In this document: piece by piece, positions 1 through 64,000 of the stretch
Numbering within the stretch: position 1 is the first letter of the stretch
Layout: each line of letters begins with the position of its first letter
Assembly: GCA_013112535.1 (NCBI GenBank)
Contig: JABFGI010000002.1
Span: 186,001 to 250,000, forward strand
DNA: 64,000 bases
Reading direction: 5' to 3'
DNA from: Pseudomonadota bacterium
Lineage (GTDB): Bacteria; Pseudomonadota; Gammaproteobacteria; Eutrophobiales; Eutrophobiaceae
Translations under genes and position numbers: made by a program
Notes under the pieces: generated by a model
The model's input: the letters and a program-made list of their open reading frames with translations, nothing else
The model's database searches: none
Told to the model about the DNA's origin: nothing

Positions 1-2
1 AC

Positions 3-584
3 ATTAAATTGAATAATTGCTCTGCGTCAATCGGTGTTGAAAAGGTGCGCAATGGTGAAGTTGATTTTGCTATCGGTTCGATGTTGAATGTACCGGATGA
101 CGTGGTATATCTACCTATTTACACGTTTGAACCGGTATTAATCACGCCAATTGGCCACCCATTGCTCGAAAACAAGCATGTAAGTATCCACGACATCAGC
201 CAATACGGTTTGATATTGTCACCACAACATATGTCAACCTGGCAAATGGTGGATTTGGTTTTTAAACAATATAACGTTGACTACAAGGTTAATCTAGAAG
301 CCGGTGGCTGGGAAGTCCTGAAAAAATATGTAGAAAATGGCCTGGGAGTGTCTATTGTTACCGACATATGTCTGTCTGGAAAAGAAAAACTGGGGTGCAT
401 GCCTTTAAACGAATTTTTCCCTAAACGAACCTATGGTTTGTTTTTACGTAAAGAAAAGGTGCTGTCGCCTGCTGCTCGAGAATTTATTAAATGCATCGAT
501 CCAAACGCAATAAATCAATTTAGTGCAAAAAATGATTTAATTAAAAAGAAACATATCGATATACACACTGTCAACCCTATATAA
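3..584 (+). CDS. LysR-type transcriptional regulator, C-terminal part (cut by window start)
   Basis: This is the effector-binding domain of a LysR-family regulator; the N-terminal helix-turn-helix lies outside the window. The reading frame is open from base 3. The text VRNGEVDFAIGS followed by a hydrophobic strand, PIGHPL, and the late GGWEVLKKYVENGLGVSIV segment are typical of the periplasmic-binding-protein-like fold of this family, closest by eye to the CysB/Cbl type. It ends about 110 bases before clpS, on the same strand. The ligand and the regulated genes cannot be read from this part. The family call is firm; the subfamily is a guess. Confidence 0.85.
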   Translation: MKLNNCSASIGVEKVRNGEVDFAIGSMLNVPDDVVYLPIYTFEPVLITPIGHPLLENKHVSIHDISQYGLILSPQHMSTWQMVDLVFKQYNVDYKVNLEAGGWEVLKKYVENGLGVSIVTDICLSGKEKLGCMPLNEFFPKRTYGLFLRKEKVLSPAAREFIKCIDPNAINQFSAKNDLIKKKHIDIHTVNPI

Positions 585-694
585 CTAGTGGCACAAAACA
601 TGCGTTAAACAAATGTAAAAAAAGAACTTGAAAAAACCTAGTGCTACGTATCATTATTAGATTATAAATATGCAGAAAAGTAAGAGTTAGAAAT

Positions 695-1015
695 ATGTCA
701 GAAAAAACTGACAATCATTATGAAGATGATTTGGCGACACAGGAAGCTAAACCAAAGCTTAAACGACCGCCATTGTATAAAGTCATCTTGTTAAATGATG
801 ATTACACACCTATGGATTTTGTTGTGCATGTATTGGAAACCTTTTTCTCGATCGATAGAGAAAATGCGACACGCATCATGCTTGATGTACATACACATGG
901 TAAAGGCATATGTGGAATCTTTACCCATGAAATTGCAGAAACAAAAGTAACGTTAGTTAATGAATATTCACGAGAGAATCAGCACCCTCTTCTTTGTACT
1001 TTGGAAAAAGCCTAA
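695..1015 (+). CDS. clpS: ATP-dependent Clp protease adaptor ClpS
   Basis: ClpS is the N-end-rule adaptor that binds the ClpA N-domain and delivers substrates to ClpAP in the cytoplasm. The 106-residue length is normal. After a disordered, charged N-terminus the core begins with [20 protein letters not shown], the family hallmark, in which the Asn-Asp pair helps form the binding pocket for the N-terminal residue. [19 protein letters not shown] follows and covers the second conserved face. The Shine-Dalgarno sequence before the ATG is weak. clpA follows after 11 bases, the standard gammaproteobacterial order, so the two are probably co-transcribed. Nothing abnormal is seen. Confidence 0.97.
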
Positions 1016-1026
1016 AGGTAAATGAT

Positions 1027-3297
1027 ATGCTTGATAAAGAACTCGAATTAACACTTAACAATGCGTTTAAAGAAGCAAGAGAGCTTCGTCATGAATTCAT
1101 GACAGTTGAACATTTATTGCTTGCCTTGCTTGATAATCCATCAGCAACGCGTGTGCTTGATGCCTGCGGTGCAAACCTGAATAGTTTGCATAGTGATTTA
1201 GTCAGGTTTATACAAGAAAACTCACCGATTATTGAAGATGGTGATGATAGGGAAACACAACCTACTTTAGGCTTCCAGCGTGTATTACAACGCGCTGTCT
1301 TTCATGTGCAATCGTCCGGTAAAAAAGAAGTCAGTGGCGCAAATGTTTTGATCGCAATTTTCGGTGAACGTGAATCACATGCGGCTTACTTTTTAAGTCA
1401 GCAGAATGTTGCGCGACTTGATGCGGTTAACTATCTTTCCCATGGCATTGCCAAAATAAATGAAGACGATGAGCATGATGATAACTTTAACGAAATTGAC
1501 GAAGAAGGACGTCCAGAGGAAGCAGGTAATAACCCTCTGGAGACCTATGCCGATAATCTTAATGAATTGGCGATGCAGGGCAAGATCGATCCACTGATAG
1601 GCAGGCAAATCGAAGTACAGAGAACAATTCAGATCCTTTGTCGCCGCCGCAAGAATAATCCTTTATATGTTGGTGAAGCCGGTGTCGGTAAAACTGCCAT
1701 TGCCGAAGGGCTGGCCAAACTCATTGTAGATGGTGAAGTACCTGATGTTTTAATGGACAGTGTTATTTATTCACTCGACCTCGGCGCTTTACTTGCAGGC
1801 ACGAAATACCGTGGTGACTTTGAAAAACGTTTAAAAAGTGTCATCGCTCAATTAAAGAAACAGGAAGGTGCTGTATTATTTATTGATGAGATACATACCA
1901 TCATTGGCGCAGGCGCAACTTCCGGTGGTGTCATGGATGCCTCAAACATTATTAAGCCGGTGTTAGCTTCCGGTGAATTAAAATGTATTGGTTCGACAAC
2001 CTATCAGGAATATCGCGGCATCTTTGAAAAAGATCGCGCACTGGCCAGACGTTTTCAAAAAATTGATGTTGAAGAACCTTCGGTTGATGAAACAGTAAAA
2101 ATTCTACAGGGACTGAAGTCTCGCTTTGAAGACCACCATCAAATCAGATATACCAACCAGGCATTGCGAACTGCCGCTGAATTAACCGAACGTTATATTA
2201 ATGATCGACACTTGCCGGATAAGGCAATCGATATCATTGATGAAGCGGGAGCAGCTCAACAGTTAATGCCATCATCCAAACGAAAGAAAACTGTCGGCGT
2301 GCATGATATTGAAAACATTATTGCCAAGATTGCACGCATTCCTGCGAAAACAGTGACCGTTTCAGATAAAGATGTTATCAAGAACCTGGGTCGCAACCTG
2401 AAAATGGTGGTCTTCGGTCAGGATGAAGCCATTAGTACATTATCTAATGCGATTAAAATGTCTCGTTCCGGTTTAGGCAACCCGCAAAAGCCTATAGGCA
2501 ATTTCCTTTTTGCCGGGCCAACCGGTGTTGGTAAAACAGAAGTAACACGACAACTTGCCATGCAAATGGGTGTGGAACTGGTTCGATTTGATATGTCTGA
2601 GTATATGGAACGGCATACTGTTTCAAGATTGATTGGCGCACCTCCCGGTTATGTTGGCTTTGATCAAGGTGGTTTATTAACGGATGCAATTAATAAACAA
2701 CCGCATTGCGTGTTGTTACTTGATGAAATGGAAAAAGCACACCCCGATGTATTCAACTTACTATTGCAGGTATTTGATCATGGGACATTGACCGATTCGA
2801 ATGGTCGCAAAACTGATTTTCGAAATGTTATTATTGTTATGACTACCAACGCGGGAGCTGATCGCATGAGTCGTTCTTCCGTAGGCTTTACACAACAGGA
2901 TCATGCTGGCGATGCGATGGAAAGTATTAAACAAATGTTTAGTCCAGAATTCAGGAATCGTCTTGATGCAATTATTCAATTCAATTCACTTGATAAGAGA
3001 ACGATTTCAAACGTCGTTGATAAATTCCTGATTGAACTTGAAACCCAGCTTGATGAGAAGAAAGTCACGGTTGAAGTGACTGAAGAAGCTCGTGAGTGGC
3101 TGGCTGAGCATGGCTACGACAAAGTGATGGGCGCACGACCTATGGCACGACTTATTCAGGACAAGGTAAAACGCCCTCTCGCCGAAGAATTATTATTTGG
3201 CAAACTTGAACATGGAGGTCATGTTTTAGTTGTGTTGAAAGACGATGACATAAGCGTAAAAATTGAAGAAAAAGAACTTACTGAGGATGCAGTCTAA
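1027..3297 (+). CDS. clpA: ATP-dependent Clp protease ATP-binding subunit ClpA
   Basis: ClpA is the AAA+ unfoldase that feeds the ClpP peptidase. The start chosen is the ATG at 1027, giving 756 residues beginning [10 protein letters not shown], because AAAGGTA lies just upstream and this matches the family N-terminus; an in-frame start further upstream would overlap clpS. The order is an N-terminal Clp repeat domain (about residues 1-145), first AAA domain with Walker [10 protein letters not shown] and DEIH, and second AAA domain with GPTGVGKTE and LLDEMEKAH. The ClpP-docking loop reads SVGFTQQ, with Val where Ile is usual in the IGL/IGF tripeptide, a conservative change. The gene ends at a hairpin shared with gcvP. 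Confidence 0.97.
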
Positions 3298-3330
3298 TTA
3301 ATCAGTAATAATTTTATTATTACTGATTAA
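3298..3330. terminator. Bidirectional hairpin between convergent clpA and gcvP
   Basis: A perfect 14-bp inverted repeat, TTAATCAGTAATAA (3298-3311) and its complement (3317-3330), has a 5-base loop. It starts right after the clpA stop codon and contains the gcvP stop codon, so the last gcvP codons form one arm. The stem is AT-rich, and A/T runs on both sides supply partial U-tracts in either direction. It is likely to act as a terminator for both genes. Confidence 0.7.
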
Positions 3331-6232
3331 CAATTTCTTCATTATATTCACTCATCGCAGGACAACTGCAGAATATATTTTTATCACCATAAACATTGTC
3401 TATTCTTCCTATCGGCGGCCAATATTTATCATCATGTAAGTCCGGTGCTGGAAAAAAAGCAATTTGTTTGGAATACGGCAACGACCATTCTTCGTTTTGC
3501 AATAATTGATACGTATGCGGTGCATTACATAATGGGTTATTATCCTTGTCATATTCTCCTGACGCGACCCTGTCAATCTCATGACGAATAGCTATCATGG
3601 CATTGCAAAACCGATCCAGTTCGCGCTTATTCTCACTCTCGGTAGGTTCTATCATTATGGTATCAGGAACAGGAAACGACACTGTCGGGGCATGAAAACC
3701 ATAATCAATCAAGCGTTTGGAAATATCTTCCACGGTAATGCCGTAATCTTTTTTTATTCCACGTAAATCAATAATACATTCATGGGCCACCATGCCATTT
3801 TTACCTGTATATAAAACAGGAAAATAAGCTGATAATTTTTTCGCCATGTAATTTGCATTAAGAATAGCTATCATCGTCGCGCGTCTTAGTCCTTTATCTC
3901 GCATCATGGCAATGTAAGCCCAGGATATGGATAAAATACTGGCTGATCCCCACGGTGCAGCCGCAATGGTACCAATCGTACCTGCTTCACCTGCATCAGG
4001 ATTAACATCATCAACAACAGGATGATTGGGTAAGAATTGAGACAGGTGTCTTTTCACACCTATCGGACCTGCGCCCGGGCCGCCGCCGCCATGAGGAATT
4101 GCAAATGTTTTATGTAAATTCAGATGTGCAACATCAGCACCAATATGACCGGGTCGGCAAATACCAACCAATGCATTAAAATTTGCACCATCCATATAGA
4201 CCTGTCCGCCATGTTTATGGATTACTTCACAGATCTTGCAAAAGGATTCTTCATAAACACCATGCGTCGATGGATAGGTAATCATTAAAGCCGCAAGTTG
4301 TTCTGAATACTGCTCGGCTTTTTGAGTCAGGTCTTCCAGATCGACGTTTCCATTTTCATCGCATTTAACAACGACAATTTTCATACCGGCCATCATTGCG
4401 CTGGCCGGATTTGTTCCATGTGCAGAGGATGGGATAAGACAAATGTCCCGTTGCTGATCACCACTTGTTTCATGATATTTTTTAATCACCAGCAGACCAG
4501 CATATTCTCCCTGCGCACCGGAATTAGGTTGAAATGAAAAGGCATCAAAACCGGTTAAGTCACATAACATGGCATCCAGTTCTTCTATTAACTGTAAATA
4601 ACCTTGCGCCTGATCCATCGGCGAGAAAGGATGCATGGCGCTAAACTCACGATAGGATAATGCCTGCATTTCTACTGACGCATTTAATTTCATGGTACAG
4701 GAACCCAATGGAATCATGGCGCGATCGAGTGCGATATCTTTACGCGAAAGACGTCGCATGTAACGCATCATTTCAGTTTCTGAATGATAATTATTGAAAA
4801 CCGGGTGCGTTAGAAAACCTGAGCTTCTTTGTAATGACTCAGGAATGTTTTCAATAACCTCTTCGTTTAGTTTCTGAATATCAAATTGAGTCACAGATGA
4901 TGAACTAAAGACTTTGGCGAGTTTTCTTAATGTTGCGCGTGTCGTTGTTTCATCGAAAGACAATCCCAGTTTATCTTTATCAATAATCCTGAGATTGATA
5001 TTGTAATCACGCGCTTTAGCCAACAAACGTCTCGCTTTACCCGGAACATGGACGGTAACGGTGTCAAAATAACAAGCATTTTCTACTTCAATGCCCTGTT
5101 GCTTAAGCCAATGTGTAAAAATCTGCGTATATCGATGAACTCGTCCAGCGATATGCTTTAAACCTTCTGCGCCATGATAGATTGCATAAAACCCGGCTAT
5201 GATCGCCAGTAAAGCTTGCGAGGTACAAATATTGCTGGTCGCCTTGTCACGGCGAATATGCTGTTCGCGTGTTTGTAACATCATGCGCAATGCATCTTTG
5301 CCTGTATTATCTTTTGAAACACCAATAATTCTTCCGGGAACATTGCGAATAAATTTTTCGCGAGTTGCAAAAAAAGCCGCATGCGGACCACCAAAACCCA
5401 TAGAGACACCAAAACGTTGAGCACTGCCCACAACAATATCTGCATCCATCTCGCCAGGTGGTTTTAACAGAACGAGACTTAATAAATCTGTTGCTACAGT
5501 AACCAGTGCAGATCTGGCATGCGCCACTTCAATTACTTTTTGTGAATCACGAACGTGACCGCTAGAACCGGGATATTGAAGTAACACACCAAAAACATCG
5601 TGTGCTTCCAGTTCTGTCTCAGGATCACCAACAATAATTTCAAAACAAAATGGTTTGGCACGTGTTTCAACAACAGCAATAGTTTGTGGATGACAATCCT
5701 GATCAACAAAAAAATGATTACTTTTGGACCTGGCAACACGTTTTGACATGCACATTGCTTCTGCAGCGGCAGTCGCCTCATCCAACAATGAGGCATTGGC
5801 AATTTCCATTGCCGTTAAATCCATGACCATTTGCTGAAAATTGATCAAGGCTTCCAGTCTGCCCTGACTAATTTCCGGCTGATAAGGCGTATAGGCCGTA
5901 TACCAACCCGGGTTCTCCAACACATTACGTTTGATGACTGAGGGCATAACTGTGCCGTAGTAACCCATGCCGATCATAGACTCACAAACGACATTCCTTC
6001 TTCTAATATTACGCATATAGGTTATTACTGCGCGCTCGCTTAACGTCTCACTTAGTGAAAGCGGCTCTGTTGAAAGAATATCGTCAGGAACAACCTGTTC
6101 GATAATTTTTTCCAGTGCGTCCAATCCAAGATACTCAAGCATTTCGGCAATCTGGTTTCTATCAGCTCCGATATGTCGCCTGATAAAATCACCGCGCATT
6201 TCAAGTTTTTCGAGTTGTGTGTTCGAACTCAT
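3320..6232 (-). CDS. gcvP: Glycine dehydrogenase (decarboxylating), P protein
   Basis: The PLP-dependent P protein of the glycine cleavage system decarboxylates glycine and passes the aminomethyl group to the lipoyl arm of GcvH. At 970 residues it is the fused single-chain form, with two homologous halves. The C-terminal half carries the PLP lysine in NLHKTFAIPHGGGGPG and, before it, the region starting PLGSCTMKLNA. The N-terminal half has IGMGYYGT and NPGWYTAYTPYQPEISQGR. It is the last gene of gcvT-gcvH-gcvP, 27 bases after gcvH. The frame is intact throughout and ends in the shared terminator hairpin. Confidence 0.98.
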   Translation of the reverse strand: MSSNTQLEKLEMRGDFIRRHIGADRNQIAEMLEYLGLDALEKIIEQVVPDDILSTEPLSLSETLSERAVITYMRNIRRRNVVCESMIGMGYYGTVMPSVIKRNVLENPGWYTAYTPYQPEISQGRLEALINFQQMVMDLTAMEIANASLLDEATAAAEAMCMSKRVARSKSNHFFVDQDCHPQTIAVVETRAKPFCFEIIVGDPETELEAHDVFGVLLQYPGSSGHVRDSQKVIEVAHARSALVTVATDLLSLVLLKPPGEMDADIVVGSAQRFGVSMGFGGPHAAFFATREKFIRNVPGRIIGVSKDNTGKDALRMMLQTREQHIRRDKATSNICTSQALLAIIAGFYAIYHGAEGLKHIAGRVHRYTQIFTHWLKQQGIEVENACYFDTVTVHVPGKARRLLAKARDYNINLRIIDKDKLGLSFDETTTRATLRKLAKVFSSSSVTQFDIQKLNEEVIENIPESLQRSSGFLTHPVFNNYHSETEMMRYMRRLSRKDIALDRAMIPLGSCTMKLNASVEMQALSYREFSAMHPFSPMDQAQGYLQLIEELDAMLCDLTGFDAFSFQPNSGAQGEYAGLLVIKKYHETSGDQQRDICLIPSSAHGTNPASAMMAGMKIVVVKCDENGNVDLEDLTQKAEQYSEQLAALMITYPSTHGVYEESFCKICEVIHKHGGQVYMDGANFNALVGICRPGHIGADVAHLNLHKTFAIPHGGGGPGAGPIGVKRHLSQFLPNHPVVDDVNPDAGEAGTIGTIAAAPWGSASILSISWAYIAMMRDKGLRRATMIAILNANYMAKKLSAYFPVLYTGKNGMVAHECIIDLRGIKKDYGITVEDISKRLIDYGFHAPTVSFPVPDTIMIEPTESENKRELDRFCNAMIAIRHEIDRVASGEYDKDNNPLCNAPHTYQLLQNEEWSLPYSKQIAFFPAPDLHDDKYWPPIGRIDNVYGDKNIFCSCPAMSEYNEEIVNQ

Positions 6233-6259
6233 AAGATTAGAACTCGTCCTTTATATTTT

Positions 6260-6628
6260 TTAATTAATAAAATCCTGATAAGCAGACTCATCCATGAGTG
6301 AGTCTATTTCTTCCAGATTAGAAGGTTTGATTTTAAAAAACCATGCTTCACCTTCTGCATCTGAGTTAACCAGTTCCGGGTTATCATTAAGCGATTCATT
6401 AACAGCAACGACCTGCCCACCTATTGGCACTTTAACGTCACTCGCTGCCTTAACTGATTCGACGACAGAGACTTCGTCATCCTGATTAACTTCACTATCA
6501 ACTTCAGGCAGTTCGACATAAACCACATCGCCTAATTCTTTCTGTGCAAAATCGGTTATACCAATAGTTGCAATTCCATCGGCATCAATTTCCAGCCACT
6601 CATGGTCTTTAGAATATTTTTTAGTCAT
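6260..6628 (-). CDS. gcvH: Glycine cleavage system H protein (lipoyl carrier)
   Basis: The lipoylated shuttle protein of the glycine cleavage system moves the aminomethyl intermediate between the P, T and L proteins. The 122-residue length is standard. The N-terminus YSKDHEWLEID and the lipoylation site ESVKAAS (the Lys is the modified residue, about position 64) are both clear. GEAWFFKIKPSNLEEIDSLM near the C-terminus is typical. It sits 13 bases after gcvT and 27 bases before gcvP, so it is in the middle of one operon. The L protein (lipoamide dehydrogenase) is not in this window. Confidence 0.98.
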   Translation of the reverse strand: MTKKYSKDHEWLEIDADGIATIGITDFAQKELGDVVYVELPEVDSEVNQDDEVSVVESVKAASDVKVPIGGQVVAVNESLNDNPELVNSDAEGEAWFFKIKPSNLEEIDSLMDESAYQDFIN

Positions 6629-6641
6629 ATTTGTTACCTCT

Positions 6642-7742
6642 TTATTTTTTGTAGTTAAGTTTTATAAAAGGTAATGCGCTTACTCTTACTGTTATTGTTT
6701 TATTACGAACCTGTACTTTTAATATTGTTCCCATATTCGTATAGGCAACATCAATATATGCCTGGGCTATTGGATAATTTAAACTGGGGGAAAAAACACC
6801 ACTGCTAACAAAACCGATCTCCTTGTTACTTTCATCAAAAAGCACTGCTCCCTCTCTAACCGGAACTTTCCCTTCTATGGCCAAGCCCATTCTTAATTTT
6901 TCGATACCATCATTTAATTGCTCCAGAATAATTTTTTTGCCATTAAACTCACTGTTATCATTACGGCGACTTTTAGCAATCATCCAACCCATTCCTGCCT
7001 CAACTGGCGTAATCGATTCGTTAAGTTCATGTCCGTACAAACATAAACCGGCTTCTAGCCTTAACGAATCTCGTGCACCCAGCCCTGCAGGCTCAACTTC
7101 AGTATGCTCTAGCAATAATTTAACCAATTGTTCCGCAAATTCAGCTTTAATTGAAATTTCGTAACCATCTTCGCCACTATAACCAGTGCGACTAACAAAA
7201 CAGTTAATCCCGGCCAATTCGAAATGATCAGCCATTAAAAATTTCATCTGTTTAATATCAGGATTAAATTGATCAAGCACGGCTTCAGCCTTGGGTCCTT
7301 GTAAAGCTATAAAAGCATAATCTTCCTGATGATTTAATTGTACTGAATCATCAAGTTGAGTTTGCAGCAACTCAAACACTTTATATTTTTGAGCACCATT
7401 GGCAACTAACCTGAATGAATTACCCAACCTTGTAAGCATAACATCATCAATGACACCAGCCTGCTCATTCAACAACACCGTAATAACAGAATGATTATTT
7501 TTTAGTTGTCGTAAATCTGCAGGCACCAGTTTTTCTAATGAACGAATCAGATTTGCACCACTTAATTCAAATTGTCCCATATGCGAGATATCGAACAAAC
7601 TCGCTTTGGATCGTGTATGCAGATGCTCTTGTTTAAAGCCCTTAAAATAGAGTGGTAATTCATAACCGGCAAACTCGGTCATTTTCGCATCTAACGTACG
7701 ATGAATTTCTGCCAATGGGGATTGTTTTATTGTATTAACCAT
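6642..7742 (-). CDS. gcvT: Aminomethyltransferase, T protein of glycine cleavage
   Basis: GcvT transfers the methylene group from the H-protein-bound intermediate to tetrahydrofolate, releasing ammonia. The 366-residue protein begins with SPLAEIHRTLDAKMTEFAGYELPLYF, and has FDISHMGQFEL, the GYSGEDGYEI loop, GLGARDSLRLEAGLCLYGHEL and the C-terminal GFVSSGVFSPSL, all expected for the family. A 95-base gap separates it from the MoaD-like gene upstream. That gap is too short for a tandem glycine riboswitch and no aptamer is recognisable, so glycine control, if present, is elsewhere. The whole region from the AOR gene to gcvP reads in one direction and could be one transcript. Confidence 0.97.
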   Translation of the reverse strand: MVNTIKQSPLAEIHRTLDAKMTEFAGYELPLYFKGFKQEHLHTRSKASLFDISHMGQFELSGANLIRSLEKLVPADLRQLKNNHSVITVLLNEQAGVIDDVMLTRLGNSFRLVANGAQKYKVFELLQTQLDDSVQLNHQEDYAFIALQGPKAEAVLDQFNPDIKQMKFLMADHFELAGINCFVSRTGYSGEDGYEISIKAEFAEQLVKLLLEHTEVEPAGLGARDSLRLEAGLCLYGHELNESITPVEAGMGWMIAKSRRNDNSEFNGKKIILEQLNDGIEKLRMGLAIEGKVPVREGAVLFDESNKEIGFVSSGVFSPSLNYPIAQAYIDVAYTNMGTILKVQVRNKTITVRVSALPFIKLNYKK

Positions 7743-7837
7743 AAGTTTTGAATAATAGTTCCTGTTTTATTCATACGTAATCCTCGTATTGGAGAATCAT
7801 GTATTATCTCTGTAATAGTCGTTCAAAAGATATTAAC

Positions 7838-8107
7838 TTAACCGCCTTCTATTGCAGGGATAATATCCAACACATCCCGCTTTTCCACTAAAGTAGAAAA
7901 GTTATGCTCTTTAAGCAATGTATTATTATGAAACAATAAAATCTGCGGATTCAAGGAACCATGTTTCCAGATTTTATCAGCAACATCAGGGTAGTGATGT
8001 TTTGTTTTTTCCAGACATTCCCCAACAGTCAAGCCCGTTAACTCAAGCTCAAGTTGGCCTCCGACTTCATCATTCAATGAAGGAGATAACCGTAGTTTCA
8101 GGCACAT
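7838..8107 (-). CDS. MoaD/ThiS-family sulfur carrier protein linked to AOR
   Basis: A small ubiquitin-fold sulfur carrier, 89 residues from the chosen start, ending in the diagnostic Gly-Gly (IPAIEGG) that is adenylated and thiocarboxylated in this family. The start is the ATG at 8107, because GGAG lies about 9 bases upstream; an ATG 21 bases further up would lengthen the overlap with the upstream gene and lacks that spacing. It overlaps the 3' end of the AOR gene by 10 bases, so the two are probably translated together. MoaD-like partners next to AOR genes are common and are thought to supply dithiolene sulfur for the tungsten/molybdenum pterin. That role is inferred from context; no biochemical detail can be read from the sequence. 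Confidence 0.85.
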   Translation of the reverse strand: MCLKLRLSPSLNDEVGGQLELELTGLTVGECLEKTKHHYPDVADKIWKHGSLNPQILLFHNNTLLKEHNFSTLVEKRDVLDIIPAIEGG

Positions 8108-9954
8108 AGCTTTTCTATCTCCTGACATAATTTATCTATCTCCTGATTGAACGAATCAAAGACCTGTTTCTTAAGTTCTTCAACATATTCCGGTGTTAAA
8201 AACTGCGGTACCTTTATATGCTCATTCCTGTCAGTGACACTTTGTTCAGGTAAAACATAATCGCTATCATCAAAGCCTTGCTTCTTTTCCAGCCATAAAC
8301 CAAAAATAAATGCGTTTCGTACTGCATCACGAATTTCTGCTTCAGTAATTGCTAAACCTGTTAACGTTTTAATTGCTGACACCAACCTTTGGTTATCAAG
8401 GTTAGAAAATTTACATATACCGGTTAAATCATCCCGGACCATATAAAGACCTTTATTTACGATGGCATCGACCCAGTATTCTATTGAGGTATCTCCATCG
8501 GCTGCGAGTATGCCATAGGTTTGCATACTCATATGACCACCCGCGATAGCCCAGATATAACCTGGATTGGTTTCAGGTAAATACGAAGGTAGTTCAAGAC
8601 CTTTGACATGCATGGCATAGCTTGTTTCATCAAGTGATTCAGAAAGTTGCTTTACACCCTGACCAACTGATTCACATTGACCTTTACCGGTTTGGACAAC
8701 CAGTTCACGTATTTTTTCAAAATCACCAAAGCTCGCACCATTAAGTAAAGGTGTGTCAGGATGACGTTTGTTATAATCGAGCACATAGGAAATTGTGCCG
8801 CCTAATGAAATCGAATCCATACCATAGTTATCACAAAGACCGACCAGTTCGGCTGCCTGTTGGCCGTCATGAATACCAAGATTAGTAGACATTAGATTGA
8901 GCGGTTCGTAATCAAACTTCGCCAGGAATTTTCCCTTCGAACCATCTGCTTCTTTCTGATAAATATTTTTATGACAGGCAATCGCACATCGAAAACAGTT
9001 TTCACCTTTTACAATAAATTCTTTTTCAACTTCAGGTCGTTCCAGTTTCTGCGCATTGCTATTTGCCTGAGGTCGATAATTATTTTCAGGGACAATATTT
9101 AATTTTCCCAACGCTGCATAATTCGACCAGGTACCACCCAGACCGCCTTTTTTAACTTCGCGATATTTACGTGAACCTGGACCACTGGCAATAAACTTAT
9201 TAAGCTCTTTAATGTCACCGGGTAACGGAACTTTTTTATCTCGTGAATCAGCAATAATGCCCAGTACGTTCTTATAGCCCATGATAGACCCCATACCCGC
9301 ACGTCCGGCCCAACGGCATTTGTCATCATTTGATTTCATCAGATTTTCAGTACTGCAACCGACAGAACCGAAATAACAATGTTGATAGTTCTCACCTGCT
9401 TCGCCAATCACGGCGAAGTGACAATCATCAAATTCTTCACGCAAAACCATAATCTTTGCATGACTACTCAAACCTGAATATTTTTCGGCGGGGATCAGTT
9501 TTATTTTCGGACCTGCATCACTTTGCTTAACGTGTAAAATAACCGGTGTTTCTGAACGTCCTTCAAAAATAATTTCATCGATTCCTGTCCAGCGTAATTT
9601 GCTGCCAAATTTACCACTCGCAGCAGACCACATTGCGCCAGGCAAACCTTTGTTCGACACCTTGAGCGGACTATAACTTGAAAAATAAGTTCTTAAGCCC
9701 GTCATTATCTGTGTGCCGGTTAATAAACCGGTAGAGACAATTAGCGGATTTTCTTTACTATAAGCGGCACTGACATCGCGTTGCGCCAGTATTTGATATG
9801 CTCTGCCAAAACCACCAAGAACATCTTCCAGATTCTTGCACGAGACGGTGTTAACTTCGATTGTTGCATCATCGAGATGGACGACGCATTGCTGGTAATT
9901 AATAGCTCTAAAGTCTGAGCCATCTGTATTGATATCTTTCATTGTTATCTTCAT
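8098..9954 (-). CDS. Aldehyde:ferredoxin oxidoreductase family, tungsten/molybdo-pterin enzyme
   Basis: An AOR-family enzyme; members oxidise aldehydes to acids (or the reverse) using a W/Mo bis-pterin and one [4Fe-4S] cluster. The 618-residue chain has the N-terminal fold with LGGFGRAYQIL and SYSPLKVSNKGLPGA, the cluster cysteines CFRCAIAC (CxxCxxxC), and the distal fourth cysteine in DDLTGICKF. RAGMGSIMGYKNVLGI is the pterin-site segment. In the region where well-studied AORs carry a Ser/Asn-Arg-Gly-Cys-His type motif, this protein has PGYIWAIAGGHMSMQTYG, so it belongs to a divergent subgroup and the substrate is unknown. ATG codons at 9954 and 9942 are both possible starts; the second has GAAG upstream. 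The enzyme is probably cytoplasmic and oxygen-sensitive. The electron partner is not encoded nearby. Confidence 0.93.
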   Translation of the reverse strand: MKITMKDINTDGSDFRAINYQQCVVHLDDATIEVNTVSCKNLEDVLGGFGRAYQILAQRDVSAAYSKENPLIVSTGLLTGTQIMTGLRTYFSSYSPLKVSNKGLPGAMWSAASGKFGSKLRWTGIDEIIFEGRSETPVILHVKQSDAGPKIKLIPAEKYSGLSSHAKIMVLREEFDDCHFAVIGEAGENYQHCYFGSVGCSTENLMKSNDDKCRWAGRAGMGSIMGYKNVLGIIADSRDKKVPLPGDIKELNKFIASGPGSRKYREVKKGGLGGTWSNYAALGKLNIVPENNYRPQANSNAQKLERPEVEKEFIVKGENCFRCAIACHKNIYQKEADGSKGKFLAKFDYEPLNLMSTNLGIHDGQQAAELVGLCDNYGMDSISLGGTISYVLDYNKRHPDTPLLNGASFGDFEKIRELVVQTGKGQCESVGQGVKQLSESLDETSYAMHVKGLELPSYLPETNPGYIWAIAGGHMSMQTYGILAADGDTSIEYWVDAIVNKGLYMVRDDLTGICKFSNLDNQRLVSAIKTLTGLAITEAEIRDAVRNAFIFGLWLEKKQGFDDSDYVLPEQSVTDRNEHIKVPQFLTPEYVEELKKQVFDSFNQEIDKLCQEIEKLCA

Positions 9955-10306
9955 TGTTATACAACTCAAAAATACTGTTCAAGATTAATGTATTTATTGA
10001 GCCGGTAGCCAAAAGAAAAAATCGTATGTTTAAAACTTCAGGATGATACTGAGGTTTGTGCGGCGCATCATATCTCAATTATAAAAAAGTTCAAAATAAC
10101 AATATGTAATATCTTAATAACAATAATTTTTAAATGCGAGGTGTTGCAAAATGAAACAATATTGCAATATTCGCTAAAATTAATGATAAATTTATACAAA
10201 TATTAAACACGCTGTTTTTGCAGGTAGACAATAAAAAACTGAATTTGTACTATTTGAAAAGCTAAATTAAAGTTGAAATATAAAGAAAAGAATTAGAAGG
10301 TGCTGT
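9955..10306. other. AT-rich upstream region of the AOR gene
   Basis: About 350 bases without a credible gene. It must hold the AOR promoter and the 3' end of the upstream GGDEF gene transcript. A 14-bp perfect palindrome, AATATTGCAATATT, lies at 10158-10171, about 205 bases before the AOR start. No FNR box of the TTGAT-N4-ATCAA type and no convincing molybdenum/tungsten-cofactor riboswitch fold could be recognised by eye. The rest is AT-rich sequence with no other clear signal. Confidence 0.5.
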
Positions 10307-11341
10307 TTAATTCACAGACTTTAGTTCAACTATTTCAATTCTATTCCTGCCATTTTGTTTAGCCTTATAAAGCTGCTCATCAGCGACATTGATCAATACT
10401 TTAATATCGCAGGGCATATCAGGCACAACACTAACAATTCCTAAACTTACCGTTACAAATTCAGATATATCTGATGAGCTGTGAGGTATTTTTAGAGATC
10501 TGATTTCCTGAACAAATCGCTCACTCATATATTTTGCCTCCTTATGGTCTGTATGAGGCAAAATAACAGAAAACTCTTCACCACCGTATCGGGCCGGGAC
10601 ATCTGAAGCACGCTTGAATGATTCCCTCAAACATTTTGCAATACTAACTAAACAATCATCTCCCGCAATATGTCTATATGTATCATTATATTGTTTAAAA
10701 TAATCAATATCGCACATCATTAATGATATCGGATGTTGAAAACGTATTGCTCGTTGCAATTCTTTTTGTAACATTTCATCAAAATTACGCCGATTAGATA
10801 ATTGTGTCAGTCCATCTACATTGGCAAGTTTTTGCAATTCTTCATTTGCTTTAGACAGTTCATTGGTTCTTTGTTGAACTAATAATTCCAGGTTATCACG
10901 ATGGTGCAGTAATTCTGCTTCCGTTTTTTTCCTGACAGTAATATCACGTACAATACCGGCATAAACTACTTTACCTGAAACATAGGTTTCTGAAACTGAA
11001 AGCTCGATAGGAAATATTTCGCCATTTTTTCTCAGACCAACAGCTTCTCTACCAATGCCAATGATTTTCTTTTTACCTGTCGATTTATAACGTTGTAAAT
11101 AGGAATCATGTTCGCTTTTATAGGGTTCTGGCATCAGCATGCTGATATTCTTCCCCACGATTTCATCCGAACTATATTGAAAAATACACTCTGCAGCCTG
11201 ATTAAATAATTCAATCAAGCCATGCTCATCTATAATAATAATTGCATCAACCGCAGCATCAAGGATAGCTATCAGACAGCCATCATCAACAGAAACATCA
11301 GCCTTCGAATACAATGTTTCATCCCCTGATTTATTAGTCAT
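10307..11341 (-). CDS. PAS-domain diguanylate cyclase
   Basis: A soluble cyclic-di-GMP synthase of 344 residues. An N-terminal PAS domain (about 25-145; FQYSSDEIVGKNISMLMPEPY is the FixL-like part) is followed by a short coiled segment and a GGDEF domain (about 175-335). The active-site loop reads RYGGEEF (about residue 252), an active variant. LTQLSNRRNFDEML starts the domain. No RxxD inhibitory site is obvious in the expected place. No membrane segment is present, so the PAS domain probably senses a cytoplasmic signal such as redox state or oxygen. A perfect FNR/ANR-type box lies about 90 bases upstream, suggesting control by anaerobiosis. It reads in the same direction as the AOR gene but is 350 bases away. 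Confidence 0.93.
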   Translation of the reverse strand: MTNKSGDETLYSKADVSVDDGCLIAILDAAVDAIIIIDEHGLIELFNQAAECIFQYSSDEIVGKNISMLMPEPYKSEHDSYLQRYKSTGKKKIIGIGREAVGLRKNGEIFPIELSVSETYVSGKVVYAGIVRDITVRKKTEAELLHHRDNLELLVQQRTNELSKANEELQKLANVDGLTQLSNRRNFDEMLQKELQRAIRFQHPISLMMCDIDYFKQYNDTYRHIAGDDCLVSIAKCLRESFKRASDVPARYGGEEFSVILPHTDHKEAKYMSERFVQEIRSLKIPHSSSDISEFVTVSLGIVSVVPDMPCDIKVLINVADEQLYKAKQNGRNRIEIVELKSVN

Positions 11342-11425
11342 TTTTATTATTCGATAAAAACTAACACCATACTGCGGAGTATAGTTTACCCGTGTGATAA
11401 CAACTTGAATTAATAATGGGGAGAT

Positions 11426-11439
11426 TTGATTTAAATCAA
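11426..11439. promoter_or_regulatory. FNR/ANR-type box upstream of the PAS-GGDEF gene
   Basis: TTGATTTAAATCAA is a perfect match to the FNR consensus TTGAT-N4-ATCAA. On the minus strand a -10-like TATACT lies at 11383-11378; a transcript start about 7 bases beyond it would put the box centre near -61.5, a class I activator position. It lies between argA (whose 3' end is at 11461) and the GGDEF start at 11341, so only the GGDEF gene is a sensible target. Confidence 0.65.
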
Positions 11440-11460
11440 ATTTAGGAACTTATTTTCCGA

Positions 11461-12789
11461 TTAGTCTAGGCTTTTGATAAGAATTTTTGAATTTCGCTGA
11501 TAGTTGTATAGCGTTTGTTTTTTCACGGGCAAATCTTCAAGCTGCGCTTCAACAAAACCTTTCTCAATAAACCAGTGAACAGTCTGGGTTGTTAAGAGAA
11601 ACAATGTCTTTATCTCCCCTTTTATAGCCAATGTTTCCATTAGCTCATAGAGCAGTTCCCCCTTTTCCTGCTTTTGATAATCCGGATGAACAACCATGCA
11701 GGCAATTTCGGCTACCTTTTCTTCAGGGTATTGATGGAGAGCAGCACAAGCGATAACACTGCCATCGCGAACCAGCACGATATAATCATCAATATCAATT
11801 TCAATCTTTTCTCGCGAACGTTTAACAAGAACACCTTGTTCTTCCAAAGGTTCAATTAATTCAAGTATTCCGCCAATATCGTTTACCGTTGCCTGATGAA
11901 TCGTATCGAATGGTGTTCCACTTAATAATGTACCAACACCATCACGCGTAAACAATTCCTGAAGAACACCACCATCAATATTTTGATCAATATAATGAAT
12001 GCGATTAACGCCTGCCTTGCAAGCCTTAATACCCAGTGCCAATGCCGTAGAAGGTGTTTCGTCTATATGATTTTTGTTCACTGGGTCAAGCTTTGTTTTT
12101 GCCTGTTCACACGTAAGCTGTCTTATAGTTTCACCATTTTCATTTTTTAGTAGCGAGTCGTGATTAATCATGATCAACTTATCTGCAGACAAGTCGATAG
12201 CGACCTGTGCTGCGACTTCAATCGAACTTAAATTAAAGATTTCACCGGTGACTGAATATCCCATTGGTGGAACAAGAACAATTTCTCCGGCTCCAAGTCG
12301 CGCGTTGATTGTTTCTTTTTCAACACTTCGTACTTTACCGGTTAATTCAAGGTCAATGCCATTAACAACACCATAAGGCCTGCCTGTAACATAATTGCCT
12401 GATGCAACTTTGATAGCTGATTCTTCCATTGGTGAATTAGGTAAGCCCATTGACAGCAATGCTTCAATTTGAAACTTCACATCACCTACGGCCTGTTTAA
12501 CACTGCTCATTGATGCTTCGTCGGTAACACGCAATGCACCATTATATAAAGGTGTAATATTTCTTTCTTTTAACAAGGCATCAATCTGTGGTCTCGCACC
12601 AAAAACGATGACCAGTTTAATTGATAAACTATTTAATAACGCAAGATCATGTATTAAGTGAGTAAAAGCATCAGACGCAACAACATCACCACCAATCTGT
12701 AAAACAAATGTTTTACCATGATGCGCATGTATATACGGTGCTGCATTTCTAAAGCAATCAATAAATGATTGATTGTCTGTATTACTCAT
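11461..12789 (-). CDS. argA: N-acetylglutamate synthase
   Basis: Catalyses the first step of arginine synthesis, acetyl-CoA plus glutamate to N-acetylglutamate. At 442 residues it is the classical two-domain ArgA: an amino-acid-kinase domain (about 1-285; KTFVLQIGGDVVAS and the arginine-sensing face) and a C-terminal GNAT domain (about 295-435; ACMVVHPDYQKQEKGELLYELME with the acetyl-CoA-binding loop). It is not the fused ArgH(A) form. It starts 13 bases after argE on the same strand, an argE-argA pair. Feedback inhibition by arginine is usual for the family. Confidence 0.96.
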   Translation of the reverse strand: MSNTDNQSFIDCFRNAAPYIHAHHGKTFVLQIGGDVVASDAFTHLIHDLALLNSLSIKLVIVFGARPQIDALLKERNITPLYNGALRVTDEASMSSVKQAVGDVKFQIEALLSMGLPNSPMEESAIKVASGNYVTGRPYGVVNGIDLELTGKVRSVEKETINARLGAGEIVLVPPMGYSVTGEIFNLSSIEVAAQVAIDLSADKLIMINHDSLLKNENGETIRQLTCEQAKTKLDPVNKNHIDETPSTALALGIKACKAGVNRIHYIDQNIDGGVLQELFTRDGVGTLLSGTPFDTIHQATVNDIGGILELIEPLEEQGVLVKRSREKIEIDIDDYIVLVRDGSVIACAALHQYPEEKVAEIACMVVHPDYQKQEKGELLYELMETLAIKGEIKTLFLLTTQTVHWFIEKGFVEAQLEDLPVKKQTLYNYQRNSKILIKSLD

Positions 12790-12802
12790 TTACCTTTTCC
12801 TG

Positions 12803-13957
12803 TTATTTTGCTTCACAAAAATGAATTAGCATCTTTGACAAGATATTAATCATAGGTTCAATTCGGTCTATTTGTAGATATTCGTTCGGTTGATGCGCTA
12901 CGTCAATATCACCGGGACCAAGAATAACGGTTTCTATATCCATATCATTATAAAAAGGCCCTTCTGTACCAAAAGCGACCGACTCTGATACATGATTCGT
13001 CAATTCTTCACTCAATGTAATTATCTCACTGTCCTTTGAAGTTTGCATCGGTGGCACACCATCAAACATCGCATTGAATTCAACTTTTAATCCACTGGCG
13101 TTCAGGGTCTTTTTAACTATATTTCGTAATTGATCATGCAAATCCTTCAGCTTCATACCCGGCAACATTCTTATATCCAGAGATAATTCACAGTTTGCAC
13201 AAATTCGATTTGGACTATCACCGCCATAAATTCTACCGAAATTCATTGTTGGTACCGGTAAGCTGAAATCCTCATTAATGAATTCTGACTGCAGTTCATC
13301 ACGCCATTTACGTAATGCCGAAATTACATCATGCATTCCTTCAAGCGCACTATTACCCAAAGTCGGATTACTGGAATGACCAGAACGGCCTTCTATTCTA
13401 ATTTCCTCGATAATAATACCTTTATGGGTATGTATTGGCTTCAACCCTGTTGGTTCACCAATAATGCAATAGCGGCCAGATACTTTTTTATTTTCCTGTA
13501 TTAGTCTCGCACCTGACATCGTACTTTCTTCATCGGCAGTTGCGACAACAGTAATCGGCTTATTAAATTGTTTACCTGACGGTCTTTCCAATGTTTCCAG
13601 AATAATGGGAAAGAAACTTTTCATATCCGCCGTACCCAAGCCATAAAAATTATTATTCTTTTTAGTCAGGGTAAATGGGTCGGTATCCCAGCCATTAAGA
13701 TCGTAGGGCACTGTATCTGTATGACCGGATAAAACCAGTCCATCTAATCCCTCCCCTCTTTTCGCAATTAAATTACATTTTTCAGGGTTGTTACTCACCG
13801 GCATAATTTCACAGATAAAACCGAGCGCATCAAACCAGTTAGCCAGCGCATCAATGACTTTGCGATTACTCTGATCATGTGCCGGATCGATACTGCTAAC
13901 CGAGGGCAATCGTATCAATTCTGCAAAACAATCTTCAAATTCCGGTGTTTTTCTCAT
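12803..13957 (-). CDS. argE: Acetylornithine deacetylase
   Basis: Hydrolyses N-acetylornithine to ornithine in the arginine pathway. It is a 384-residue M20-family metallopeptidase homologue. Metal ligands and catalytic residues are visible: SGHTDTVP (His and the following Asp), GLGTADMKSF (bridging Asp), TADEESTMSGA (catalytic Glu and metal Glu), GEPTGL (Asp/Glu ligand region) and the late His in GDIDVAHQPNEY. The dimerisation domain starts around HTHKGIIIEEIRIEGRSGHSS. It is divergent from ilvD, with an 87-base shared promoter region, and leads the argE-argA pair. Confidence 0.96.
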   Translation of the reverse strand: MRKTPEFEDCFAELIRLPSVSSIDPAHDQSNRKVIDALANWFDALGFICEIMPVSNNPEKCNLIAKRGEGLDGLVLSGHTDTVPYDLNGWDTDPFTLTKKNNNFYGLGTADMKSFFPIILETLERPSGKQFNKPITVVATADEESTMSGARLIQENKKVSGRYCIIGEPTGLKPIHTHKGIIIEEIRIEGRSGHSSNPTLGNSALEGMHDVISALRKWRDELQSEFINEDFSLPVPTMNFGRIYGGDSPNRICANCELSLDIRMLPGMKLKDLHDQLRNIVKKTLNASGLKVEFNAMFDGVPPMQTSKDSEIITLSEELTNHVSESVAFGTEGPFYNDMDIETVILGPGDIDVAHQPNEYLQIDRIEPMINILSKMLIHFCEAK

Positions 13958-14044
13958 TATCTTATCTTTTTTTATACTTTATATAGGTTCTAGCCTAATG
14001 TATTCTATCGCACCTTTGCTAACTGACTGAAATGTAATTTAATA

Positions 14045-15724
14045 ATGGCTAATAAACTGAACAAATACTCATCCATCATTACCCAGCAAAAATCCCAGGG
14101 CGCTTCACAGGCCATGCTTTATGGTACAGGAATGACAGAAGCCGATATGGACAAGGCTCAAGTGGGCATTTCCAGCGTCTGGTATGAGGGTAATACCTGT
14201 AATATGCATTTAAATGATCTTGCCGCCAGGGTCAAAGAAGGTGTGAACAAAGCAGGACTCGTTGCCATGCGCTTTAACACGATTGGTGTTAGCGATGGTA
14301 TTTCCAATGGTACTGACGGTATGAGTTATTCATTACAGTCACGAGACATCATCGCTGACTCCATTGAAACGGTCATGTCAGCGCAATGGTATGACGCCAA
14401 TATCTCTATTCCCGGTTGCGATAAAAATATGCCTGGTTGTTTAATTGCAATGGGGCGCCTTAATAGACCCTCACTGATGATTTACGGCGGCACGATAAAA
14501 CCGGGACATCATAAAGAACAAAAACTGGATATTATTTCTGCCTTCCAGGCCTATGGTGAATTCATCACTGGCAGTATTACTGATGATGAACGAATGGAAG
14601 TGGTAAAGAAATCTTGTCCCGGCCCAGGTGCATGCGGTGGCATGTATACTGCCAATACCATGGCTTCCGCCATTGAAGCGCTGGGTATGTCACTCCCCTA
14701 TTCTTCTTGTACACCGGCGGTCGACCCCGGCAAGGAAGAGGAATGTTTAAGAGCGGGTGAAGCAATTAAAAACTTACTTGAAAAAGATATTAAACCACGC
14801 GATATCATGACACGTGAAGCGTTTGAAAATGCCATGGTCATTATTATTGCACTCGGTGGTTCAACCAATGCTGTATTACATTTAATCGCTATGGCTCGCG
14901 CTGTTGATGTTGATTTGACCCTCGATGATTTTCAAACTGTCAGCGATCGTATTCCTTTTATTGCCGACTTAAAACCAAGTGGTCAATATGTCATGGAAGA
15001 CTTGCACAATATTGGTGGCATCCCGGCAGTCATGAAATACCTACTAGAGAAAGATTTAATCAATGGCAACTGCTTAACTGTTACCGGAAAAACAATAAAA
15101 GAAAATTTAGCTGATGTTCCTGACCTCAAAGAAGGTCAGCAAATTATTACGCCTTTGGATAATCCCATAAAAGATTCAGGTCATATCCGAATTCTTAAAG
15201 GTAATTTTGCGCCTGAAGGTTCCGTTGCCAAGATCACGGGTAAAGAAGGCTTAACCTTCTCTGGTCCAGCTCGTGTATTTGATTCGGAAGAAGATATGAT
15301 CAAAGCACTGGAAGAAAATAAAATTGAAAAAGGCTGTGTCATTATCATTCGTTACGAAGGACCGAAAGGCGGACCGGGTATGCCTGAAATGTTAAAGCCA
15401 ACCTCTGCTGTCATGGGTGCTGGTTTAGGTAAAGATGTAGCCATGATCACCGATGGTCGTTTCTCCGGTGGTTCACATGGTTTTATCATCGGACATGTTG
15501 CACCAGAAGCACAGGAAGGCGGACCTATTGCATTGGTGAAAGATGGCGACACCATAATAATTGACGCCAATAAAAACTCGATTGATGTTGATATTTCTGA
15601 TGAAGAAATGGAAAAGCGCAAAAGCGAATGGACTATGCCTGCTTATAAAGCAACACGTGGAACACTTTATAAATATATTAAAAATGTGAAGTCTGCTTCT
15701 GAAGGGTGTGTGACTGACGAATAG
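14045..15724 (+). CDS. ilvD: Dihydroxy-acid dehydratase
   Basis: Dehydrates 2,3-dihydroxy-acids to 2-oxo-acids in valine, isoleucine, leucine and pantothenate synthesis. The 559-residue chain is normal for the family. Iron-sulfur ligands are in [17 protein letters not shown] and [24 protein letters not shown] and the C-terminal [22 protein letters not shown] are conserved substrate and Mg sites. It stands alone, divergent from argE, and is followed by a 16-base inverted repeat in a 212-base gap rather than by other ilv genes. Confidence 0.98.
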
Positions 15725-15763
15725 TTTTTTATTACTTGTTCCAGCATTGTGATTCCCGTGTAG

Positions 15764-15779
15764 CCTACATGGATGTAGG
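15764..15779. repeat. Short inverted repeat in ilvD downstream gap
   Basis: CCTACAT-GG-ATGTAGG is a perfect 7-bp inverted repeat about 40 bases after the ilvD stop. No U-tract follows, so it is not a standard terminator. The run after it (GTAG-rich, then a TCTGG and GACCGA segment) resembles in layout the element at 41239-41341. The remaining 150 bases of this gap hold nothing else recognisable. Confidence 0.4.
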
Positions 15780-15936
15780 TAGGTAGTAGAATCGAATCTG
15801 GAACAAAGACCGAAACGGATATCTAGTAAGTTAATCTCCTTGATCCAACGTCATCATCATTGGATTAACGTTGACTGCATTAATTCTTGAATCAATGAAT
15901 GTAACGTCTTCTTTCGTGCGCATATTTATTGTCAAA

Positions 15937-18006
15937 CTAATAGGCAAATTTTGAAAGTGTTTGCTTTAAGTTTTTCGCTAATTGTGTCAGTTCATTACTC
16001 GCTTCTTCAGTCTGGCTAGCTCCTGAAGACGTATCCGCTGCCACAGAATTGATCGTAATAATATTTTTATCGATCTCAAGAGCCACTTCAGACTGTTGAT
16101 CAGTAGATATCGCAATCTGGTCATTTAATTCGCTTACAGTAGCAAAAGAGCGGGCTATCGATTCTAACGATCCACATGCCCTGGTAGCTTGTTCGACACT
16201 TTTCTCAGCCATACCTCGTCCCTTATCCATTGCTCTGACTGCTTCACTTGCACCAGTTTGTAATGTATCAATCATTTTCTTAATTTCCAGAGTTGATTGC
16301 TGGGTTCTGTTAGCGAGTGTTCTTACCTCATCAGCAACCACTGAAAATCCTCGTCCCTGTTCTCCTGCACGCGCTGCTTCAATAGCTGCATTCAATGCCA
16401 GTAAATTAGTCTGTTCAGCAATATCACCAATTACATTTAGTACCGAACCGATATTTGTCGTCTCCGTTTCCAGTTGCTTGATCACTGTATTCGCATGATC
16501 AATTTCATTCGCTAGCGTATTGATAGAATTAGTTGATTCATCAACGATCTGACGCCCGTTTTGTGCTTCATTATTCGCTTCATGTGTTGCATTTTTTGCT
16601 CCGTTTGCATTTTCGGATACTTGCGAAACTGTATGAGACATTTCAGTCATTGCGGTTGAAACCAGTTGAAGTTCTGATTGTTGTTGTGAAACACCCAGGG
16701 AAGTCTGGGCGGCTATTTTTGACATCCCATCAGCTGACTGTGCTAATTGATGTGCCGTTCCTTCAACATTCTGTATTGTCTCTCTCAAAACATTACTCAT
16801 ATCATTAAGTGCACCACTGAGAATTCCTACTTCATCATTGCCAATGATCTCAATACTGTCATTTAAACAACCGTCTGATATTTTTTTGGCAAACTCAACT
16901 GCACTATTCAATCGTGACGTAAGGTTTTGAGTTACTGTAATAACAGTATATAAAACGATCCCCGTGACGATTACGGCCAATACTAAAAGAGTTATCAATG
17001 TAATTTCGGCACTTTTCTTTAGATCATTACTAAGTGCAATGAGATCATCAGCAATAACATTTTCCATATCTTTCATTAAATTTATTTTTGCCGATATAGT
17101 TTTAAACCACTGCTCTCCGTCAACACCGAAATTAGCAAGTTCTGTTTTTGAAGATTTTTCTTTACTACTGGATACGGATGACATTCCAAAGCCAAAGTTT
17201 GTCTGTTTTGCAGAAGAAGAATTTTCTACCTTGGAAATAGCTATATTACGTAATCGTTGAGTTTCGGCAACTGCAGGTTGTGACAGGAAATCATTATATA
17301 ATGTTAGTTCTTCCGGCGTAGCCAGTGTTTTAAAAACATCAAAGTATGTGTCCTGCATGGTTAACTGACTGGCGAACATGTTATATACACCATCAGAAAA
17401 ATAATCCTGGGTAAATGTTCCTGCCAAGATTGCTCTTTCGATACCAGCTCGCTCTTTTCCCTGGATAAAATAAAGATAAGCAGCACGTTTTTTACTCATT
17501 TGTGCATTACTACCAAAATTAGCTGACGTTACAACAACGTCTAATAAACTTTTATTAATGACTGAATATTTAGTCAGGCTTTCTACTGGTGTATAAAACT
17601 GTGTATCTACCTTATCGCGAATTTGTTTGAGCTCAGTTATGTTATTAAATACTTCATCAAGTTGTTCTTGCAGCTCTACTCCATATTGCGCGCTGTTAAA
17701 ACTTTCCATAAAGGTTCTGAATTGGAGTATTTTAGCGTCAGTTTGTTTACGAATAGTATTAAGTTCGTCCTTAAACTTTTCGCCTTTTGATCCCAGAAAA
17801 ATACCTGAAGCTCCACGTTCTCTCTGAAAATCATGTAACAAACCGCCAAAATTTACGGTAAAAGAAGACAGCTTGTCGTACTGTTTCATATCCTGCATCA
17901 ACCGGTATTTATCCAATACCAGACTGAACATAAAACATAAGGCAATCACTAAAGGAAAGAAGGCAAGAGCCATAATTTTTGCTTTAACACTGTTAATTTT
18001 TATCAC
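15937..18006 (-). CDS. Methyl-accepting chemotaxis protein with NIT sensor domain
   Basis: A 689-residue membrane chemoreceptor. The N-terminal transmembrane helix (about 10-28) is followed by a periplasmic NIT domain (about 50-300; [20 protein letters not shown] is the domain signature), a second helix (about 336-358), HAMP (about 360-415), and a signalling domain with the hairpin tip [27 protein letters not shown] domains are known from nitrate/nitrite-responsive proteins, so taxis to nitrogen oxides fits the denitrification genes in this window; the ligand is inferred. The C-terminus lacks a CheR-docking pentapeptide. No che genes are adjacent. Confidence 0.92.
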
Positions 18007-18256
18007 AGGACACCCTTATTCTATAATCTGGTTTTGTTACGTAATTGATTGAAAATCTTGTTTTTTTAACAAGCACGTCCCTGAAAACATCAACTCTATG
18101 TCTTATGTATCGGGCATTTATCCAGATACTTGAGAATTGGGAGAAATACGTGAAGACAACAACGATGTGGAGAGGTTGGGAAAATCAGAAAATAATGATC
18201 ATTTAACTTACTTCCAGCTATTTAAAATAAGTTTTTTAATCCTTTTTGTATTCGAT

Positions 18257-18865
18257 CTAACTCATCGAAATTCTGTATTTCTTGTAATACTTAATAACTT
18301 TATTAACATAGTTTCGAGTTTCTTTATAGGGAGGTATTTTATTACCGTATTTTTTCACTGCGCCTTCGCCGGCATTATAAGCAGCAAGCATTAACGCCAG
18401 GTCATTGTTAAACAATTTTGCCAGATAGCGAAGGTAGCGTGTGCCACCGTATATACTTTGCTTTGGATCACGACGATTACTAACACCGTATTGTTTTGCT
18501 GTTTCCGGCATTAGTTGCATTAAACCAACGGCACCGGCTTTTGAGATGGCATTCGGGTTGTATGATGATTCTGCGGTGATGACAGCATGTAATAATGTAT
18601 GTGGTAGTTTATAGATTTTGGCAACACTACGAATCGTAGGATCAAATTTTTTCTGGTTTTTTACCCAATCAAAATTCTTGGGGACTTTCGCTTCTTCCCA
18701 GCCTTTCCATGTTTTAACGAGTTGCTTATAGCCGCTATGTTTCGGCTTGTCTGTCAAAATAACACGACCATGTTTATCGACATATTTGTATATATCCGCA
18801 TGGCTGTACATAGACAGCAGCGACAATATGGCAACAGAAATAATGGTAAATTTAAAATTAAGCAT
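18257..18865 (-). CDS. Exported lytic transglycosylase (SLT domain)
   Basis: A 202-residue periplasmic murein hydrolase. A signal peptide (about 1-23, cleaved near SHA-DI) is followed by a short DUF4124-like start (DIYKYVDKHGRVILTDKP) and the SLT domain. The catalytic Glu is in HAVITAESSYNPNAISKAGA, followed by GLMQLMPETAKQYGV and the AAYNAGEGAVKKYG motif. These are the family 1 lytic transglycosylase signatures. It cleaves the MurNAc-GlcNAc bond with formation of 1,6-anhydro ends. It follows pgpA on the same strand with a 41-base gap. Confidence 0.94.
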   Translation of the reverse strand: MLNFKFTIISVAILSLLSMYSHADIYKYVDKHGRVILTDKPKHSGYKQLVKTWKGWEEAKVPKNFDWVKNQKKFDPTIRSVAKIYKLPHTLLHAVITAESSYNPNAISKAGAVGLMQLMPETAKQYGVSNRRDPKQSIYGGTRYLRYLAKLFNNDLALMLAAYNAGEGAVKKYGNKIPPYKETRNYVNKVIKYYKKYRISMS

Positions 18866-18906
18866 ATCGTTTTCGATTTTCTTTAAACAGATTATAACTA
18901 ATTTTC

Positions 18907-19401
18907 CTAACCATATAACAAATATAAGGTTATTTGAATAATAATTAGTGCAAAAACACCCGCAATAAGGTCATCTAGCATAATTCCAAAACCACCTTTT
19001 AACCGTTTATCGGCAATAGAAATCGGCCACGGCTTCCAGATATCGAAGACCCGAAACAGGATAAAACCAAGCACAATCCACATCCATGCTTTTGGCACCA
19101 TAAACATGGTGATAAAGTAACCAACGATTTCATCCCAGACGATTGCCGGGTGATCATGCACTTTCAACGCTTTTGCCGTGTATCCACAAAGAAATATGCC
19201 GATTAAAAAAGCACTAATTACTATGCCGAGATAAATTTTCCAATCTAATTCGGGTAATAGTATAAAGAGAGGAATGGCAACAACCGTTCCCATCGTGCCC
19301 GGCATTTTCGGTGACAGCCCGCTACCAAAACCCAAAGATAGCAAGTGTGCGGGATTCAATAATAGTTTTGCTGGAACTCTTGCTTGTTCAGTATTGTCCA
19401 T
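18907..19401 (-). CDS. pgpA: Phosphatidylglycerophosphatase A
   Basis: An inner-membrane phosphatase that makes phosphatidylglycerol from phosphatidylglycerophosphate. The 164-residue protein has the family signatures GFGSGLSPKMPGTMGT near the N-terminus, HDHPAIVWDEIVGYFI in the middle and FDIWKPWPI near the end, with about four membrane segments. The usual thiL/nusB neighbours are absent. It is divergent from the small exported protein that starts at 19447. Confidence 0.96.
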   Translation of the reverse strand: MDNTEQARVPAKLLLNPAHLLSLGFGSGLSPKMPGTMGTVVAIPLFILLPELDWKIYLGIVISAFLIGIFLCGYTAKALKVHDHPAIVWDEIVGYFITMFMVPKAWMWIVLGFILFRVFDIWKPWPISIADKRLKGGFGIMLDDLIAGVFALIIIQITLYLLYG

Positions 19402-19446
19402 AATGAGACATTAAAATTAAATGAGTTTATCTTAAATTTCAATATT

Positions 19447-19806
19447 GTGCGTATTTCACCCTTCATTCTTTTCTCATTATTATTATCTTTTTGCTGTTAT
19501 GCGGGTGAAGCGGATGTAATTGCAGCAGAAGTAAAGCATGTCGGCGGTAAATTTTATCGATTTAACGTGACCGTGCATCATAATGATCAAAGTTGGGAGC
19601 ATTTTGCCAAGGCCTGGGAAGTATTAGATATGCATGGCAATATTATAGGCGCGCGTATATTGTTACATCCACATATTAATGAACAAACTTTCACACGCTC
19701 CCATACTGTCGTTATTCCTGAAAATATTAATCAGGTTACAATTCGTGCATACGATCTGGTGCATCGATATGGTGGCAAAGAAATAACCATAGACATAAAT
19801 CCATAG
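19447..19806 (+). CDS. Small exported protein of unknown function
   Basis: The GTG at 19447 is chosen because it gives a clean signal peptide (RISPFILFSLLLSFCCYAGEA) and 119 residues; earlier in-frame starts run into the divergent pgpA. No good Shine-Dalgarno site is visible, so the start is uncertain. The mature part is about 100 residues, beta-rich by eye, with several His residues (EVKHVGGKFYRFNVTVHHNDQSW, LHPHINEQTFTRSH) that could bind a metal; this is only a suggestion. I do not recognise the family. It precedes an exported methyltransferase-like protein by 21 bases and is probably in its operon. Confidence 0.7.
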   Translation: MRISPFILFSLLLSFCCYAGEADVIAAEVKHVGGKFYRFNVTVHHNDQSWEHFAKAWEVLDMHGNIIGARILLHPHINEQTFTRSHTVVIPENINQVTIRAYDLVHRYGGKEITIDINP

Positions 19807-19827
19807 ATATAAACAAGGGAAACCAAA

Positions 19828-20631
19828 ATGAAATTAATTAAACTTCTATTAATCAGTCTTTTATTTATCAATATTGGTACGGTCAGCGCTGCAGATGATT
19901 TCATAGAAAAAGCCGTCGCTGCTGAACATCGCAGTGCTGAAAACAAGGCACGTGACATTTATCGTCATCCAGCAGAAACATTATCTTTCTTTGGTCTACA
20001 GCCTGAGTTGAAAGTTCTCGAAATACTGCCGGGACGTGGCTGGTATACAGAAATACTGTCTACTGCCTTGAGTGAAAAAGGACAATTAACGGTAGCGAGT
20101 TTTGGCGAAAATCATCCAAATGATTATCTTCGTGGTGTTCACAATGATTTCATAAAAATGCTTGATGCTAGCCCTGAGATTTATGGAAAAATTAAACGTG
20201 TTGTTTTTGAAGACAAGGGTTATTTAAAAGAAGTAGCAGATGGATCACAGGACATGGTTGTGACCTTTCGTAATACTCATAACTGGATCAGATATGGTGG
20301 GATTGAAGATGCCTATCGTTCTTTTCACCGTGTATTAAAGAAAGGCGGTGTATTGGGCGTCGTACAACATCGCGCTAATAGAGACGATGACGCTAAAGCA
20401 TCATCACAAAAAGGTTATGTGCCGGAATCTTATTTGATCAGGTTAGCAGAAGATATGGGGTTTGAGCTAGTTGCAAAATCTGAAGTTAATGCCAACCCTG
20501 AAGACACGAAAGATCATCCTGAAGGCGTTTGGACACTGCCACCCTCTTATCGTTTAAAAGATGTGGATAAAGAAAAATACTCAGCCATCGGAGAAAGTGA
20601 TCGCATGACATTGCGTTTCGTAAAACTATGA
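19828..20631 (+). CDS. Exported class I methyltransferase-like protein
   Basis: A 267-residue protein with a strong signal peptide (KLIKLLLISLLFINIGTVSAA) and then a Rossmann methyltransferase fold. Motif I is VLEILPGRGWYTEIL, with an acidic and glycine-rich loop; later strands are DMVVTFRNTHNW and VLKKGGVLGVVQHR. The ATG has AAGGGA upstream. Periplasmic S-adenosylmethionine is not expected, so either the fold has another role or the protein uses an unusual ligand. Homologues with the same layout are common in gammaproteobacteria but lack an assigned function as far as I know. The next gene overlaps by four bases (ATGA). Confidence 0.85.
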   Translation: MKLIKLLLISLLFINIGTVSAADDFIEKAVAAEHRSAENKARDIYRHPAETLSFFGLQPELKVLEILPGRGWYTEILSTALSEKGQLTVASFGENHPNDYLRGVHNDFIKMLDASPEIYGKIKRVVFEDKGYLKEVADGSQDMVVTFRNTHNWIRYGGIEDAYRSFHRVLKKGGVLGVVQHRANRDDDAKASSQKGYVPESYLIRLAEDMGFELVAKSEVNANPEDTKDHPEGVWTLPPSYRLKDVDKEKYSAIGESDRMTLRFVKL

Positions 20632-21017
20632 ACGATATAAATATTACTGCAAAACTTTTTTTATTACTGGGTTCAGCCAATGCGATGTTGGCTGTTATTT
20701 TTGGCTCTTTTGGTGCACATGCATTAAAAGCGCGCCTTGATGAACATTTATTAAAGGTTTATCACACCGGCGTTGAATATCATTTTTATCATGCTCTGGG
20801 ATTAATTTTAATCGGAATTATTGCGATTAATATACCGATAAATTTATGGATCAAAAATGCCGGCTGGATGATGTTTTCCGGAATAATTTTGTTTTCAGGT
20901 AGTTTATATTTATTAAGTATTCTAAATATACGTTGGCTGGGTATGATTACGCCATTGGGTGGCTTATTATTCATACTTTCCTGGCTATGTTTGTGTATTG
21001 CCATTTTTAAAACTTAA
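20628..21017 (+). CDS. DUF423 small membrane protein (YgdD-like)
   Basis: A 129-residue integral membrane protein with about four transmembrane helices. The N-terminal GSANAMLAVIFGSFGAHALK followed by YHTGVEYHFYHALGL is the DUF423 signature. The function of the family is unknown. The start overlaps the preceding stop as ATGA, so translation is coupled, and the next gene's ATG follows directly after this stop codon. Confidence 0.9.
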   Translation: MNDINITAKLFLLLGSANAMLAVIFGSFGAHALKARLDEHLLKVYHTGVEYHFYHALGLILIGIIAINIPINLWIKNAGWMMFSGIILFSGSLYLLSILNIRWLGMITPLGGLLFILSWLCLCIAIFKT

Positions 21018-21401
21018 ATGAGATCATTAATGAAATTAATCACTATCCTACTCTCTATTACATTATTTCCTTTTTCTGTTTTTGCTGATGATCTTGATAA
21101 TCAGATAAACAAAGCCTGTTTACGACATGCTGTATCATTAGTCGCTAAATTAAAGAACGAAGTCGTCGGCGAGTTAAATCAGGATAAATCTAATCAGGCT
21201 TTAAAAATCGCTACTGATTCATGTCAGGCCTACTTCAAAAAAGAATTTACCCATAACCCTGAAGCTGTCGCCACTGTAAATATTGATAAAAAATCAGATA
21301 ATGATGAAGGTAGTGCAAAAGACTGGTTAACTGAAAAAATTCTTAATAGCGAAGTCAAACGTAAAAAAGGGAATGAAAGATTAAGAAATCTAAAACATTA
21401 A
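21018..21401 (+). CDS. Small exported hypothetical protein
   Basis: A 127-residue protein with a signal peptide (KLITILLSITLFPFSVFADD) and a charged, mostly helical mature part containing two Cys (ACLRH and DSCQAYF) that could form one disulfide. The C-terminus is basic. I do not recognise a family. The ATG at 21018 abuts the stop of the DUF423 gene; an ATG 12 bases later is also possible. The 3' end overlaps the convergent DUF1232 gene by 12 bases, so there is no room for a terminator between them. Confidence 0.7.
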   Translation: MRSLMKLITILLSITLFPFSVFADDLDNQINKACLRHAVSLVAKLKNEVVGELNQDKSNQALKIATDSCQAYFKKEFTHNPEAVATVNIDKKSDNDEGSAKDWLTEKILNSEVKRKKGNERLRNLKH

Positions 21402-21743
21402 TTCCTGATTCGACAAATAAAAATACAATATTAAAGAAAGCATTACCCAAAGAGAAATAACAACTAAAATACCTGTGTAAATTAGTTTCTTCTTACTTGC
21501 CTGATCTATTTCATTTAACAATTTATCTTGCTTAACACTTTCTGGAATGAATTTAAAAATAATTGCCAAAGCAACTGGCACCAGAATCATTTCATCCAAT
21601 AAGCCTATAACGGGGATAAAATCAGGAATAAAATCTATCGGACAAACAATATAGGCCAGAACTAATACCGTCATTGCTTTTGCATACCAGGGAGTACGCC
21701 TATCATGCATTGCAGAAAACAATAACACTATTTTTTCTGTCAT
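21390..21743 (-). CDS. DUF1232 (YkvA-like) membrane protein
   Basis: A 117-residue protein with the DUF1232 core (PWYAKAMTVLVLAYIVCPIDFIPDFIPVIGLLDEM), in which the YxxxPIDxIPDxIPxxGxxDD-type pattern is plain, and a C-terminal membrane helix. The family's role is unknown. It overlaps batD by four bases and is the last gene of the MoxR/Bat operon here, which suggests it is co-translated with the Bat proteins. Confidence 0.88.
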   Translation of the reverse strand: MTEKIVLLFSAMHDRRTPWYAKAMTVLVLAYIVCPIDFIPDFIPVIGLLDEMILVPVALAIIFKFIPESVKQDKLLNEIDQASKKKLIYTGILVVISLWVMLSLILYFYLSNQELMF

Positions 21744-23461
21744 GTTTTATAAAGTGGCTCCAGGTTGCCTTTTTCTTCTTTAGTTGTTTTTTTATCGAAT
21801 TTTTGTGATTCAAACGTTTTTAGAAAAGCAGTGCCATTCCATTGATTTCCTGTCTTGCCATATAAACATGCATTTAATTCATCGATCTTTATTTTCAAGT
21901 TTTCATCACATAATAGTTTTATAGAATTAATACTATTAATGTTTTCATCTGGCCACTTGTTTCTGGCCCAATCTAACAATGATTTTTTAGTCTCAGTTGG
22001 GTTATCAGAAACACAAGCTTGTTTAAGTTGTTTTAAGTAATGACGACCTGTTAAATCAGAAGAGTTTTGTTTATTTTTGATTACTGATTTTTTCTTACTT
22101 CTCCAAAGCATTAATAAAGTAAGCAACCACATTATAAAAAAGACAAGACTGATCCATTTCCACGGCGTTTGATCTGCTAAAGGTTCAGATACATTAATAA
22201 CTTTCTCATCTGGCTCTTTCTCATCTGGCTCTTTCTCTTCTATGCCAGAAGAAGCAGTTTCATTTTGCTGTTGAATATTATTAACGGGTGCAGTTGGTGC
22301 CGGCATTGTTGCAGAAATATCGACATGTATAGTCCTCTCAGGTAGTTCAGCCATTTCCAGTTTATCTGTCTCAGTATTCCACCAGGGTATTTTTATAGCT
22401 GGTAACACATAATCGCCTGCTTCAGTGGGTATAATTGCCATTTTTTCTCGCCGAACACCGACATAACCATTTTCATTATTTGATTCTTCAAACTCAGGTT
22501 GATCGGGATACTGTTTCAATTTTTCAGTAAGAGAACTTTCAATAGTCGGTAAGTTACTGGCAGCAAGACCGTTTGCAGTTAGTGTTAATATCCGTGTTGT
22601 TGCTTCACCCTGTTTTAACTTATCGGGCGCAGTTGACCATTGTTCCTGAATAGATAAATGTCTGGCAGGCAACCACGTATTACCGGTAAATGAATCAGGA
22701 ATCGGTTTCACGTCAAGCTGAATACTGTCTGATCGTTTCACGATTGATTTAGGTTGAGGACCGAATGGATCAAAACTGAAAAAATTACCCGAACCCGTTT
22801 GTCCCTGGAAAATCAAAGGTTCAATGACTAATGAGCCACTATTCTGCGGAAAAATAGCATATTGCCGTTGAATGACAACGTAACGCTTTCCTTTTAGACG
22901 TGTTTCAAAACTTTTATCATCACCTAATTTATTAATGACGGCCTGACCGCCACTTATTTCAGGTTCAGATAAAGTGGCATTATTTGTTTGTACGGCACGA
23001 TAAAGTTTAACCGTATAAATTATCTGTGCCTGCACATACGGGTTCTCGGTATTTGTCTCTACCTCAATGAAAATATCATCTGTGGTGTTGCCCGCTTTTG
23101 GCACTGCACTGGTAACAACCTTTATTTGAGTCGGTTTACTCGACTCCTTACCAAAACGAATAGCCGGAATTTCGACAATTCCGGTTTTATTGGTAATAAC
23201 CGTTAATATCCACTGATGGGTCTGTTTTATATCGCGGTTTATAATTTGTGTATTACTTCGACGTCCGGTACTCAAGACAGTAAATGACTTATTCAAAGGA
23301 CTAAAATCCGGATCGCTTTTTACTTTTTGATCACTTTCAAAGATTAATTTAAACGACTCATCAGCAACAACGGGGTTGCGATCTACGCTAACTGAAATTT
23401 CTGCCTGTAATAAATGGCTAAATAACAAAAATACAAATGTAATAATAATTTTCAGATTCAT
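21740..23461 (-). CDS. batD: BatD/BAM-type exported protein of the Bat operon
   Basis: A 573-residue protein with a signal peptide (IIITFVFLLFSHLLQAEI), a long periplasmic part of beta-sandwich repeats (about 20-400), a low-complexity linker with a repeated EKEPDEKEPDEK run, one transmembrane helix (about 428-446) and a cytoplasmic tail. This is the layout of the oxygen-tolerance protein BatD. In Bacteroides the Bat proteins help survival under oxygen; in gammaproteobacteria the role is not settled. It follows batB by six bases and overlaps the DUF1232 gene by four. Confidence 0.9.
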   Translation of the reverse strand: MNLKIIITFVFLLFSHLLQAEISVSVDRNPVVADESFKLIFESDQKVKSDPDFSPLNKSFTVLSTGRRSNTQIINRDIKQTHQWILTVITNKTGIVEIPAIRFGKESSKPTQIKVVTSAVPKAGNTTDDIFIEVETNTENPYVQAQIIYTVKLYRAVQTNNATLSEPEISGGQAVINKLGDDKSFETRLKGKRYVVIQRQYAIFPQNSGSLVIEPLIFQGQTGSGNFFSFDPFGPQPKSIVKRSDSIQLDVKPIPDSFTGNTWLPARHLSIQEQWSTAPDKLKQGEATTRILTLTANGLAASNLPTIESSLTEKLKQYPDQPEFEESNNENGYVGVRREKMAIIPTEAGDYVLPAIKIPWWNTETDKLEMAELPERTIHVDISATMPAPTAPVNNIQQQNETASSGIEEKEPDEKEPDEKVINVSEPLADQTPWKWISLVFFIMWLLTLLMLWRSKKKSVIKNKQNSSDLTGRHYLKQLKQACVSDNPTETKKSLLDWARNKWPDENINSINSIKLLCDENLKIKIDELNACLYGKTGNQWNGTAFLKTFESQKFDKKTTKEEKGNLEPLYKT

Positions 23462-23467
23462 TTTTTC

Positions 23468-25300
23468 TTACCAGTATTTTTCGCTTGTTGAAGGTTGCCT
23501 GTTTCGTTGCTGTTGATATTGATATTTAAACTTGCGTCTTAATAAACCGGAAGGATCATCGGGTATCCTGCGCAACCATTGTTCTGCTGCCTGCTGTTCT
23601 TCATCAAGTTCATTTGTTGCTTGTTGACTTTGTTGTTGTTCCTGTTGTTCTTCTTTATTTTGCTTTTCCTCTGATTGTTCAGCTTGTTGTTGTTTCATGT
23701 CCTGTTCTTGCTCTTTTTCCTCTTCATTAGTCTGCTGTGGATCAGCAGCGTCACTGTTTTTTTCTTCTTGATTTTGCGATTCGGATTCAGATTGTTGTCC
23801 TGATTCTGAATCAGACTGTTGCTGATTATTTTCCGATTGGGATTGTTGCTGGTCTTGTTCTGTTTGATTCTCTTTATTTTGTTCTGAATTCTTATTTTGG
23901 TCCCCGTTTTGATCCTGGGAAGACTGTTGTTGCTGTTTTTCTAATTCTTTTTCAACAAGTGCTTTATTAAATTTTGCATCTTCATGTTCCGGCACATTTA
24001 CCAGGACTTCTTCATAAGTATTTATCGCCTCTTCATAACGTCCCTGTTTTGCCAGTGAGTTCGCTTTATTATACAGGCTACGATTGTCCTGCAACTCATT
24101 AAGTAATTCTTCCGTCGCTACATAATCTCCTGAACGATACTTGGCTGCAGCTTTCCATTCATTATCTTGAAATAAATCAGAAGCCACATCAGCTTGATCA
24201 TTTTCCAGCGCACGCATCGCTTTTTGATTTTTATTTAGCCATAAATCATTCCATTCAAATGCCATTGCATCATCTGGATTTATCGTGAATGTAATACAAA
24301 CTAATATCACCAGATATCCACGGCGAAACCCAAAGGCGACGACAGGTAAGATTAATAACACTAACCACGGCCCAAATTCATGCCATTGATCTGATTTAAA
24401 CTCAGTTTCCTTTTCCTCCTTCGAATCCAGATCACGGTTAAACAGACGGTTTAATCGTTCAACATCACTGTCGGTAATTTGACTTGTTTCATAATAACCT
24501 CCGCCAACAGCAGCCAATTGTCTTAATACTTTTTCATTCAATTTAGGTATAACTATCGTTCCGGCTTTGTCTTCCAGGAAACCGGAATTACCCAGGCTTA
24601 TTGGAGCACCTTCTTCGGTACCAACACCTAGTATGGAAATGGTATAAGCTTCTTTATTTGCATGTAAAAAAATATTTTCAAATTTCTCATCAACTTCATC
24701 AGTTACCAATAAGATATGTCCCTGACTCATTCCAGCCTGTTTTAATAATTCTGTTGCTTTTGTAATAGCGATATCCGTACGGCTGCCCGGAGCAGGCATG
24801 ATGGCTGGTGACAAAGCAGACAGTTGTGAATTAATCGTTTTAACGTCATCTGTTAAAGGCGTCACGGTAAAAGCATCACCGGCATAAACCAGCAACGCTG
24901 TTTGCCCTTCTTTTCTTAATTGCAAAAGATCTGAAATTTTAAATCGTGCCCGTTCAAGACGGCTCGGTTTAATATCATCAGCATACATAGACAAAGATAA
25001 ATCCAGTGCTATAACAAGTGCTGATTCTTTTTGAAATACAGGTTGTGGCAAACGTTCCCAGGTTGGTCCGGCTAAGGCCACAATCATCAATAATGAAACT
25101 ATACTGGTTAAAACAATATCTGTATGTTTTTTTGAATCTGATTTTCCAACCAGAATATAGGGCAATAACTCAGGATCGCAAACGCTCTCCCAATGTTTGT
25201 TGATTAAATGCTGTTTAGCCATTTTCCATAAAATAAATACAACTGGAATTATGGCAATAAACCAGTATGGGCGAATAAAATGAAAGTTACTCATTAACAT
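23468..25300 (-). CDS. BatB-type von Willebrand A protein fused to a BatC-like TPR and Q/E-rich tail
   Basis: A 610-residue membrane protein. Two N-terminal helices (about 8-24 and 60-80) are followed by a VWA domain (about 88-285) with MIDAS residues in DLSLSMYAD and the late TDEVDE strand, then a helix pair (about 315-340), a TPR-like stretch (about 350-455) and a tail of about 120 residues made almost only of Gln, Glu, Ser, Asn and Asp. The VWA part is BatB; the TPR part is what is BatC in other species, so this is a natural fusion. GGAG sits 9 bases before the ATG at 25300. It overlaps batA by 14 bases. Confidence 0.92.
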   Translation of the reverse strand: MLMSNFHFIRPYWFIAIIPVVFILWKMAKQHLINKHWESVCDPELLPYILVGKSDSKKHTDIVLTSIVSLLMIVALAGPTWERLPQPVFQKESALVIALDLSLSMYADDIKPSRLERARFKISDLLQLRKEGQTALLVYAGDAFTVTPLTDDVKTINSQLSALSPAIMPAPGSRTDIAITKATELLKQAGMSQGHILLVTDEVDEKFENIFLHANKEAYTISILGVGTEEGAPISLGNSGFLEDKAGTIVIPKLNEKVLRQLAAVGGGYYETSQITDSDVERLNRLFNRDLDSKEEKETEFKSDQWHEFGPWLVLLILPVVAFGFRRGYLVILVCITFTINPDDAMAFEWNDLWLNKNQKAMRALENDQADVASDLFQDNEWKAAAKYRSGDYVATEELLNELQDNRSLYNKANSLAKQGRYEEAINTYEEVLVNVPEHEDAKFNKALVEKELEKQQQQSSQDQNGDQNKNSEQNKENQTEQDQQQSQSENNQQQSDSESGQQSESESQNQEEKNSDAADPQQTNEEEKEQEQDMKQQQAEQSEEKQNKEEQQEQQQSQQATNELDEEQQAAEQWLRRIPDDPSGLLRRKFKYQYQQQRNRQPSTSEKYW

Positions 25301-26288
25301 TATTACTGACTCCAGCAGAACGTATTAGTAGTAACATCATTATTAGACATAAGCCTAGTGCTAACGGCCAATAATACAGCGCTGATTGTGGCCTGAATCG
25401 TTGTACGTCTTTTTCTATGGGTTCGAGTTCATCCAGAATTTTATAAATTTGTTCAAGCTGTTCTGTGTCTCTTGCTCGAAAATAACGCCCCCCTGTTTTA
25501 TCGGCAATCTCATGCAATGTAACTTCATCGAGATCGGCTGATGGATTAATACGCCGAGATCCAAAAAATGAACGAACAATCATTTCATCTGCACCGATAC
25601 CAATTGTATATATTTTCAAACCTTCTCGAGCAGCAATATCTGCTGCTGCTAATGGCTCAACTTCTCCGGAAGTATTTGCACCATCAGTCAACAATACCAG
25701 TACCCGACTTTGTTCATCCTGCTCACGTAATCGTTTAACCGCTAAACCAATAGCATCCCCGATTGCTGTCGATTGTCCAGCCAGCCCGATTGCTGATTCA
25801 TATAACAGTGTTTTTACAGTAACCCGATCAAAAGTCAGAGGTGTTTGCAAATAAGCCTGTTCACCAAACAAAATTAAACCAAGGCGATCACCAATACGTC
25901 TTTCTATAAATTTACCAGCGACTGCTTTAGTTGCAGTCAATCGATTAACACGTTTGTCACCGATAACAAAATCTTCTTCTTCCATGCTGCCAGACAAATC
26001 TACGGCTAACATCAAATCACGTCCACTGACCGGCACTTCGACAAAATCGCCCAACCACAACGGACGCATACCAGCGAGCACCAAACAACACCAGGCTAAA
26101 ACAGCCAGAAAAAATAATCTTTGTTTTATATCAACACGATGTTCGGAATTAGAAACAGAACTGAACTCACTCAGAAAAGGTACACGCAGTGCTGCTTCGT
26201 TGACTACTTCAACAGGACGTAAGAAGTAGCGAATAATAAAAGGTAATGGTAATAACGCAGAAATCCAGGGCCAATCAAAATGGATCAT
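25287..26288 (-). CDS. batA: BatA-type von Willebrand A membrane protein
   Basis: A 333-residue protein with N-terminal helices, a VWA domain (about 88-290) and a C-terminal helix (about 305-325). The MIDAS motif is intact: AVDLSGSMEEEDF (DxSxS), a central Thr in the LQTPLTFDR region and TDGANTSGE. VWA proteins of this type partner with MoxR ATPases. It overlaps the DUF4381 gene by four bases upstream and batB by 14 downstream, so it is inside one coupled operon. Confidence 0.93.
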   Translation of the reverse strand: MIHFDWPWISALLPLPFIIRYFLRPVEVVNEAALRVPFLSEFSSVSNSEHRVDIKQRLFFLAVLAWCCLVLAGMRPLWLGDFVEVPVSGRDLMLAVDLSGSMEEEDFVIGDKRVNRLTATKAVAGKFIERRIGDRLGLILFGEQAYLQTPLTFDRVTVKTLLYESAIGLAGQSTAIGDAIGLAVKRLREQDEQSRVLVLLTDGANTSGEVEPLAAADIAAREGLKIYTIGIGADEMIVRSFFGSRRINPSADLDEVTLHEIADKTGGRYFRARDTEQLEQIYKILDELEPIEKDVQRFRPQSALYYWPLALGLCLIMMLLLIRSAGVSNNVNE

Positions 26289-26794
26289 TTTTGATCTCCC
26301 TTTTTGCTTCTATTTTTATTTGCCAAATCAATCCATGTCGATATCAAGTTTAACAGGTCTTTTTCATCATAATCCGGATCAGCCTGATAAGGTGCTTCGA
26401 TTAATACTCGCCCTATTCCTTTAGTAAAGGATTCATCACCATTTAATTCATCCAGGAAAAATAACCAGTCATTTCCTGTCAATGATGCTGATTCATTCCT
26501 ATTAAATAAACTGATACTGACACGTCGTATTAATTCTGAAATTTGTTTTACTAAAACAGATTTGTCCTGATTTGATTTAAATTCATTTTCTATTCGATTT
26601 AATTCCTGTTTGGCAAGGTATATTGCTGACATGCGATGTTTACGCCTACGTCGAATGTATAGAAAAACAGATAACGTAATAAGTAGAACTAAAAACGATA
26701 AAATCCACCAACCGGGTGCGGGCGGCCACCACAGCACCGCATCAGGTAAATGTATATCTCGCAACGGTAAATTTGATGGATCAGAACCAGGCAT
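26285..26794 (-). CDS. DUF4381 membrane protein of the MoxR/Bat operon
   Basis: A 169-residue protein with a short N-terminal segment rich in Pro and Trp (RDIHLPDAVLWWPPAPGWW), one transmembrane helix (about 30-48), a basic RRRRKHR patch and a cytoplasmic helical part. This layout matches DUF4381, a family found between DUF58 and batA genes. Its start codon shares one base with the DUF58 stop (TAATG). The molecular role is unknown. Confidence 0.85.
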   Translation of the reverse strand: MPGSDPSNLPLRDIHLPDAVLWWPPAPGWWILSFLVLLITLSVFLYIRRRRKHRMSAIYLAKQELNRIENEFKSNQDKSVLVKQISELIRRVSISLFNRNESASLTGNDWLFFLDELNGDESFTKGIGRVLIEAPYQADPDYDEKDLLNLISTWIDLANKNRSKKGDQK

Positions 26795-27723
26795 TATCGA
26801 GAACGCAGACCTTCTTTAATAATTATTTCGGGAGTATCTTCTGTACGACAACTTAAAAAATTGGCATGACAGCTACGTGCTGTTTTTAACAAGTAATCTT
26901 GATGTAATTTAAATTTATTGGCATGGTCGGCCACTAAATTTTTATTATGCGTATCGAAAACTAGTTCCTGCTCACCATTCCTGATTCTATAATTCCCTGC
27001 TGGCGGTAAAAATTCTTCCAACCAGTCATAAATGTGTACCATGATTAACTCGTTATGCTGTCGTAAACGTATTAGATGGGAACGCGACTTTTCATCAAAA
27101 CCACGAAAGTCACTCAATAAAATAACCAGACTTCCTGGCCTGGTCATTCGTCGTAAATTAATTAAAGATCGCAACATGCCCTGTTGTTGTTCTTCAATAA
27201 CATCCTTCTGTTGCCAGCAAGGATGTTCAACCATGTGTTTAATCAATCTTAATACTGCTGATTTACCACGCTGCGGTTTTAACTCATGATGGACACTATC
27301 TGAAAAGACCACACCACCAACGCGGTCACCTTGCCGGTTTGCTGTCCAGGCAAACAAACTGGCAAGTTCAGCCGCAATCACCGCTTTAAATTTACCACGT
27401 GTTGCAAAAAACATTGGCGCACGAAAATCAACCCAGATATGGACAGGTCTTTCACGCTCTTCACAAAATAATTTGGTATGTGCTTTCCCGCTACGTGCTG
27501 TTACACGCCAGTCAATATTTCGAATATCATCACCCGCTTGATACAGACGCGATTCGTCATATTCCATACCCCGGCCTTTGAACGCTGATTGATAATCACC
27601 GGCTTGTGTAGCACTGATCATTCCGGATTTTAGTGACAAGCCTCGACTTTTTTGACTTAACTCAATTAATCCTGCTGTTGTAATACTTGCAGGAGATGAA
27701 ATTGATTCAGCTACAACAGACAT
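26794..27723 (-). CDS. DUF58 protein of the MoxR/Bat operon
   Basis: A 309-residue cytoplasmic protein with the DUF58 signature GRGMEYDESRLYQAGDDIRNIDWRV followed by TKLFCEERERP. The domain has a VWA-like fold, and VILLSDFRGFDEKS is a later core strand. It follows moxR by 12 bases and precedes DUF4381 with a one-base overlap. MoxR and DUF58 proteins almost always occur as neighbours and are thought to act together in assembly of a VWA-containing complex; the client here is unknown. Confidence 0.9.
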   Translation of the reverse strand: MSVVAESISSPASITTAGLIELSQKSRGLSLKSGMISATQAGDYQSAFKGRGMEYDESRLYQAGDDIRNIDWRVTARSGKAHTKLFCEERERPVHIWVDFRAPMFFATRGKFKAVIAAELASLFAWTANRQGDRVGGVVFSDSVHHELKPQRGKSAVLRLIKHMVEHPCWQQKDVIEEQQQGMLRSLINLRRMTRPGSLVILLSDFRGFDEKSRSHLIRLRQHNELIMVHIYDWLEEFLPPAGNYRIRNGEQELVFDTHNKNLVADHANKFKLHQDYLLKTARSCHANFLSCRTEDTPEIIIKEGLRSR

Positions 27724-27735
27724 AATTAATAATAA

Positions 27736-28698
27736 TCAAGGTACGGCGATACGTGATAGTAATTCTGAAATAACACCATCCGTTGTCATGCCCTCGGCTT
27801 CAGCTTCGTAATTCAATATTAAACGGTGTCGAAGTACTTCATGGGCAACGGCCTGTACATCTTCCGGTCCGACATAATCGCGTTGATCCAGCCATGCATG
27901 TGCACGAGCACAGCGATCTAGTGTAATACTCGCTCTTGGACTGGCACCGTACTGCAACCATTGCGCAAGATCGTCACCATAAGCACCAGCATTTCGCGTT
28001 GCCAGAACAATTTGTAATAGGTACTGCTCAATATTATCTGCCATGTGAAGAGACAATACTTCATCACGTGCGGCAAAGATGACTTCCTGTTTCACTGGTG
28101 CCGCCACTTCTGATACGGAAGATTGTTTCGCTTCATTGCGCGCCAGTTTTAAAATTTGCTGTTCTTCTTTATCGTCTGGATAACCAATCGTGACATGCAT
28201 TAAAAAACGATCCAGTTGTGCTTCAGGCAATGGGTAAGTTCCTTCTTGCTCAATCGGGTTTTGCGTGGCCATAACCAGGAACAAATTTGGTAATGAATAC
28301 GTTTCCTTACCGACGGTTATTTGTCTTTCCGCCATGGCCTCAAGCAAAGCCGACTGGACTTTAGCCGGCGCACGGTTAATCTCGTCGGCTAAAACCAGAT
28401 TATGAAATAAAGGTCCCTGTTGGAAAACAAAACTTCCTTCCTGTTGCCGATAGATTTCCGTTCCAGTCAGATCGGCAGGTAATAAATCCGGCGTAAATTG
28501 TATACGGTGAAAATTGGCTTCTATTCCATCTGCCAAAACCTTGATGGCACGCGTCTTGGCTAATCCCGGCGCGCCTTCAACTAATAAATGACCATCTGCG
28601 AGTAAAGCGATGAGTAAACGATTAACCAGTTTTTCCTGGCCAATTATTTGCTTGCTAATATGTGATTTTAATCGTTGTATTTCAGAAATTGCAGGCAT
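27736..28698 (-). CDS. MoxR-family AAA+ ATPase
   Basis: A 320-residue AAA+ protein with Walker A GAPGLAKTR (Ala-Lys-Thr variant usual for MoxR), Walker B LVLADEINRA, sensor 1 region FLVMATQNPIEQEGTYPLPEAQLDRF and the lid domain with SPRASITLDRCARA. MoxR ATPases are chaperones that activate partner proteins carrying VWA domains. It is the first gene of the seven-gene operon, transcribed away from the HpcH/HpaI aldolase gene across a 166-base gap. Confidence 0.95.
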   Translation of the reverse strand: MPAISEIQRLKSHISKQIIGQEKLVNRLLIALLADGHLLVEGAPGLAKTRAIKVLADGIEANFHRIQFTPDLLPADLTGTEIYRQQEGSFVFQQGPLFHNLVLADEINRAPAKVQSALLEAMAERQITVGKETYSLPNLFLVMATQNPIEQEGTYPLPEAQLDRFLMHVTIGYPDDKEEQQILKLARNEAKQSSVSEVAAPVKQEVIFAARDEVLSLHMADNIEQYLLQIVLATRNAGAYGDDLAQWLQYGASPRASITLDRCARAHAWLDQRDYVGPEDVQAVAHEVLRHRLILNYEAEAEGMTTDGVISELLSRIAVP

Positions 28699-28864
28699 TA
28701 TTATAGTGCTCTTATATTGTTTGTGTTTTTATAGACAACGGATTTTATAGAAAAATCCCATCGATTCCATATCGAATGTATGGGCTAACTGTAAACAATA
28801 CAACATATCATGTATTGTCATATTGGACACCTTGGTTTCTCTAAAAATTGAGAGGAAGTAAAAC

Positions 28865-29620
28865 ATGAAAGAAACACATCATTTCGCAGATCGTTTGCGT
28901 GCTAAAGATATACTAACAGGCACACTGGTCAGCTTACCTTCCCCGGAAATTTGTGAATTACTTTGCCATGTTGGTTATGACTGGTTATTTATTGATGCAG
29001 AGCATGGCGCTTTCAACCCACAACAGGCACAAAGCATGTTGCAGGCGGCTTCACCAACACCATGTGTGATACGTGTTCCTGTCGGCGAAACTATCTGGCT
29101 TAAAAAGGCATTGGATATTGGTGCTGCAGGTGTCATTATTCCCCAGGTTCATAATTCTGCACAAGCCAGAGAAATTATTAAACATTGTAAATATTCTCCA
29201 ATTGGCGATAGAGGTATCGGTATAGGACGCGCACATAAATACGGAATTGAATTTGAACGTTATCTTGAAAATGCAAATGATGAAATTGCTGTGATCCTGC
29301 AAGCTGAAAGTGCCGAAGCAGTTGAACATATCAATGACATCGTCAATATAAAGGGTGTCGATGCAATATTAGTTGGACCTTATGATCTATCTGCCAGTCT
29401 CGGAATGCCTGGTCAAATTGATCATCCCCGTGTTCAAAGTGCAATTGATAAAATAGTAACGTGTTGTAAAGAAGCCGATATTAGCATGGGGTTTTTTGGT
29501 GTAAGCTCGGAAGCAGTTCTACCTTATAAAGAAAAAGGCTTTACTTTATTAACAGTGGGCGTTGATACAACGTTTATCATTAAATCAGCATCACAAACAC
29601 TCTCTGAAATGAATGATTAA
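28865..29620 (+). CDS. HpcH/HpaI-family aldolase
   Basis: A 251-residue class II pyruvate aldolase-like enzyme. Typical segments are DWLFIDAEHGAFNP (catalytic His region), CVIRVPVG with the substrate Arg, the metal Glu in ILQAESAEAVEH and Asp in AILVGPYDLSASLG. Family members cleave 4-hydroxy-2-oxo acids to pyruvate and an aldehyde; the true substrate cannot be read here. A good Shine-Dalgarno site, GAGAGGAAG, precedes the ATG. No aromatic-degradation genes adjoin it, so a housekeeping or promiscuous role is possible. Confidence 0.92.
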   Translation: MKETHHFADRLRAKDILTGTLVSLPSPEICELLCHVGYDWLFIDAEHGAFNPQQAQSMLQAASPTPCVIRVPVGETIWLKKALDIGAAGVIIPQVHNSAQAREIIKHCKYSPIGDRGIGIGRAHKYGIEFERYLENANDEIAVILQAESAEAVEHINDIVNIKGVDAILVGPYDLSASLGMPGQIDHPRVQSAIDKIVTCCKEADISMGFFGVSSEAVLPYKEKGFTLLTVGVDTTFIIKSASQTLSEMND

Positions 29621-29981
29621 GAAACCAATTATGAGCCTTGGTACAATTAACACTATTTTGAATACAGCACCCATCGTTATTCAAGGCGCGACTCGCCTGA
29701 TAAAATTAATTCGCGATCAGGGAAAGAATCATTTACCCGAAGAAGAAATACCCGACACGATTGACGGAATAAAAAATGAAGTCGATAGATTACATCAACG
29801 GCTGGATACCAATGATGAATCGAATGTCGAACAAATAAAACTAATAGAAGAACTGGCAAAGCAAAATGAATCTCTCGCAACCCAACTTAAAACGACAATT
29901 ACTCATTTAAACCGGGTTACATTGTTGGCTGTTATCGCTCTTCTCATTTCCATTGTTTGTCTTGTTAATTTGCTTCAATAA
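29613..29981 (+). CDS. Small coiled-coil protein with C-terminal membrane anchor
   Basis: A 122-residue protein. The middle (about 45-95) is a charged amphipathic coiled coil, and the C-terminus (about 101-121; LLAVIALLISIVCLVNLL) is one transmembrane helix, so it should be tail-anchored. The ATG at 29613 overlaps the aldolase stop by 8 bases; a second in-frame ATG at 29631 is equally likely. I do not recognise the family. It precedes the DUF2007 gene by one base, forming a compact three-gene run. Confidence 0.65.
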   Translation: MIKKPIMSLGTINTILNTAPIVIQGATRLIKLIRDQGKNHLPEEEIPDTIDGIKNEVDRLHQRLDTNDESNVEQIKLIEELAKQNESLATQLKTTITHLNRVTLLAVIALLISIVCLVNLLQ

Positions 29982-29982
29982 A

Positions 29983-30288
29983 ATGAAAAAAGTATATAGC
30001 AGTGATGACACAATCATGACAGGCCATGTCCATAGTCTGTTAGAAGCAAATAATATTGATTGTCATTTGAGAAATATGAGTTTAGCTGGAGGGATCGGAG
30101 AATTACCAATCAATGAATGTTGGCCGGAAGTTTGGGTCAATGATGATTCTGACTTTATTTTGGCAAAACGACTTATAGAATCAACGCTAGCAACAGCTAA
30201 AGAAAATGCTACATGGCAATGTGATTGTGGCGAAGTTATAGAAGGGCAGTTTGAAACTTGTTGGTCTTGTGGCAAAGAAAAAAATTGA
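29983..30288 (+). CDS. DUF2007 protein with C-terminal zinc ribbon
   Basis: The start is the ATG at 29983, giving 101 residues and MKKVYSSDDTIMTGHVHSLLEANNI, the DUF2007 start (a ferredoxin-like fold also called putative signal-transducing domain). The C-terminus has CDC and CWSC pairs in WQCDCGEV...CWSCG, a zinc-ribbon pattern. The role of the family is not known. A longer reading frame upstream would overlap the preceding membrane helix gene and is unlikely. Confidence 0.83.
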   Translation: MKKVYSSDDTIMTGHVHSLLEANNIDCHLRNMSLAGGIGELPINECWPEVWVNDDSDFILAKRLIESTLATAKENATWQCDCGEVIEGQFETCWSCGKEKN

Positions 30289-30541
30289 CCTAGATCTATA
30301 TCTAATTGATTTTTATATGAATAAACAACATTCCTTTCAAGATCATCATCTTTTTGTCGAAAGAATCGATTTTAAACAAAACTTACGTTTAAGCTTTGTA
30401 TGACCTATATTTAAAGAAACACATATAAATTCCGCTAAGACATATAATCTAGAATCAAAACCGGTCAGATTTTTTTATAAAAAGAATGAGTATGGATATC
30501 TCAAGTAATATTATTGTTACTAGCGTTACAAAACCCTGGCA

Positions 30542-31759
30542 ATGTATAGAAATTTTTTAATCATTGTATCACTCATCCTGTCAGCGGCTTTTCATTCAGG
30601 TCCTGTACACGCTGATATTTATGTAGGTACAACAACGCCGCTCAGTGGTCCATTGCGGGAACTGGGTAAAAATGCGCTTGCAGGTATGGAAGCTTATTTT
30701 AATCGTGTTAATTCAACCGGTGGTATTCATGGTCAAAAAATTAAATTAATAATAAAAGACGACAAATATGAACCACGATTAGCCGCACAAAATATGCGAA
30801 CACTAATCGAGCAACATGATGTTATTTCTGTAATTGGTAATGTTGGAACACCTACGGCAGTTGTGACTGTCCCTATTGCGATTGAAAATAAAGTGCCATT
30901 CATAGGCGCCATTACTGGCGCACCCTTATTACGTAATATACCTCCCAATCGATATGTCTTTAATTATCGCGCCAGTTATTCAGAAGAAGCAGCAAGCATG
31001 ATCGACGGGTTATTAAAAAGTGGAATAAAACCACATGAAATTGCCTTTTTTACACAACGCGATAGTTATGGTGATGCTGGTTATGATGGTGCTATTTCAG
31101 CTCTGCAAAAACATAATTTTTTTAATACTCATACTCTGGCTCATGGTCGCTATACTAGAAACTCTCTCAATGTTGAAGGGGCATTGGCTACGATACTGGA
31201 TGTTCAAATCAAACCAAGGGCTATTATTATGGCTGGAAGCTATGCCCCTTCGGCAAAATTTATAAAATTAGCCAAACAGGATTTACCCGACTGCTTGTTT
31301 TTAAACCTTTCTTTTGTTGGTAGTGCGCCACTATTAGAAGAACTTGGAGCAGAAACAGAAAACGTCATAATCACTCAAGTAGTACCCGGTTTTAACTCAA
31401 ACTTACCTATAGCAAATGAATTTAAAAGAGATCTCAAGAATTACAGCATTTTTGCCAAGCCTAATTTTATTTCTTTTGAGAGTTATATCGTTGCCAAGAT
31501 TTTTATTCATGCACTTCAATCGGTAAAAGATACTAATATTACTCGTGAATCTTTAATTAACTCTCTGCATAAATTATCAAATTTGAATATAGGCCTTAAC
31601 CTTAATATTTCGTATTCAAAAGAAAAACATCAGGGCGTTCACAAGGTGTGGCCTGTAATGATAGACGACAAAAACTTTATGCCTGTTGACTGGAACAAAT
31701 TGAGAGAATCCTTAAAACAGTCAGATTTAAAAACAGATACTTTGGCAAATGCACCATGA
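30542..31759 (+). CDS. Periplasmic ligand-binding protein (LivJ-like) paired with a GGDEF-EAL protein
   Basis: A 405-residue type I periplasmic binding protein with a signal peptide (about 1-24). The N-lobe begins IYVGTTTPLSGPLRELGKNALAGMEAYFNRVN and continues GGIHGQKIKLIIKDDKYEP, the branched-chain amino acid/amide receptor pattern. No ABC transporter permease or ATPase genes are nearby. Instead the stop overlaps by four bases (ATGA) the start of a membrane GGDEF-EAL protein. The likely role is to bind a ligand in the periplasm and control that partner, as in other binding-protein/receptor pairs; this is inference from the coupling. The upstream 250 bases hold no gene. Confidence 0.88.
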   Translation: MYRNFLIIVSLILSAAFHSGPVHADIYVGTTTPLSGPLRELGKNALAGMEAYFNRVNSTGGIHGQKIKLIIKDDKYEPRLAAQNMRTLIEQHDVISVIGNVGTPTAVVTVPIAIENKVPFIGAITGAPLLRNIPPNRYVFNYRASYSEEAASMIDGLLKSGIKPHEIAFFTQRDSYGDAGYDGAISALQKHNFFNTHTLAHGRYTRNSLNVEGALATILDVQIKPRAIIMAGSYAPSAKFIKLAKQDLPDCLFLNLSFVGSAPLLEELGAETENVIITQVVPGFNSNLPIANEFKRDLKNYSIFAKPNFISFESYIVAKIFIHALQSVKDTNITRESLINSLHKLSNLNIGLNLNISYSKEKHQGVHKVWPVMIDDKNFMPVDWNKLRESLKQSDLKTDTLANAP

Positions 31760-34700
31760 AAGAAAATCTGCTGCAACAACTGATATTTCAATTAAACAAT
31801 GCCAATATCAAGCAGCTTTTACACTTCATATTAGTATCATCTGTAACTGCTATAACAATTTTGGCCGTTTCTACTATTGTTATAGAAAATTATTCATATG
31901 ATTCTCAAAAAATTCTAATGGAAAATATTATTAGAACCGAGACGTTAACAAAGAATATAAACCATACAATATCATCTCTCATTTTAAGAAACAGAACCAT
32001 AGCATTTTCTAACAACATTGATTCGCTTATGAAGGTTCCTGACAGAACTATATTAGAAAAAAATTTTAAAAAGGATTTAAATGAAATAAGGCAGATTCTA
32101 TCCTCTGAAAAAAGCATTCATATTATTGAAGACTTTGAAACCTTGTTTAAAAAGTTTGCCTTGATTGATGACGAGCTATTTTCAAATAAACAAAAACTAA
32201 TATTGTTAGTAAAAGAGTTAAATACCAATCAAAAAATACTCGATGACATTGTCAATGAAATAATTAATGCTATTGACAGTGTTTCAGGTAAAATAAAACT
32301 GAAAGCCACCCGTACGAGAATACGTATAAATAAAAATTTGGCTGTAGTAGGACCTGACTCGCAATCCGAACATATTTTACTTCTTGATAATTTATTGGCT
32401 CAACAGCGTCAAGTGGAATCGGCCAGTCATCAAGTACAGCTCAGTGCCTCACAAATTATTCAACTTAGTCAAAAACTCACCCAGACTGACAATAAAGATG
32501 CATTAATTGATATACGTGATAATGAAATAGCCCAGCAACTTAGTCAGATCAATATATCTTTGTATGTGCTTTCAGGTAACTTAAAAGAATTTCCTGAATT
32601 AATGAAAGATATCATCAGGATTTCTGATGCATTACGCCACCTTGTAAAAATATCCATTGAAGATAAACGATCAATTTATAGCTTATGGGCCCAATATCTC
32701 GACCTGAGTTTATTTATTGAATCAGAAATAAATATTGAAGCAAAAAAATACGCCGATAGCATGGCAAATACAGTCAAGGATCTGGAAAGTCATTTAGGTT
32801 TAATTATTAACAAACATAAGAGAAAGACCAATCAGCTCACTAAATCACTATATATCATAATTATTTGTATTAGCCTGTTTGTGGCATTCTTTATTTCTAT
32901 GATTCTGCACAAACTACGTTATAGAATAAATCATCCACTGCAATTGATTGGTGATGCTGTAAACAACCTGACAAAAGGTCAACTTACTTCACGCCTGGAT
33001 GACAATGATTTTATAAAAGATGAATTCTCACTACTGGCACATTCATTTAATACTTTTGCAAAACGAAATGAACAACTCATCAATGAACTTTCTTCTACCC
33101 ACGATGCGTTGCTTGAAAACCAACATCGTCTGAATGCAGTACTTGAGAATGCATTGGTCGGGATTGTGCATTTAAAAGATCGTAAGTTCATATCAGTTAA
33201 TCATCGATTTGAAGAAATGTTTGGTTATGATCGAAATCATATCGAAGGTTTAAAAACTGAAATTTTATTTTTTTCCAAGGAGGATTTCGAAAGAGTTGGA
33301 GAAGTAGCTTACAAGAAGCTACGTGAAAACAAAACCTATTATGATGAATGGCTCGTTAAACATAAAAATGGTAACTCATTTTGGTGTGCGATTTCAGCTA
33401 AATCGATAGAGGACGGTAAACCTGAATTTGGATCTATCTGGTTATATGAAGATATTTCTGAACGCAAACGTACTGAAGAACAACTCATTACTCTGGCAAA
33501 TTACGATATCCTGACAAACTTGCCTAACCGCGGATTATTCATGGATCGTTTGCAAAATTATATCAATTTAGCTAAACGCAATAACCAGATAATTTCCGTA
33601 ATGTTTATTGACCTTGATCGTTTTAAACGAGTTAATGATTCTTTAGGACATGAAGTTGGGGATAAATTACTTAAAGTTGTCGCAGATAAATTAAACAATT
33701 GTGTTCGTAGCTCAGATACTGTTGCAAGACTCGGCGGAGATGAATTTACAGTCATTATGATTGATATTAAAAATAAATTAATTCCTGAGCGCACTGCCAG
33801 AAAAATCATTCAGAGTTTAAAAGATCCTGTCTATATTAATGGACACGAGATAAGTATTAGTCCAAGCATAGGCATAAGTATGTATCCTGATGACGGGGAT
33901 AGTGTTGCACTTCTGTTACGTAATTCTGATGCAGCGATGTATCACGCAAAAGGACTTGGTAGAAATAATTATCAATTTTATACGGATGAAATGAATTCAG
34001 AATCATTAAATAAATTAACACTTGAATCACGTTTGCGACGAGCAGTTGACAATAATGATTTTGAACTTTTTTTTCAAAAACAATTTAATATTGTAGAAAA
34101 TAAAGTAATAGGTTATGAAGCATTATTACGTTGGCGAGATGAATCCGGTCATATTATCTCTCCAGACAACTTCATCCACATCCTTGAAGATACCGGCATG
34201 ATTAATACCACAGGAGAATGGGTTATTTATGAGGCATGTCGTTATTTAAAATTGTTATTAAGCGAAAACTCTTATCCGGTAAGAATGGCGATTAATTTAT
34301 CAGCTCGCCAGTTTCAGGATAAAAATTTATTAAAACACATTGACAATGCGCTGAATGAATATCAATTAATACCAGACAATATTGAACTGGAAATAACTGA
34401 AACCATCTTAATGACGGGCTCAAAAACTAGCCAGGAAATAATCAATGAGTTGCATGATATGGGCTGTAATATTGTACTCGATGATTTTGGTACGGGTTAT
34501 TCTTCCTTGGCCTATCTAAAGCAGTTTCCTATAGATGCACTGAAAATAGATCGTTCTTTTATACGCGATATACTTTCAGATCCAAGTGATGCCGCAATTT
34601 GCAATGCTATTCGTGCTATGGCTGAAAGCCTGAATATTGAAGTAATTGCTGAAGGTGTTGAGACGAATGAACAACTGGATTACTTGATAGCTAATGGCTT

Positions 34701-34797
34701 TACGACCGTACAAGGGTATTATTACGGCAAACCAGAATCAGGTGATACATTAGTGAAATCAAATATAAAACAAACCAAATTAAAACTGGTTAAATAA
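31756..34797 (+). CDS. Membrane GGDEF-EAL protein with HAMP and PAS domains
   Basis: A 1013-residue cyclic-di-GMP enzyme. Order: transmembrane helix (about 19-40), a long helical periplasmic part with coiled coils (about 41-362), second helix (about 364-386), HAMP (about 388-440), PAS (about 458-575; FEEMFGYDRNHIEGL), GGDEF (motif RLGGDEF near 660) and EAL (motif YEALLRW near 786). EAL catalytic residues look complete: LEITET, DDFGTGYSS, LKIDRSF and IAEGVET. Both domains therefore look active, and net activity cannot be predicted. It is translationally coupled to the periplasmic binding protein upstream, which is probably its sensor subunit. Confidence 0.93.
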   Translation: MKENLLQQLIFQLNNANIKQLLHFILVSSVTAITILAVSTIVIENYSYDSQKILMENIIRTETLTKNINHTISSLILRNRTIAFSNNIDSLMKVPDRTILEKNFKKDLNEIRQILSSEKSIHIIEDFETLFKKFALIDDELFSNKQKLILLVKELNTNQKILDDIVNEIINAIDSVSGKIKLKATRTRIRINKNLAVVGPDSQSEHILLLDNLLAQQRQVESASHQVQLSASQIIQLSQKLTQTDNKDALIDIRDNEIAQQLSQINISLYVLSGNLKEFPELMKDIIRISDALRHLVKISIEDKRSIYSLWAQYLDLSLFIESEINIEAKKYADSMANTVKDLESHLGLIINKHKRKTNQLTKSLYIIIICISLFVAFFISMILHKLRYRINHPLQLIGDAVNNLTKGQLTSRLDDNDFIKDEFSLLAHSFNTFAKRNEQLINELSSTHDALLENQHRLNAVLENALVGIVHLKDRKFISVNHRFEEMFGYDRNHIEGLKTEILFFSKEDFERVGEVAYKKLRENKTYYDEWLVKHKNGNSFWCAISAKSIEDGKPEFGSIWLYEDISERKRTEEQLITLANYDILTNLPNRGLFMDRLQNYINLAKRNNQIISVMFIDLDRFKRVNDSLGHEVGDKLLKVVADKLNNCVRSSDTVARLGGDEFTVIMIDIKNKLIPERTARKIIQSLKDPVYINGHEISISPSIGISMYPDDGDSVALLLRNSDAAMYHAKGLGRNNYQFYTDEMNSESLNKLTLESRLRRAVDNNDFELFFQKQFNIVENKVIGYEALLRWRDESGHIISPDNFIHILEDTGMINTTGEWVIYEACRYLKLLLSENSYPVRMAINLSARQFQDKNLLKHIDNALNEYQLIPDNIELEITETILMTGSKTSQEIINELHDMGCNIVLDDFGTGYSSLAYLKQFPIDALKIDRSFIRDILSDPSDAAICNAIRAMAESLNIEVIAEGVETNEQLDYLIANGFTTVQGYYYGKPESGDTLVKSNIKQTKLKLVK

Positions 34798-34834
34798 TAA
34801 TTATTCCTTAACGATTAATACAAAACGCCATGAT

Positions 34835-34856
34835 ACATACACTTCCCTGTGTATGT
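34835..34856. terminator. Hairpin between convergent genes
   Basis: ACATACAC and GTGTATGT flank a 6-base loop in the 94-base gap between the GGDEF-EAL gene and the convergent SnoaL-like gene. The stem is a perfect 8 bp, but no U-tract follows on either strand, so termination is only a possibility. Confidence 0.35.
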
Positions 34857-34891
34857 GTAATTCTATAAAACTAAACCAGATAGTGTAAAAG

Positions 34892-35332
34892 TTAGTTCCA
34901 ACTTTGAAATTTAATTTTCCAGCTACCGTCTTCTTGTTTTTCAAACACGTTGGAGATGTTTCCTTCCATCTTAATAACATTGCCTGCCGCATCCATTCTC
35001 GTCGCTTCCCATAAAGCTGTTTCATAGATAGTGTTTTCTTTAATATCCGTATCAATATTCGAGATTGAATATTTTTCAACACCTACTTTTTTCAAACTAT
35101 CAAGATAATCCTGAATTTCACCTCGACCTTTAAGGATTTCGCTACTTGGCGGAAACACAACAGCATTTTCGGTATATAGTCCCATTAGTCCTTTGGTGTT
35201 ACCTTCATCAAAGCTTTTTGCCCAGACGTTATTGAAATTTTCAATATCTCCTGTTTCAAGTGATTCTGAAGCAACATACCCTGAACTTGATGCTAATATT
35301 GCTATATAAATCAATCTTCTAAATAATTTCAT
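34892..35332 (-). CDS. Exported SnoaL/DUF4440-like (NTF2-fold) protein
   Basis: A 146-residue protein with a signal peptide (FRRLIYIAILASSSGYVASES) and an NTF2-like domain: FNNVWAKSFDEGNTKGLMGLYTENAVVFPPSSEILKGRGEIQDYL and the C-terminal strand DGSWKIKFQSWN are the usual SnoaL/DUF4440 marks. Members range from small-molecule cyclases to binding proteins; no catalytic set can be claimed. It is divergent from a LysR regulator (129-base gap), which suggests that regulator may control it. Confidence 0.85.
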   Translation of the reverse strand: MKLFRRLIYIAILASSSGYVASESLETGDIENFNNVWAKSFDEGNTKGLMGLYTENAVVFPPSSEILKGRGEIQDYLDSLKKVGVEKYSISNIDTDIKENTIYETALWEATRMDAAGNVIKMEGNISNVFEKQEDGSWKIKFQSWN

Positions 35333-35461
35333 AGTGAAATACTCCCGTATAAAGTTAGTAATTTGTGCGATGCAATAAATATAGGTACGATGACTTCATT
35401 GAACAAGACGCTTTCTGTACATAGACTCTTTCCAAATAAGAAAGAATAAGGGCTAAGGTAA

Positions 35462-36388
35462 ATGGATAGATTAACGAGTATGAAAGTATTTGCTGCTGTC
35501 GTCAGACTCGGTAGCTTTGCTGCTGCGGCAGAAGATCTCGATATGTCTAGTGCAATGTGTTCAAAATATATTCGTGATTTGGAAACCAGTCTTGATGCAA
35601 GACTGTTAAATAGAACCACACGCCAACAAAGCCTGACTGAAGTCGGTAGTACTTATCATAAAAAAGTTATCGGTATACTCAGTGAAATAGAAGAAGCAGA
35701 ACAATGTGTATCCGAATTACAAAATGAGCCCGTCGGCACATTGCGTCTAATGTCAGCACCGTCATTTGGTTCATTTCATCTAGCTCGTGCGATTAAAGGT
35801 TATAAAAAGCAATACCCGAAAGTTGCTATAGAACTGTTTTTATCTGATGACCACGAACATATGGTTGAACTAGGTATGGATTTGAGTTTTCGTGTAAGGG
35901 AAATGGAAGATTCCAGTGTTGTCGCATTTAAAATTTCATCCAGTCGCTTGATTGTCTGCGCTTCACCGGAATACCTGCAAGAGAACGGAACACCAAAAAC
36001 ACCACACGATTTAAAAAATCATATTTGCATGTCAATGTTAGACAATCTCGTTTTCTCACCGCACTGGATATTTAATATAGATGGCAATGAAACAATAATT
36101 AACACCGACAGTAATTATTTGAAAGCCAATATGGCCGATTCATTACGTGTTGCTGCTATCAATGGTAGTGGGCTGATACAACTCCCTTCTTACATGATTG
36201 GTTTGGATATCCAGGCAGGCAGATTGAAACCAGTATTGGAAAAATACGAACCTAAGCCCTTACCCATTAATTTGATTTACGCGCATCGAAAACACATGTC
36301 ACTAAAAATAAGAAGTTTTGTTGATTATATGCAAGCTTACTTTGAAACGCCTCCATACTGGGATAAGTGGATGTATGAAATAAAATAA
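35462..36388 (+). CDS. LysR-family transcriptional regulator
   Basis: A 308-residue regulator. The N-terminal winged helix-turn-helix is plain: MKVFAAVVRLGSFAAAAEDLDMSSAMCSKYIRDLE, then LNRTTRQQSLTEVG. The effector domain follows from about 90. The CrgA/PP1595-like subfamily is suggested by GTLRLMSAPSFGSFHLARAI. It is divergent from the exported NTF2-fold gene; in this family the divergent neighbour is often the target, which is an inference here. The gene ends about 200 bases before phasin 1. Confidence 0.94.
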   Translation: MDRLTSMKVFAAVVRLGSFAAAAEDLDMSSAMCSKYIRDLETSLDARLLNRTTRQQSLTEVGSTYHKKVIGILSEIEEAEQCVSELQNEPVGTLRLMSAPSFGSFHLARAIKGYKKQYPKVAIELFLSDDHEHMVELGMDLSFRVREMEDSSVVAFKISSSRLIVCASPEYLQENGTPKTPHDLKNHICMSMLDNLVFSPHWIFNIDGNETIINTDSNYLKANMADSLRVAAINGSGLIQLPSYMIGLDIQAGRLKPVLEKYEPKPLPINLIYAHRKHMSLKIRSFVDYMQAYFETPPYWDKWMYEIK

Positions 36389-36526
36389 TTTTCCGTCATT
36401 ATTACTTTCATCTACATGAAGCAATCAGTAAAACTGTTCCAATTTAATGAATAAATAACTTGAAAAATTAGATTAAAATACTATTTAGTCTAATTAATTC
36501 AATGAGATAAGTAATTATCATTATTT

Positions 36527-36556
36527 TGTTGCATTGCAACATATTGTGTGTATAAT
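36527..36556 (+). promoter_or_regulatory. Promoter with overlapping TGTTGC-N3-GCAACA operator, phasin 1
   Basis: The 15-base palindrome TGTTGCATTGCAACA (36527-36541) overlaps a -35 TTGCAT (36529-36534). A 16-base spacer leads to a perfect -10 TATAAT (36551-36556). The same arrangement, with the same spacing, is found before phasin 2. The TGC-N3-GCA core resembles binding sites described for the PHA regulator PhaR; the regulator gene is not in this window. Confidence 0.7.
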
Positions 36557-36594
36557 TTATACCAATCATTAAATAACAGTTTCGGAGAAATACA

Positions 36595-36909
36595 ATGACT
36601 AACCCATTTGAACAATTATTAGCACCAGTAAAATCATTGAATGAATTAACCTTGAAAAGCATTGAACAAATCGCTTCTATTCAGGTAAAAGCTATTCAGG
36701 AAAATGCCAATATCAGCATGAACTCGCTGAAGTCATCAACTGAAATCAAGGACCTTGATTCATTGAAAGATTACTTACAAGCACAGGTTTCTGCTGCACA
36801 AAGCATATCTGACAGTGCTGTAGAAGACGCACAAGAGATTGCTAAATTAACTGAAGCTTACGCTAACGAAGTTAAAACGCTGGTTGAGAAATCAATCCCT
36901 AGTGCTTAG
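36595..36909 (+). CDS. Phasin-family protein, copy 1
   Basis: A 104-residue amphipathic helical protein of the phasin family, which coats polyhydroxyalkanoate granules. FEQLLAPVKSLNELTLKSIEQIASIQVKAIQENA is typical of the short gammaproteobacterial phasins. GGAG before the ATG (cggagaaataca) sets the start. It is very similar to the gene at 37950 and has the same length, so the two are a recent paralogous pair. A strong terminator follows at 36935-36962. PHA synthase genes are not in this window. Confidence 0.9.
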   Translation: MTNPFEQLLAPVKSLNELTLKSIEQIASIQVKAIQENANISMNSLKSSTEIKDLDSLKDYLQAQVSAAQSISDSAVEDAQEIAKLTEAYANEVKTLVEKSIPSA

Positions 36910-36934
36910 TAAGAAACGTAAGTAGTTGTAAATC

Positions 36935-36962
36935 AAAACCGCTCTTTTAGAGCGGTTTTTTT
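36935..36962 (+). terminator. Rho-independent terminator of phasin 1
   Basis: AAAACCGCTC, loop TTTTA, GAGCGGTTTT, followed by more T. The 10-bp stem and T-run lie 26 bases after the phasin 1 stop. Confidence 0.92.
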
Positions 36963-36990
36963 ATGTCCATAAATGGACTAACTAAGTAAA

Positions 36991-37338
36991 CTATTTACCC
37001 AGCAAATCCTTCAAATTCGCGAATGGCTTACCCGTCGTATGTTCGCTTTCAAGTTCATTACTGGCACTCGTTATTGAAACTGAATCAAGATATTTTGCGT
37101 GCTCATTGTCATGACAATAAACACATAATAATTCCCAGTTACTGCCATCGGCGGGATTATTATCATGATTATGATCTTTATGATGTACGGTAAGCTCGCT
37201 AAGATTTTCTCTCGTGAATTCCCGTTCACACTTACCACAAACCCAGGGGAAAAGTTTAAGTGCCCGCTCTCTATAGCCATGCCCTCTTGCCTCGGCATTT
37301 TTTTTTGATTCAGCAACAACTTTATCAAGTTTATCCAT
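36991..37338 (-). CDS. yajD: YajD-like HNH nuclease family protein
   Basis: A 115-residue protein with an HNH fold: zinc-binding pair CGKC, then ELTVHHKDHNHDNNPADGSNWELLCVYCHDNEH, with the HH catalytic pair, the Asn and the second CxxC-type pair. Length and sequence match YajD of gammaproteobacteria. It is a presumed nuclease of unknown biological target. It is transcribed towards phasin 1, with the phasin terminator between them. Confidence 0.9.
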   Translation of the reverse strand: MDKLDKVVAESKKNAEARGHGYRERALKLFPWVCGKCEREFTRENLSELTVHHKDHNHDNNPADGSNWELLCVYCHDNEHAKYLDSVSITSASNELESEHTTGKPFANLKDLLGK

Positions 37339-37385
37339 TATGAGTATCGTACAAAGACCATGGTAACAGTACTTGGAATGCAGAT

Positions 37386-37649
37386 TTATTCTTTGGCTAA
37401 CTCTTCTTCAAAACCACATTTTTCGCAATGATATAATTCAGTCGATTCGGATTTACTTGTCGTTGTTAAAGAGGAAGTTTGATTATCTTTTACCCAGCAA
37501 GCGGGACAAATCAGTTCAGAAAAATCCATAGCTCGTTCAAATGCGCCCTGCATTTCTTCGGTAAATTCATGTCCTGTCTTGTCGATGACCATATCATCCG
37601 CAATAACTGTGGCATATTCCTTTAACTGGCTAACGATACTCTCAAGCAT
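37386..37649 (-). CDS. Small zinc-ribbon protein of unknown function
   Basis: The ATG at 37649 is preceded by GGGGAG with good spacing, giving 87 residues starting MLESIVSQLKEYATV. A helical N-terminal half is followed by two Cys pairs, CPAC and CEKC, which should bind one zinc. A longer frame starting further upstream would place this Shine-Dalgarno site inside the gene. I do not recognise a named family. It lies between YajD and phasin 2, in opposite orientation to the phasins. Confidence 0.7.
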   Translation of the reverse strand: MLESIVSQLKEYATVIADDMVIDKTGHEFTEEMQGAFERAMDFSELICPACWVKDNQTSSLTTTSKSESTELYHCEKCGFEEELAKE

Positions 37650-37881
37650 CACTCTACTCCCCAATAAAAATGTCAAAAATCATTTTCTAGTTGTAAACGA
37701 CTACTCTGATACTAGCAGGCAATAATCTGATGCTAACGCTATCTAGCCCAGATAACCAATTTTCGATGATCTGAAATAACGGGTAATTACAGCGCGTTTA
37801 ATTATCTAAATAGTCATAAATACTCATCTGACAGCATTATTTTACATTTTAAATCAATAAGATATAAATTTTTAAACTATT

Positions 37882-37911
37882 TGTTGCGCTGCAACATTTT
37901 CGATGTATAAT
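37882..37911 (+). promoter_or_regulatory. Promoter with overlapping TGTTGC-N3-GCAACA operator, phasin 2
   Basis: TGTTGCGCTGCAACA (37882-37896) overlaps a -35 TTGCGC (37884-37889); after a 16-base spacer comes a perfect TATAAT (37906-37911). Element, spacing and orientation are the same as in front of phasin 1, although the flanking sequence has diverged, so the motif appears to be kept by selection. Confidence 0.7.
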
Positions 37912-37949
37912 TGTTAGCAATCATTGAAAGAAAATTTAAGAGAAAAACG

Positions 37950-38264
37950 ATGAATACATCATTTGAAAAATTATTAGCTCCATTAAAAGAACTGAACGAC
38001 TTAACAGTAAAAAGCATCGAACAAATTGCTGAAATTCAGGTTAAAACCATTCAGGAAAATGCTAAAGCGAGCATCGACGCGTTTCAAGCAACAACTGAGA
38101 TAAAAGACCTGGAATCTCTACAAAGCTACCTGAAAACTCAGGCTGCTACTGCTGAGACATTGTCAAAATATGCAGTTGAAGATGCAAAAGAAGTTGCTAA
38201 CCTGGGTAACACTTATGTAGCTGACGTCAAGGAAGTTGTTGAAAAAGCAGTCCAAGCTGCTTAA
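37950..38264 (+). CDS. Phasin-family protein, copy 2
   Basis: A 104-residue phasin, a paralogue of the one at 36595. The start is the ATG at 37950 (MNTSFEKLLAPLKELND), which aligns with copy 1 and has AAGAGA upstream; a longer frame upstream would include the -10 promoter sequence and is rejected. SIEQIAEIQVKTIQENAKAS and TEIKDLESLQSYLK match copy 1 closely. It has its own promoter and terminator, so the copies are regulated as separate units with the same operator. Confidence 0.9.
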   Translation: MNTSFEKLLAPLKELNDLTVKSIEQIAEIQVKTIQENAKASIDAFQATTEIKDLESLQSYLKTQAATAETLSKYAVEDAKEVANLGNTYVADVKEVVEKAVQAA

Positions 38265-38282
38265 TACAGCATCAAACCTGTA

Positions 38283-38313
38283 AAAAAAACCGCCCTTTTT
38301 GGGCGGTTTTTTT
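38283..38313 (+). terminator. Rho-independent terminator of phasin 2
   Basis: AAAAAAACCGCCC, loop TTTTT, GGGCGGTTTTTTT: a perfect 13-bp stem with a long T-run, starting 18 bases after the phasin 2 stop. On the other strand it can also serve the convergent yqcC gene. Confidence 0.93.
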
Positions 38314-38327
38314 ATGCCTGAAAAACG

Positions 38328-38699
38328 CTAATGCCTCAAAAGACCAGCCTGAATACTTATTAATTCATCAAACGTTTTGAGCTGCTTTAATAATGTGTTT
38401 GTTGATGGATCGCCTTTATGTAAGCATTCTTCAGCATATTCAAAAATTGCGCTTTGTGCTGGCAGCGGTTTAGTTTGCTCAAGGGTATCTTTCATTCTTG
38501 GCAAAAATATCCATTGTAACCATTGTTCAAATTTAAGCGTATCCATGCAAAATGGAAATGTACTGCTCAAATCTTTCTGGTTGGGCTTGTCGTCGTCCCA
38601 CTTTCCGTGGACTCTTAAACTGGCTTCAACTTCTAATAAAACGTCGGCAATTCGGTTGGGGATATCGTGCATATGTCTAATTATACGTCGAGTTTTCAT
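38328..38699 (-). CDS. yqcC: YqcC-like (DUF446) protein
   Basis: A 123-residue all-helical protein of the YqcC family. The signature is FPFCMDTLKFEQWLQWIFLPRMKDTLEQ, a helical hairpin that places a Cys, a Trp pair and Pro near each other. The family role is not known; in other gammaproteobacteria it is often close to truC or syd. Here it stands alone next to phasin 2 and divergent from fusA2. Confidence 0.88.
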   Translation of the reverse strand: MKTRRIIRHMHDIPNRIADVLLEVEASLRVHGKWDDDKPNQKDLSSTFPFCMDTLKFEQWLQWIFLPRMKDTLEQTKPLPAQSAIFEYAEECLHKGDPSTNTLLKQLKTFDELISIQAGLLRH

Positions 38700-38824
38700 A
38701 TATCGACAGGTCGAACATTATAACGATAGGATAGTCATTTCCCTAAACCATACTCATTTTCAGCCATAACACCTTATTTTTACCTGATTTTCTAATAATT
38801 TCCCTTTAAATAAAGCCCTAAAAT

Positions 38825-38854
38825 TTCACATATTTCGCCATTCTGGTTTATACT
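38825..38854 (+). promoter_or_regulatory. Putative sigma-70 promoter of fusA2
   Basis: TTCACA (38825-38830), an 18-base spacer and TATACT (38849-38854) give a good sigma-70 match. The start would be near 38861, leaving an untranslated leader of about 130 bases before the EF-G ATG. The 292-base gap between yqcC and fusA2 holds no gene. Confidence 0.55.
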
Positions 38855-38991
38855 CCGCCCGCCAGTTTGTACGTCAATGCGGTCATCTCAGTAGAATTTC
38901 AGTAGATGTAGGTATTTGGTAGCGCTAGTTTCCAGAAACATAGTGCCGAGGCAGTAATCGATTTCAATAATTTAACTTATAGAGTAGAACA

Positions 38992-41082
38992 ATGACTGAC
39001 TTATCGAAGTATAGAAACATAGGTATCTTCGCACACGTAGATGCGGGTAAAACCACTACCTCAGAACGAATCCTGAAACTGACAGGCAAAATTCATAAAA
39101 CCGGTGAAGTACATGACGGTGAAGCGACCACTGACTTCATGGAGCAGGAACAGGAACGCGGCATTACTATCCAGTCTGCTGCAACCAGCTGTTTCTGGAA
39201 AGATTATAGAATGAACATCATCGATACCCCGGGACACGTTGACTTCACAATCGAAGTTTATCGTTCTCTTAAAGTACTCGATGGCGGTATCGGTGTTTTT
39301 TGTGGCTCAGGTGGTGTTGAGCCTCAATCTGAAACCAACTGGCGTTATGCTAATGATTCTGAAGTTTCTCGTGTTATTTTCGTCAATAAACTTGACCGAA
39401 CTGGTGCTGACTTCTACCGCGTTGTACAACAAATCGAAGACGTGCTAGGCGCGCATCCTTTAGTAATGGTTCTGCCTATTGGAATAGAAGATAACTTTAT
39501 CGGTGCTGTAGACCTTCTGACGCGTAAAGCCTGGGTATGGAATGATCCAAATGATGCCGCTGCATATGATATCGAAGAACCACCTGCTGACATGGCAGAT
39601 AAAATTGAAGAATGGCGTGAAAAGTTAATCGAAACGGCTGTTGAGCAAGACGATGACATCATGGAAAAATATCTGGAAGGCGAAGAACCTTCAATAGAAG
39701 AATTAAAAGCGTGTATCCGTAAAGGCACCATCAATTTGAGTTTCTTCCCAACCTATTGCGGTTCTGCATTCAAGAACAAATGTGTACCAATGGTACTGGA
39801 TGCGGTTGTTGATTACTTACCTGATCCAACCGAAGTTAAACCTCAACCAGAAGTAGACCTTGAAGGTAATGAAACGGGTGCTGTCGCAACAGTCGACCCT
39901 GAAGGTCCTTTCCGTGCGTTGGCATTCAAAATTATGGATGACCGTTTCGGTGCGTTGACCTTTATCCGTATTTATTCAGGCGTGCTTGAAAAAGGTACGA
40001 CAGTATTAAATACCTTTACCGGTAAAACTGAACGTATCGGTCGACTTGTAGAAATGCATGCTGATGAGCGTATCGAATTAGATAAAGCACAAGCAGGCGA
40101 TATTGTTGCGGCAATAGGTTTAAAGAATGTCCAAACCGGTCACACCTTATGTGATCCGAATAACCCTGCGACATTGGAACCCATGGTCTTCCCGGATCCG
40201 GTTATTTCGATTGCTATTGCACCAAAAGATAAAGGCGCATCAGAAAAACTGGGGGTTGCACTAGGTAAGATGATTAAAGAAGATCCCTCCTTCCGCGTTG
40301 AAACCGATGAAGATAGTGGTGAAACCATTATGAAGGGCATGGGTGAATTACACCTTGATATTAAAGTTGATATTTTAAAACGTACACATGGTGTTGAAGT
40401 TCAAGTCGGTAGCCCACAAGTAGCATACCGTGAAACGGTGACTCAGCGAATCGAAGATTCTTACACCCATAAAAAGCAATCAGGTGGTTCTGGTCAATAT
40501 GGTAAAATTGATTACATCATCGAACCCGGTGAACCAGGTAGTGGTTTTGAATTTGAATCAACGGTTACCGGCGGTAACGTGCCAAAAGAATTCTGGCCTG
40601 CGATTGAGGGTGGATTTAAATCAAGCATGGAAAAAGGTGTCTTGGCCGGTTACCCTTGCCTTGATTTCAAAGTAAACCTTTTTGATGGTGCCTTCCATGC
40701 AGTTGACTCCTCTGCTATTGCCTTTGAATTAGCAGCAAAAGCAGCATATCGTCAGAGTATGCCTAAGGCTGGACCTCAATTAATGGAACCGATTATGAAG
40801 GTCGATGTATTCACACCTGAAGATCATGTTGGTGATGTCATTGGCGACTTAAACCGTCGTCGAGGCATGATTAAATCTCAGGAAGCGGGTGCTACCGGTG
40901 TTCGTATCAAAGCAGAATGTCCACTAAGCGAGATGTTTGGCTATATTGGTTCGCTTCGTACAATGACTTCCGGTCGTGGCCAATTTTCAATGGAATTTCT
41001 ACACTACAACCCATGCCCTAAAAATGTGGCTGAAGAAGTTATTGCAGAAACCAAAGCAAGAGAAGAAGCGAAAGATAAATAA
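38992..41082 (+). CDS. fusA: Translation elongation factor G, stand-alone second type (EF-G2)
   Basis: A 696-residue translational GTPase. Domain order: G domain with [14 protein letters not shown] (P-loop), [10 protein letters not shown] (switch I), DTPGHVDF (switch II) and NKLD; domain II; domains III-V with the tip loop and the C-terminal RRGMIKSQ segment. The start [22 protein letters not shown] and [21 protein letters not shown] are typical of the second EF-G of gammaproteobacteria, not the one in the rpsL-rpsG-fusA-tuf operon. It stands alone with its own promoter and terminator, in line with a separate role (possibly elongation only or stress-related), which remains an inference. The ATG follows AGAGTAGA. 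Confidence 0.93.
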
Positions 41083-41102
41083 GCCTGGTTCCCTGTCCTG
41101 AT

Positions 41103-41133
41103 AAAAGCCCAGACAAAGTCTGGGCTTTTTTTT
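41103..41133 (+). terminator. Rho-independent terminator of fusA2
   Basis: AAAAGCCCAGAC, loop AAA, GTCTGGGCTTTT with a further T-run. The 12-bp perfect stem begins 20 bases after the EF-G stop codon. Confidence 0.93.
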
Positions 41134-41238
41134 GTCTGTTTTTTCATTTCTATAAATGAAGTATCAGATTTCCAGTTCCAAATATTAAGTACTTGCATCC
41201 ATTCAGACGCCAACAGTAGGCCAGATGTTGCGAGATGC

Positions 41239-41341
41239 TTACATTAATGTAAACGATAGAGCGAAGCAGGAAGCTGGAGCCGAGGACACGATTAAAGGAC
41301 TTAATCGGCAGGTTCGAGTTGTGGACAGAGACCGAGGACAC
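41239..41341. repeat. Structured intergenic element with palindrome, hairpin and direct repeat
   Basis: This lies in the 362-base gap after fusA2. It contains a 14-base palindrome TTACATTAATGTAA (41239-41252), a purine-rich block, a perfect 7-bp hairpin CGATTAA-AGGAC-TTAATCG (41289-41307), and a perfect 10-base direct repeat CCGAGGACAC at 41280-41289 and 41332-41341. GC content is visibly higher than in the flanks. No protein or tRNA is encoded. It could be a small structured RNA or a member of a dispersed intergenic repeat family. The rest of the gap (41134-41238 and 41342-41444) shows nothing recognisable. Confidence 0.45.
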
Positions 41342-41444
41342 CTTTAACAGACATTTAATTTTCAATAATTAACCCTTTTTTAGATTTCATGCGTTTAACC
41401 AGTAAGTTTTACCAATAATTCATTTGACTAACTGGAGAATAACA

Positions 41445-42905
41445 ATGAAATCACTGAGTTTAATCAAGAGAGGATACATTTTGATCATGACTACTATGGT
41501 CTTTATTTCATCAACTGCCTATGCAAGCAAAGATGAGAAACGTACCTCACTCGAAGACCAAAAGTCAGTTGCCGTCACGATTTATAATGAAAATCTGGCT
41601 TTAATAAAAGATCAACGAACAATCACCCTTGATAAAGGTTTTAATCTACTCGCGTTTCGCGGAGTCAGTGCAAAAATGCGGGCAGAAACAGCGTTACTAA
41701 GAAATCTTAACAATGCCGGACTTAATGTTATCGAACAAAACTTTGATTTCGATTTATTAACGCCACAAAAATTGCTGGAAAAATATGTTGGCAAACAAAT
41801 TCAAATCGCAACGATGAATCCGGTCACAGGTGAAGAAAAAATTGAACAAGCAACGGTATTGAGTACAAATAATGGCGTTGTTGTACAAATTGACGGCCGT
41901 ATCGAGACTAACCCGCGCGGTCGTTTTATTTATAACAAAGTCCCTGAAAATCTTCGCGACCAACCTACTCTCGTTATACAACTTAATAGTCAAACACCTA
42001 AAGCTCAGGATGTCGAACTCAGTTATCTGTCTTCCGGTTTATCCTGGAAAGCCGATTATGTTGCTGAACTAAATGCAAAAGATGACAAACTGGATTTAGT
42101 CGGTTGGGTTACACTGAACAATACCAGTGGCACGAGTTACAACAATGCCAAACTTCAACTTGTTGCAGGTGACGTGAATGTTGTTAAGAATGAATTCAAA
42201 CACCGCATGGATGGACGCGTTATGGCCGCTGCAAAAATGTCGGTTATGGAAGATGCAGCAATGGAACAGGAAAGCTTATTTGAATATCACCTTTATAGTC
42301 TAAATCGTCCTACAACAATTTCCAATAATCAATCCAAACAGGTTTCTTTATTAACAGCAACACAGGTGCCGGTAAAAAAAGAATTCTTATTGCAAGGTAA
42401 CACTTATTACTACCAGAGTAGTTATGGCAACATCGGTCAAAAAATGAAAGTGGGTGTCTATGTTGAATTTAAAAACAAGGAAAAATCTGGTCTGGGTATA
42501 CCTTTACCAAAAGGTACTGTTCGAGTTTATAAAAAAGATAAATCCGGAAATGCACAATTTATCGGTGAAGATAATATTGATCACACACCCAAGAATGAAG
42601 ATGTTCGATTAAAACTCGGTGATGTATTTGATATTACTGCTGACAAAAAACAAACTAACTTTGAAAAACGAGTTGCTATAGGCAAATATAATTATGCTTA
42701 TGAAAGTGCGTACGAAGTAAAAATTAAAAATGCAAAATCAGAACCAGTAACAGTTGTTGTTCGTGAACCTGTTCCCGGTGACTGGAAAATGCTGGAACAT
42801 AGTCACCCATTCAAAAAGGTTGCATCCGGAACGGCCGAATGGCAAATAGAAGTGCCTGCTGAAAGCAGTACAACATTAAAATATAATGTATTAGTAAGAT
42901 ATTGA
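41445..42905 (+). CDS. Exported DUF4139 protein
   Basis: A 486-residue protein from the ATG at 41445, which has GGAG 10 bases upstream; an earlier in-frame ATG lacks a ribosome site. The signal peptide spans about 1-29 (ending near STAYASK). The mature part starts QKSVAVTIYNENLALIKDQRTITLDKGFN and contains ELSYLSSGLSWKADYVAEL and the C-terminal PAESSTTLKYNVLVRY, the DUF4139 marks. The family is beta-rich and probably periplasmic; the function is not known. It is a single gene with its own hairpin terminator. Confidence 0.88.
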   Translation: MKSLSLIKRGYILIMTTMVFISSTAYASKDEKRTSLEDQKSVAVTIYNENLALIKDQRTITLDKGFNLLAFRGVSAKMRAETALLRNLNNAGLNVIEQNFDFDLLTPQKLLEKYVGKQIQIATMNPVTGEEKIEQATVLSTNNGVVVQIDGRIETNPRGRFIYNKVPENLRDQPTLVIQLNSQTPKAQDVELSYLSSGLSWKADYVAELNAKDDKLDLVGWVTLNNTSGTSYNNAKLQLVAGDVNVVKNEFKHRMDGRVMAAAKMSVMEDAAMEQESLFEYHLYSLNRPTTISNNQSKQVSLLTATQVPVKKEFLLQGNTYYYQSSYGNIGQKMKVGVYVEFKNKEKSGLGIPLPKGTVRVYKKDKSGNAQFIGEDNIDHTPKNEDVRLKLGDVFDITADKKQTNFEKRVAIGKYNYAYESAYEVKIKNAKSEPVTVVVREPVPGDWKMLEHSHPFKKVASGTAEWQIEVPAESSTTLKYNVLVRY

Positions 42906-42916
42906 GAAACTTAAAT

Positions 42917-42947
42917 TTAAAAGGCCAGGGAAATCCCGGCCTTTTAA
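42917..42947 (+). terminator. Hairpin terminator after the DUF4139 gene
   Basis: AAAAGGCC-A-GGG, loop AAAT, CCC-GGCCTTTT: an 11-bp stem with one bulged A, 13 bases after the stop codon. The T-run is short (four, then AAACTTTT). Confidence 0.75.
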
Positions 42948-43067
42948 ACTTTTATACTAAATTAAGTTGTAAATATCTGCTCTGGCCCTGTTTTTGCACT
43001 AAAATTATAACAGGTATACAAATTACAAGGAGGTCATCTTTATTACGAATTGCAGGACTTAGAAAAT

Positions 43068-43103
43068 ATGATGAATAACTATCCGGCTACGGTCTTTAAA
43101 TAA
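43068..43103 (+). CDS. Possible 11-residue leader reading frame coupled to the GGDEF gene
   Basis: ATG ATG AAT AAC ... AAA TAA gives a peptide of 11 residues, MMNNYPATVFK, whose stop codon overlaps the start of the diguanylate cyclase as TAATG. AGGA lies 10 bases upstream of the first ATG, whereas no Shine-Dalgarno site is visible before the cyclase ATG itself. The simplest reading is translational coupling through a mini-frame. A perfect AAGGAGGT also lies at 43027-43034, with no start codon at normal distance. This is a weak call without comparative data. Confidence 0.35.
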   Translation: MMNNYPATVFK

Positions 43104-44629
43104 TGAATCCGTCTTCTTCTATTAGCTGCTCTAATCACACCGAGCCAGTTAATTCATTACAAGCTGAACAAGCGCAACTACTTATATCCAATCTGCCACT
43201 ATCTGTACTTACCCATGCGTTACTCGCATTACTATTAGCAAGTGTACAATTTCAGGTTGTTCCCATCTCAAATATACATATTTGGCTGGTGCTGATAGCA
43301 ACAATATTAATCATAAGATCACTATTGGCTATTGTATGGAGATACTACAAGTCAACAGTTTCTAACAATGAACAGTATTGGTTATTTTTATTCAGACTGA
43401 CTGTTATCGCGTCGGGAACAATATGGGGTATAGGCAGTGTTATACTATCTCCAAACGAAATACTGGAACATCAAATCTTTGTTGGTTTTGTTTTAGCTGG
43501 CTTGTGTGCTGCCGCTATTTCTTCTCTATCTATTGATCGTGTTTCTACGATTGGTTTTCTGGCACCTGCTCTATTAAGTTATATGTGCTACATTATTTCT
43601 CAAGGAACCAGCATTCATTATAGTATGAGTGCAATGATATTTTTGTTTTTGTTGTTTATCCTTGCAAGTGCCAGACAATCTGGACATAGATTACAAAAAT
43701 ACTTTAATTTACGTATCAAGGCAGGTGAAGCAGAATCACGTTTTCGCTTAATACTGGAATATAGCCCGATCGCGACTCGTATCACAGATCTGGAAACGCA
43801 TCGAGTTATCTTCGCAAATCAAAGTTACATAGACTTGATAGGTACGACTAAAGATCGGGTCATTGGTATAGACCCAACCAGGTATTATGCCAATTCTGAA
43901 GATTATGCCGATATTCTTGAACGACTGGACAAAGGTGAACATATAACAAATAGACTAGTCGAATTGAATGTCAGTGATAAAACGCAAATTTTAAAATGGG
44001 CATTGGCATCTTATATACAAATCGAATATCAGGGTAAGCCAGCAGTACTGGGTTGGTTATATGACATTACTGATCGAAAAAAAATGGAAGAAGAAATACA
44101 ACATCTTGCTTACCACGATCCGCTCACCAACTTACCTAACCGTTTGTTGCTAAATGATAGAATTCATCAAGCACTCTCAATCGCCCAACGTGATAATTTC
44201 TCAGTTGCATTAATGTTCATCGATCTGGATAAATTTAAACCAATTAACGATAATTACGGACATGAAGTCGGTGATCTTTTGTTAAAAGCTGTTGCTGATC
44301 GTATTAGACAGTGCTTGCGTAAGTCAGATTCGGTAGCGCGTTTAGGTGGAGATGAATTTATAATATTACTACCTGAAGTTGAAAACGCCGAAGCCGCATT
44401 TGAAGTAGCAGAAAAAATCCATACGTCTATTAATCAACCATTTGAATTGAATGAATTACAGATTAATATTTCTTCCAGCACCGGACTTGCTCTCTATCCA
44501 GAACACGCAAATGAAGAAAATCAACTTATACAATATGCTGATGCTGCCATGTATTATGCAAAAAATAATGGCAAAGACAATGTTCAACTCTATAATTCAG
44601 GCATGAAAGAAATTGATATTGAAACTTAA
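43103..44629 (+). CDS. Membrane diguanylate cyclase with PAS domain
   Basis: A 508-residue protein. The N-terminal 195 residues hold about six transmembrane helices (an MASE-like sensor not recognised by name), followed by a PAS domain (about 213-330; RFRLILEYSPIATRITDLETHRVIFANQSYIDLIG) and a GGDEF domain (about 340-500) with the active motif RLGGDEFIILL near residue 414. LAYHDPLTNLPNRLLLNDRI starts the GGDEF domain. No EAL domain is present. The output is cyclic-di-GMP synthesis. Its start overlaps a mini reading frame (TAATG). A convergent GGDEF-EAL gene lies 130 bases downstream. Confidence 0.93.
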   Translation: MNPSSSISCSNHTEPVNSLQAEQAQLLISNLPLSVLTHALLALLLASVQFQVVPISNIHIWLVLIATILIIRSLLAIVWRYYKSTVSNNEQYWLFLFRLTVIASGTIWGIGSVILSPNEILEHQIFVGFVLAGLCAAAISSLSIDRVSTIGFLAPALLSYMCYIISQGTSIHYSMSAMIFLFLLFILASARQSGHRLQKYFNLRIKAGEAESRFRLILEYSPIATRITDLETHRVIFANQSYIDLIGTTKDRVIGIDPTRYYANSEDYADILERLDKGEHITNRLVELNVSDKTQILKWALASYIQIEYQGKPAVLGWLYDITDRKKMEEEIQHLAYHDPLTNLPNRLLLNDRIHQALSIAQRDNFSVALMFIDLDKFKPINDNYGHEVGDLLLKAVADRIRQCLRKSDSVARLGGDEFIILLPEVENAEAAFEVAEKIHTSINQPFELNELQINISSSTGLALYPEHANEENQLIQYADAAMYYAKNNGKDNVQLYNSGMKEIDIET

Positions 44630-44759
44630 GTATAACTTTTTCTTATTTATTATTAATTTATAAAAAAATAATTATCGATACTTTTAGCATATTAACAATT
44701 TATGAGTGATTTTGCTTTTTTATAATTAATATTTGGGATATTTAAATGTAAAAATAATG

Positions 44760-47672
44760 TTATGCTGATTTGCTTTTTTCACAATATTTAATATGTAAAC
44801 TTTTAACTTCTTCAATGGTCACAGGCTTACTAAAGTAATACCCCTGAAAAGCATCACAATTATGTTTTAATAAAAAATTTTGTTGATCTATAGTTTCGAC
44901 ACCTTCAGCAACTATTTTCAGATTAAAATGATGTGCCATTGAGATTATAGTCTGTACGAGAGTGGCATCGTTAATATCTTTTTCAATATCCTGAACAAAA
45001 GATTTATCTATTTTCAGTTCATTAATGGGTAATTGTTTTAAATAGCTCAATGAAGAATAACCGGTTCCGAAATCATCAAGTGAGATTTTAATATCGAGTT
45101 CACTTAATTGTTTACATTTCTGTACGGTATCTTCTATGTTGTCAATAATGACATTTTCAGTTATTTCCAGTGTTAATAATTTAGTTGGAAAATCATTATT
45201 AACAATTGCTTTTTTAATATTGAGAATAAAATCATCCTGACGAAACTGGTAGGGACTCAGGTTTATTGATAAATGCATTGGCGTTTGATTCCTGGATAAG
45301 TAATCTATTGAACTTATATCGGCCATAGCCTGATTCAAAACCCACTCACTGATAGGTATAATAAGTCCAATTTCTTCTGCAACTGGAATAAAATCCAACG
45401 GTGATATATGACCCTGAGTTGGATGTTTCCATCGTAGAAGCGCCTCTACGCCGTATAATTTATTTTCTGCAGTATATTGTGGCTGATAGCACAAATATAA
45501 TTCTCTATTTTCAAATGCATCACGTAGATCTTTTTCCATGTTTAGTCGTTTTATAACTTCGGCCTGCATACTGGGCAGAAAAAAACGGATCATATTTCGA
45601 CCATCACTCTTTGCCCGATACATTGCCGTATCAGCATGCCTGAGAACATCATCAACCGATTCATCCTTACCTTTATAAACCGAGATTCCTATACTGACAG
45701 AAATTTTCAATTCATAATGATCGATATTAAAAGGAACATTAATTGCTGATTTAATTTTTTCTGCAACTTTTTCTGCATAAGTGAAAGAGGTATCATTCGC
45801 TGCTAATCCGGATAATAAGATTACAAATTCATCTCCTCCAAAACGGGCAGCAGTATCGCCTTCCCGTAATAGACCATTAATTCGATTTGACACCTCGATC
45901 AATAAAGAATCCCCAATCGAATGACCAAGCGAATCATTAATCTTTTTAAACTGATCCAGGTCGAGAAACATAACAGCACCGTGCTTCTTTTGCCTTTTAG
46001 CGTGTATAATTTCCTGATGCAGACGATCTCTTAATAAAGCTCGATTGGGCAAGTTTGTGAGTGAATCATAATACGCCTGATGCCTGATAGTACCTTCATC
46101 TCTCTTACGTTCGGTGATATCACGCCATACGGTATATAAGATATTTTTTTCACCGACCGGAATGCTGGTCAGTAAAACTTCTACAGGGAATACTTCACCA
46201 TCAGCTCGTTTATGTTCCCATTCGAAACGATGACTTCCATTTTCATAAGCCATAGCTATCATTTCTTCAGCCTTCTCCCATGATTCTCTGCCATCAGGTT
46301 GAAGAAGCGGAGACAATTGTGAAGGGTGAGTCATTAAAAGCTCTTCCTTGCTGTTATATCGCAACATATTGACTGTCGCCTCATTGCAATCAACAAAATT
46401 ATTATTATCAATAATCAGAATGGCATCTGAAGTTTTTTCAAAAAGGACCCGGTATTTTCTTTCACTCTTTCTAAACTCTACTTCTGTTTTTTTGCGTAAT
46501 TCAATATCCCTTTTTAATTCATCATTAATTTTAATAAGTTCATTAGTTCGTTCATCGACAATTTTCTCAAGTTTTTTTGTATAACTTTCCAGTTTTTCTT
46601 CTGTTTTTGCCCGGGACTCTATTTCCTGTTCCAGTCTATTAAAAATATTAGACAAAAATCTTTGTAACTTGCCACTATACTTGTAATAGAAAAACAGGAT
46701 TAAAGCAGTAACTATGAATATGGTGGTTAACAGTATTCTTAGAAGGAAAGCTTTTTTCTCTTCCAACTCTGTAATATCAATGCTATAGATCATGTGTCCT
46801 ACGTGTTGCTGGTTTACATCGGTTATATTGAATGACGAAGAAAAATATTTGTGATCGCCGGATTGAAATATATTAGAGAAACCATTTTTTTCTGACTCAT
46901 TGATATATTGATAATTCTGCAAGACACCATTAAATTCATCATGGGTTGAGTACATTATAAATGAAGAATCAGGACTTACTGTTTCTTCAATAATTCTTTT
47001 AAATGTGGCATTTTTCTGAATATCTATATTTTTTATAAATTTCTTATCTGCTACCAGGGTAATTTGACAATTATGAATTTCAGCGACCTTATCAATTAAA
47101 TGATTTATCTCTTCACCCAGTTCGATATATCCAACAAGCTCACCATCGATCGACCAGGGTTGAACAACACGTAAAATAAAATTATTCATTACACCGTATT
47201 CCAGTCCACTGGAACCTAAACCAGTGTCATAAGCTTGTTGTATGGTATACCTGTTTATTTTATTTCCATAATGTTCAGGAAGATGAAGTTTGAGGAAGTT
47301 AACCTTATCAAGGTCATGAAAATAAAAATGAGTTATATTGTGCTCAGATTGAACATAATCAAAGATTGGTTTAGTCAGACTCAGTAATAAATCTCTATCT
47401 CTATTTTTCCATGCACGCTGAATATCATTGTTAGATTGAATTAATTCAATTAGTCCCTGTTGCAATTGCACATCTTTTTTCACAGCAATTTGAAATGTAT
47501 TTGCTATATTTTGTTTTGCACTTTCAAGAAATATAACTTCGGTAGTATTTTGTAAAAAATTAATTCCAAGAATAATCAGACTTATGATCATCAGAAAGCA
47601 AATGACAACAGGTGTCATTATTTTGCGTCGAAGTCTGGTAGACAAATTTATTTTTTTTAATTGAATTGGCAT
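44760..47672 (-). CDS. Membrane GGDEF-EAL protein with double-Cache sensor and PAS
   Basis: The start chosen is the ATG at 47672 (970 residues), which has AGGGA upstream; a TTG 30 bases earlier sits directly against a -10-like TATACT. Order: transmembrane helix (about 20-40), periplasmic double-Cache domain (about 50-310; THFYFHDLDKVNFLKLHLPEHYG), second helix (about 315-335), coiled coil, PAS (about 405-525), GGDEF (motif RFGGDEF near 610) and EAL (motif VEALLRW near 742). EAL residues LEITEN, DDFGTGYSS, LKIDKSF and VAEGVET are present. Both catalytic domains look competent. It is probably a receptor for a small periplasmic molecule. Confidence 0.92.
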   Translation of the reverse strand: MPIQLKKINLSTRLRRKIMTPVVICFLMIISLIILGINFLQNTTEVIFLESAKQNIANTFQIAVKKDVQLQQGLIELIQSNNDIQRAWKNRDRDLLLSLTKPIFDYVQSEHNITHFYFHDLDKVNFLKLHLPEHYGNKINRYTIQQAYDTGLGSSGLEYGVMNNFILRVVQPWSIDGELVGYIELGEEINHLIDKVAEIHNCQITLVADKKFIKNIDIQKNATFKRIIEETVSPDSSFIMYSTHDEFNGVLQNYQYINESEKNGFSNIFQSGDHKYFSSSFNITDVNQQHVGHMIYSIDITELEEKKAFLLRILLTTIFIVTALILFFYYKYSGKLQRFLSNIFNRLEQEIESRAKTEEKLESYTKKLEKIVDERTNELIKINDELKRDIELRKKTEVEFRKSERKYRVLFEKTSDAILIIDNNNFVDCNEATVNMLRYNSKEELLMTHPSQLSPLLQPDGRESWEKAEEMIAMAYENGSHRFEWEHKRADGEVFPVEVLLTSIPVGEKNILYTVWRDITERKRDEGTIRHQAYYDSLTNLPNRALLRDRLHQEIIHAKRQKKHGAVMFLDLDQFKKINDSLGHSIGDSLLIEVSNRINGLLREGDTAARFGGDEFVILLSGLAANDTSFTYAEKVAEKIKSAINVPFNIDHYELKISVSIGISVYKGKDESVDDVLRHADTAMYRAKSDGRNMIRFFLPSMQAEVIKRLNMEKDLRDAFENRELYLCYQPQYTAENKLYGVEALLRWKHPTQGHISPLDFIPVAEEIGLIIPISEWVLNQAMADISSIDYLSRNQTPMHLSINLSPYQFRQDDFILNIKKAIVNNDFPTKLLTLEITENVIIDNIEDTVQKCKQLSELDIKISLDDFGTGYSSLSYLKQLPINELKIDKSFVQDIEKDINDATLVQTIISMAHHFNLKIVAEGVETIDQQNFLLKHNCDAFQGYYFSKPVTIEEVKSLHIKYCEKSKSA

Positions 47673-47831
47673 TGTTCCCTGTACCAATAAACTAGACTTC
47701 AAGTATAGTAGAAATATATTCCATTATTCTAAATCTTAAGATAAACAGTTATTCCAATCTGAACTTTAGTAATCGAAATCTTATTAATTTTAAAAGTATT
47801 ACTTTAATATCTATCATTATTATAATCCAAA

Positions 47832-48689
47832 TCAAATACTGTCTCTCTCACTTAAAAAGTCACGCATATTTTCACTGAGTTCAAAAAAATCAGGTTCACT
47901 TAAACCTAAGTAGTATAAGATGAAGTCTTTAATCTTTAACCACTCATAATGATTTTCATCTCTTTTATCATTTGCAACATAACTGGCTATTTTCGAGATC
48001 AAGATCAATTTTCGGCTTTCTTCATCACCTCGAAATTCTTCGTTTATCATATATTCAACATCATGATGATATAAACAAGCTTCACGAAGAGCTTTATTCA
48101 TTCCCCATTTTTTTGTCATCAAATAACCAACAATACAATGGTTGGTATTAAAATATTGATCCTCAAGATCAGTATGATTTTTTAATTCTGTCTTGTTTTG
48201 TTGGCTAAGAATACCCTTATAATCCTCATATTTTTGAGCGAGTATCGGTATTCCGGCATCTTTAAATAAACCTAGCGCGTAGGTTTCTGCTGGTGAAGCT
48301 ATTCCGAGCTCTTTTGCTAAATAACTGCATAATTCAGCGACATCTGTTGCATTATCCCAATATCTGGGCATGGAAACATTACCAGACTCATTCATCTGAT
48401 TTCTAAATTTGATGCATGCTATATTTGTCGTCAGGTTTTCAAGACCTATCAGCGATATCGCATGGGGTATGGACTTAATTTCACTACGCATACCAAAAAA
48501 AGGAGAGTTAATTAATCTTAATATTGAAGAAAACAACGCTCCATCTTTAACAATATTTTCAGAAATACACGCTATATCAGGCTCTTCCTTGCTTAATTCA
48601 TTTTGTATGAAAAGAAGCACTTCAGGCTGGGGAGGTAATTTTACGTTGCTTAAAAAATCTTCAGCCAGCGCTAACGACAGATTAGACAT
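47832..48689 (-). CDS. HDOD-domain signalling protein
   Basis: A 285-residue protein, almost all HDOD domain (about 10-215). LPPQPEVLLFIQNELSKEEPDIACISENIVKDGALFSSILRLINSPFFG, HAISLIGLENL and the later GLFKDAGIPIL with HHDVEYM are the family marks. HDOD proteins lack the full metal-binding HD set and act in signalling together with chemotaxis or cyclic-di-GMP systems. It lies close to two c-di-GMP enzymes and upstream (on the same strand) of one, which suggests a common pathway. A decayed typA fragment occupies the gap before it. Confidence 0.9.
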   Translation of the reverse strand: MSNLSLALAEDFLSNVKLPPQPEVLLFIQNELSKEEPDIACISENIVKDGALFSSILRLINSPFFGMRSEIKSIPHAISLIGLENLTTNIACIKFRNQMNESGNVSMPRYWDNATDVAELCSYLAKELGIASPAETYALGLFKDAGIPILAQKYEDYKGILSQQNKTELKNHTDLEDQYFNTNHCIVGYLMTKKWGMNKALREACLYHHDVEYMINEEFRGDEESRKLILISKIASYVANDKRDENHYEWLKIKDFILYYLGLSEPDFFELSENMRDFLSERDSI

Positions 48690-48763
48690 AACTATTTTTC
48701 CAGGAAATATACCTAATTTCGATAACGGCTAAATTGAAAAAAACTTTAGTTTTTTTAAACATA

Positions 48764-48916
48764 AGCCGGCTTCTTCTGAAGTGCTTTTATTCCATGTTTT
48801 TTAACTGTTTTTGCGAATATGAATCGAGTTTGAAGTAACTTCTACCGAATCTATTGTTATCTCGTGAAAGGATGCCTTCTGCATGACCGGCAAGTAATTT
48901 GCCTAACTTGTAGTAT
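48764..48916 (-). pseudogene. Decayed, internally deleted copy of the typA/bipA 3' end
   Basis: This intergenic stretch aligns with the 3' end of the typA gene of this same window. Bases 48764-48850 match 62838-62937 (for example CGAGTTTG..GTAACTTCTACC against GAGTTTGGTGTGACTTCTACC), then the match jumps about 120 bases and continues with TTATCTCGTGAA (48857-48868 against 63060-63071), loses about 18 further bases, and ends with GCATGACCGGCAAGTAATTT against the typA GCATGACCGACAAATAATTT. Identity in aligned blocks is roughly 75-80 percent by eye. Frame and stop are lost, so it is a relic of a duplication or of recombination. Confidence 0.8.
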
Positions 48917-48941
48917 GATATATATCGGTCAGATTTAAGAT

Positions 48942-49817
48942 TTATGTATTCTTACTAGCCTGTAATAGCGTAATTTGAGTTAAATTCTGTGTTGCCAGGA
49001 ACAATGCCTTTTTCATTATTTCTTCATTCTCTGTTTTCAATATAAAACTATCATAATATTCATAGATAGATTCACACTCAGCCATCATGTTATCTATTGA
49101 AAAAGTTTTAATGCCTGACAATACATTATCACTTACATCATCAAGTTTATTAAAATCTTCAGCCGTTGTTTTACTTATTTCAGTTTTGAGATGTTCAACA
49201 ATAGATCTTGAATGCTCTCGACAGGAATTTATGTTTGTTTCATCGATATTTTCGATATATTTTGCTACTGATTCTTCTAATATATAAGCACTAATTAAAA
49301 ATTCATCTATAGATGTTAATTTATCCGAACTGTTTAAAAATGTTGATTTTATCTGGGTCTTGTACTCATGGAAAACACGACGTCTCATTGCTCTTAATAA
49401 TGCGGCATGACCCAGTTCTTCTTTAGCCAATATCTCGGCATAATGTCGCACATCATCATTAATACTCGTTGCTGCTATTTGTGAGTAGATTTCAAAAGCG
49501 CGCTCTTCTCGCTTAACTGCAGCCACAAGATTTTCATACAGAGAATCCTTAACTTTCTCCGAATTATTTGAATTTCCGGCTTGAGCAACTTGCTCAGAAA
49601 CTGAAGTTGTAGTCAGGTCAACTGAAGCATCTTTGGCAAGTGCGAGAACATCTTTTTCATGCTGCTGCTCTTCTTCAGCTAGACGCTGAAATAAAGCGGC
49701 TATCTCGGGATTCTCAGCTTGAGCGGCTTTTGCACTTTCCATGTAGCGTTCTGCAGCACCAAGTTCAATTTGTTGGGCTGTCGCCAATAGATCTTCGACT
49801 TGTTCAAATTTAATCAA
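48942..49817 (-). CDS. Rubrerythrin-like diiron protein
   Basis: A 291-residue helical protein with the ferritin-like pattern of rubrerythrins: QIELGAAERYMESA and LAEEEQQHEKDVLALA supply Glu and ExxH ligands, and VKREERAFEIYSQIA with AKEELGHAALLRAM supplies the second Glu/ExxH pair. The C-terminal 120 residues are helical and not recognised. No rubredoxin-type Cys motif is present. The likely role is peroxide or iron handling in the cytoplasm. It is divergent from nosR, with 169 bases between. Confidence 0.82.
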   Translation of the reverse strand: MIKFEQVEDLLATAQQIELGAAERYMESAKAAQAENPEIAALFQRLAEEEQQHEKDVLALAKDASVDLTTTSVSEQVAQAGNSNNSEKVKDSLYENLVAAVKREERAFEIYSQIAATSINDDVRHYAEILAKEELGHAALLRAMRRRVFHEYKTQIKSTFLNSSDKLTSIDEFLISAYILEESVAKYIENIDETNINSCREHSRSIVEHLKTEISKTTAEDFNKLDDVSDNVLSGIKTFSIDNMMAECESIYEYYDSFILKTENEEIMKKALFLATQNLTQITLLQASKNT

Positions 49818-49871
49818 TTTCTTATAACCTAATGATTTTTATAAAAAATATTTCAAATTAATAACTTCAAT

Positions 49872-49957
49872 TTAACATGGATCAATTCATTATTTTTCTT
49901 TTTCGATGAGAATACGCGCTGCGACAAATTGTCGCATCAAACATGTTACAGTATTAA
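49872..49957 (+). promoter_or_regulatory. nosR promoter region with 17-bp palindrome
   Basis: TGCGACAA-A-TTGTCGCA (49920-49936) is a perfect 8-bp inverted repeat with a one-base centre. Its right half overlaps a -35-like TTGTCG (49929-49934), and a 17-base spacer leads to TATTAA (49952-49957). Upstream, TTAAC-ATGG-ATCAA (49872-49885) matches the FNR/DNR consensus at 8 of 10 informative bases. The palindrome looks like an operator, but I cannot name its regulator. Confidence 0.5.
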
Positions 49958-49986
49958 TAAATAAAACGTACTACAGTTAACAATAG

Positions 49987-52242
49987 ATGAAAGATAAAGA
50001 CCGTTTACAATCTTATCCACTGATAAACATTTCAGTCAAATTCCATTTTTTATTTGTTTGTTTGTTATTTATTGCCACCTTTCAACACGCAAACGCGTTG
50101 ACTATTGATGAAGTATTATCAAAAAATCCCATTGAAGAGTTATTTCCAGATGCAGACCGGTACGAAAAGGACATCGATAAGCCAGCCATATTCAAGGTCT
50201 ATAAGGGCGAAAAACAAATAGGACTGGTCTATCTGAACGGTGCCATTGTTAATTCCACCGGTTATTCCGGCAAACCCATTTTAGTCTTCATTGGTCTGGA
50301 TATGCAGGGTGTGATTCGTAGTGTTCGACTTGTCAAGCACCATGAACCCATTGTCCTGATCGGCATACCGGAAGCCAAAATTACTGCCGTAATCGATAGT
50401 TATATTGGCATGGATATTATCGCCCTGATGAAAAATAAAGAGCGAGAATTACCTTATGATGCAGTCAGTGGTGCAACGGTCACGATACGCGTAATTGATG
50501 ACAGTATTGTCCGTTCTGCTATAAAAATTGCACGTGAGTATGGCCTCGGTGGTATCAAGCCGCAGGTCAAAAAAGAAAGTTCGATAGTCGCGGAAATCGA
50601 TACCAGCCAGGAGCAGATTAGCAACTGGTCCGAATTATTAGAAAATGGTGCAATAACAAGACTTAAATTGACTCAGGCTGAAGTTGACGATGCCTTTGCC
50701 AAAATTTCTGATAAAAAGGCCTTATACGAAGACGAGGATTTAAAACCTGAGGATGAATTTATTGACCTTTATGCCGCTCAGGTTTCAGTTCCTTCCATTG
50801 GTCGCAGTTTGTTAGGTGAGAACGAGTACAAAAACCTGCTTAAAACTCTGGAACCCGGGCAACAAGCCGTTTTGCTTGTCGGCAAAGGAATCTATTCATT
50901 TAAAGGTTCTGGCTATGTCCGCGGGGGTATTTTTGATCGCTTTGAGATTGTTCAAAACGATAATGCTATACGTTTTCGAGATATCCACCATAAAAGACTC
51001 AGGAAAGTTGCTGCCGACGGTGCACCTGAATTTAAAGAAGTTGATTTATTCAAAATTCCCGCTGAGATTGAATTCAACCCGACACAAGTCTGGCATGTGG
51101 AACTATTAGTTAACCGTGAAATTGGATCGCGTGAAAAAGAATTTGTCACGTTTAATCTTGACTATCATATTCCAAAAACATATCTGAATATCATTGAACA
51201 AAAGACGACTGCAACTGAGCAAGCAGCAACAGAAATTAACCTTGAGCTACTTGATGATGCTCCTCCATTATGGGTCTCTTTATGGAAAGAGAAATTATGG
51301 CAAATTATTGTCATGTCAGTCGCACTGCTCATATTGAGCTGGATTTTCTTTTTTCAGACCTGGCTGGTTCAACGCCCCCGTTTATTAAATAAACTACGTT
51401 TAGGATTTATGTTGTTTACTTTTTTCGGTATCGGTCTTTATGCAAACGCTCAACTCTCTGTCGTTAATATTTTTACTGTTTTTAATGCATTAGTCACCGG
51501 TTTCGATTGGAGTTATTTCCTCATGGATCCCTTGATCTTTATTATCTGGGGTGGCGTAGCCGGTGCATTATTGTTCTGGGGGCGCGGTGCCTATTGCGGT
51601 TGGTTATGTCCTTTTGGTGCACTACAGGAATTACTTAACAAAGTCGCAAAAGCGTTCAAGGTTCCTCAAATTACAGTACCCTGGGGAATACATGAAAGAT
51701 TATGGTCATTAAAATATATTATCTTTCTGATTTTGTTTGGTGTCTCACTTCATTCACTTGATCTGGCTGAACGTCTTGCTGAAGTTGAGCCTTTTAAAAC
51801 AGCGATTATCCTGAAATTCATTCGTGATTGGCCATATGTTCTATTTGCACTCGCCATGTTAAGTGCCGGTTTATTTATTGAACGCTTCTACTGTCGTTAC
51901 ATATGTCCATTAGGTGCAGCACTGGCGATTCCTGCTCGGCTGAGGATGTTTGAATGGTTAAAGCGCTATCGCCAATGTGGTCACCCTTGTCAACAGTGCG
52001 CAAACGAATGCATGGTTCAGGCAATTCATCCAGAGGGGCAGATTAACCCGAATGAATGTATCTATTGCCAACATTGCCAGCAACTCTATTACGACGACCA
52101 TCGATGTCCGGTGGTATTACAACAACGCTTGAAGCGTGAACGTCGTGAATCAAAAGCATCAGCAAATACATCAGGCGTTGCAGAAAAAATATTGAGAGAA
52201 ATCAAGCAAAGTCGAAATGAAAATATTGATGAAAACACGTAA
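49987..52242 (+). CDS. nosR: Nitrous oxide reductase maturation/electron-transfer protein NosR
   Basis: A 751-residue polytopic flavo-iron-sulfur membrane protein needed for nosZ expression and for N2O reduction in vivo. A signal sequence (about 15-37) is followed by a periplasmic FMN-binding domain with the covalent FMN Thr in VSGATVT (about 163), helices between about 420 and 645, the CGWLCPFGALQE and CRYICPLGAAL motifs (about 536 and 635) and two C-terminal polyferredoxin clusters (GHPCQQCANEC and NECIYCQHCQQ). All expected parts are present. It opens the nos operon and is followed by nosZ after 94 bases. Confidence 0.97.
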   Translation: MKDKDRLQSYPLINISVKFHFLFVCLLFIATFQHANALTIDEVLSKNPIEELFPDADRYEKDIDKPAIFKVYKGEKQIGLVYLNGAIVNSTGYSGKPILVFIGLDMQGVIRSVRLVKHHEPIVLIGIPEAKITAVIDSYIGMDIIALMKNKERELPYDAVSGATVTIRVIDDSIVRSAIKIAREYGLGGIKPQVKKESSIVAEIDTSQEQISNWSELLENGAITRLKLTQAEVDDAFAKISDKKALYEDEDLKPEDEFIDLYAAQVSVPSIGRSLLGENEYKNLLKTLEPGQQAVLLVGKGIYSFKGSGYVRGGIFDRFEIVQNDNAIRFRDIHHKRLRKVAADGAPEFKEVDLFKIPAEIEFNPTQVWHVELLVNREIGSREKEFVTFNLDYHIPKTYLNIIEQKTTATEQAATEINLELLDDAPPLWVSLWKEKLWQIIVMSVALLILSWIFFFQTWLVQRPRLLNKLRLGFMLFTFFGIGLYANAQLSVVNIFTVFNALVTGFDWSYFLMDPLIFIIWGGVAGALLFWGRGAYCGWLCPFGALQELLNKVAKAFKVPQITVPWGIHERLWSLKYIIFLILFGVSLHSLDLAERLAEVEPFKTAIILKFIRDWPYVLFALAMLSAGLFIERFYCRYICPLGAALAIPARLRMFEWLKRYRQCGHPCQQCANECMVQAIHPEGQINPNECIYCQHCQQLYYDDHRCPVVLQQRLKRERRESKASANTSGVAEKILREIKQSRNENIDENT

Positions 52243-52336
52243 TAAAAAATTCAACTTTATAAGTTAGTAAAATTTCAGCGGCTATTTTCAACTGCTGTTG
52301 TAAACAAATGTTCCATTATTTTTATAGGAGAAAGTC

Positions 52337-54277
52337 ATGGCTAAGATAGATAACGATCAGATAGATGAAAAAACAATAGATAAAGAGGGGGAAGGAATAA
52401 GCAGAAGGGAATTGATTACTCGTTCTGCCGGTCTGGCTGGATTAGCTGGCGTAGCGGCAACGGCCGGTGGCTTGTCTCTGGCAAATTCTAAATCTGCCTA
52501 TGCGGCATCGACAAAAAACAAGTCACATGTCGCACCAGGTGACCTCGATGAATATTATGGTTTCTGGAGTAGTGGTCAGGCTGGAGAAGTTCGTATACTG
52601 GGCATTCCTTCCATGCGCGAATTAATGCGGATTCCGGTATTTAATCGTTGCAGCGCCTCCGGTTGGGGTCAGACAAATGAAAGTATCAAAATCTTGACAG
52701 AAAACATGCTGCCAGAAACTAAAGAATATTTAAAAGATAAAGGCGGTATATGGCATAACGGTGATGCTCATCATCCGCATATGTCATTTACTGATGGTAC
52801 ATATGATGGTCGTTATCTGTTTATCAATGACAAGGCCAATACCCGGGTTGCACGTATCCGTTGTGATGTAATGAAAGTTGATAAGATAATCGAAATACCA
52901 AATGCCTCGGATATTCATGGCTTACGCCCGCAGAAATTTCCACGTACAGGTTACGTTTTTGCTAACGGTGAACATCGTGTTCCTCTACCAAATGATGGTT
53001 CAATACTGGATGAACCGGAAAAATACCATGCTGTATTTAGTGCGATTGATGGCGATAGTATGAAAGTTGCCTGGCAGGTCATTGTTGATGGAAATCTGGA
53101 TAACTGTGATGCTGATTATCAAGGACTCTATGCCGTATCCACCTGTTATAACTCTGAAAATGGCGTCACCCTCGGTGAAATGACATCCAGCGAACAGGAT
53201 TGGGCGGTCGTTTTTGATATTAAAGCAATAGAGAAAGGCGTGAAAAACGGCGACTTCAAAAAGATGAATGGTGTAGCCGTTCTTGATGGTCGTAAAGGTT
53301 CACCTTATACCCGCTACATTCCTGTATCCAATAGTCCTCATGGCTGTAATACAGCTCCCGATGGTAAACATATAGTTATAAACGGAAAACTTTCTCCGAC
53401 TGTATCCGTAATTGACGTCACCAAATTACCAGATCTGTTCAAGGACAAGATCAAGCCACGTGATGCGATCGTCGCTGAACCTGAATTGGGACTGGGACCA
53501 TTGCATACTGCTTTTGATGGAAAAGGGAATGCATATACCACCCTGTTCCTTGATAGTCAGGCATGTAAATGGAATATTGATAAGGCAATCCGGGCCTATA
53601 ATGGTGAAAAAGTCGATCCAATTCTGGATAAAATAGATGTGCAATATCAACCAGGACACAACCATACTTCTATGGGTGAAACAAAAGAAGCCGATGGTAA
53701 ATGGTTAGTATCTTTGAATAAATTTTCCAAAGATCGCTACATAAATGTTGGCCCATTGAAACCTGAAAATGAACAATTAATCGATATAACAGGTGATAAA
53801 ATGGAAATCGTTCATGACGGTCCTACCTATGCAGAACCGCATGATTGTATCATCGTCCGAACTGACATTGTTAACCCGGCTAAAACCTGGAAACGTGGCG
53901 ATCCAATGTGGGCTGATGCTGAAGCGCAAGCCAAGAAAGATGGTATTAACCTGGTTAGCGATAGTAAGGTTATCCGTGATGGTAACAAGGTTCGCGTTTA
54001 TATGTGGTCTATCGCGCCGAACTTCAGTATGCCTGATTTCACAGTCAAACAAGGGGATGAAGTTACCCTTTATGTGACTAATAATGATCAAATTGAAGAT
54101 CTGACCCATGGTATAACCATAGCCAATTACGGTGTTGCGATGGAAATTGGACCACAACAAACCAGTTCAGTTACCTTTAAAGCAGATCGTCCGGGTGTAC
54201 ATTGGTACTATTGCCAGTGGTTCTGTCATGCATTGCACATGGAAATGCGCGGTCGCATGATGGTTGAACCGGCTTAA
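52337..54277 (+). CDS. nosZ: Nitrous oxide reductase, TAT-exported (clade I)
   Basis: The periplasmic enzyme reducing N2O to N2. The 646-residue chain has a twin-arginine signal ([20 protein letters not shown]), so it is clade I type. CuZ histidines are seen in [45 protein letters not shown] and EPHDC. The C-terminal cupredoxin domain has the CuA motif [17 protein letters not shown] lies 8 bases before the ATG. The next gene, nosD, begins about 10 bases after this stop. No deviation from an active enzyme is seen. Confidence 0.98.
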
Positions 54278-54287
54278 CATCTATTTG

Positions 54288-55544
54288 ATGTTAATATTTT
54301 TAAAAACACAGGCTGTAATACGCGTGTATTGCAGCCTGATGTTTTTATTTAGTCCTGTTTTTGCAACAGCATCTGTTATTGATGTAGCTCCTGGTGTTGA
54401 TTCCCTCAGACAAGCGCTTGTCGAAGCTATGCCCGGTGACACATTGCAACTACAAAATGGTCATTATTCAGGCCCAGTAGTAATAGAACAACGGATTAGT
54501 CTAGTAGGTCAAGCAGATACTATTATTGATGGAGGAATGTCGGGACGAGTCATCACCGTATCAGCTGCTGATGTAATTATTCGTAATATAAAACTACAAC
54601 ATTCAGGTATTGATCTATCAGTTGAAGATAGCGGTATTTTTATAACTAAAGAAGGTGATCGTACACTTATAGAAAATAATCATTTATTAAATAATTTAAT
54701 CGGTATCTATTTGAAAGGACCGGAAGATGTCATTGTAAGAAACAACAAGATTATTGGTCGAAATGATCTGCGCATGAACGAGCGTGGAAATGGAATTCAA
54801 ATATGGAATTCTCCCGGATCAGTTATCGAAAAGAATCAAATTCAATATGGTCGTGATGGAATTTTTGTCAACACCAGTAATAAAAATCGTTTTATAAATA
54901 ATCAATTTCGCGATTTACGATTTGCTATTCATTATATGTATACACATCAAAGCGAAGTGAGTGGAAATATTTCCATTAACAATCATGTCGGTTATGCATT
55001 AATGTATTCAAACAATCTCAAAGTCATTGGTAATTCATCTAAAGGAGATCGTGACCGCGGTATCCTGTTTAACTTTACCAATTATTCCGATATAAAAAAA
55101 AATCGCATACTTGGATCACCGGAAAAATGCGTTTTTATCTATAACTCGAATTTTAATGATATTCATGCAAACCATTTCGAAGCTTGTAATATCGGTATTC
55201 ACTTTACCGCAGGTTCGGAACAAAACAAAATCTGGAAAAACACATTTATTGATAATAAAACACAGGTTAAATATGTAGGAACGCGTCACCTTGAGTGGTC
55301 TCACGAAGGTCAGGGAAATTACTGGAGTGACCATACTGCTTTTGACCTTGATGGTGATAGTGTGGCAGATAAACCATATCGTCCAAATAATCTGGCAGAT
55401 CAAATTCTCTGGCGTCATCCGATGAGTAAAATTCTGCTTAATAGTCCAGTCTTACAGGTATTGCGCTGGAGCCAGTCACAATTTCCAGGTTTACATCCAG
55501 GTGGAGTAACAGATAGTGCACCAATGATGGCACCTTTATTGTAA
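54288..55544 (+). CDS. nosD: NosD, periplasmic copper-insertion protein for NosZ
   Basis: NosD is a right-handed beta-helix protein that, with NosF and NosY, is needed to build the CuZ site. The ATG at 54288 gives 418 residues; a TTG 24 bases earlier would overlap nosZ and is less likely. The signal peptide is ragged (up to about residue 28, FSPVFATAS). The repeats of the CASH/parallel beta-helix type follow (DLSVEDSGIFI, GIYLKGPEDVIVRNNKI, GNGIQIWNSPGSVIEKN). It is followed by nosF after 10 bases. Confidence 0.94.
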   Translation: MLIFLKTQAVIRVYCSLMFLFSPVFATASVIDVAPGVDSLRQALVEAMPGDTLQLQNGHYSGPVVIEQRISLVGQADTIIDGGMSGRVITVSAADVIIRNIKLQHSGIDLSVEDSGIFITKEGDRTLIENNHLLNNLIGIYLKGPEDVIVRNNKIIGRNDLRMNERGNGIQIWNSPGSVIEKNQIQYGRDGIFVNTSNKNRFINNQFRDLRFAIHYMYTHQSEVSGNISINNHVGYALMYSNNLKVIGNSSKGDRDRGILFNFTNYSDIKKNRILGSPEKCVFIYNSNFNDIHANHFEACNIGIHFTAGSEQNKIWKNTFIDNKTQVKYVGTRHLEWSHEGQGNYWSDHTAFDLDGDSVADKPYRPNNLADQILWRHPMSKILLNSPVLQVLRWSQSQFPGLHPGGVTDSAPMMAPLL

Positions 55545-55554
55545 ACTTTCAGAT

Positions 55555-56520
55555 ATGGAACATGTGAACATTACTACGCCCGCATTTATAGATCTACATA
55601 GTGTCAGCAAACATTATCGCCAACACCATGCAATTGATTCATTAGACCTATCCATTAACAAGGGAGAAAGCCTGGCCTTGATTGGACACAATGGCGCAGG
55701 CAAAACAACATTACTCAAACTCATCCTTGGACTTACTCTGCCGGATGCAGGCAGTATCAAAGTAAACGGATTAGTACCTTCGCAAACTTCCGACAGAAAG
55801 AAAATTGCTTTTCTTCCGGAGATTGTTTCCTTTCCTGCTTCAATGACTGGCAGGGAATTAATCACTTTCTATGCAAGACTAAAAGGATGTAAGCAATCAG
55901 AATGCAACCGGCTTTTGAATCTGGTTGGACTAACTGATGCAGCTTCACGAAAAGTAGGTACTTATTCAAAGGGAATGCGACAACGACTCGGTCTGGCTCA
56001 GACATTATTAGGAAAGCCCGATCTTATCTTATTGGATGAACCAACTTCCGGACTTGATCCCTCGTTACGCAAACAGTTTTATAATATTCTTGAAGATTGC
56101 AAATCAGCAGGGACAACAATTCTCATTTCATCACACGCGCTTTCTGAAATCGAAACAAAAACAGATCGTATCGCTATCTTGAAACAGGGCCGACTGGTAA
56201 TACATGGCACGTTGGACGAACTTCGTAATGCAGCAGATCTCTCTGTTCAAATACGCGTTTCAACTCAATCCGGACAAACATCTATTATTATTGATACTCT
56301 CGAGCCAGAAACTTCCTATAGAAAATACAATGATCATTGTATTGAATTCGACTGTCATCGTGATGATAAATTACGTGTATTACAAAATATTTCTAAAATT
56401 CCATCTGGGATCGTTGATATTGAAATTCTTCCGCCACGACTTGATGACCTCTATATTCATTTTGCCGGTGAGGAGAATGATGAATCCTTGAATCCTCAGC
56501 TGACCAACCCTAGATCATGA
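55555..56520 (+). CDS. nosF: NosF, ABC transporter ATPase for NosZ maturation
   Basis: A 321-residue ABC ATPase. Walker A GHNGAGKTT, signature YSKGMRQRLG, Walker B LILLDEPTSGLDP and the switch His in SSHALSEIETKTDR are intact. It drives the NosDFY complex that acts in copper-sulfur cluster assembly in NosZ. nosY would be expected to follow directly, but here a 205-base insert carrying a long hairpin lies between the two genes. Confidence 0.96.
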   Translation: MEHVNITTPAFIDLHSVSKHYRQHHAIDSLDLSINKGESLALIGHNGAGKTTLLKLILGLTLPDAGSIKVNGLVPSQTSDRKKIAFLPEIVSFPASMTGRELITFYARLKGCKQSECNRLLNLVGLTDAASRKVGTYSKGMRQRLGLAQTLLGKPDLILLDEPTSGLDPSLRKQFYNILEDCKSAGTTILISSHALSEIETKTDRIAILKQGRLVIHGTLDELRNAADLSVQIRVSTQSGQTSIIIDTLEPETSYRKYNDHCIEFDCHRDDKLRVLQNISKIPSGIVDIEILPPRLDDLYIHFAGEENDESLNPQLTNPRS

Positions 56521-56598
56521 TTACCTGTTCCAATATGAAATATTATATTGTATTTAATGATAACTCGTTATGCGTTATTGCTTGCCTATTCGATTGCA

Positions 56599-56689
56599 CG
56601 TTTTTCAGGCTCAGTTGCTTGACAGCAAAAGCCTTACGTAGAATAACTATGCTCGGCTTTTTAGTCTGCACAACTGAACCTGAAAAACG
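56599..56689. repeat. Long imperfect inverted repeat between nosF and nosY
   Basis: CGTTTTTCAGGCTCAGTTG (56599-56617) pairs with CAACTGAACCTGAAAAACG (56671-56689), 18 of 19 bases. Inside, GAC/GTC, AAAAGCC/GGCTTTT and CGTAG/CTATG (with one G-T pair) continue the stem to a loop AATAA (56642-56646), so the arms are about 43 bases each. The frames through it code no credible protein. It may be a MITE-like remnant or an RNA hairpin that affects nosY expression. Confidence 0.75.
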
Positions 56690-56725
56690 CACACTCAAAC
56701 ATGCCCAACTAAGTATTCAAGGATT

Positions 56726-57553
56726 ATGAAACCGATATTAATAATGGCTTTGGCAGAAATTCAGGAAAGCATACGTAATCGCTGGATCGTGGCAAGCATT
56801 TTACTATTATTAGTACTTGCAACATCACTTACATTATTGGGGTCAACACCTGTCGGCATAACAAAAGCAAGTCTGTTAAGTGTTACCATGGTTAGCCTGA
56901 CGAGTCTCAGTATCTATCTTATTCCTTTAATCGCATTGATGTTGTCTTTTGACTCAATCGTGGGCGAATCAGAACGAGGCACACTATTACTTTTACTGAC
57001 TTATCCAATTCGACGCTGGCAAATTATTGTCGGAAAATTTTTCGGCCACCTTTCCATTCTTACAATAGCAATACTACTTGGCTATGGCATCGTTGCTCTC
57101 TACTTTGTGTTCGAAGATATAGGTAATACTCAGGAATGGCTTGATTATGTATTAATGATGGCAAGTTCACTTCTACTTGGAGGTGTTTTTATTGCGTTAG
57201 GTTATCTCGTTAGTGTCATTGTTCAACAACGAGCAACTGCGACAGGCATATCTTTAGCGCTATGGCTATTTATTGTTGTTTTTTACGATCTGATATTACT
57301 TGGATTATTACTGGCAGATAAAGCTCATGTCATTCAATCAAAGTTATTAGCTATATTAATTTTATTCAATCCTGCTGATGTATACCGATTATTTAATCTC
57401 ACTGGTTCAGAGACTGCTGCATTGGTATCTGGCATGTCAGGTATGACTCAGGCAGATCTGTTAGCCCCAGCCACATTATTAATAACGTTGACTTTATGGA
57501 TACTTATTCCACTAACATTAAGCATCTATATTTTTAATAAGCGAGAAGTGTAA
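56726..57553 (+). CDS. nosY: NosY, ABC transporter permease for NosZ maturation
   Basis: A 275-residue ABC-2 type membrane protein with about six transmembrane helices. The N-terminal MALAEIQESIRNRWIVASI and the segment FDSIVGESERGTLLLLLTYPIRRWQIIVGKF are the NosY/ABC-2 marks. It forms the membrane part of NosDFY. It starts 205 bases after nosF, instead of overlapping it as is usual, and ends 6 bases before nosL. Confidence 0.94.
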   Translation: MKPILIMALAEIQESIRNRWIVASILLLLVLATSLTLLGSTPVGITKASLLSVTMVSLTSLSIYLIPLIALMLSFDSIVGESERGTLLLLLTYPIRRWQIIVGKFFGHLSILTIAILLGYGIVALYFVFEDIGNTQEWLDYVLMMASSLLLGGVFIALGYLVSVIVQQRATATGISLALWLFIVVFYDLILLGLLLADKAHVIQSKLLAILILFNPADVYRLFNLTGSETAALVSGMSGMTQADLLAPATLLITLTLWILIPLTLSIYIFNKREV

Positions 57554-57559
57554 TTCCAT

Positions 57560-58063
57560 ATGGTAAATAAATTATTTTTCTGTTTTTTTATATCGTTTGT
57601 ATTGGTTGCCTGTGACAGTTCCTCACCAAAACAATCTTATACACCACAAGTTGTAACGCGTGATGCTATAGGATACTACTGCAACATGATTGTTGAAGAT
57701 CATTCAGGACCAAAAGGACAAATAATATTAACCAATAAGGAAAAGGCAATTTGGTTTACATCCATCCGTGATGCCATAGCATTTTCTATGCTGCCAGATG
57801 AACCTAAAAATATTGCGTCATTCTTCGTAACTGCAATGGATGAAGCAGAATGGGAACACCCTGAAGCTCAGGTTGATAACTGGATAAAGGCTCAATCAGC
57901 CTGGTTTGTTATCAATAGCGCGCAACGTGGTGGTATGGGTCAAATGGAGGCCATACCGTTTAAACATAAACAATCTGCAAATAGTTTTATTTCAAAACAC
58001 GGTGGAGAAATATTATCTTATACTGAAATACCAGAAAATTATATTTTGGAAAACACTCATTAA
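57560..58063 (+). CDS. nosL: NosL, outer-membrane copper lipoprotein
   Basis: A 167-residue lipoprotein that delivers Cu(I) for NosZ maturation. The lipobox is LVAC (lipidated Cys about residue 18). The copper site is in the conserved YYCNMIVEDHSGPKGQI segment (Cys and Met), with the later GGMGQMEAIPF as a second conserved patch. It lies between nosY and tatA. The start is preceded by AAGTG; spacing is short but acceptable. Confidence 0.95.
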   Translation: MVNKLFFCFFISFVLVACDSSSPKQSYTPQVVTRDAIGYYCNMIVEDHSGPKGQIILTNKEKAIWFTSIRDAIAFSMLPDEPKNIASFFVTAMDEAEWEHPEAQVDNWIKAQSAWFVINSAQRGGMGQMEAIPFKHKQSANSFISKHGGEILSYTEIPENYILENTH

Positions 58064-58081
58064 ATAAAGGGGAAATATGAT

Positions 58082-58249
58082 ATGTCATTTGGAATCACCG
58101 AACTCTTAATAATTTTTTTAATTGTAATGCTGCTGTTCGGCACAAAAAAATTACGCAGTCTGGGGTATGATTTTGGCTCGGCTATAAAATCATTCCGCAG
58201 CGCAATTAGTGACGAAAGCACAAACACTGATGAGAAAAAAACCGGGTAA
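58082..58249 (+). CDS. tatA: TatA-like twin-arginine translocase subunit of the nos cluster
   Basis: A 55-residue protein: short N-terminus [10 protein letters not shown], one hydrophobic helix ending in [26 protein letters not shown], then a polar tail. The Phe-Gly hinge and the following amphipathic helix are the TatA/TatE signature. AGGGGAA lies upstream of the ATG, 18 bases after the nosL stop. NosZ carries a Tat signal, so a nos-linked TatA fits its export; TatB and TatC must be supplied from elsewhere. It is small enough to be missed by length filters. Confidence 0.9.
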
Positions 58250-58324
58250 TAATATAATTCGGAAATTCAAACAAACGTTTTCTTTCGCTATATTTATAAT
58301 AATTATTTAAATACGAATTGAAAT

Positions 58325-59632
58325 TTAATGAAACTCTTCTTCGCCTGCTTGAAGGCTTTCTCCATTTTCGGGTTCTTCTGTCTCATCATCTAACTCATCA
58401 TCAGATTCATCTGATTCGTCATCCTCACTAACTTGAGATTTCTCTTCTTTAATCATTGTATATGTATCAGAAGATATGCCTATATGAAAAGCCGCATAGC
58501 CTGGCAACATAAACTGGTTTAATGCTATACCCAGAATGCGGCCATTGAATGGAGCAAGTATTTCAGTTTCTTCAGTCGTTAATGGATTGATGATATGTCC
58601 TAATATGTCATGTTTTTCAACTTTTGAACCGATCTCGACTTTTGAGATGAGAATACCACCACTATTTACTCTAACCCAACGTGAACCATAATAAACGGGT
58701 TGCGGTTCAAACCAGAGACGAAATCTTTTCAGGATATTCAAGTTTCTGATCAAGATGTCAATCGTCTTTATTCCAGACTCTACATACTCTTCCTGTAACG
58801 AACCAGTTTGCCCCATTTCAAATGCGACTGTTGGTATACCTTCACGAGTGGCTGCTGCTCTTAAACTTTTACCGTGTCCTGATTTATGTAGTACTGCTAC
58901 CGATCCAAAATGCCCAACAAACTCACGAACTTTTTCAACATTCATATCAGCTCGCAGCTGTGGCAAATTGTTTCGCTTAAATGAGCCTGTATGAAAATCA
59001 ACAACGTATTCACAGTGATTAATAATTTGTGTAAAAAAACGATCGGCAATTCGAGATGCTGCACTACCATCAGGATTACCGGGGAAATATCGATTGAGAT
59101 CACGTCTATCAGGTAGATAGCGTGTATTACCGGTAAAACCAAATATATTAACAATCGGTACACCAATTACAGTTCCATTAACTTCCATAGGATCAAGATT
59201 ACGAACAACACGCCTGACTATTTCAATGCCATTTAGTTCATCACCATGAATAGCTGCGATTAAACAAAGGGTCGGACCGGTCTTAAGTCCTCTGACAACG
59301 AGCACAGAAGGTTTAATTGCTTTTCCGGAAAATGATTGACCTGCAGACCAACTTAGTTCCTTTAATTCACCCGGTTGTACAACATCTTTTAGAATTTTTA
59401 AAGGAGCTTGCTCCACGAATTCAGATGCCAGCTCAACTTTCGCATCTTCATCGTGCTGAGGAAGTGACGTTATCTGCTCTAGATTATTTTCCCTATTTAA
59501 TTCAATCGGTATTTCCGGTGTAATAACTTCTATGTCTCTACTGCCTACTTCTGTAGACAATACATTGAATGACGTTAGCCATAGATTTACAACTAAAAGA
59601 GTGAAAATAAAGCTATAAACTCTGATATTCAT
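58325..59632 (-). CDS. Exported M14-like deacylase (succinylglutamate desuccinylase/aspartoacylase family)
   Basis: A 435-residue zinc hydrolase with an N-terminal signal/anchor (about 5-25). The zinc ligands are in AAIHGDELNGIE (His, Glu) and VDFHTGSF (His); the catalytic Glu is in TVAFEMGQ. A C-terminal beta-barrel (about 300-395) and an acidic, low-complexity tail (SEDDESDESDDELDDE) follow. The family removes acyl or aminoacyl groups from amines. It is the last gene of the four-gene system with ATP-grasp, 7TM and retropepsin-like proteins, 7 bases after the ligase, and could trim what the ligase makes; this is inference. Confidence 0.88.
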   Translation of the reverse strand: MNIRVYSFIFTLLVVNLWLTSFNVLSTEVGSRDIEVITPEIPIELNRENNLEQITSLPQHDEDAKVELASEFVEQAPLKILKDVVQPGELKELSWSAGQSFSGKAIKPSVLVVRGLKTGPTLCLIAAIHGDELNGIEIVRRVVRNLDPMEVNGTVIGVPIVNIFGFTGNTRYLPDRRDLNRYFPGNPDGSAASRIADRFFTQIINHCEYVVDFHTGSFKRNNLPQLRADMNVEKVREFVGHFGSVAVLHKSGHGKSLRAAATREGIPTVAFEMGQTGSLQEEYVESGIKTIDILIRNLNILKRFRLWFEPQPVYYGSRWVRVNSGGILISKVEIGSKVEKHDILGHIINPLTTEETEILAPFNGRILGIALNQFMLPGYAAFHIGISSDTYTMIKEEKSQVSEDDESDESDDELDDETEEPENGESLQAGEEEFH

Positions 59633-59639
59633 ATAATCA

Positions 59640-60581
59640 TTAATGTTCAGAAATTAATTTTACTATTTCTATTCGCTCTTCTGCATTACTCGGCAAAGCC
59701 GTTATGTTATCAATAGCATCAAGTCGATGTTGTAAACCACGTCCATTTGCAATTTGAATTGCAAGCCCGGGGCGAGCGTTTAGTTCAAGCATAAGTGGAC
59801 CGAGCTCTGCATCAAGCACGATATCAACGCCAAGATAACCTAGAGGCGCTAATTCATAACACCGGGCAGATAGTAATAATAAGTTTTGCCAGCCAGGAAT
59901 CTGAATATCACTTAATTTCGAACCGAAATCAGGATGTTCTGCAATACGGCGGTCTTTGCATACTGCTAGCGTCGTAATGCCAGTCGTTAAATGAATTCCT
60001 ACGCCGACCGCACCTTGATGAAGGTTAGCTTTACCATCGGATTGTTGTGTTGGTAAACGCAACATCGCCATAGCAGGAATACCTTTATATATAAGCATAC
60101 GAATATCGGGTACACCTTGATAACTGATCGAATCAAACACAGGATCAAACTTAACGCGATACTCTATGATTGCCTGATCGGGCTGTCCGCCAAGACTATA
60201 AACACCACCTAAAATATTTTCGACATGATGCTTTACTAATTTATTACTAATTGCAGTTCCATTTGGTTTAATAAACAGATCTTTTCGGCGGTTCTCTATA
60301 ACTAAAATACCTTTCCCGCCACTTCCATGAGCAGGTTTAATAACAAAATCTTTTTTATCACCAATAATTTTAGTGATTGAATCCGAGTCATGTATAGTTG
60401 TAATCAAACCATACAACCTGGGAACAGCAATATTTGCTTTTTCTGCAAGTTGTTTTGTTAGTACCTTATCGTCGACGTATTTGTACATCCTCCGAGGATT
60501 ATTAGGCATAACATAACTGTGATTACGAGCATTAATGCCCACTACTCCGGCTTCACGAAGTTTTCGAATTCGACTCAACAT
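59640..60581 (-). CDS. ATP-grasp amidoligase (alpha-L-glutamate ligase-like)
   Basis: A 313-residue RimK-related ATP-grasp enzyme. DFVIKPAHGSGGKGILVI is the ATP-binding loop, and the Mg ligands are in DIVLDAELGPLMLELNARPGLAIQIAN. It should join an amino acid to a carboxylate using ATP; the substrates are unknown. It overlaps the upstream 7TM gene by 29 bases, so it is closely coupled with it. Comparative genomics (Iyer and Aravind, amidoligase systems) has linked such ligases with 7TM inactive transglutaminases and retropepsin-like proteases; no experiments are known to me. Confidence 0.9.
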   Translation of the reverse strand: MLSRIRKLREAGVVGINARNHSYVMPNNPRRMYKYVDDKVLTKQLAEKANIAVPRLYGLITTIHDSDSITKIIGDKKDFVIKPAHGSGGKGILVIENRRKDLFIKPNGTAISNKLVKHHVENILGGVYSLGGQPDQAIIEYRVKFDPVFDSISYQGVPDIRMLIYKGIPAMAMLRLPTQQSDGKANLHQGAVGVGIHLTTGITTLAVCKDRRIAEHPDFGSKLSDIQIPGWQNLLLLSARCYELAPLGYLGVDIVLDAELGPLMLELNARPGLAIQIANGRGLQHRLDAIDNITALPSNAEERIEIVKLISEH

Positions 60582-62124
60582 CTTTAATTTCTTCGTTGGC
60601 TAAATCTTTAAATCTTATTACTTCACTTAATCTGTAACCTGTATATCGTCCAGCCAGAATACATATCGCTAATATCAATAAAAGAAGTTCAGGGAAGCTA
60701 AACATTAAATATTCAAGCTGATCATTCGTCATGACAAAGTAACCAATAACCGCGATAACCAGGCTGCCAAAGCCTTCTTTTATAGCCTCAAATGACCCTG
60801 ACTCTTCCCAGGTAATTGACATACGCTCAATCACCATTGTCAGTATAACTATCGGAAATAGTGCAATAGAAATACCACGATCAATGTCAAGTTCATGACT
60901 TAAAAAACTAATGCCTAACATTAGTATGACAACCATGACTAATACCGCACTGAGTCGCGGCACGAGTATCAGGTTCAAGCGCTCGAGAAGAAAACGAAAT
61001 GTGAGTCCTGCACCAGTAATGAGACAAAAAAGTAAAATACCATATAACAGTTCTGTTTCTCTAAAAGCCAAAGCAATAAGAACGGACATAAAAGTACCAA
61101 AACAGGCAACACCAACAAATGTGCGCATCAAGACAACGACAAGTGCGCCTAAAGGAATCATTAATAATATTTTGTAGACATTTTGTGTAGCAAGCGGCAA
61201 CTTATGTAAAGACCAGGCATTCAAAATAGATTGTTTTTTTTCTGCACGACCTTGAGATATCTCTTCCATAGAAAAAGGTCGTTCTGATAAAGAAAAGCTA
61301 ATGTGTTCGTTTACACCGCCTTCAATATTTAACACAGGAAAATCACCCACGCTCCAACGTAAAAAATTTGGCGGATAACCTTTATTACCTGAAAGAGGAT
61401 CAAAGCCTTCCCAGTGCTGCCCATTATGAATTTCAAGCCATGATATTAACTTTGCATCAGTCGTACCTTCAACGAGACTAATTCCTCTTATCAAACGGGA
61501 AGTAATTTTTGCACCATGAAGAACATAAATAATACGTTTAACCCATTGTTCTGTACCTGGAGTAAATCCTTCTTGAATAACGAGGACATTCTTATTAGGA
61601 GAAGGAGCATTGAGTTGTACCAATAATTGACTGACAAAGGTAAATGTATTTGCAGACTCACTACGAACTTTACCTAATGTGTCTTCAATAGCGGAAGCTA
61701 ACGGTTCTTCATATTCAGGTTTTAAAGGTATAGCAGGCAGTTTATGTTTTTTAGATGATGTTTTTTCAGTAACTTCTTCAGGTACAACTTCTATACGGTA
61801 ATATAACCGTTGTTTACCTTTTGCATTTCGAATAGACCATTCGGCACGACGATCTTTTTTATTGTTTGTAACATTTAGACCGTAATTGCGAGAAATAAAA
61901 AATTCATCCAGTTTTAAAAAGTTTCCTAACTTATCGGGGATATCCAGATTTACGAGTGCGGAACGTCCTAAACCATCAAATTCGACTCGTGCTTCAACAA
62001 TCCAAATTGATGACACCTGATCTGGTACAAGAGGTAAACCCAAAGTTTTAACTTTGGCATACATTAATCCCAGACTGGTACAGACCAGTAGCATACAGAA
62101 TATTTTAACGTTTAGATCGCGCAT
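60553..62124 (-). CDS. Inactive transglutaminase fused to seven membrane helices (UUP1-like)
   Basis: A 523-residue membrane protein. One N-terminal helix (about 8-24) is followed by a periplasmic transglutaminase-like domain (about 35-260; SWLEIHNGQHWEGFDPLSG) which lacks the catalytic Cys-His-Asp set as far as I can see, and then about seven helices (about 300-505). This layout is the UUP1/7TM-transglutaminase family. It is the presumed membrane organiser of the ligase system. It is followed by the ATP-grasp gene with a 29-base overlap and preceded by the protease gene with a 50-base gap. Confidence 0.9.
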   Translation of the reverse strand: MRDLNVKIFCMLLVCTSLGLMYAKVKTLGLPLVPDQVSSIWIVEARVEFDGLGRSALVNLDIPDKLGNFLKLDEFFISRNYGLNVTNNKKDRRAEWSIRNAKGKQRLYYRIEVVPEEVTEKTSSKKHKLPAIPLKPEYEEPLASAIEDTLGKVRSESANTFTFVSQLLVQLNAPSPNKNVLVIQEGFTPGTEQWVKRIIYVLHGAKITSRLIRGISLVEGTTDAKLISWLEIHNGQHWEGFDPLSGNKGYPPNFLRWSVGDFPVLNIEGGVNEHISFSLSERPFSMEEISQGRAEKKQSILNAWSLHKLPLATQNVYKILLMIPLGALVVVLMRTFVGVACFGTFMSVLIALAFRETELLYGILLFCLITGAGLTFRFLLERLNLILVPRLSAVLVMVVILMLGISFLSHELDIDRGISIALFPIVILTMVIERMSITWEESGSFEAIKEGFGSLVIAVIGYFVMTNDQLEYLMFSFPELLLLILAICILAGRYTGYRLSEVIRFKDLANEEIKDVESNSKTS

Positions 62125-62174
62125 CTGAGCAGCATATCAGCTTAACAGTACAAACACGCAATTATATGTGAGGA

Positions 62175-62696
62175 TTACTCCGCATGTAAGCAAGATTTGC
62201 TTGACGTGAATGTTTTTGCCGGATCGACAATCACGTTTTCTTTTAGAGTACGACGCCCTAACAAAAGTGGATAATGGAAACCAGAACGGTCGGCAAGTGT
62301 AACAGGGGTAAGATAGCGTTTTCCATTTAAACAAATTTCGATTTCAACGACATAGCGGGAATTGCTTTCTCCGACATGTTCTTTAATTTTCGTTTCTTTA
62401 ATAACAGGTCTTTCTACCCTTATCTCTCTTTCAACAGCTTGCGTCTTATTTTTTGGTTCGGTGATAGTAAACCTTACCCGAAGTTCATCATCAATCTGGT
62501 ATGGCTCAATATTAGTTGCATGGATAGAACTAGTCAGTGCACCTGTATCAAGTTTTGCCCTTACTTTCATACCCCAAGGTTGAATATAAGCAGTTTCCAG
62601 CCAGCCTAATACTTCAGGTTCCGCATTCACATGAGAATAAATAAAGAATAATAGAAACAGGAAAACAGATCGAAACATTTTTATAATCATTGACAT
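62175..62696 (-). CDS. Exported retropepsin-like protease (RimB/DUF785-type)
   Basis: A protein of about 173 residues. The start is uncertain among ATGs at 62696, 62690 and 62678; all keep the signal peptide (FRSVFLFLLFFIYSHVNAEP). The core has the aspartic-protease motif AKLDTGALTSSIHA, later VEIEICLNGKRYLTPVTLADRS and YPLLLGRRTL, which are the marks of the so-called ATP-dependent zinc protease/DUF785 family that is usually adjacent to RimK-like ligases. A -10-like TATACT overlaps the upstream frame. It leads the four-gene operon. Confidence 0.9.
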   Translation of the reverse strand: MSMIIKMFRSVFLFLLFFIYSHVNAEPEVLGWLETAYIQPWGMKVRAKLDTGALTSSIHATNIEPYQIDDELRVRFTITEPKNKTQAVEREIRVERPVIKETKIKEHVGESNSRYVVEIEICLNGKRYLTPVTLADRSGFHYPLLLGRRTLKENVIVDPAKTFTSSKSCLHAE

Positions 62697-62834
62697 AGTA
62701 TAATTAAGTGCCACTATTGAAACAAAAGTTCATAATTCTTTCCTTCAAAAAAATACCCTTAATATATTGCAATATAAAGGGTAACTTTGTTTTTCAATTC
62801 ATGAAGTAATTCTAATCTTAACGGTCGATATATT

Positions 62835-64000
62835 TTATCCCGCTTTTCTAGAAGCTGACTTTCTTTCATGTTCTTTTAAATATTTTTTACGAATGCGAAT
62901 TGAGTTTGGTGTGACTTCTACCAATTCATCATCATCAATAAACTCCAGTGCCTGCTCCAGACTCATTCTTATTGGCGGAGTAAGGACAATATTTTCATCT
63001 GTTCCAGAAGCACGAACATTAGTTAACTGCTTACCTTTTAAGGCATTAACCACCAGATCATTATCTCGTGAATGGATACCTACGATCATACCTTCATAAA
63101 TATCCTCCGCATGACCGACAAATAATTTACCGCGCTCCTGTAGATTAAATAAGGAATAGCCTGCGGCCTTACCCTGACCGTTTGAGATCAATACACCGTT
63201 ATTACGTTGTCCAATACCCAAGGCCTGGTAAGGACCATAATGATCAAATACGTTATACAATAGTCCGGTACCTGAAGTGAGTGTTAAGAATTCTGTACGA
63301 AATCCAATTAAACCTCGTGCAGGGATAATGTATTCCAGACGTACCCTGCCCTTACCATCCGGTTGCATGTTCTTTAAATCACCACGACGTTCACCCAGTT
63401 TTTCCATAACTGCGCCCTGATGCTCAGCTTCGATATCAACAGTTAATTGCTCATATGGCTCTTCTTTTTGATCACCAACTTCATGAACAATAACTTGTGG
63501 TCGACCTACAGCAAGTTCATATCCTTCACGTCGCATGGTTTCAATCAAAACAGATATATGTAATTCACCTCGACCGGAAACACGATACTTATCGGCGTCT
63601 TCCGTTGTCTCTACTCTCAAGGCAACATTGGTTTTTAATTCCTGTTGTAGTCGATCCCAGATATTACGGCTGGTAACATACTTGCCTTCCTTACCTGCGA
63701 AAGGAGAAGTATTTGGTTGAAAAGTCATACTAATAGTGGGTTCATCAACTGTTAATGCCGGCAATGCTTCAATATTTTCAGGATCGCAAAGCGTGTCTGA
63801 AATGTTTAATGGGTCAAGTCCGGCTATAGCAACAATGTCACCTGCTGATGCGGAATCAACTTCAATACGATCCAGGCCCAGAAAACTATAAACCTGTGAT
63901 ATTTTACCCTTACGTGATTTACCTTCAGCATCGACTACTCCAATCGGCATACCACTTTTTATGGTGCCTCGCTTAACGCGACCTACACCAATAATTCCAA
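62835..64000 (-). CDS. typA: GTPase TypA/BipA, C-terminal part (cut by window end)
   Basis: The ribosome-associated translational GTPase TypA/BipA, here from domain II onward; the G domain is outside the window. The frame stays open to the last base (reading IGVGRVKRGTIKSGMPIGVV at the edge). VSGRGELHISVLIETMRREGYEL, GRPQVI, PARGLIGFRTEFLTLTSGTGL, VGHAEDIYEGMIVGIHSRDNDLVVN and the C-terminal LEFIDDDELVEVTPNSIRIRKKYL are TypA-specific. A decayed copy of its 3' end is found at 48764-48916. Confidence 0.97.
   Translation of the reverse strand, partial: GIIGVGRVKRGTIKSGMPIGVVDAEGKSRKGKISQVYSFLGLDRIEVDSASAGDIVAIAGLDPLNISDTLCDPENIEALPALTVDEPTISMTFQPNTSPFAGKEGKYVTSRNIWDRLQQELKTNVALRVETTEDADKYRVSGRGELHISVLIETMRREGYELAVGRPQVIVHEVGDQKEEPYEQLTVDIEAEHQGAVMEKLGERRGDLKNMQPDGKGRVRLEYIIPARGLIGFRTEFLTLTSGTGLLYNVFDHYGPYQALGIGQRNNGVLISNGQGKAAGYSLFNLQERGKLFVGHAEDIYEGMIVGIHSRDNDLVVNALKGKQLTNVRASGTDENIVLTPPIRMSLEQALEFIDDDELVEVTPNSIRIRKKYLKEHERKSASRKAG

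Follow-up and report, generated by a model that had tools for sequence, protein, structure and literature searches.

An Rlo-type envelope operon with a predicted exported zinc hydrolase as its fourth gene

The locus at positions 58325-62696 of the window (the whole stretch of 64,000 nucleotides that was analysed) is an envelope operon of the Rlo (retropepsin-like osmotic stress) type, to which a fourth component has been added. The rloABC core has been known since 2025 (PMC12239564), and the fourth gene, which we name rloD here, makes the locus a variant; we found no published description of rloABC combined with such a hydrolase, in a comparison that the 2009 comparative-genomics survey of Iyer et al. 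lay outside. Our preferred reading, to which we assign a probability of about one in two, is that the set forms a writer and eraser of polyglutamate at the envelope, in which RloC would ligate, RloB would handle the product, RloA would cut long chains and RloD would finish short ones. The operon, its protein families, the restriction of RloD to genomes that have RloB, the paralogy with a rim operon and an arginine signature are what we computed. In Pseudomonas aeruginosa, the Rlo system controls tolerance of osmotic stress and of antibiotics, as well as cell shape and the formation of biofilms. Because RloD is found only with Rlo and has a sister in a polyglutamate-making rim operon, the question of the Rlo substrate is narrowed to whether short alpha-glutamate chains are hydrolysed by RloD.

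Four co-directional, tightly packed ORFs on the minus strand were confirmed in the region: an rloA-like gene (62175..62696, 173 aa; an alternative GTG start at 62714 would lengthen it), rloB (60553..62124, 523 aa), rloC (59640..60581, 313 aa) and rloD (58325..59632, 435 aa). A 50-bp gap separates the first two, rloB and rloC overlap by 29 bp, and rloC and rloD are 7 bp apart. From this tight packing we infer one transcription unit. The preliminary description of this DNA had also read the four genes as a single operon, which the ORF coordinates and spacings bear out; the gene order is kept in a second genome of the same genus (G226), whose RloB, RloC and hydrolase show 73-80% identity to those of the window. 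The upstream neighbour of the operon is typA, and a hairpin followed by a T-run lies between typA and rloA (62747..62783, minus strand; -12.3 kcal/mol, z -2.43 by folding), which is a probable terminator of typA. The first gene downstream is convergent. Judged by eye, positions 52337-58063 carry nitrous oxide reductase (nos) genes, namely nosZ, nosD, an ABC ATPase, a permease and a nosL-like gene, in a cluster that converges on the rlo operon. A consensus scan for promoters and terminators returned no more sites than shuffled sequence did, and no conserved rlo neighbour except RloD was found in the main group of loci.

Pfam and NCBIfam matches agree with the four identities first proposed (retropepsin-like protease, 7TM inactive transglutaminase, ATP-grasp ligase and M14-like deacylase), and NCBIfam names the first three proteins RloA-like, RloB-like and TIGR02291 ligase. 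First, the product of 62175..62696 is predicted to be an RloA-like secreted retropepsin-type aspartic peptidase. It matches PF05618 (Zn_protease, retropepsin; 1.5e-36) as well as the Rlo structures 9g59/9g58 and the entry 2pma in the PDB, and it has a hydrophobic N-terminus, the motif DTGA at residue 50, and Cys122 and Cys169, as in periplasmic RloA. The basic residues with which P. aeruginosa RloA binds polyglutamate are K46, R114 and R137 (PMC12239564); in alignment with the solved Rlo structures, the window's protein keeps all of them, as the K preceding DTG, R114 and R137. Second, RloB is predicted to consist of a periplasmic inactive transglutaminase domain fused to seven transmembrane helices (Transglut_i_TM PF14400, 6.8e-44; 7TM_transglut PF14402, 5.6e-95). 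An alignment with cousins that bear the catalytic triad places T191 at the Cys position and I227 at the His position, with D242 retained. The AF2 model of RloB, built on a six-sequence alignment, was poor (pLDDT 57). The RloA3 model NF052264 matched the first protein with E 1.4e-40 and 138.6 bits against a curated cut-off of 210, and NF052267 (inact_TG_RloB) matched the second along its full length with 4.1e-121 and 405 bits against a cut-off of 900; since both cut-offs were missed, we place the two proteins in the broader Rlo gene set and not in these narrow models. No RloB relatives were found on viral contigs. An RloB gene was picked up in a vesiculation screen of Shewanella vesiculosa (PMC12096838).

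Third, RloC has the features of a cytoplasmic ATP-grasp enzyme resembling alpha-L-glutamate ligases (ATPgrasp_ST PF14397, 1.1e-87; TIGR02291, 428 bits, over its cut-off of 314.2). Its identity to RimK is only about 22-25%, and the N-terminal domain of RimK, whose residues S7, R8, S14, R64 and S68 contact polyglutamate in the RimK crystal structure, is missing; of the residues that touch the chain, RloC retains counterparts of just two, R189 and N262. Both observations count against the polyglutamate model, and because the chain-contact domain is missing, the product that we ascribe to RloC is a presumptive one. The expected layout of three exported or membrane proteins and a cytoplasmic ligase was upheld, export having been assigned by eye from hydrophobic N-termini.

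What, then, is the fourth protein? Both its sequence and its predicted structure identify RloD as a probable exported zinc hydrolase of the AstE/AspA (M14-like) type (AstE_AspA_cat PF24827, 1.5e-39). The putative zinc ligands are H129, E132 and H214, accompanied by the carboxylate motif N180-R181 and the catalytic-type E272, and these zinc-site and catalytic residues are invariant across 95 exported and 25 rim-type homologues. The AF2 model (mean pLDDT 82) matches 3cdx and DoeB with probability 1.00, with fold-match E values of 8e-26 for DoeB, 5e-18 for CphZ and 1.9e-8 for MpaA (4axv). The nearest solved structures are those of DoeB/EutE (6twl/6twm), an N-acetyl-diaminobutyrate deacetylase with which RloD shares catalytic fold and zinc motif, and of putative AstE/AspA proteins. 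DoeB/EutE serves ectoine catabolism, however, and four arginines set RloD apart from it: R220, R227, R258 and R321 are invariant in 95/95 exported and 25/25 rim-type proteins, whereas they are absent from DoeB, from 3cdx where it could be aligned, and from a more distant paralogue in this genome.

A cytosolic hydrolase whose gene accompanies rimB and rimK appears from sequence to be the sister of the exported RloD. In this genome, the third gene of the rimB-rimK operon (contig C7; L037:4832-7256) encodes an RloD paralogue that carries no export signal. Such a rim-type hydrolase adjoins rimK in 19 of 20 sampled loci, 16 of which also have rimB, and in two genomes the rim and rlo operons are adjacent, in the order rimB-rimK-hydrolase-rloA-rloB-rloC. 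Phylogenetic analysis united the rim-type proteins at 100% support and did not reject a single group for the exported ones (p-AU 0.95). The arginine signature common to the exported and rim-type proteins suggests a common, probably anionic, substrate, and since alpha-polyglutamate is the chain that RimK builds and RimB cleaves (PMC11957791), the obvious candidate is oligoglutamate. The hydrolase goes unmentioned in the papers on Rim and Rlo (PMC12239564, PMC11957791, PMC10092738), of which one explanation is that the genus studied in them does not have it. The resemblance of the present operon to RimABK (PMC11957791, PMC10092738) lies in the pairing of a retropepsin with an ATP-grasp glutamate ligase, and in this genome extends to an RloD paralogue in the rim operon; RimABK differs in being cytosolic, in having no RloB and in acting on RpsF. 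A third, distant AstE/AspA-like protein is encoded on contig C2 of the same genome (near 470190-471083), beside another ATP-grasp protein that resembles D-Ala-D-Ala ligase by eye.

The distribution of RloD across genomes is that of an Rlo partner, since among the genomes searched it occurs only where RloB is present. A class-level sample of 275 genomes was divided by PF14402 matches over cut-off into 57 with and 218 without RloB, and RloD was called at 280 bits or more. It was present in 16 of the former and none of the latter (Fisher 1.8e-12); in the window's order, represented in this sample by one family of 43 genomes, the figures were 8/10 and 0/33 (Fisher 3e-7). These Fisher values ignore relatedness, the co-occurrence counts being phylogenetically non-independent, but the order-level table lies within a single family in which presence is patchy. 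About half of the class-sample RloD genes, the window's included, adjoin rloABC and the others are unlinked; one further, partial RloD gene lies beside rlo at a contig edge, outside the 16. When 50 genomes were selected solely for an RloD gene sited away from rlo, RloB was found in all 50; such carriers include Marinobacter, Alcanivorax, Cellvibrio, Microbulbifer, Nitrosomonas and Steroidobacter. The correlation of presence and absence over genomes, which had been put forward as a check, came out without exception in that every genome with RloD had RloB (16/16 in the class, 8/8 in the window's own family, 50/50 unlinked). Two borderline matches of about 245 bits, one in a genome with RloB (G149) and one in a genome without it (G256), were ruled out as RloD: both are rim-type proteins inside rim operons. 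In the phylum sample, RloD was present in just 8 of 65 genomes with RloB, and in family f154 the exported and the rim-type hydrolase were both absent from 17 of 17 genomes. As most Rlo genomes do not have it, RloD is accessory, its step being dispensable or otherwise performed, and the fact that most rloABC loci are without it weighs against the polyglutamate model. The placing of the deacylase in a four-gene set therefore holds in that it is restricted to Rlo genomes, but it is an optional rather than an equal member and is absent from the published operon.

We also considered that RloD might be a periplasmic deacylase acting on N-acyl amino acids in general and a mere companion of Rlo. Its nearest solved structures would fit this role, and fold kinship with DoeB and AstE permits N-deacylation as readily as it does the polyglutamate model. 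The confinement of RloD to genomes with RloB, also where the two genes are unlinked, and an arginine signature common to the rim-type paralogue and not to DoeB argue the other way, and we regard this as the least probable of the explanations weighed here.

The polyglutamate reading draws on what is known of Rlo in P. aeruginosa. There the operon encodes RloA, a secreted retropepsin that cuts polyglutamate, and the ATP-grasp ligase RloC, and has no hydrolase gene (PMC12239564). The window carries the same three families in identical order (secreted retropepsin, inactive transglutaminase-7TM, ATP-grasp) and adds the exported AstE/AspA-type hydrolase; P. aeruginosa has three RloA paralogues, whereas the window's genome has one secreted RloA-family gene and RimB. 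In vitro, P. aeruginosa RloA cuts chains of 8 or 10 Glu, and not those of 6 or fewer, and loss of rloA1-3 is lethal in low salt (hypo-osmotic) but is suppressed by deletion of rloB or rloC; hypo-osmotic tolerance and polyglutamate cleavage by Rlo are known only for that species (PMC12239564). With rloABC characterised both genetically and biochemically, the earlier statement that no product had been assigned is only partly right: it holds for the in vivo product, whereas activities and phenotypes have been published (PMC12239564). The logic of making and removing amide-linked groups, also proposed at the outset, stands. In the scheme that we favour, RloC would join glutamate in the cytosol into an alpha-polyglutamate chain, free or carrier-bound; RloB, at the inner membrane, would receive this product or pass it on; RloA would cut long polyglutamate in the periplasm; and RloD, as a putative zinc exo-hydrolase, would take glutamate off, or split, the short oligomers beyond the reach of RloA.

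If RloC makes polyglutamate, the chain might instead be attached to a protein. An envelope protein would then be polyglutamylated by RloC at its C-terminus prior to export, with RloA as long-chain and RloD as short-chain eraser, much as RimB acts on RpsF and eukaryotic M14 carboxypeptidases act on tubulin; post-translational polyglutamylation has been considered by the Rlo authors (PMC12239564). The tails of RloD itself bear on this idea. That of the window's protein (58325-58444) is acidic, with 21 D/E and 1 K/R among the last 40 residues, and those of its homologues are likewise acidic while differing in sequence and length. Glu is the final residue in 53 of 94 RloD homologues (16 of 28 at 60% identity), compared with 76 of 1265 control ORFs (6%) and 1 of 25 rim-type paralogues. 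This excess may indicate that RloD is itself modified, and the Glu-ending acidic tails mean that it could be a polyglutamate acceptor. No acceptor is known, however, most genomes with RloC have no RloD, and the tail in the window's own RloD lineage terminates in E-x-H rather than Glu. For the last two reasons, the acidic tail as acceptor was demoted from a candidate in its own right to a part of this protein-directed explanation, which as a whole we consider unlikely.

An alternative target is the cell wall, where RloD would act as an MpaA/Csd4-like amidase or carboxypeptidase that modifies or trims peptidoglycan peptides, the ligase supplying an amide-linked wall group. The cell-shape, osmotic and beta-lactam phenotypes of P. 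aeruginosa rlo mutants (PMC12239564) would accord with this, and MpaA is among the weaker fold matches of RloD. By E value it nevertheless ranks far below DoeB and CphZ, RloD has its nearest paralogue in a cytosolic protein of the rimB-rimK operon, and RloA cuts polyglutamate in vitro; a wall substrate therefore seems improbable to us, though slightly less so than general deacylation.

An architectural precedent for the polyglutamate reading, offered as an analogy only, may be found in the cyanophycin cycle. There CphZ acts last, on the dipeptides of cyanophycin, once an ATP-grasp synthetase and then a peptidase have done their work (PMC10206079). CphA, cyanophycinase and CphZ parallel the present set as an ATP-grasp synthetase, a polymer-cutting peptidase and, for the short product, a hydrolase that shares its fold with RloD, although the polymer is one of Asp and Arg, and at about 14% identity to CphZ, in an operon that contains no cyanophycin genes, RloD does not belong with CphZ. 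The cyanophycin cycle is cytosolic, and the fold of its depolymerase is unrelated.

A further view of the ligase and its membrane partner comes from eight loci whose RloB relative retains the complete Cys-His-Asp triad (for example L049:6065-7690), in which PF01841 was present wherever it was scanned for. RloC is adjacent in these loci, or fused in the case of L074, where the RloB relative and RloC form one natural protein of 838 aa (P0005; L074:6475-8991); this fusion supports the idea that RloC may work at RloB. A TPR inner-membrane protein lies downstream in 8/8 loci and an outer-membrane barrel in 6/8, so that the cassette looks like one for export of the ligase product. None of the eight loci has RloA; PF05618 genes are absent altogether from genomes G068 and G190, and the sole PF05618 gene of G175 adjoins its rim-type hydrolase. 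By comparison, RloA stands alongside in 44 of 47 canonical rloBC loci, in which the triad is dead. The pattern suggests, within a small sample of eight loci, that RloA may have taken over a cleavage step formerly performed by the transglutaminase domain. It is conceivable, and we propose it only tentatively, that some Gram-negative bacteria run a dedicated polyglutamate cycle at the envelope, in which RloC and RloB would deliver alpha-polyglutamate to the periplasm, and RloA (long chains) and RloD (short chains) would recycle it, in parallel with the cytosolic RimK-RimB-hydrolase system; the cousin with an intact transglutaminase, which does not have RloA, would export its product through the TPR protein and the outer-membrane barrel. 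Three other loci (L047, L058 and L080) encode a third type of 7TM-transglutaminase, in which the catalytic Cys is lost and to which RloC is not adjacent, and in two of them (L058 and L080) a retropepsin gene lies within 6 kb.
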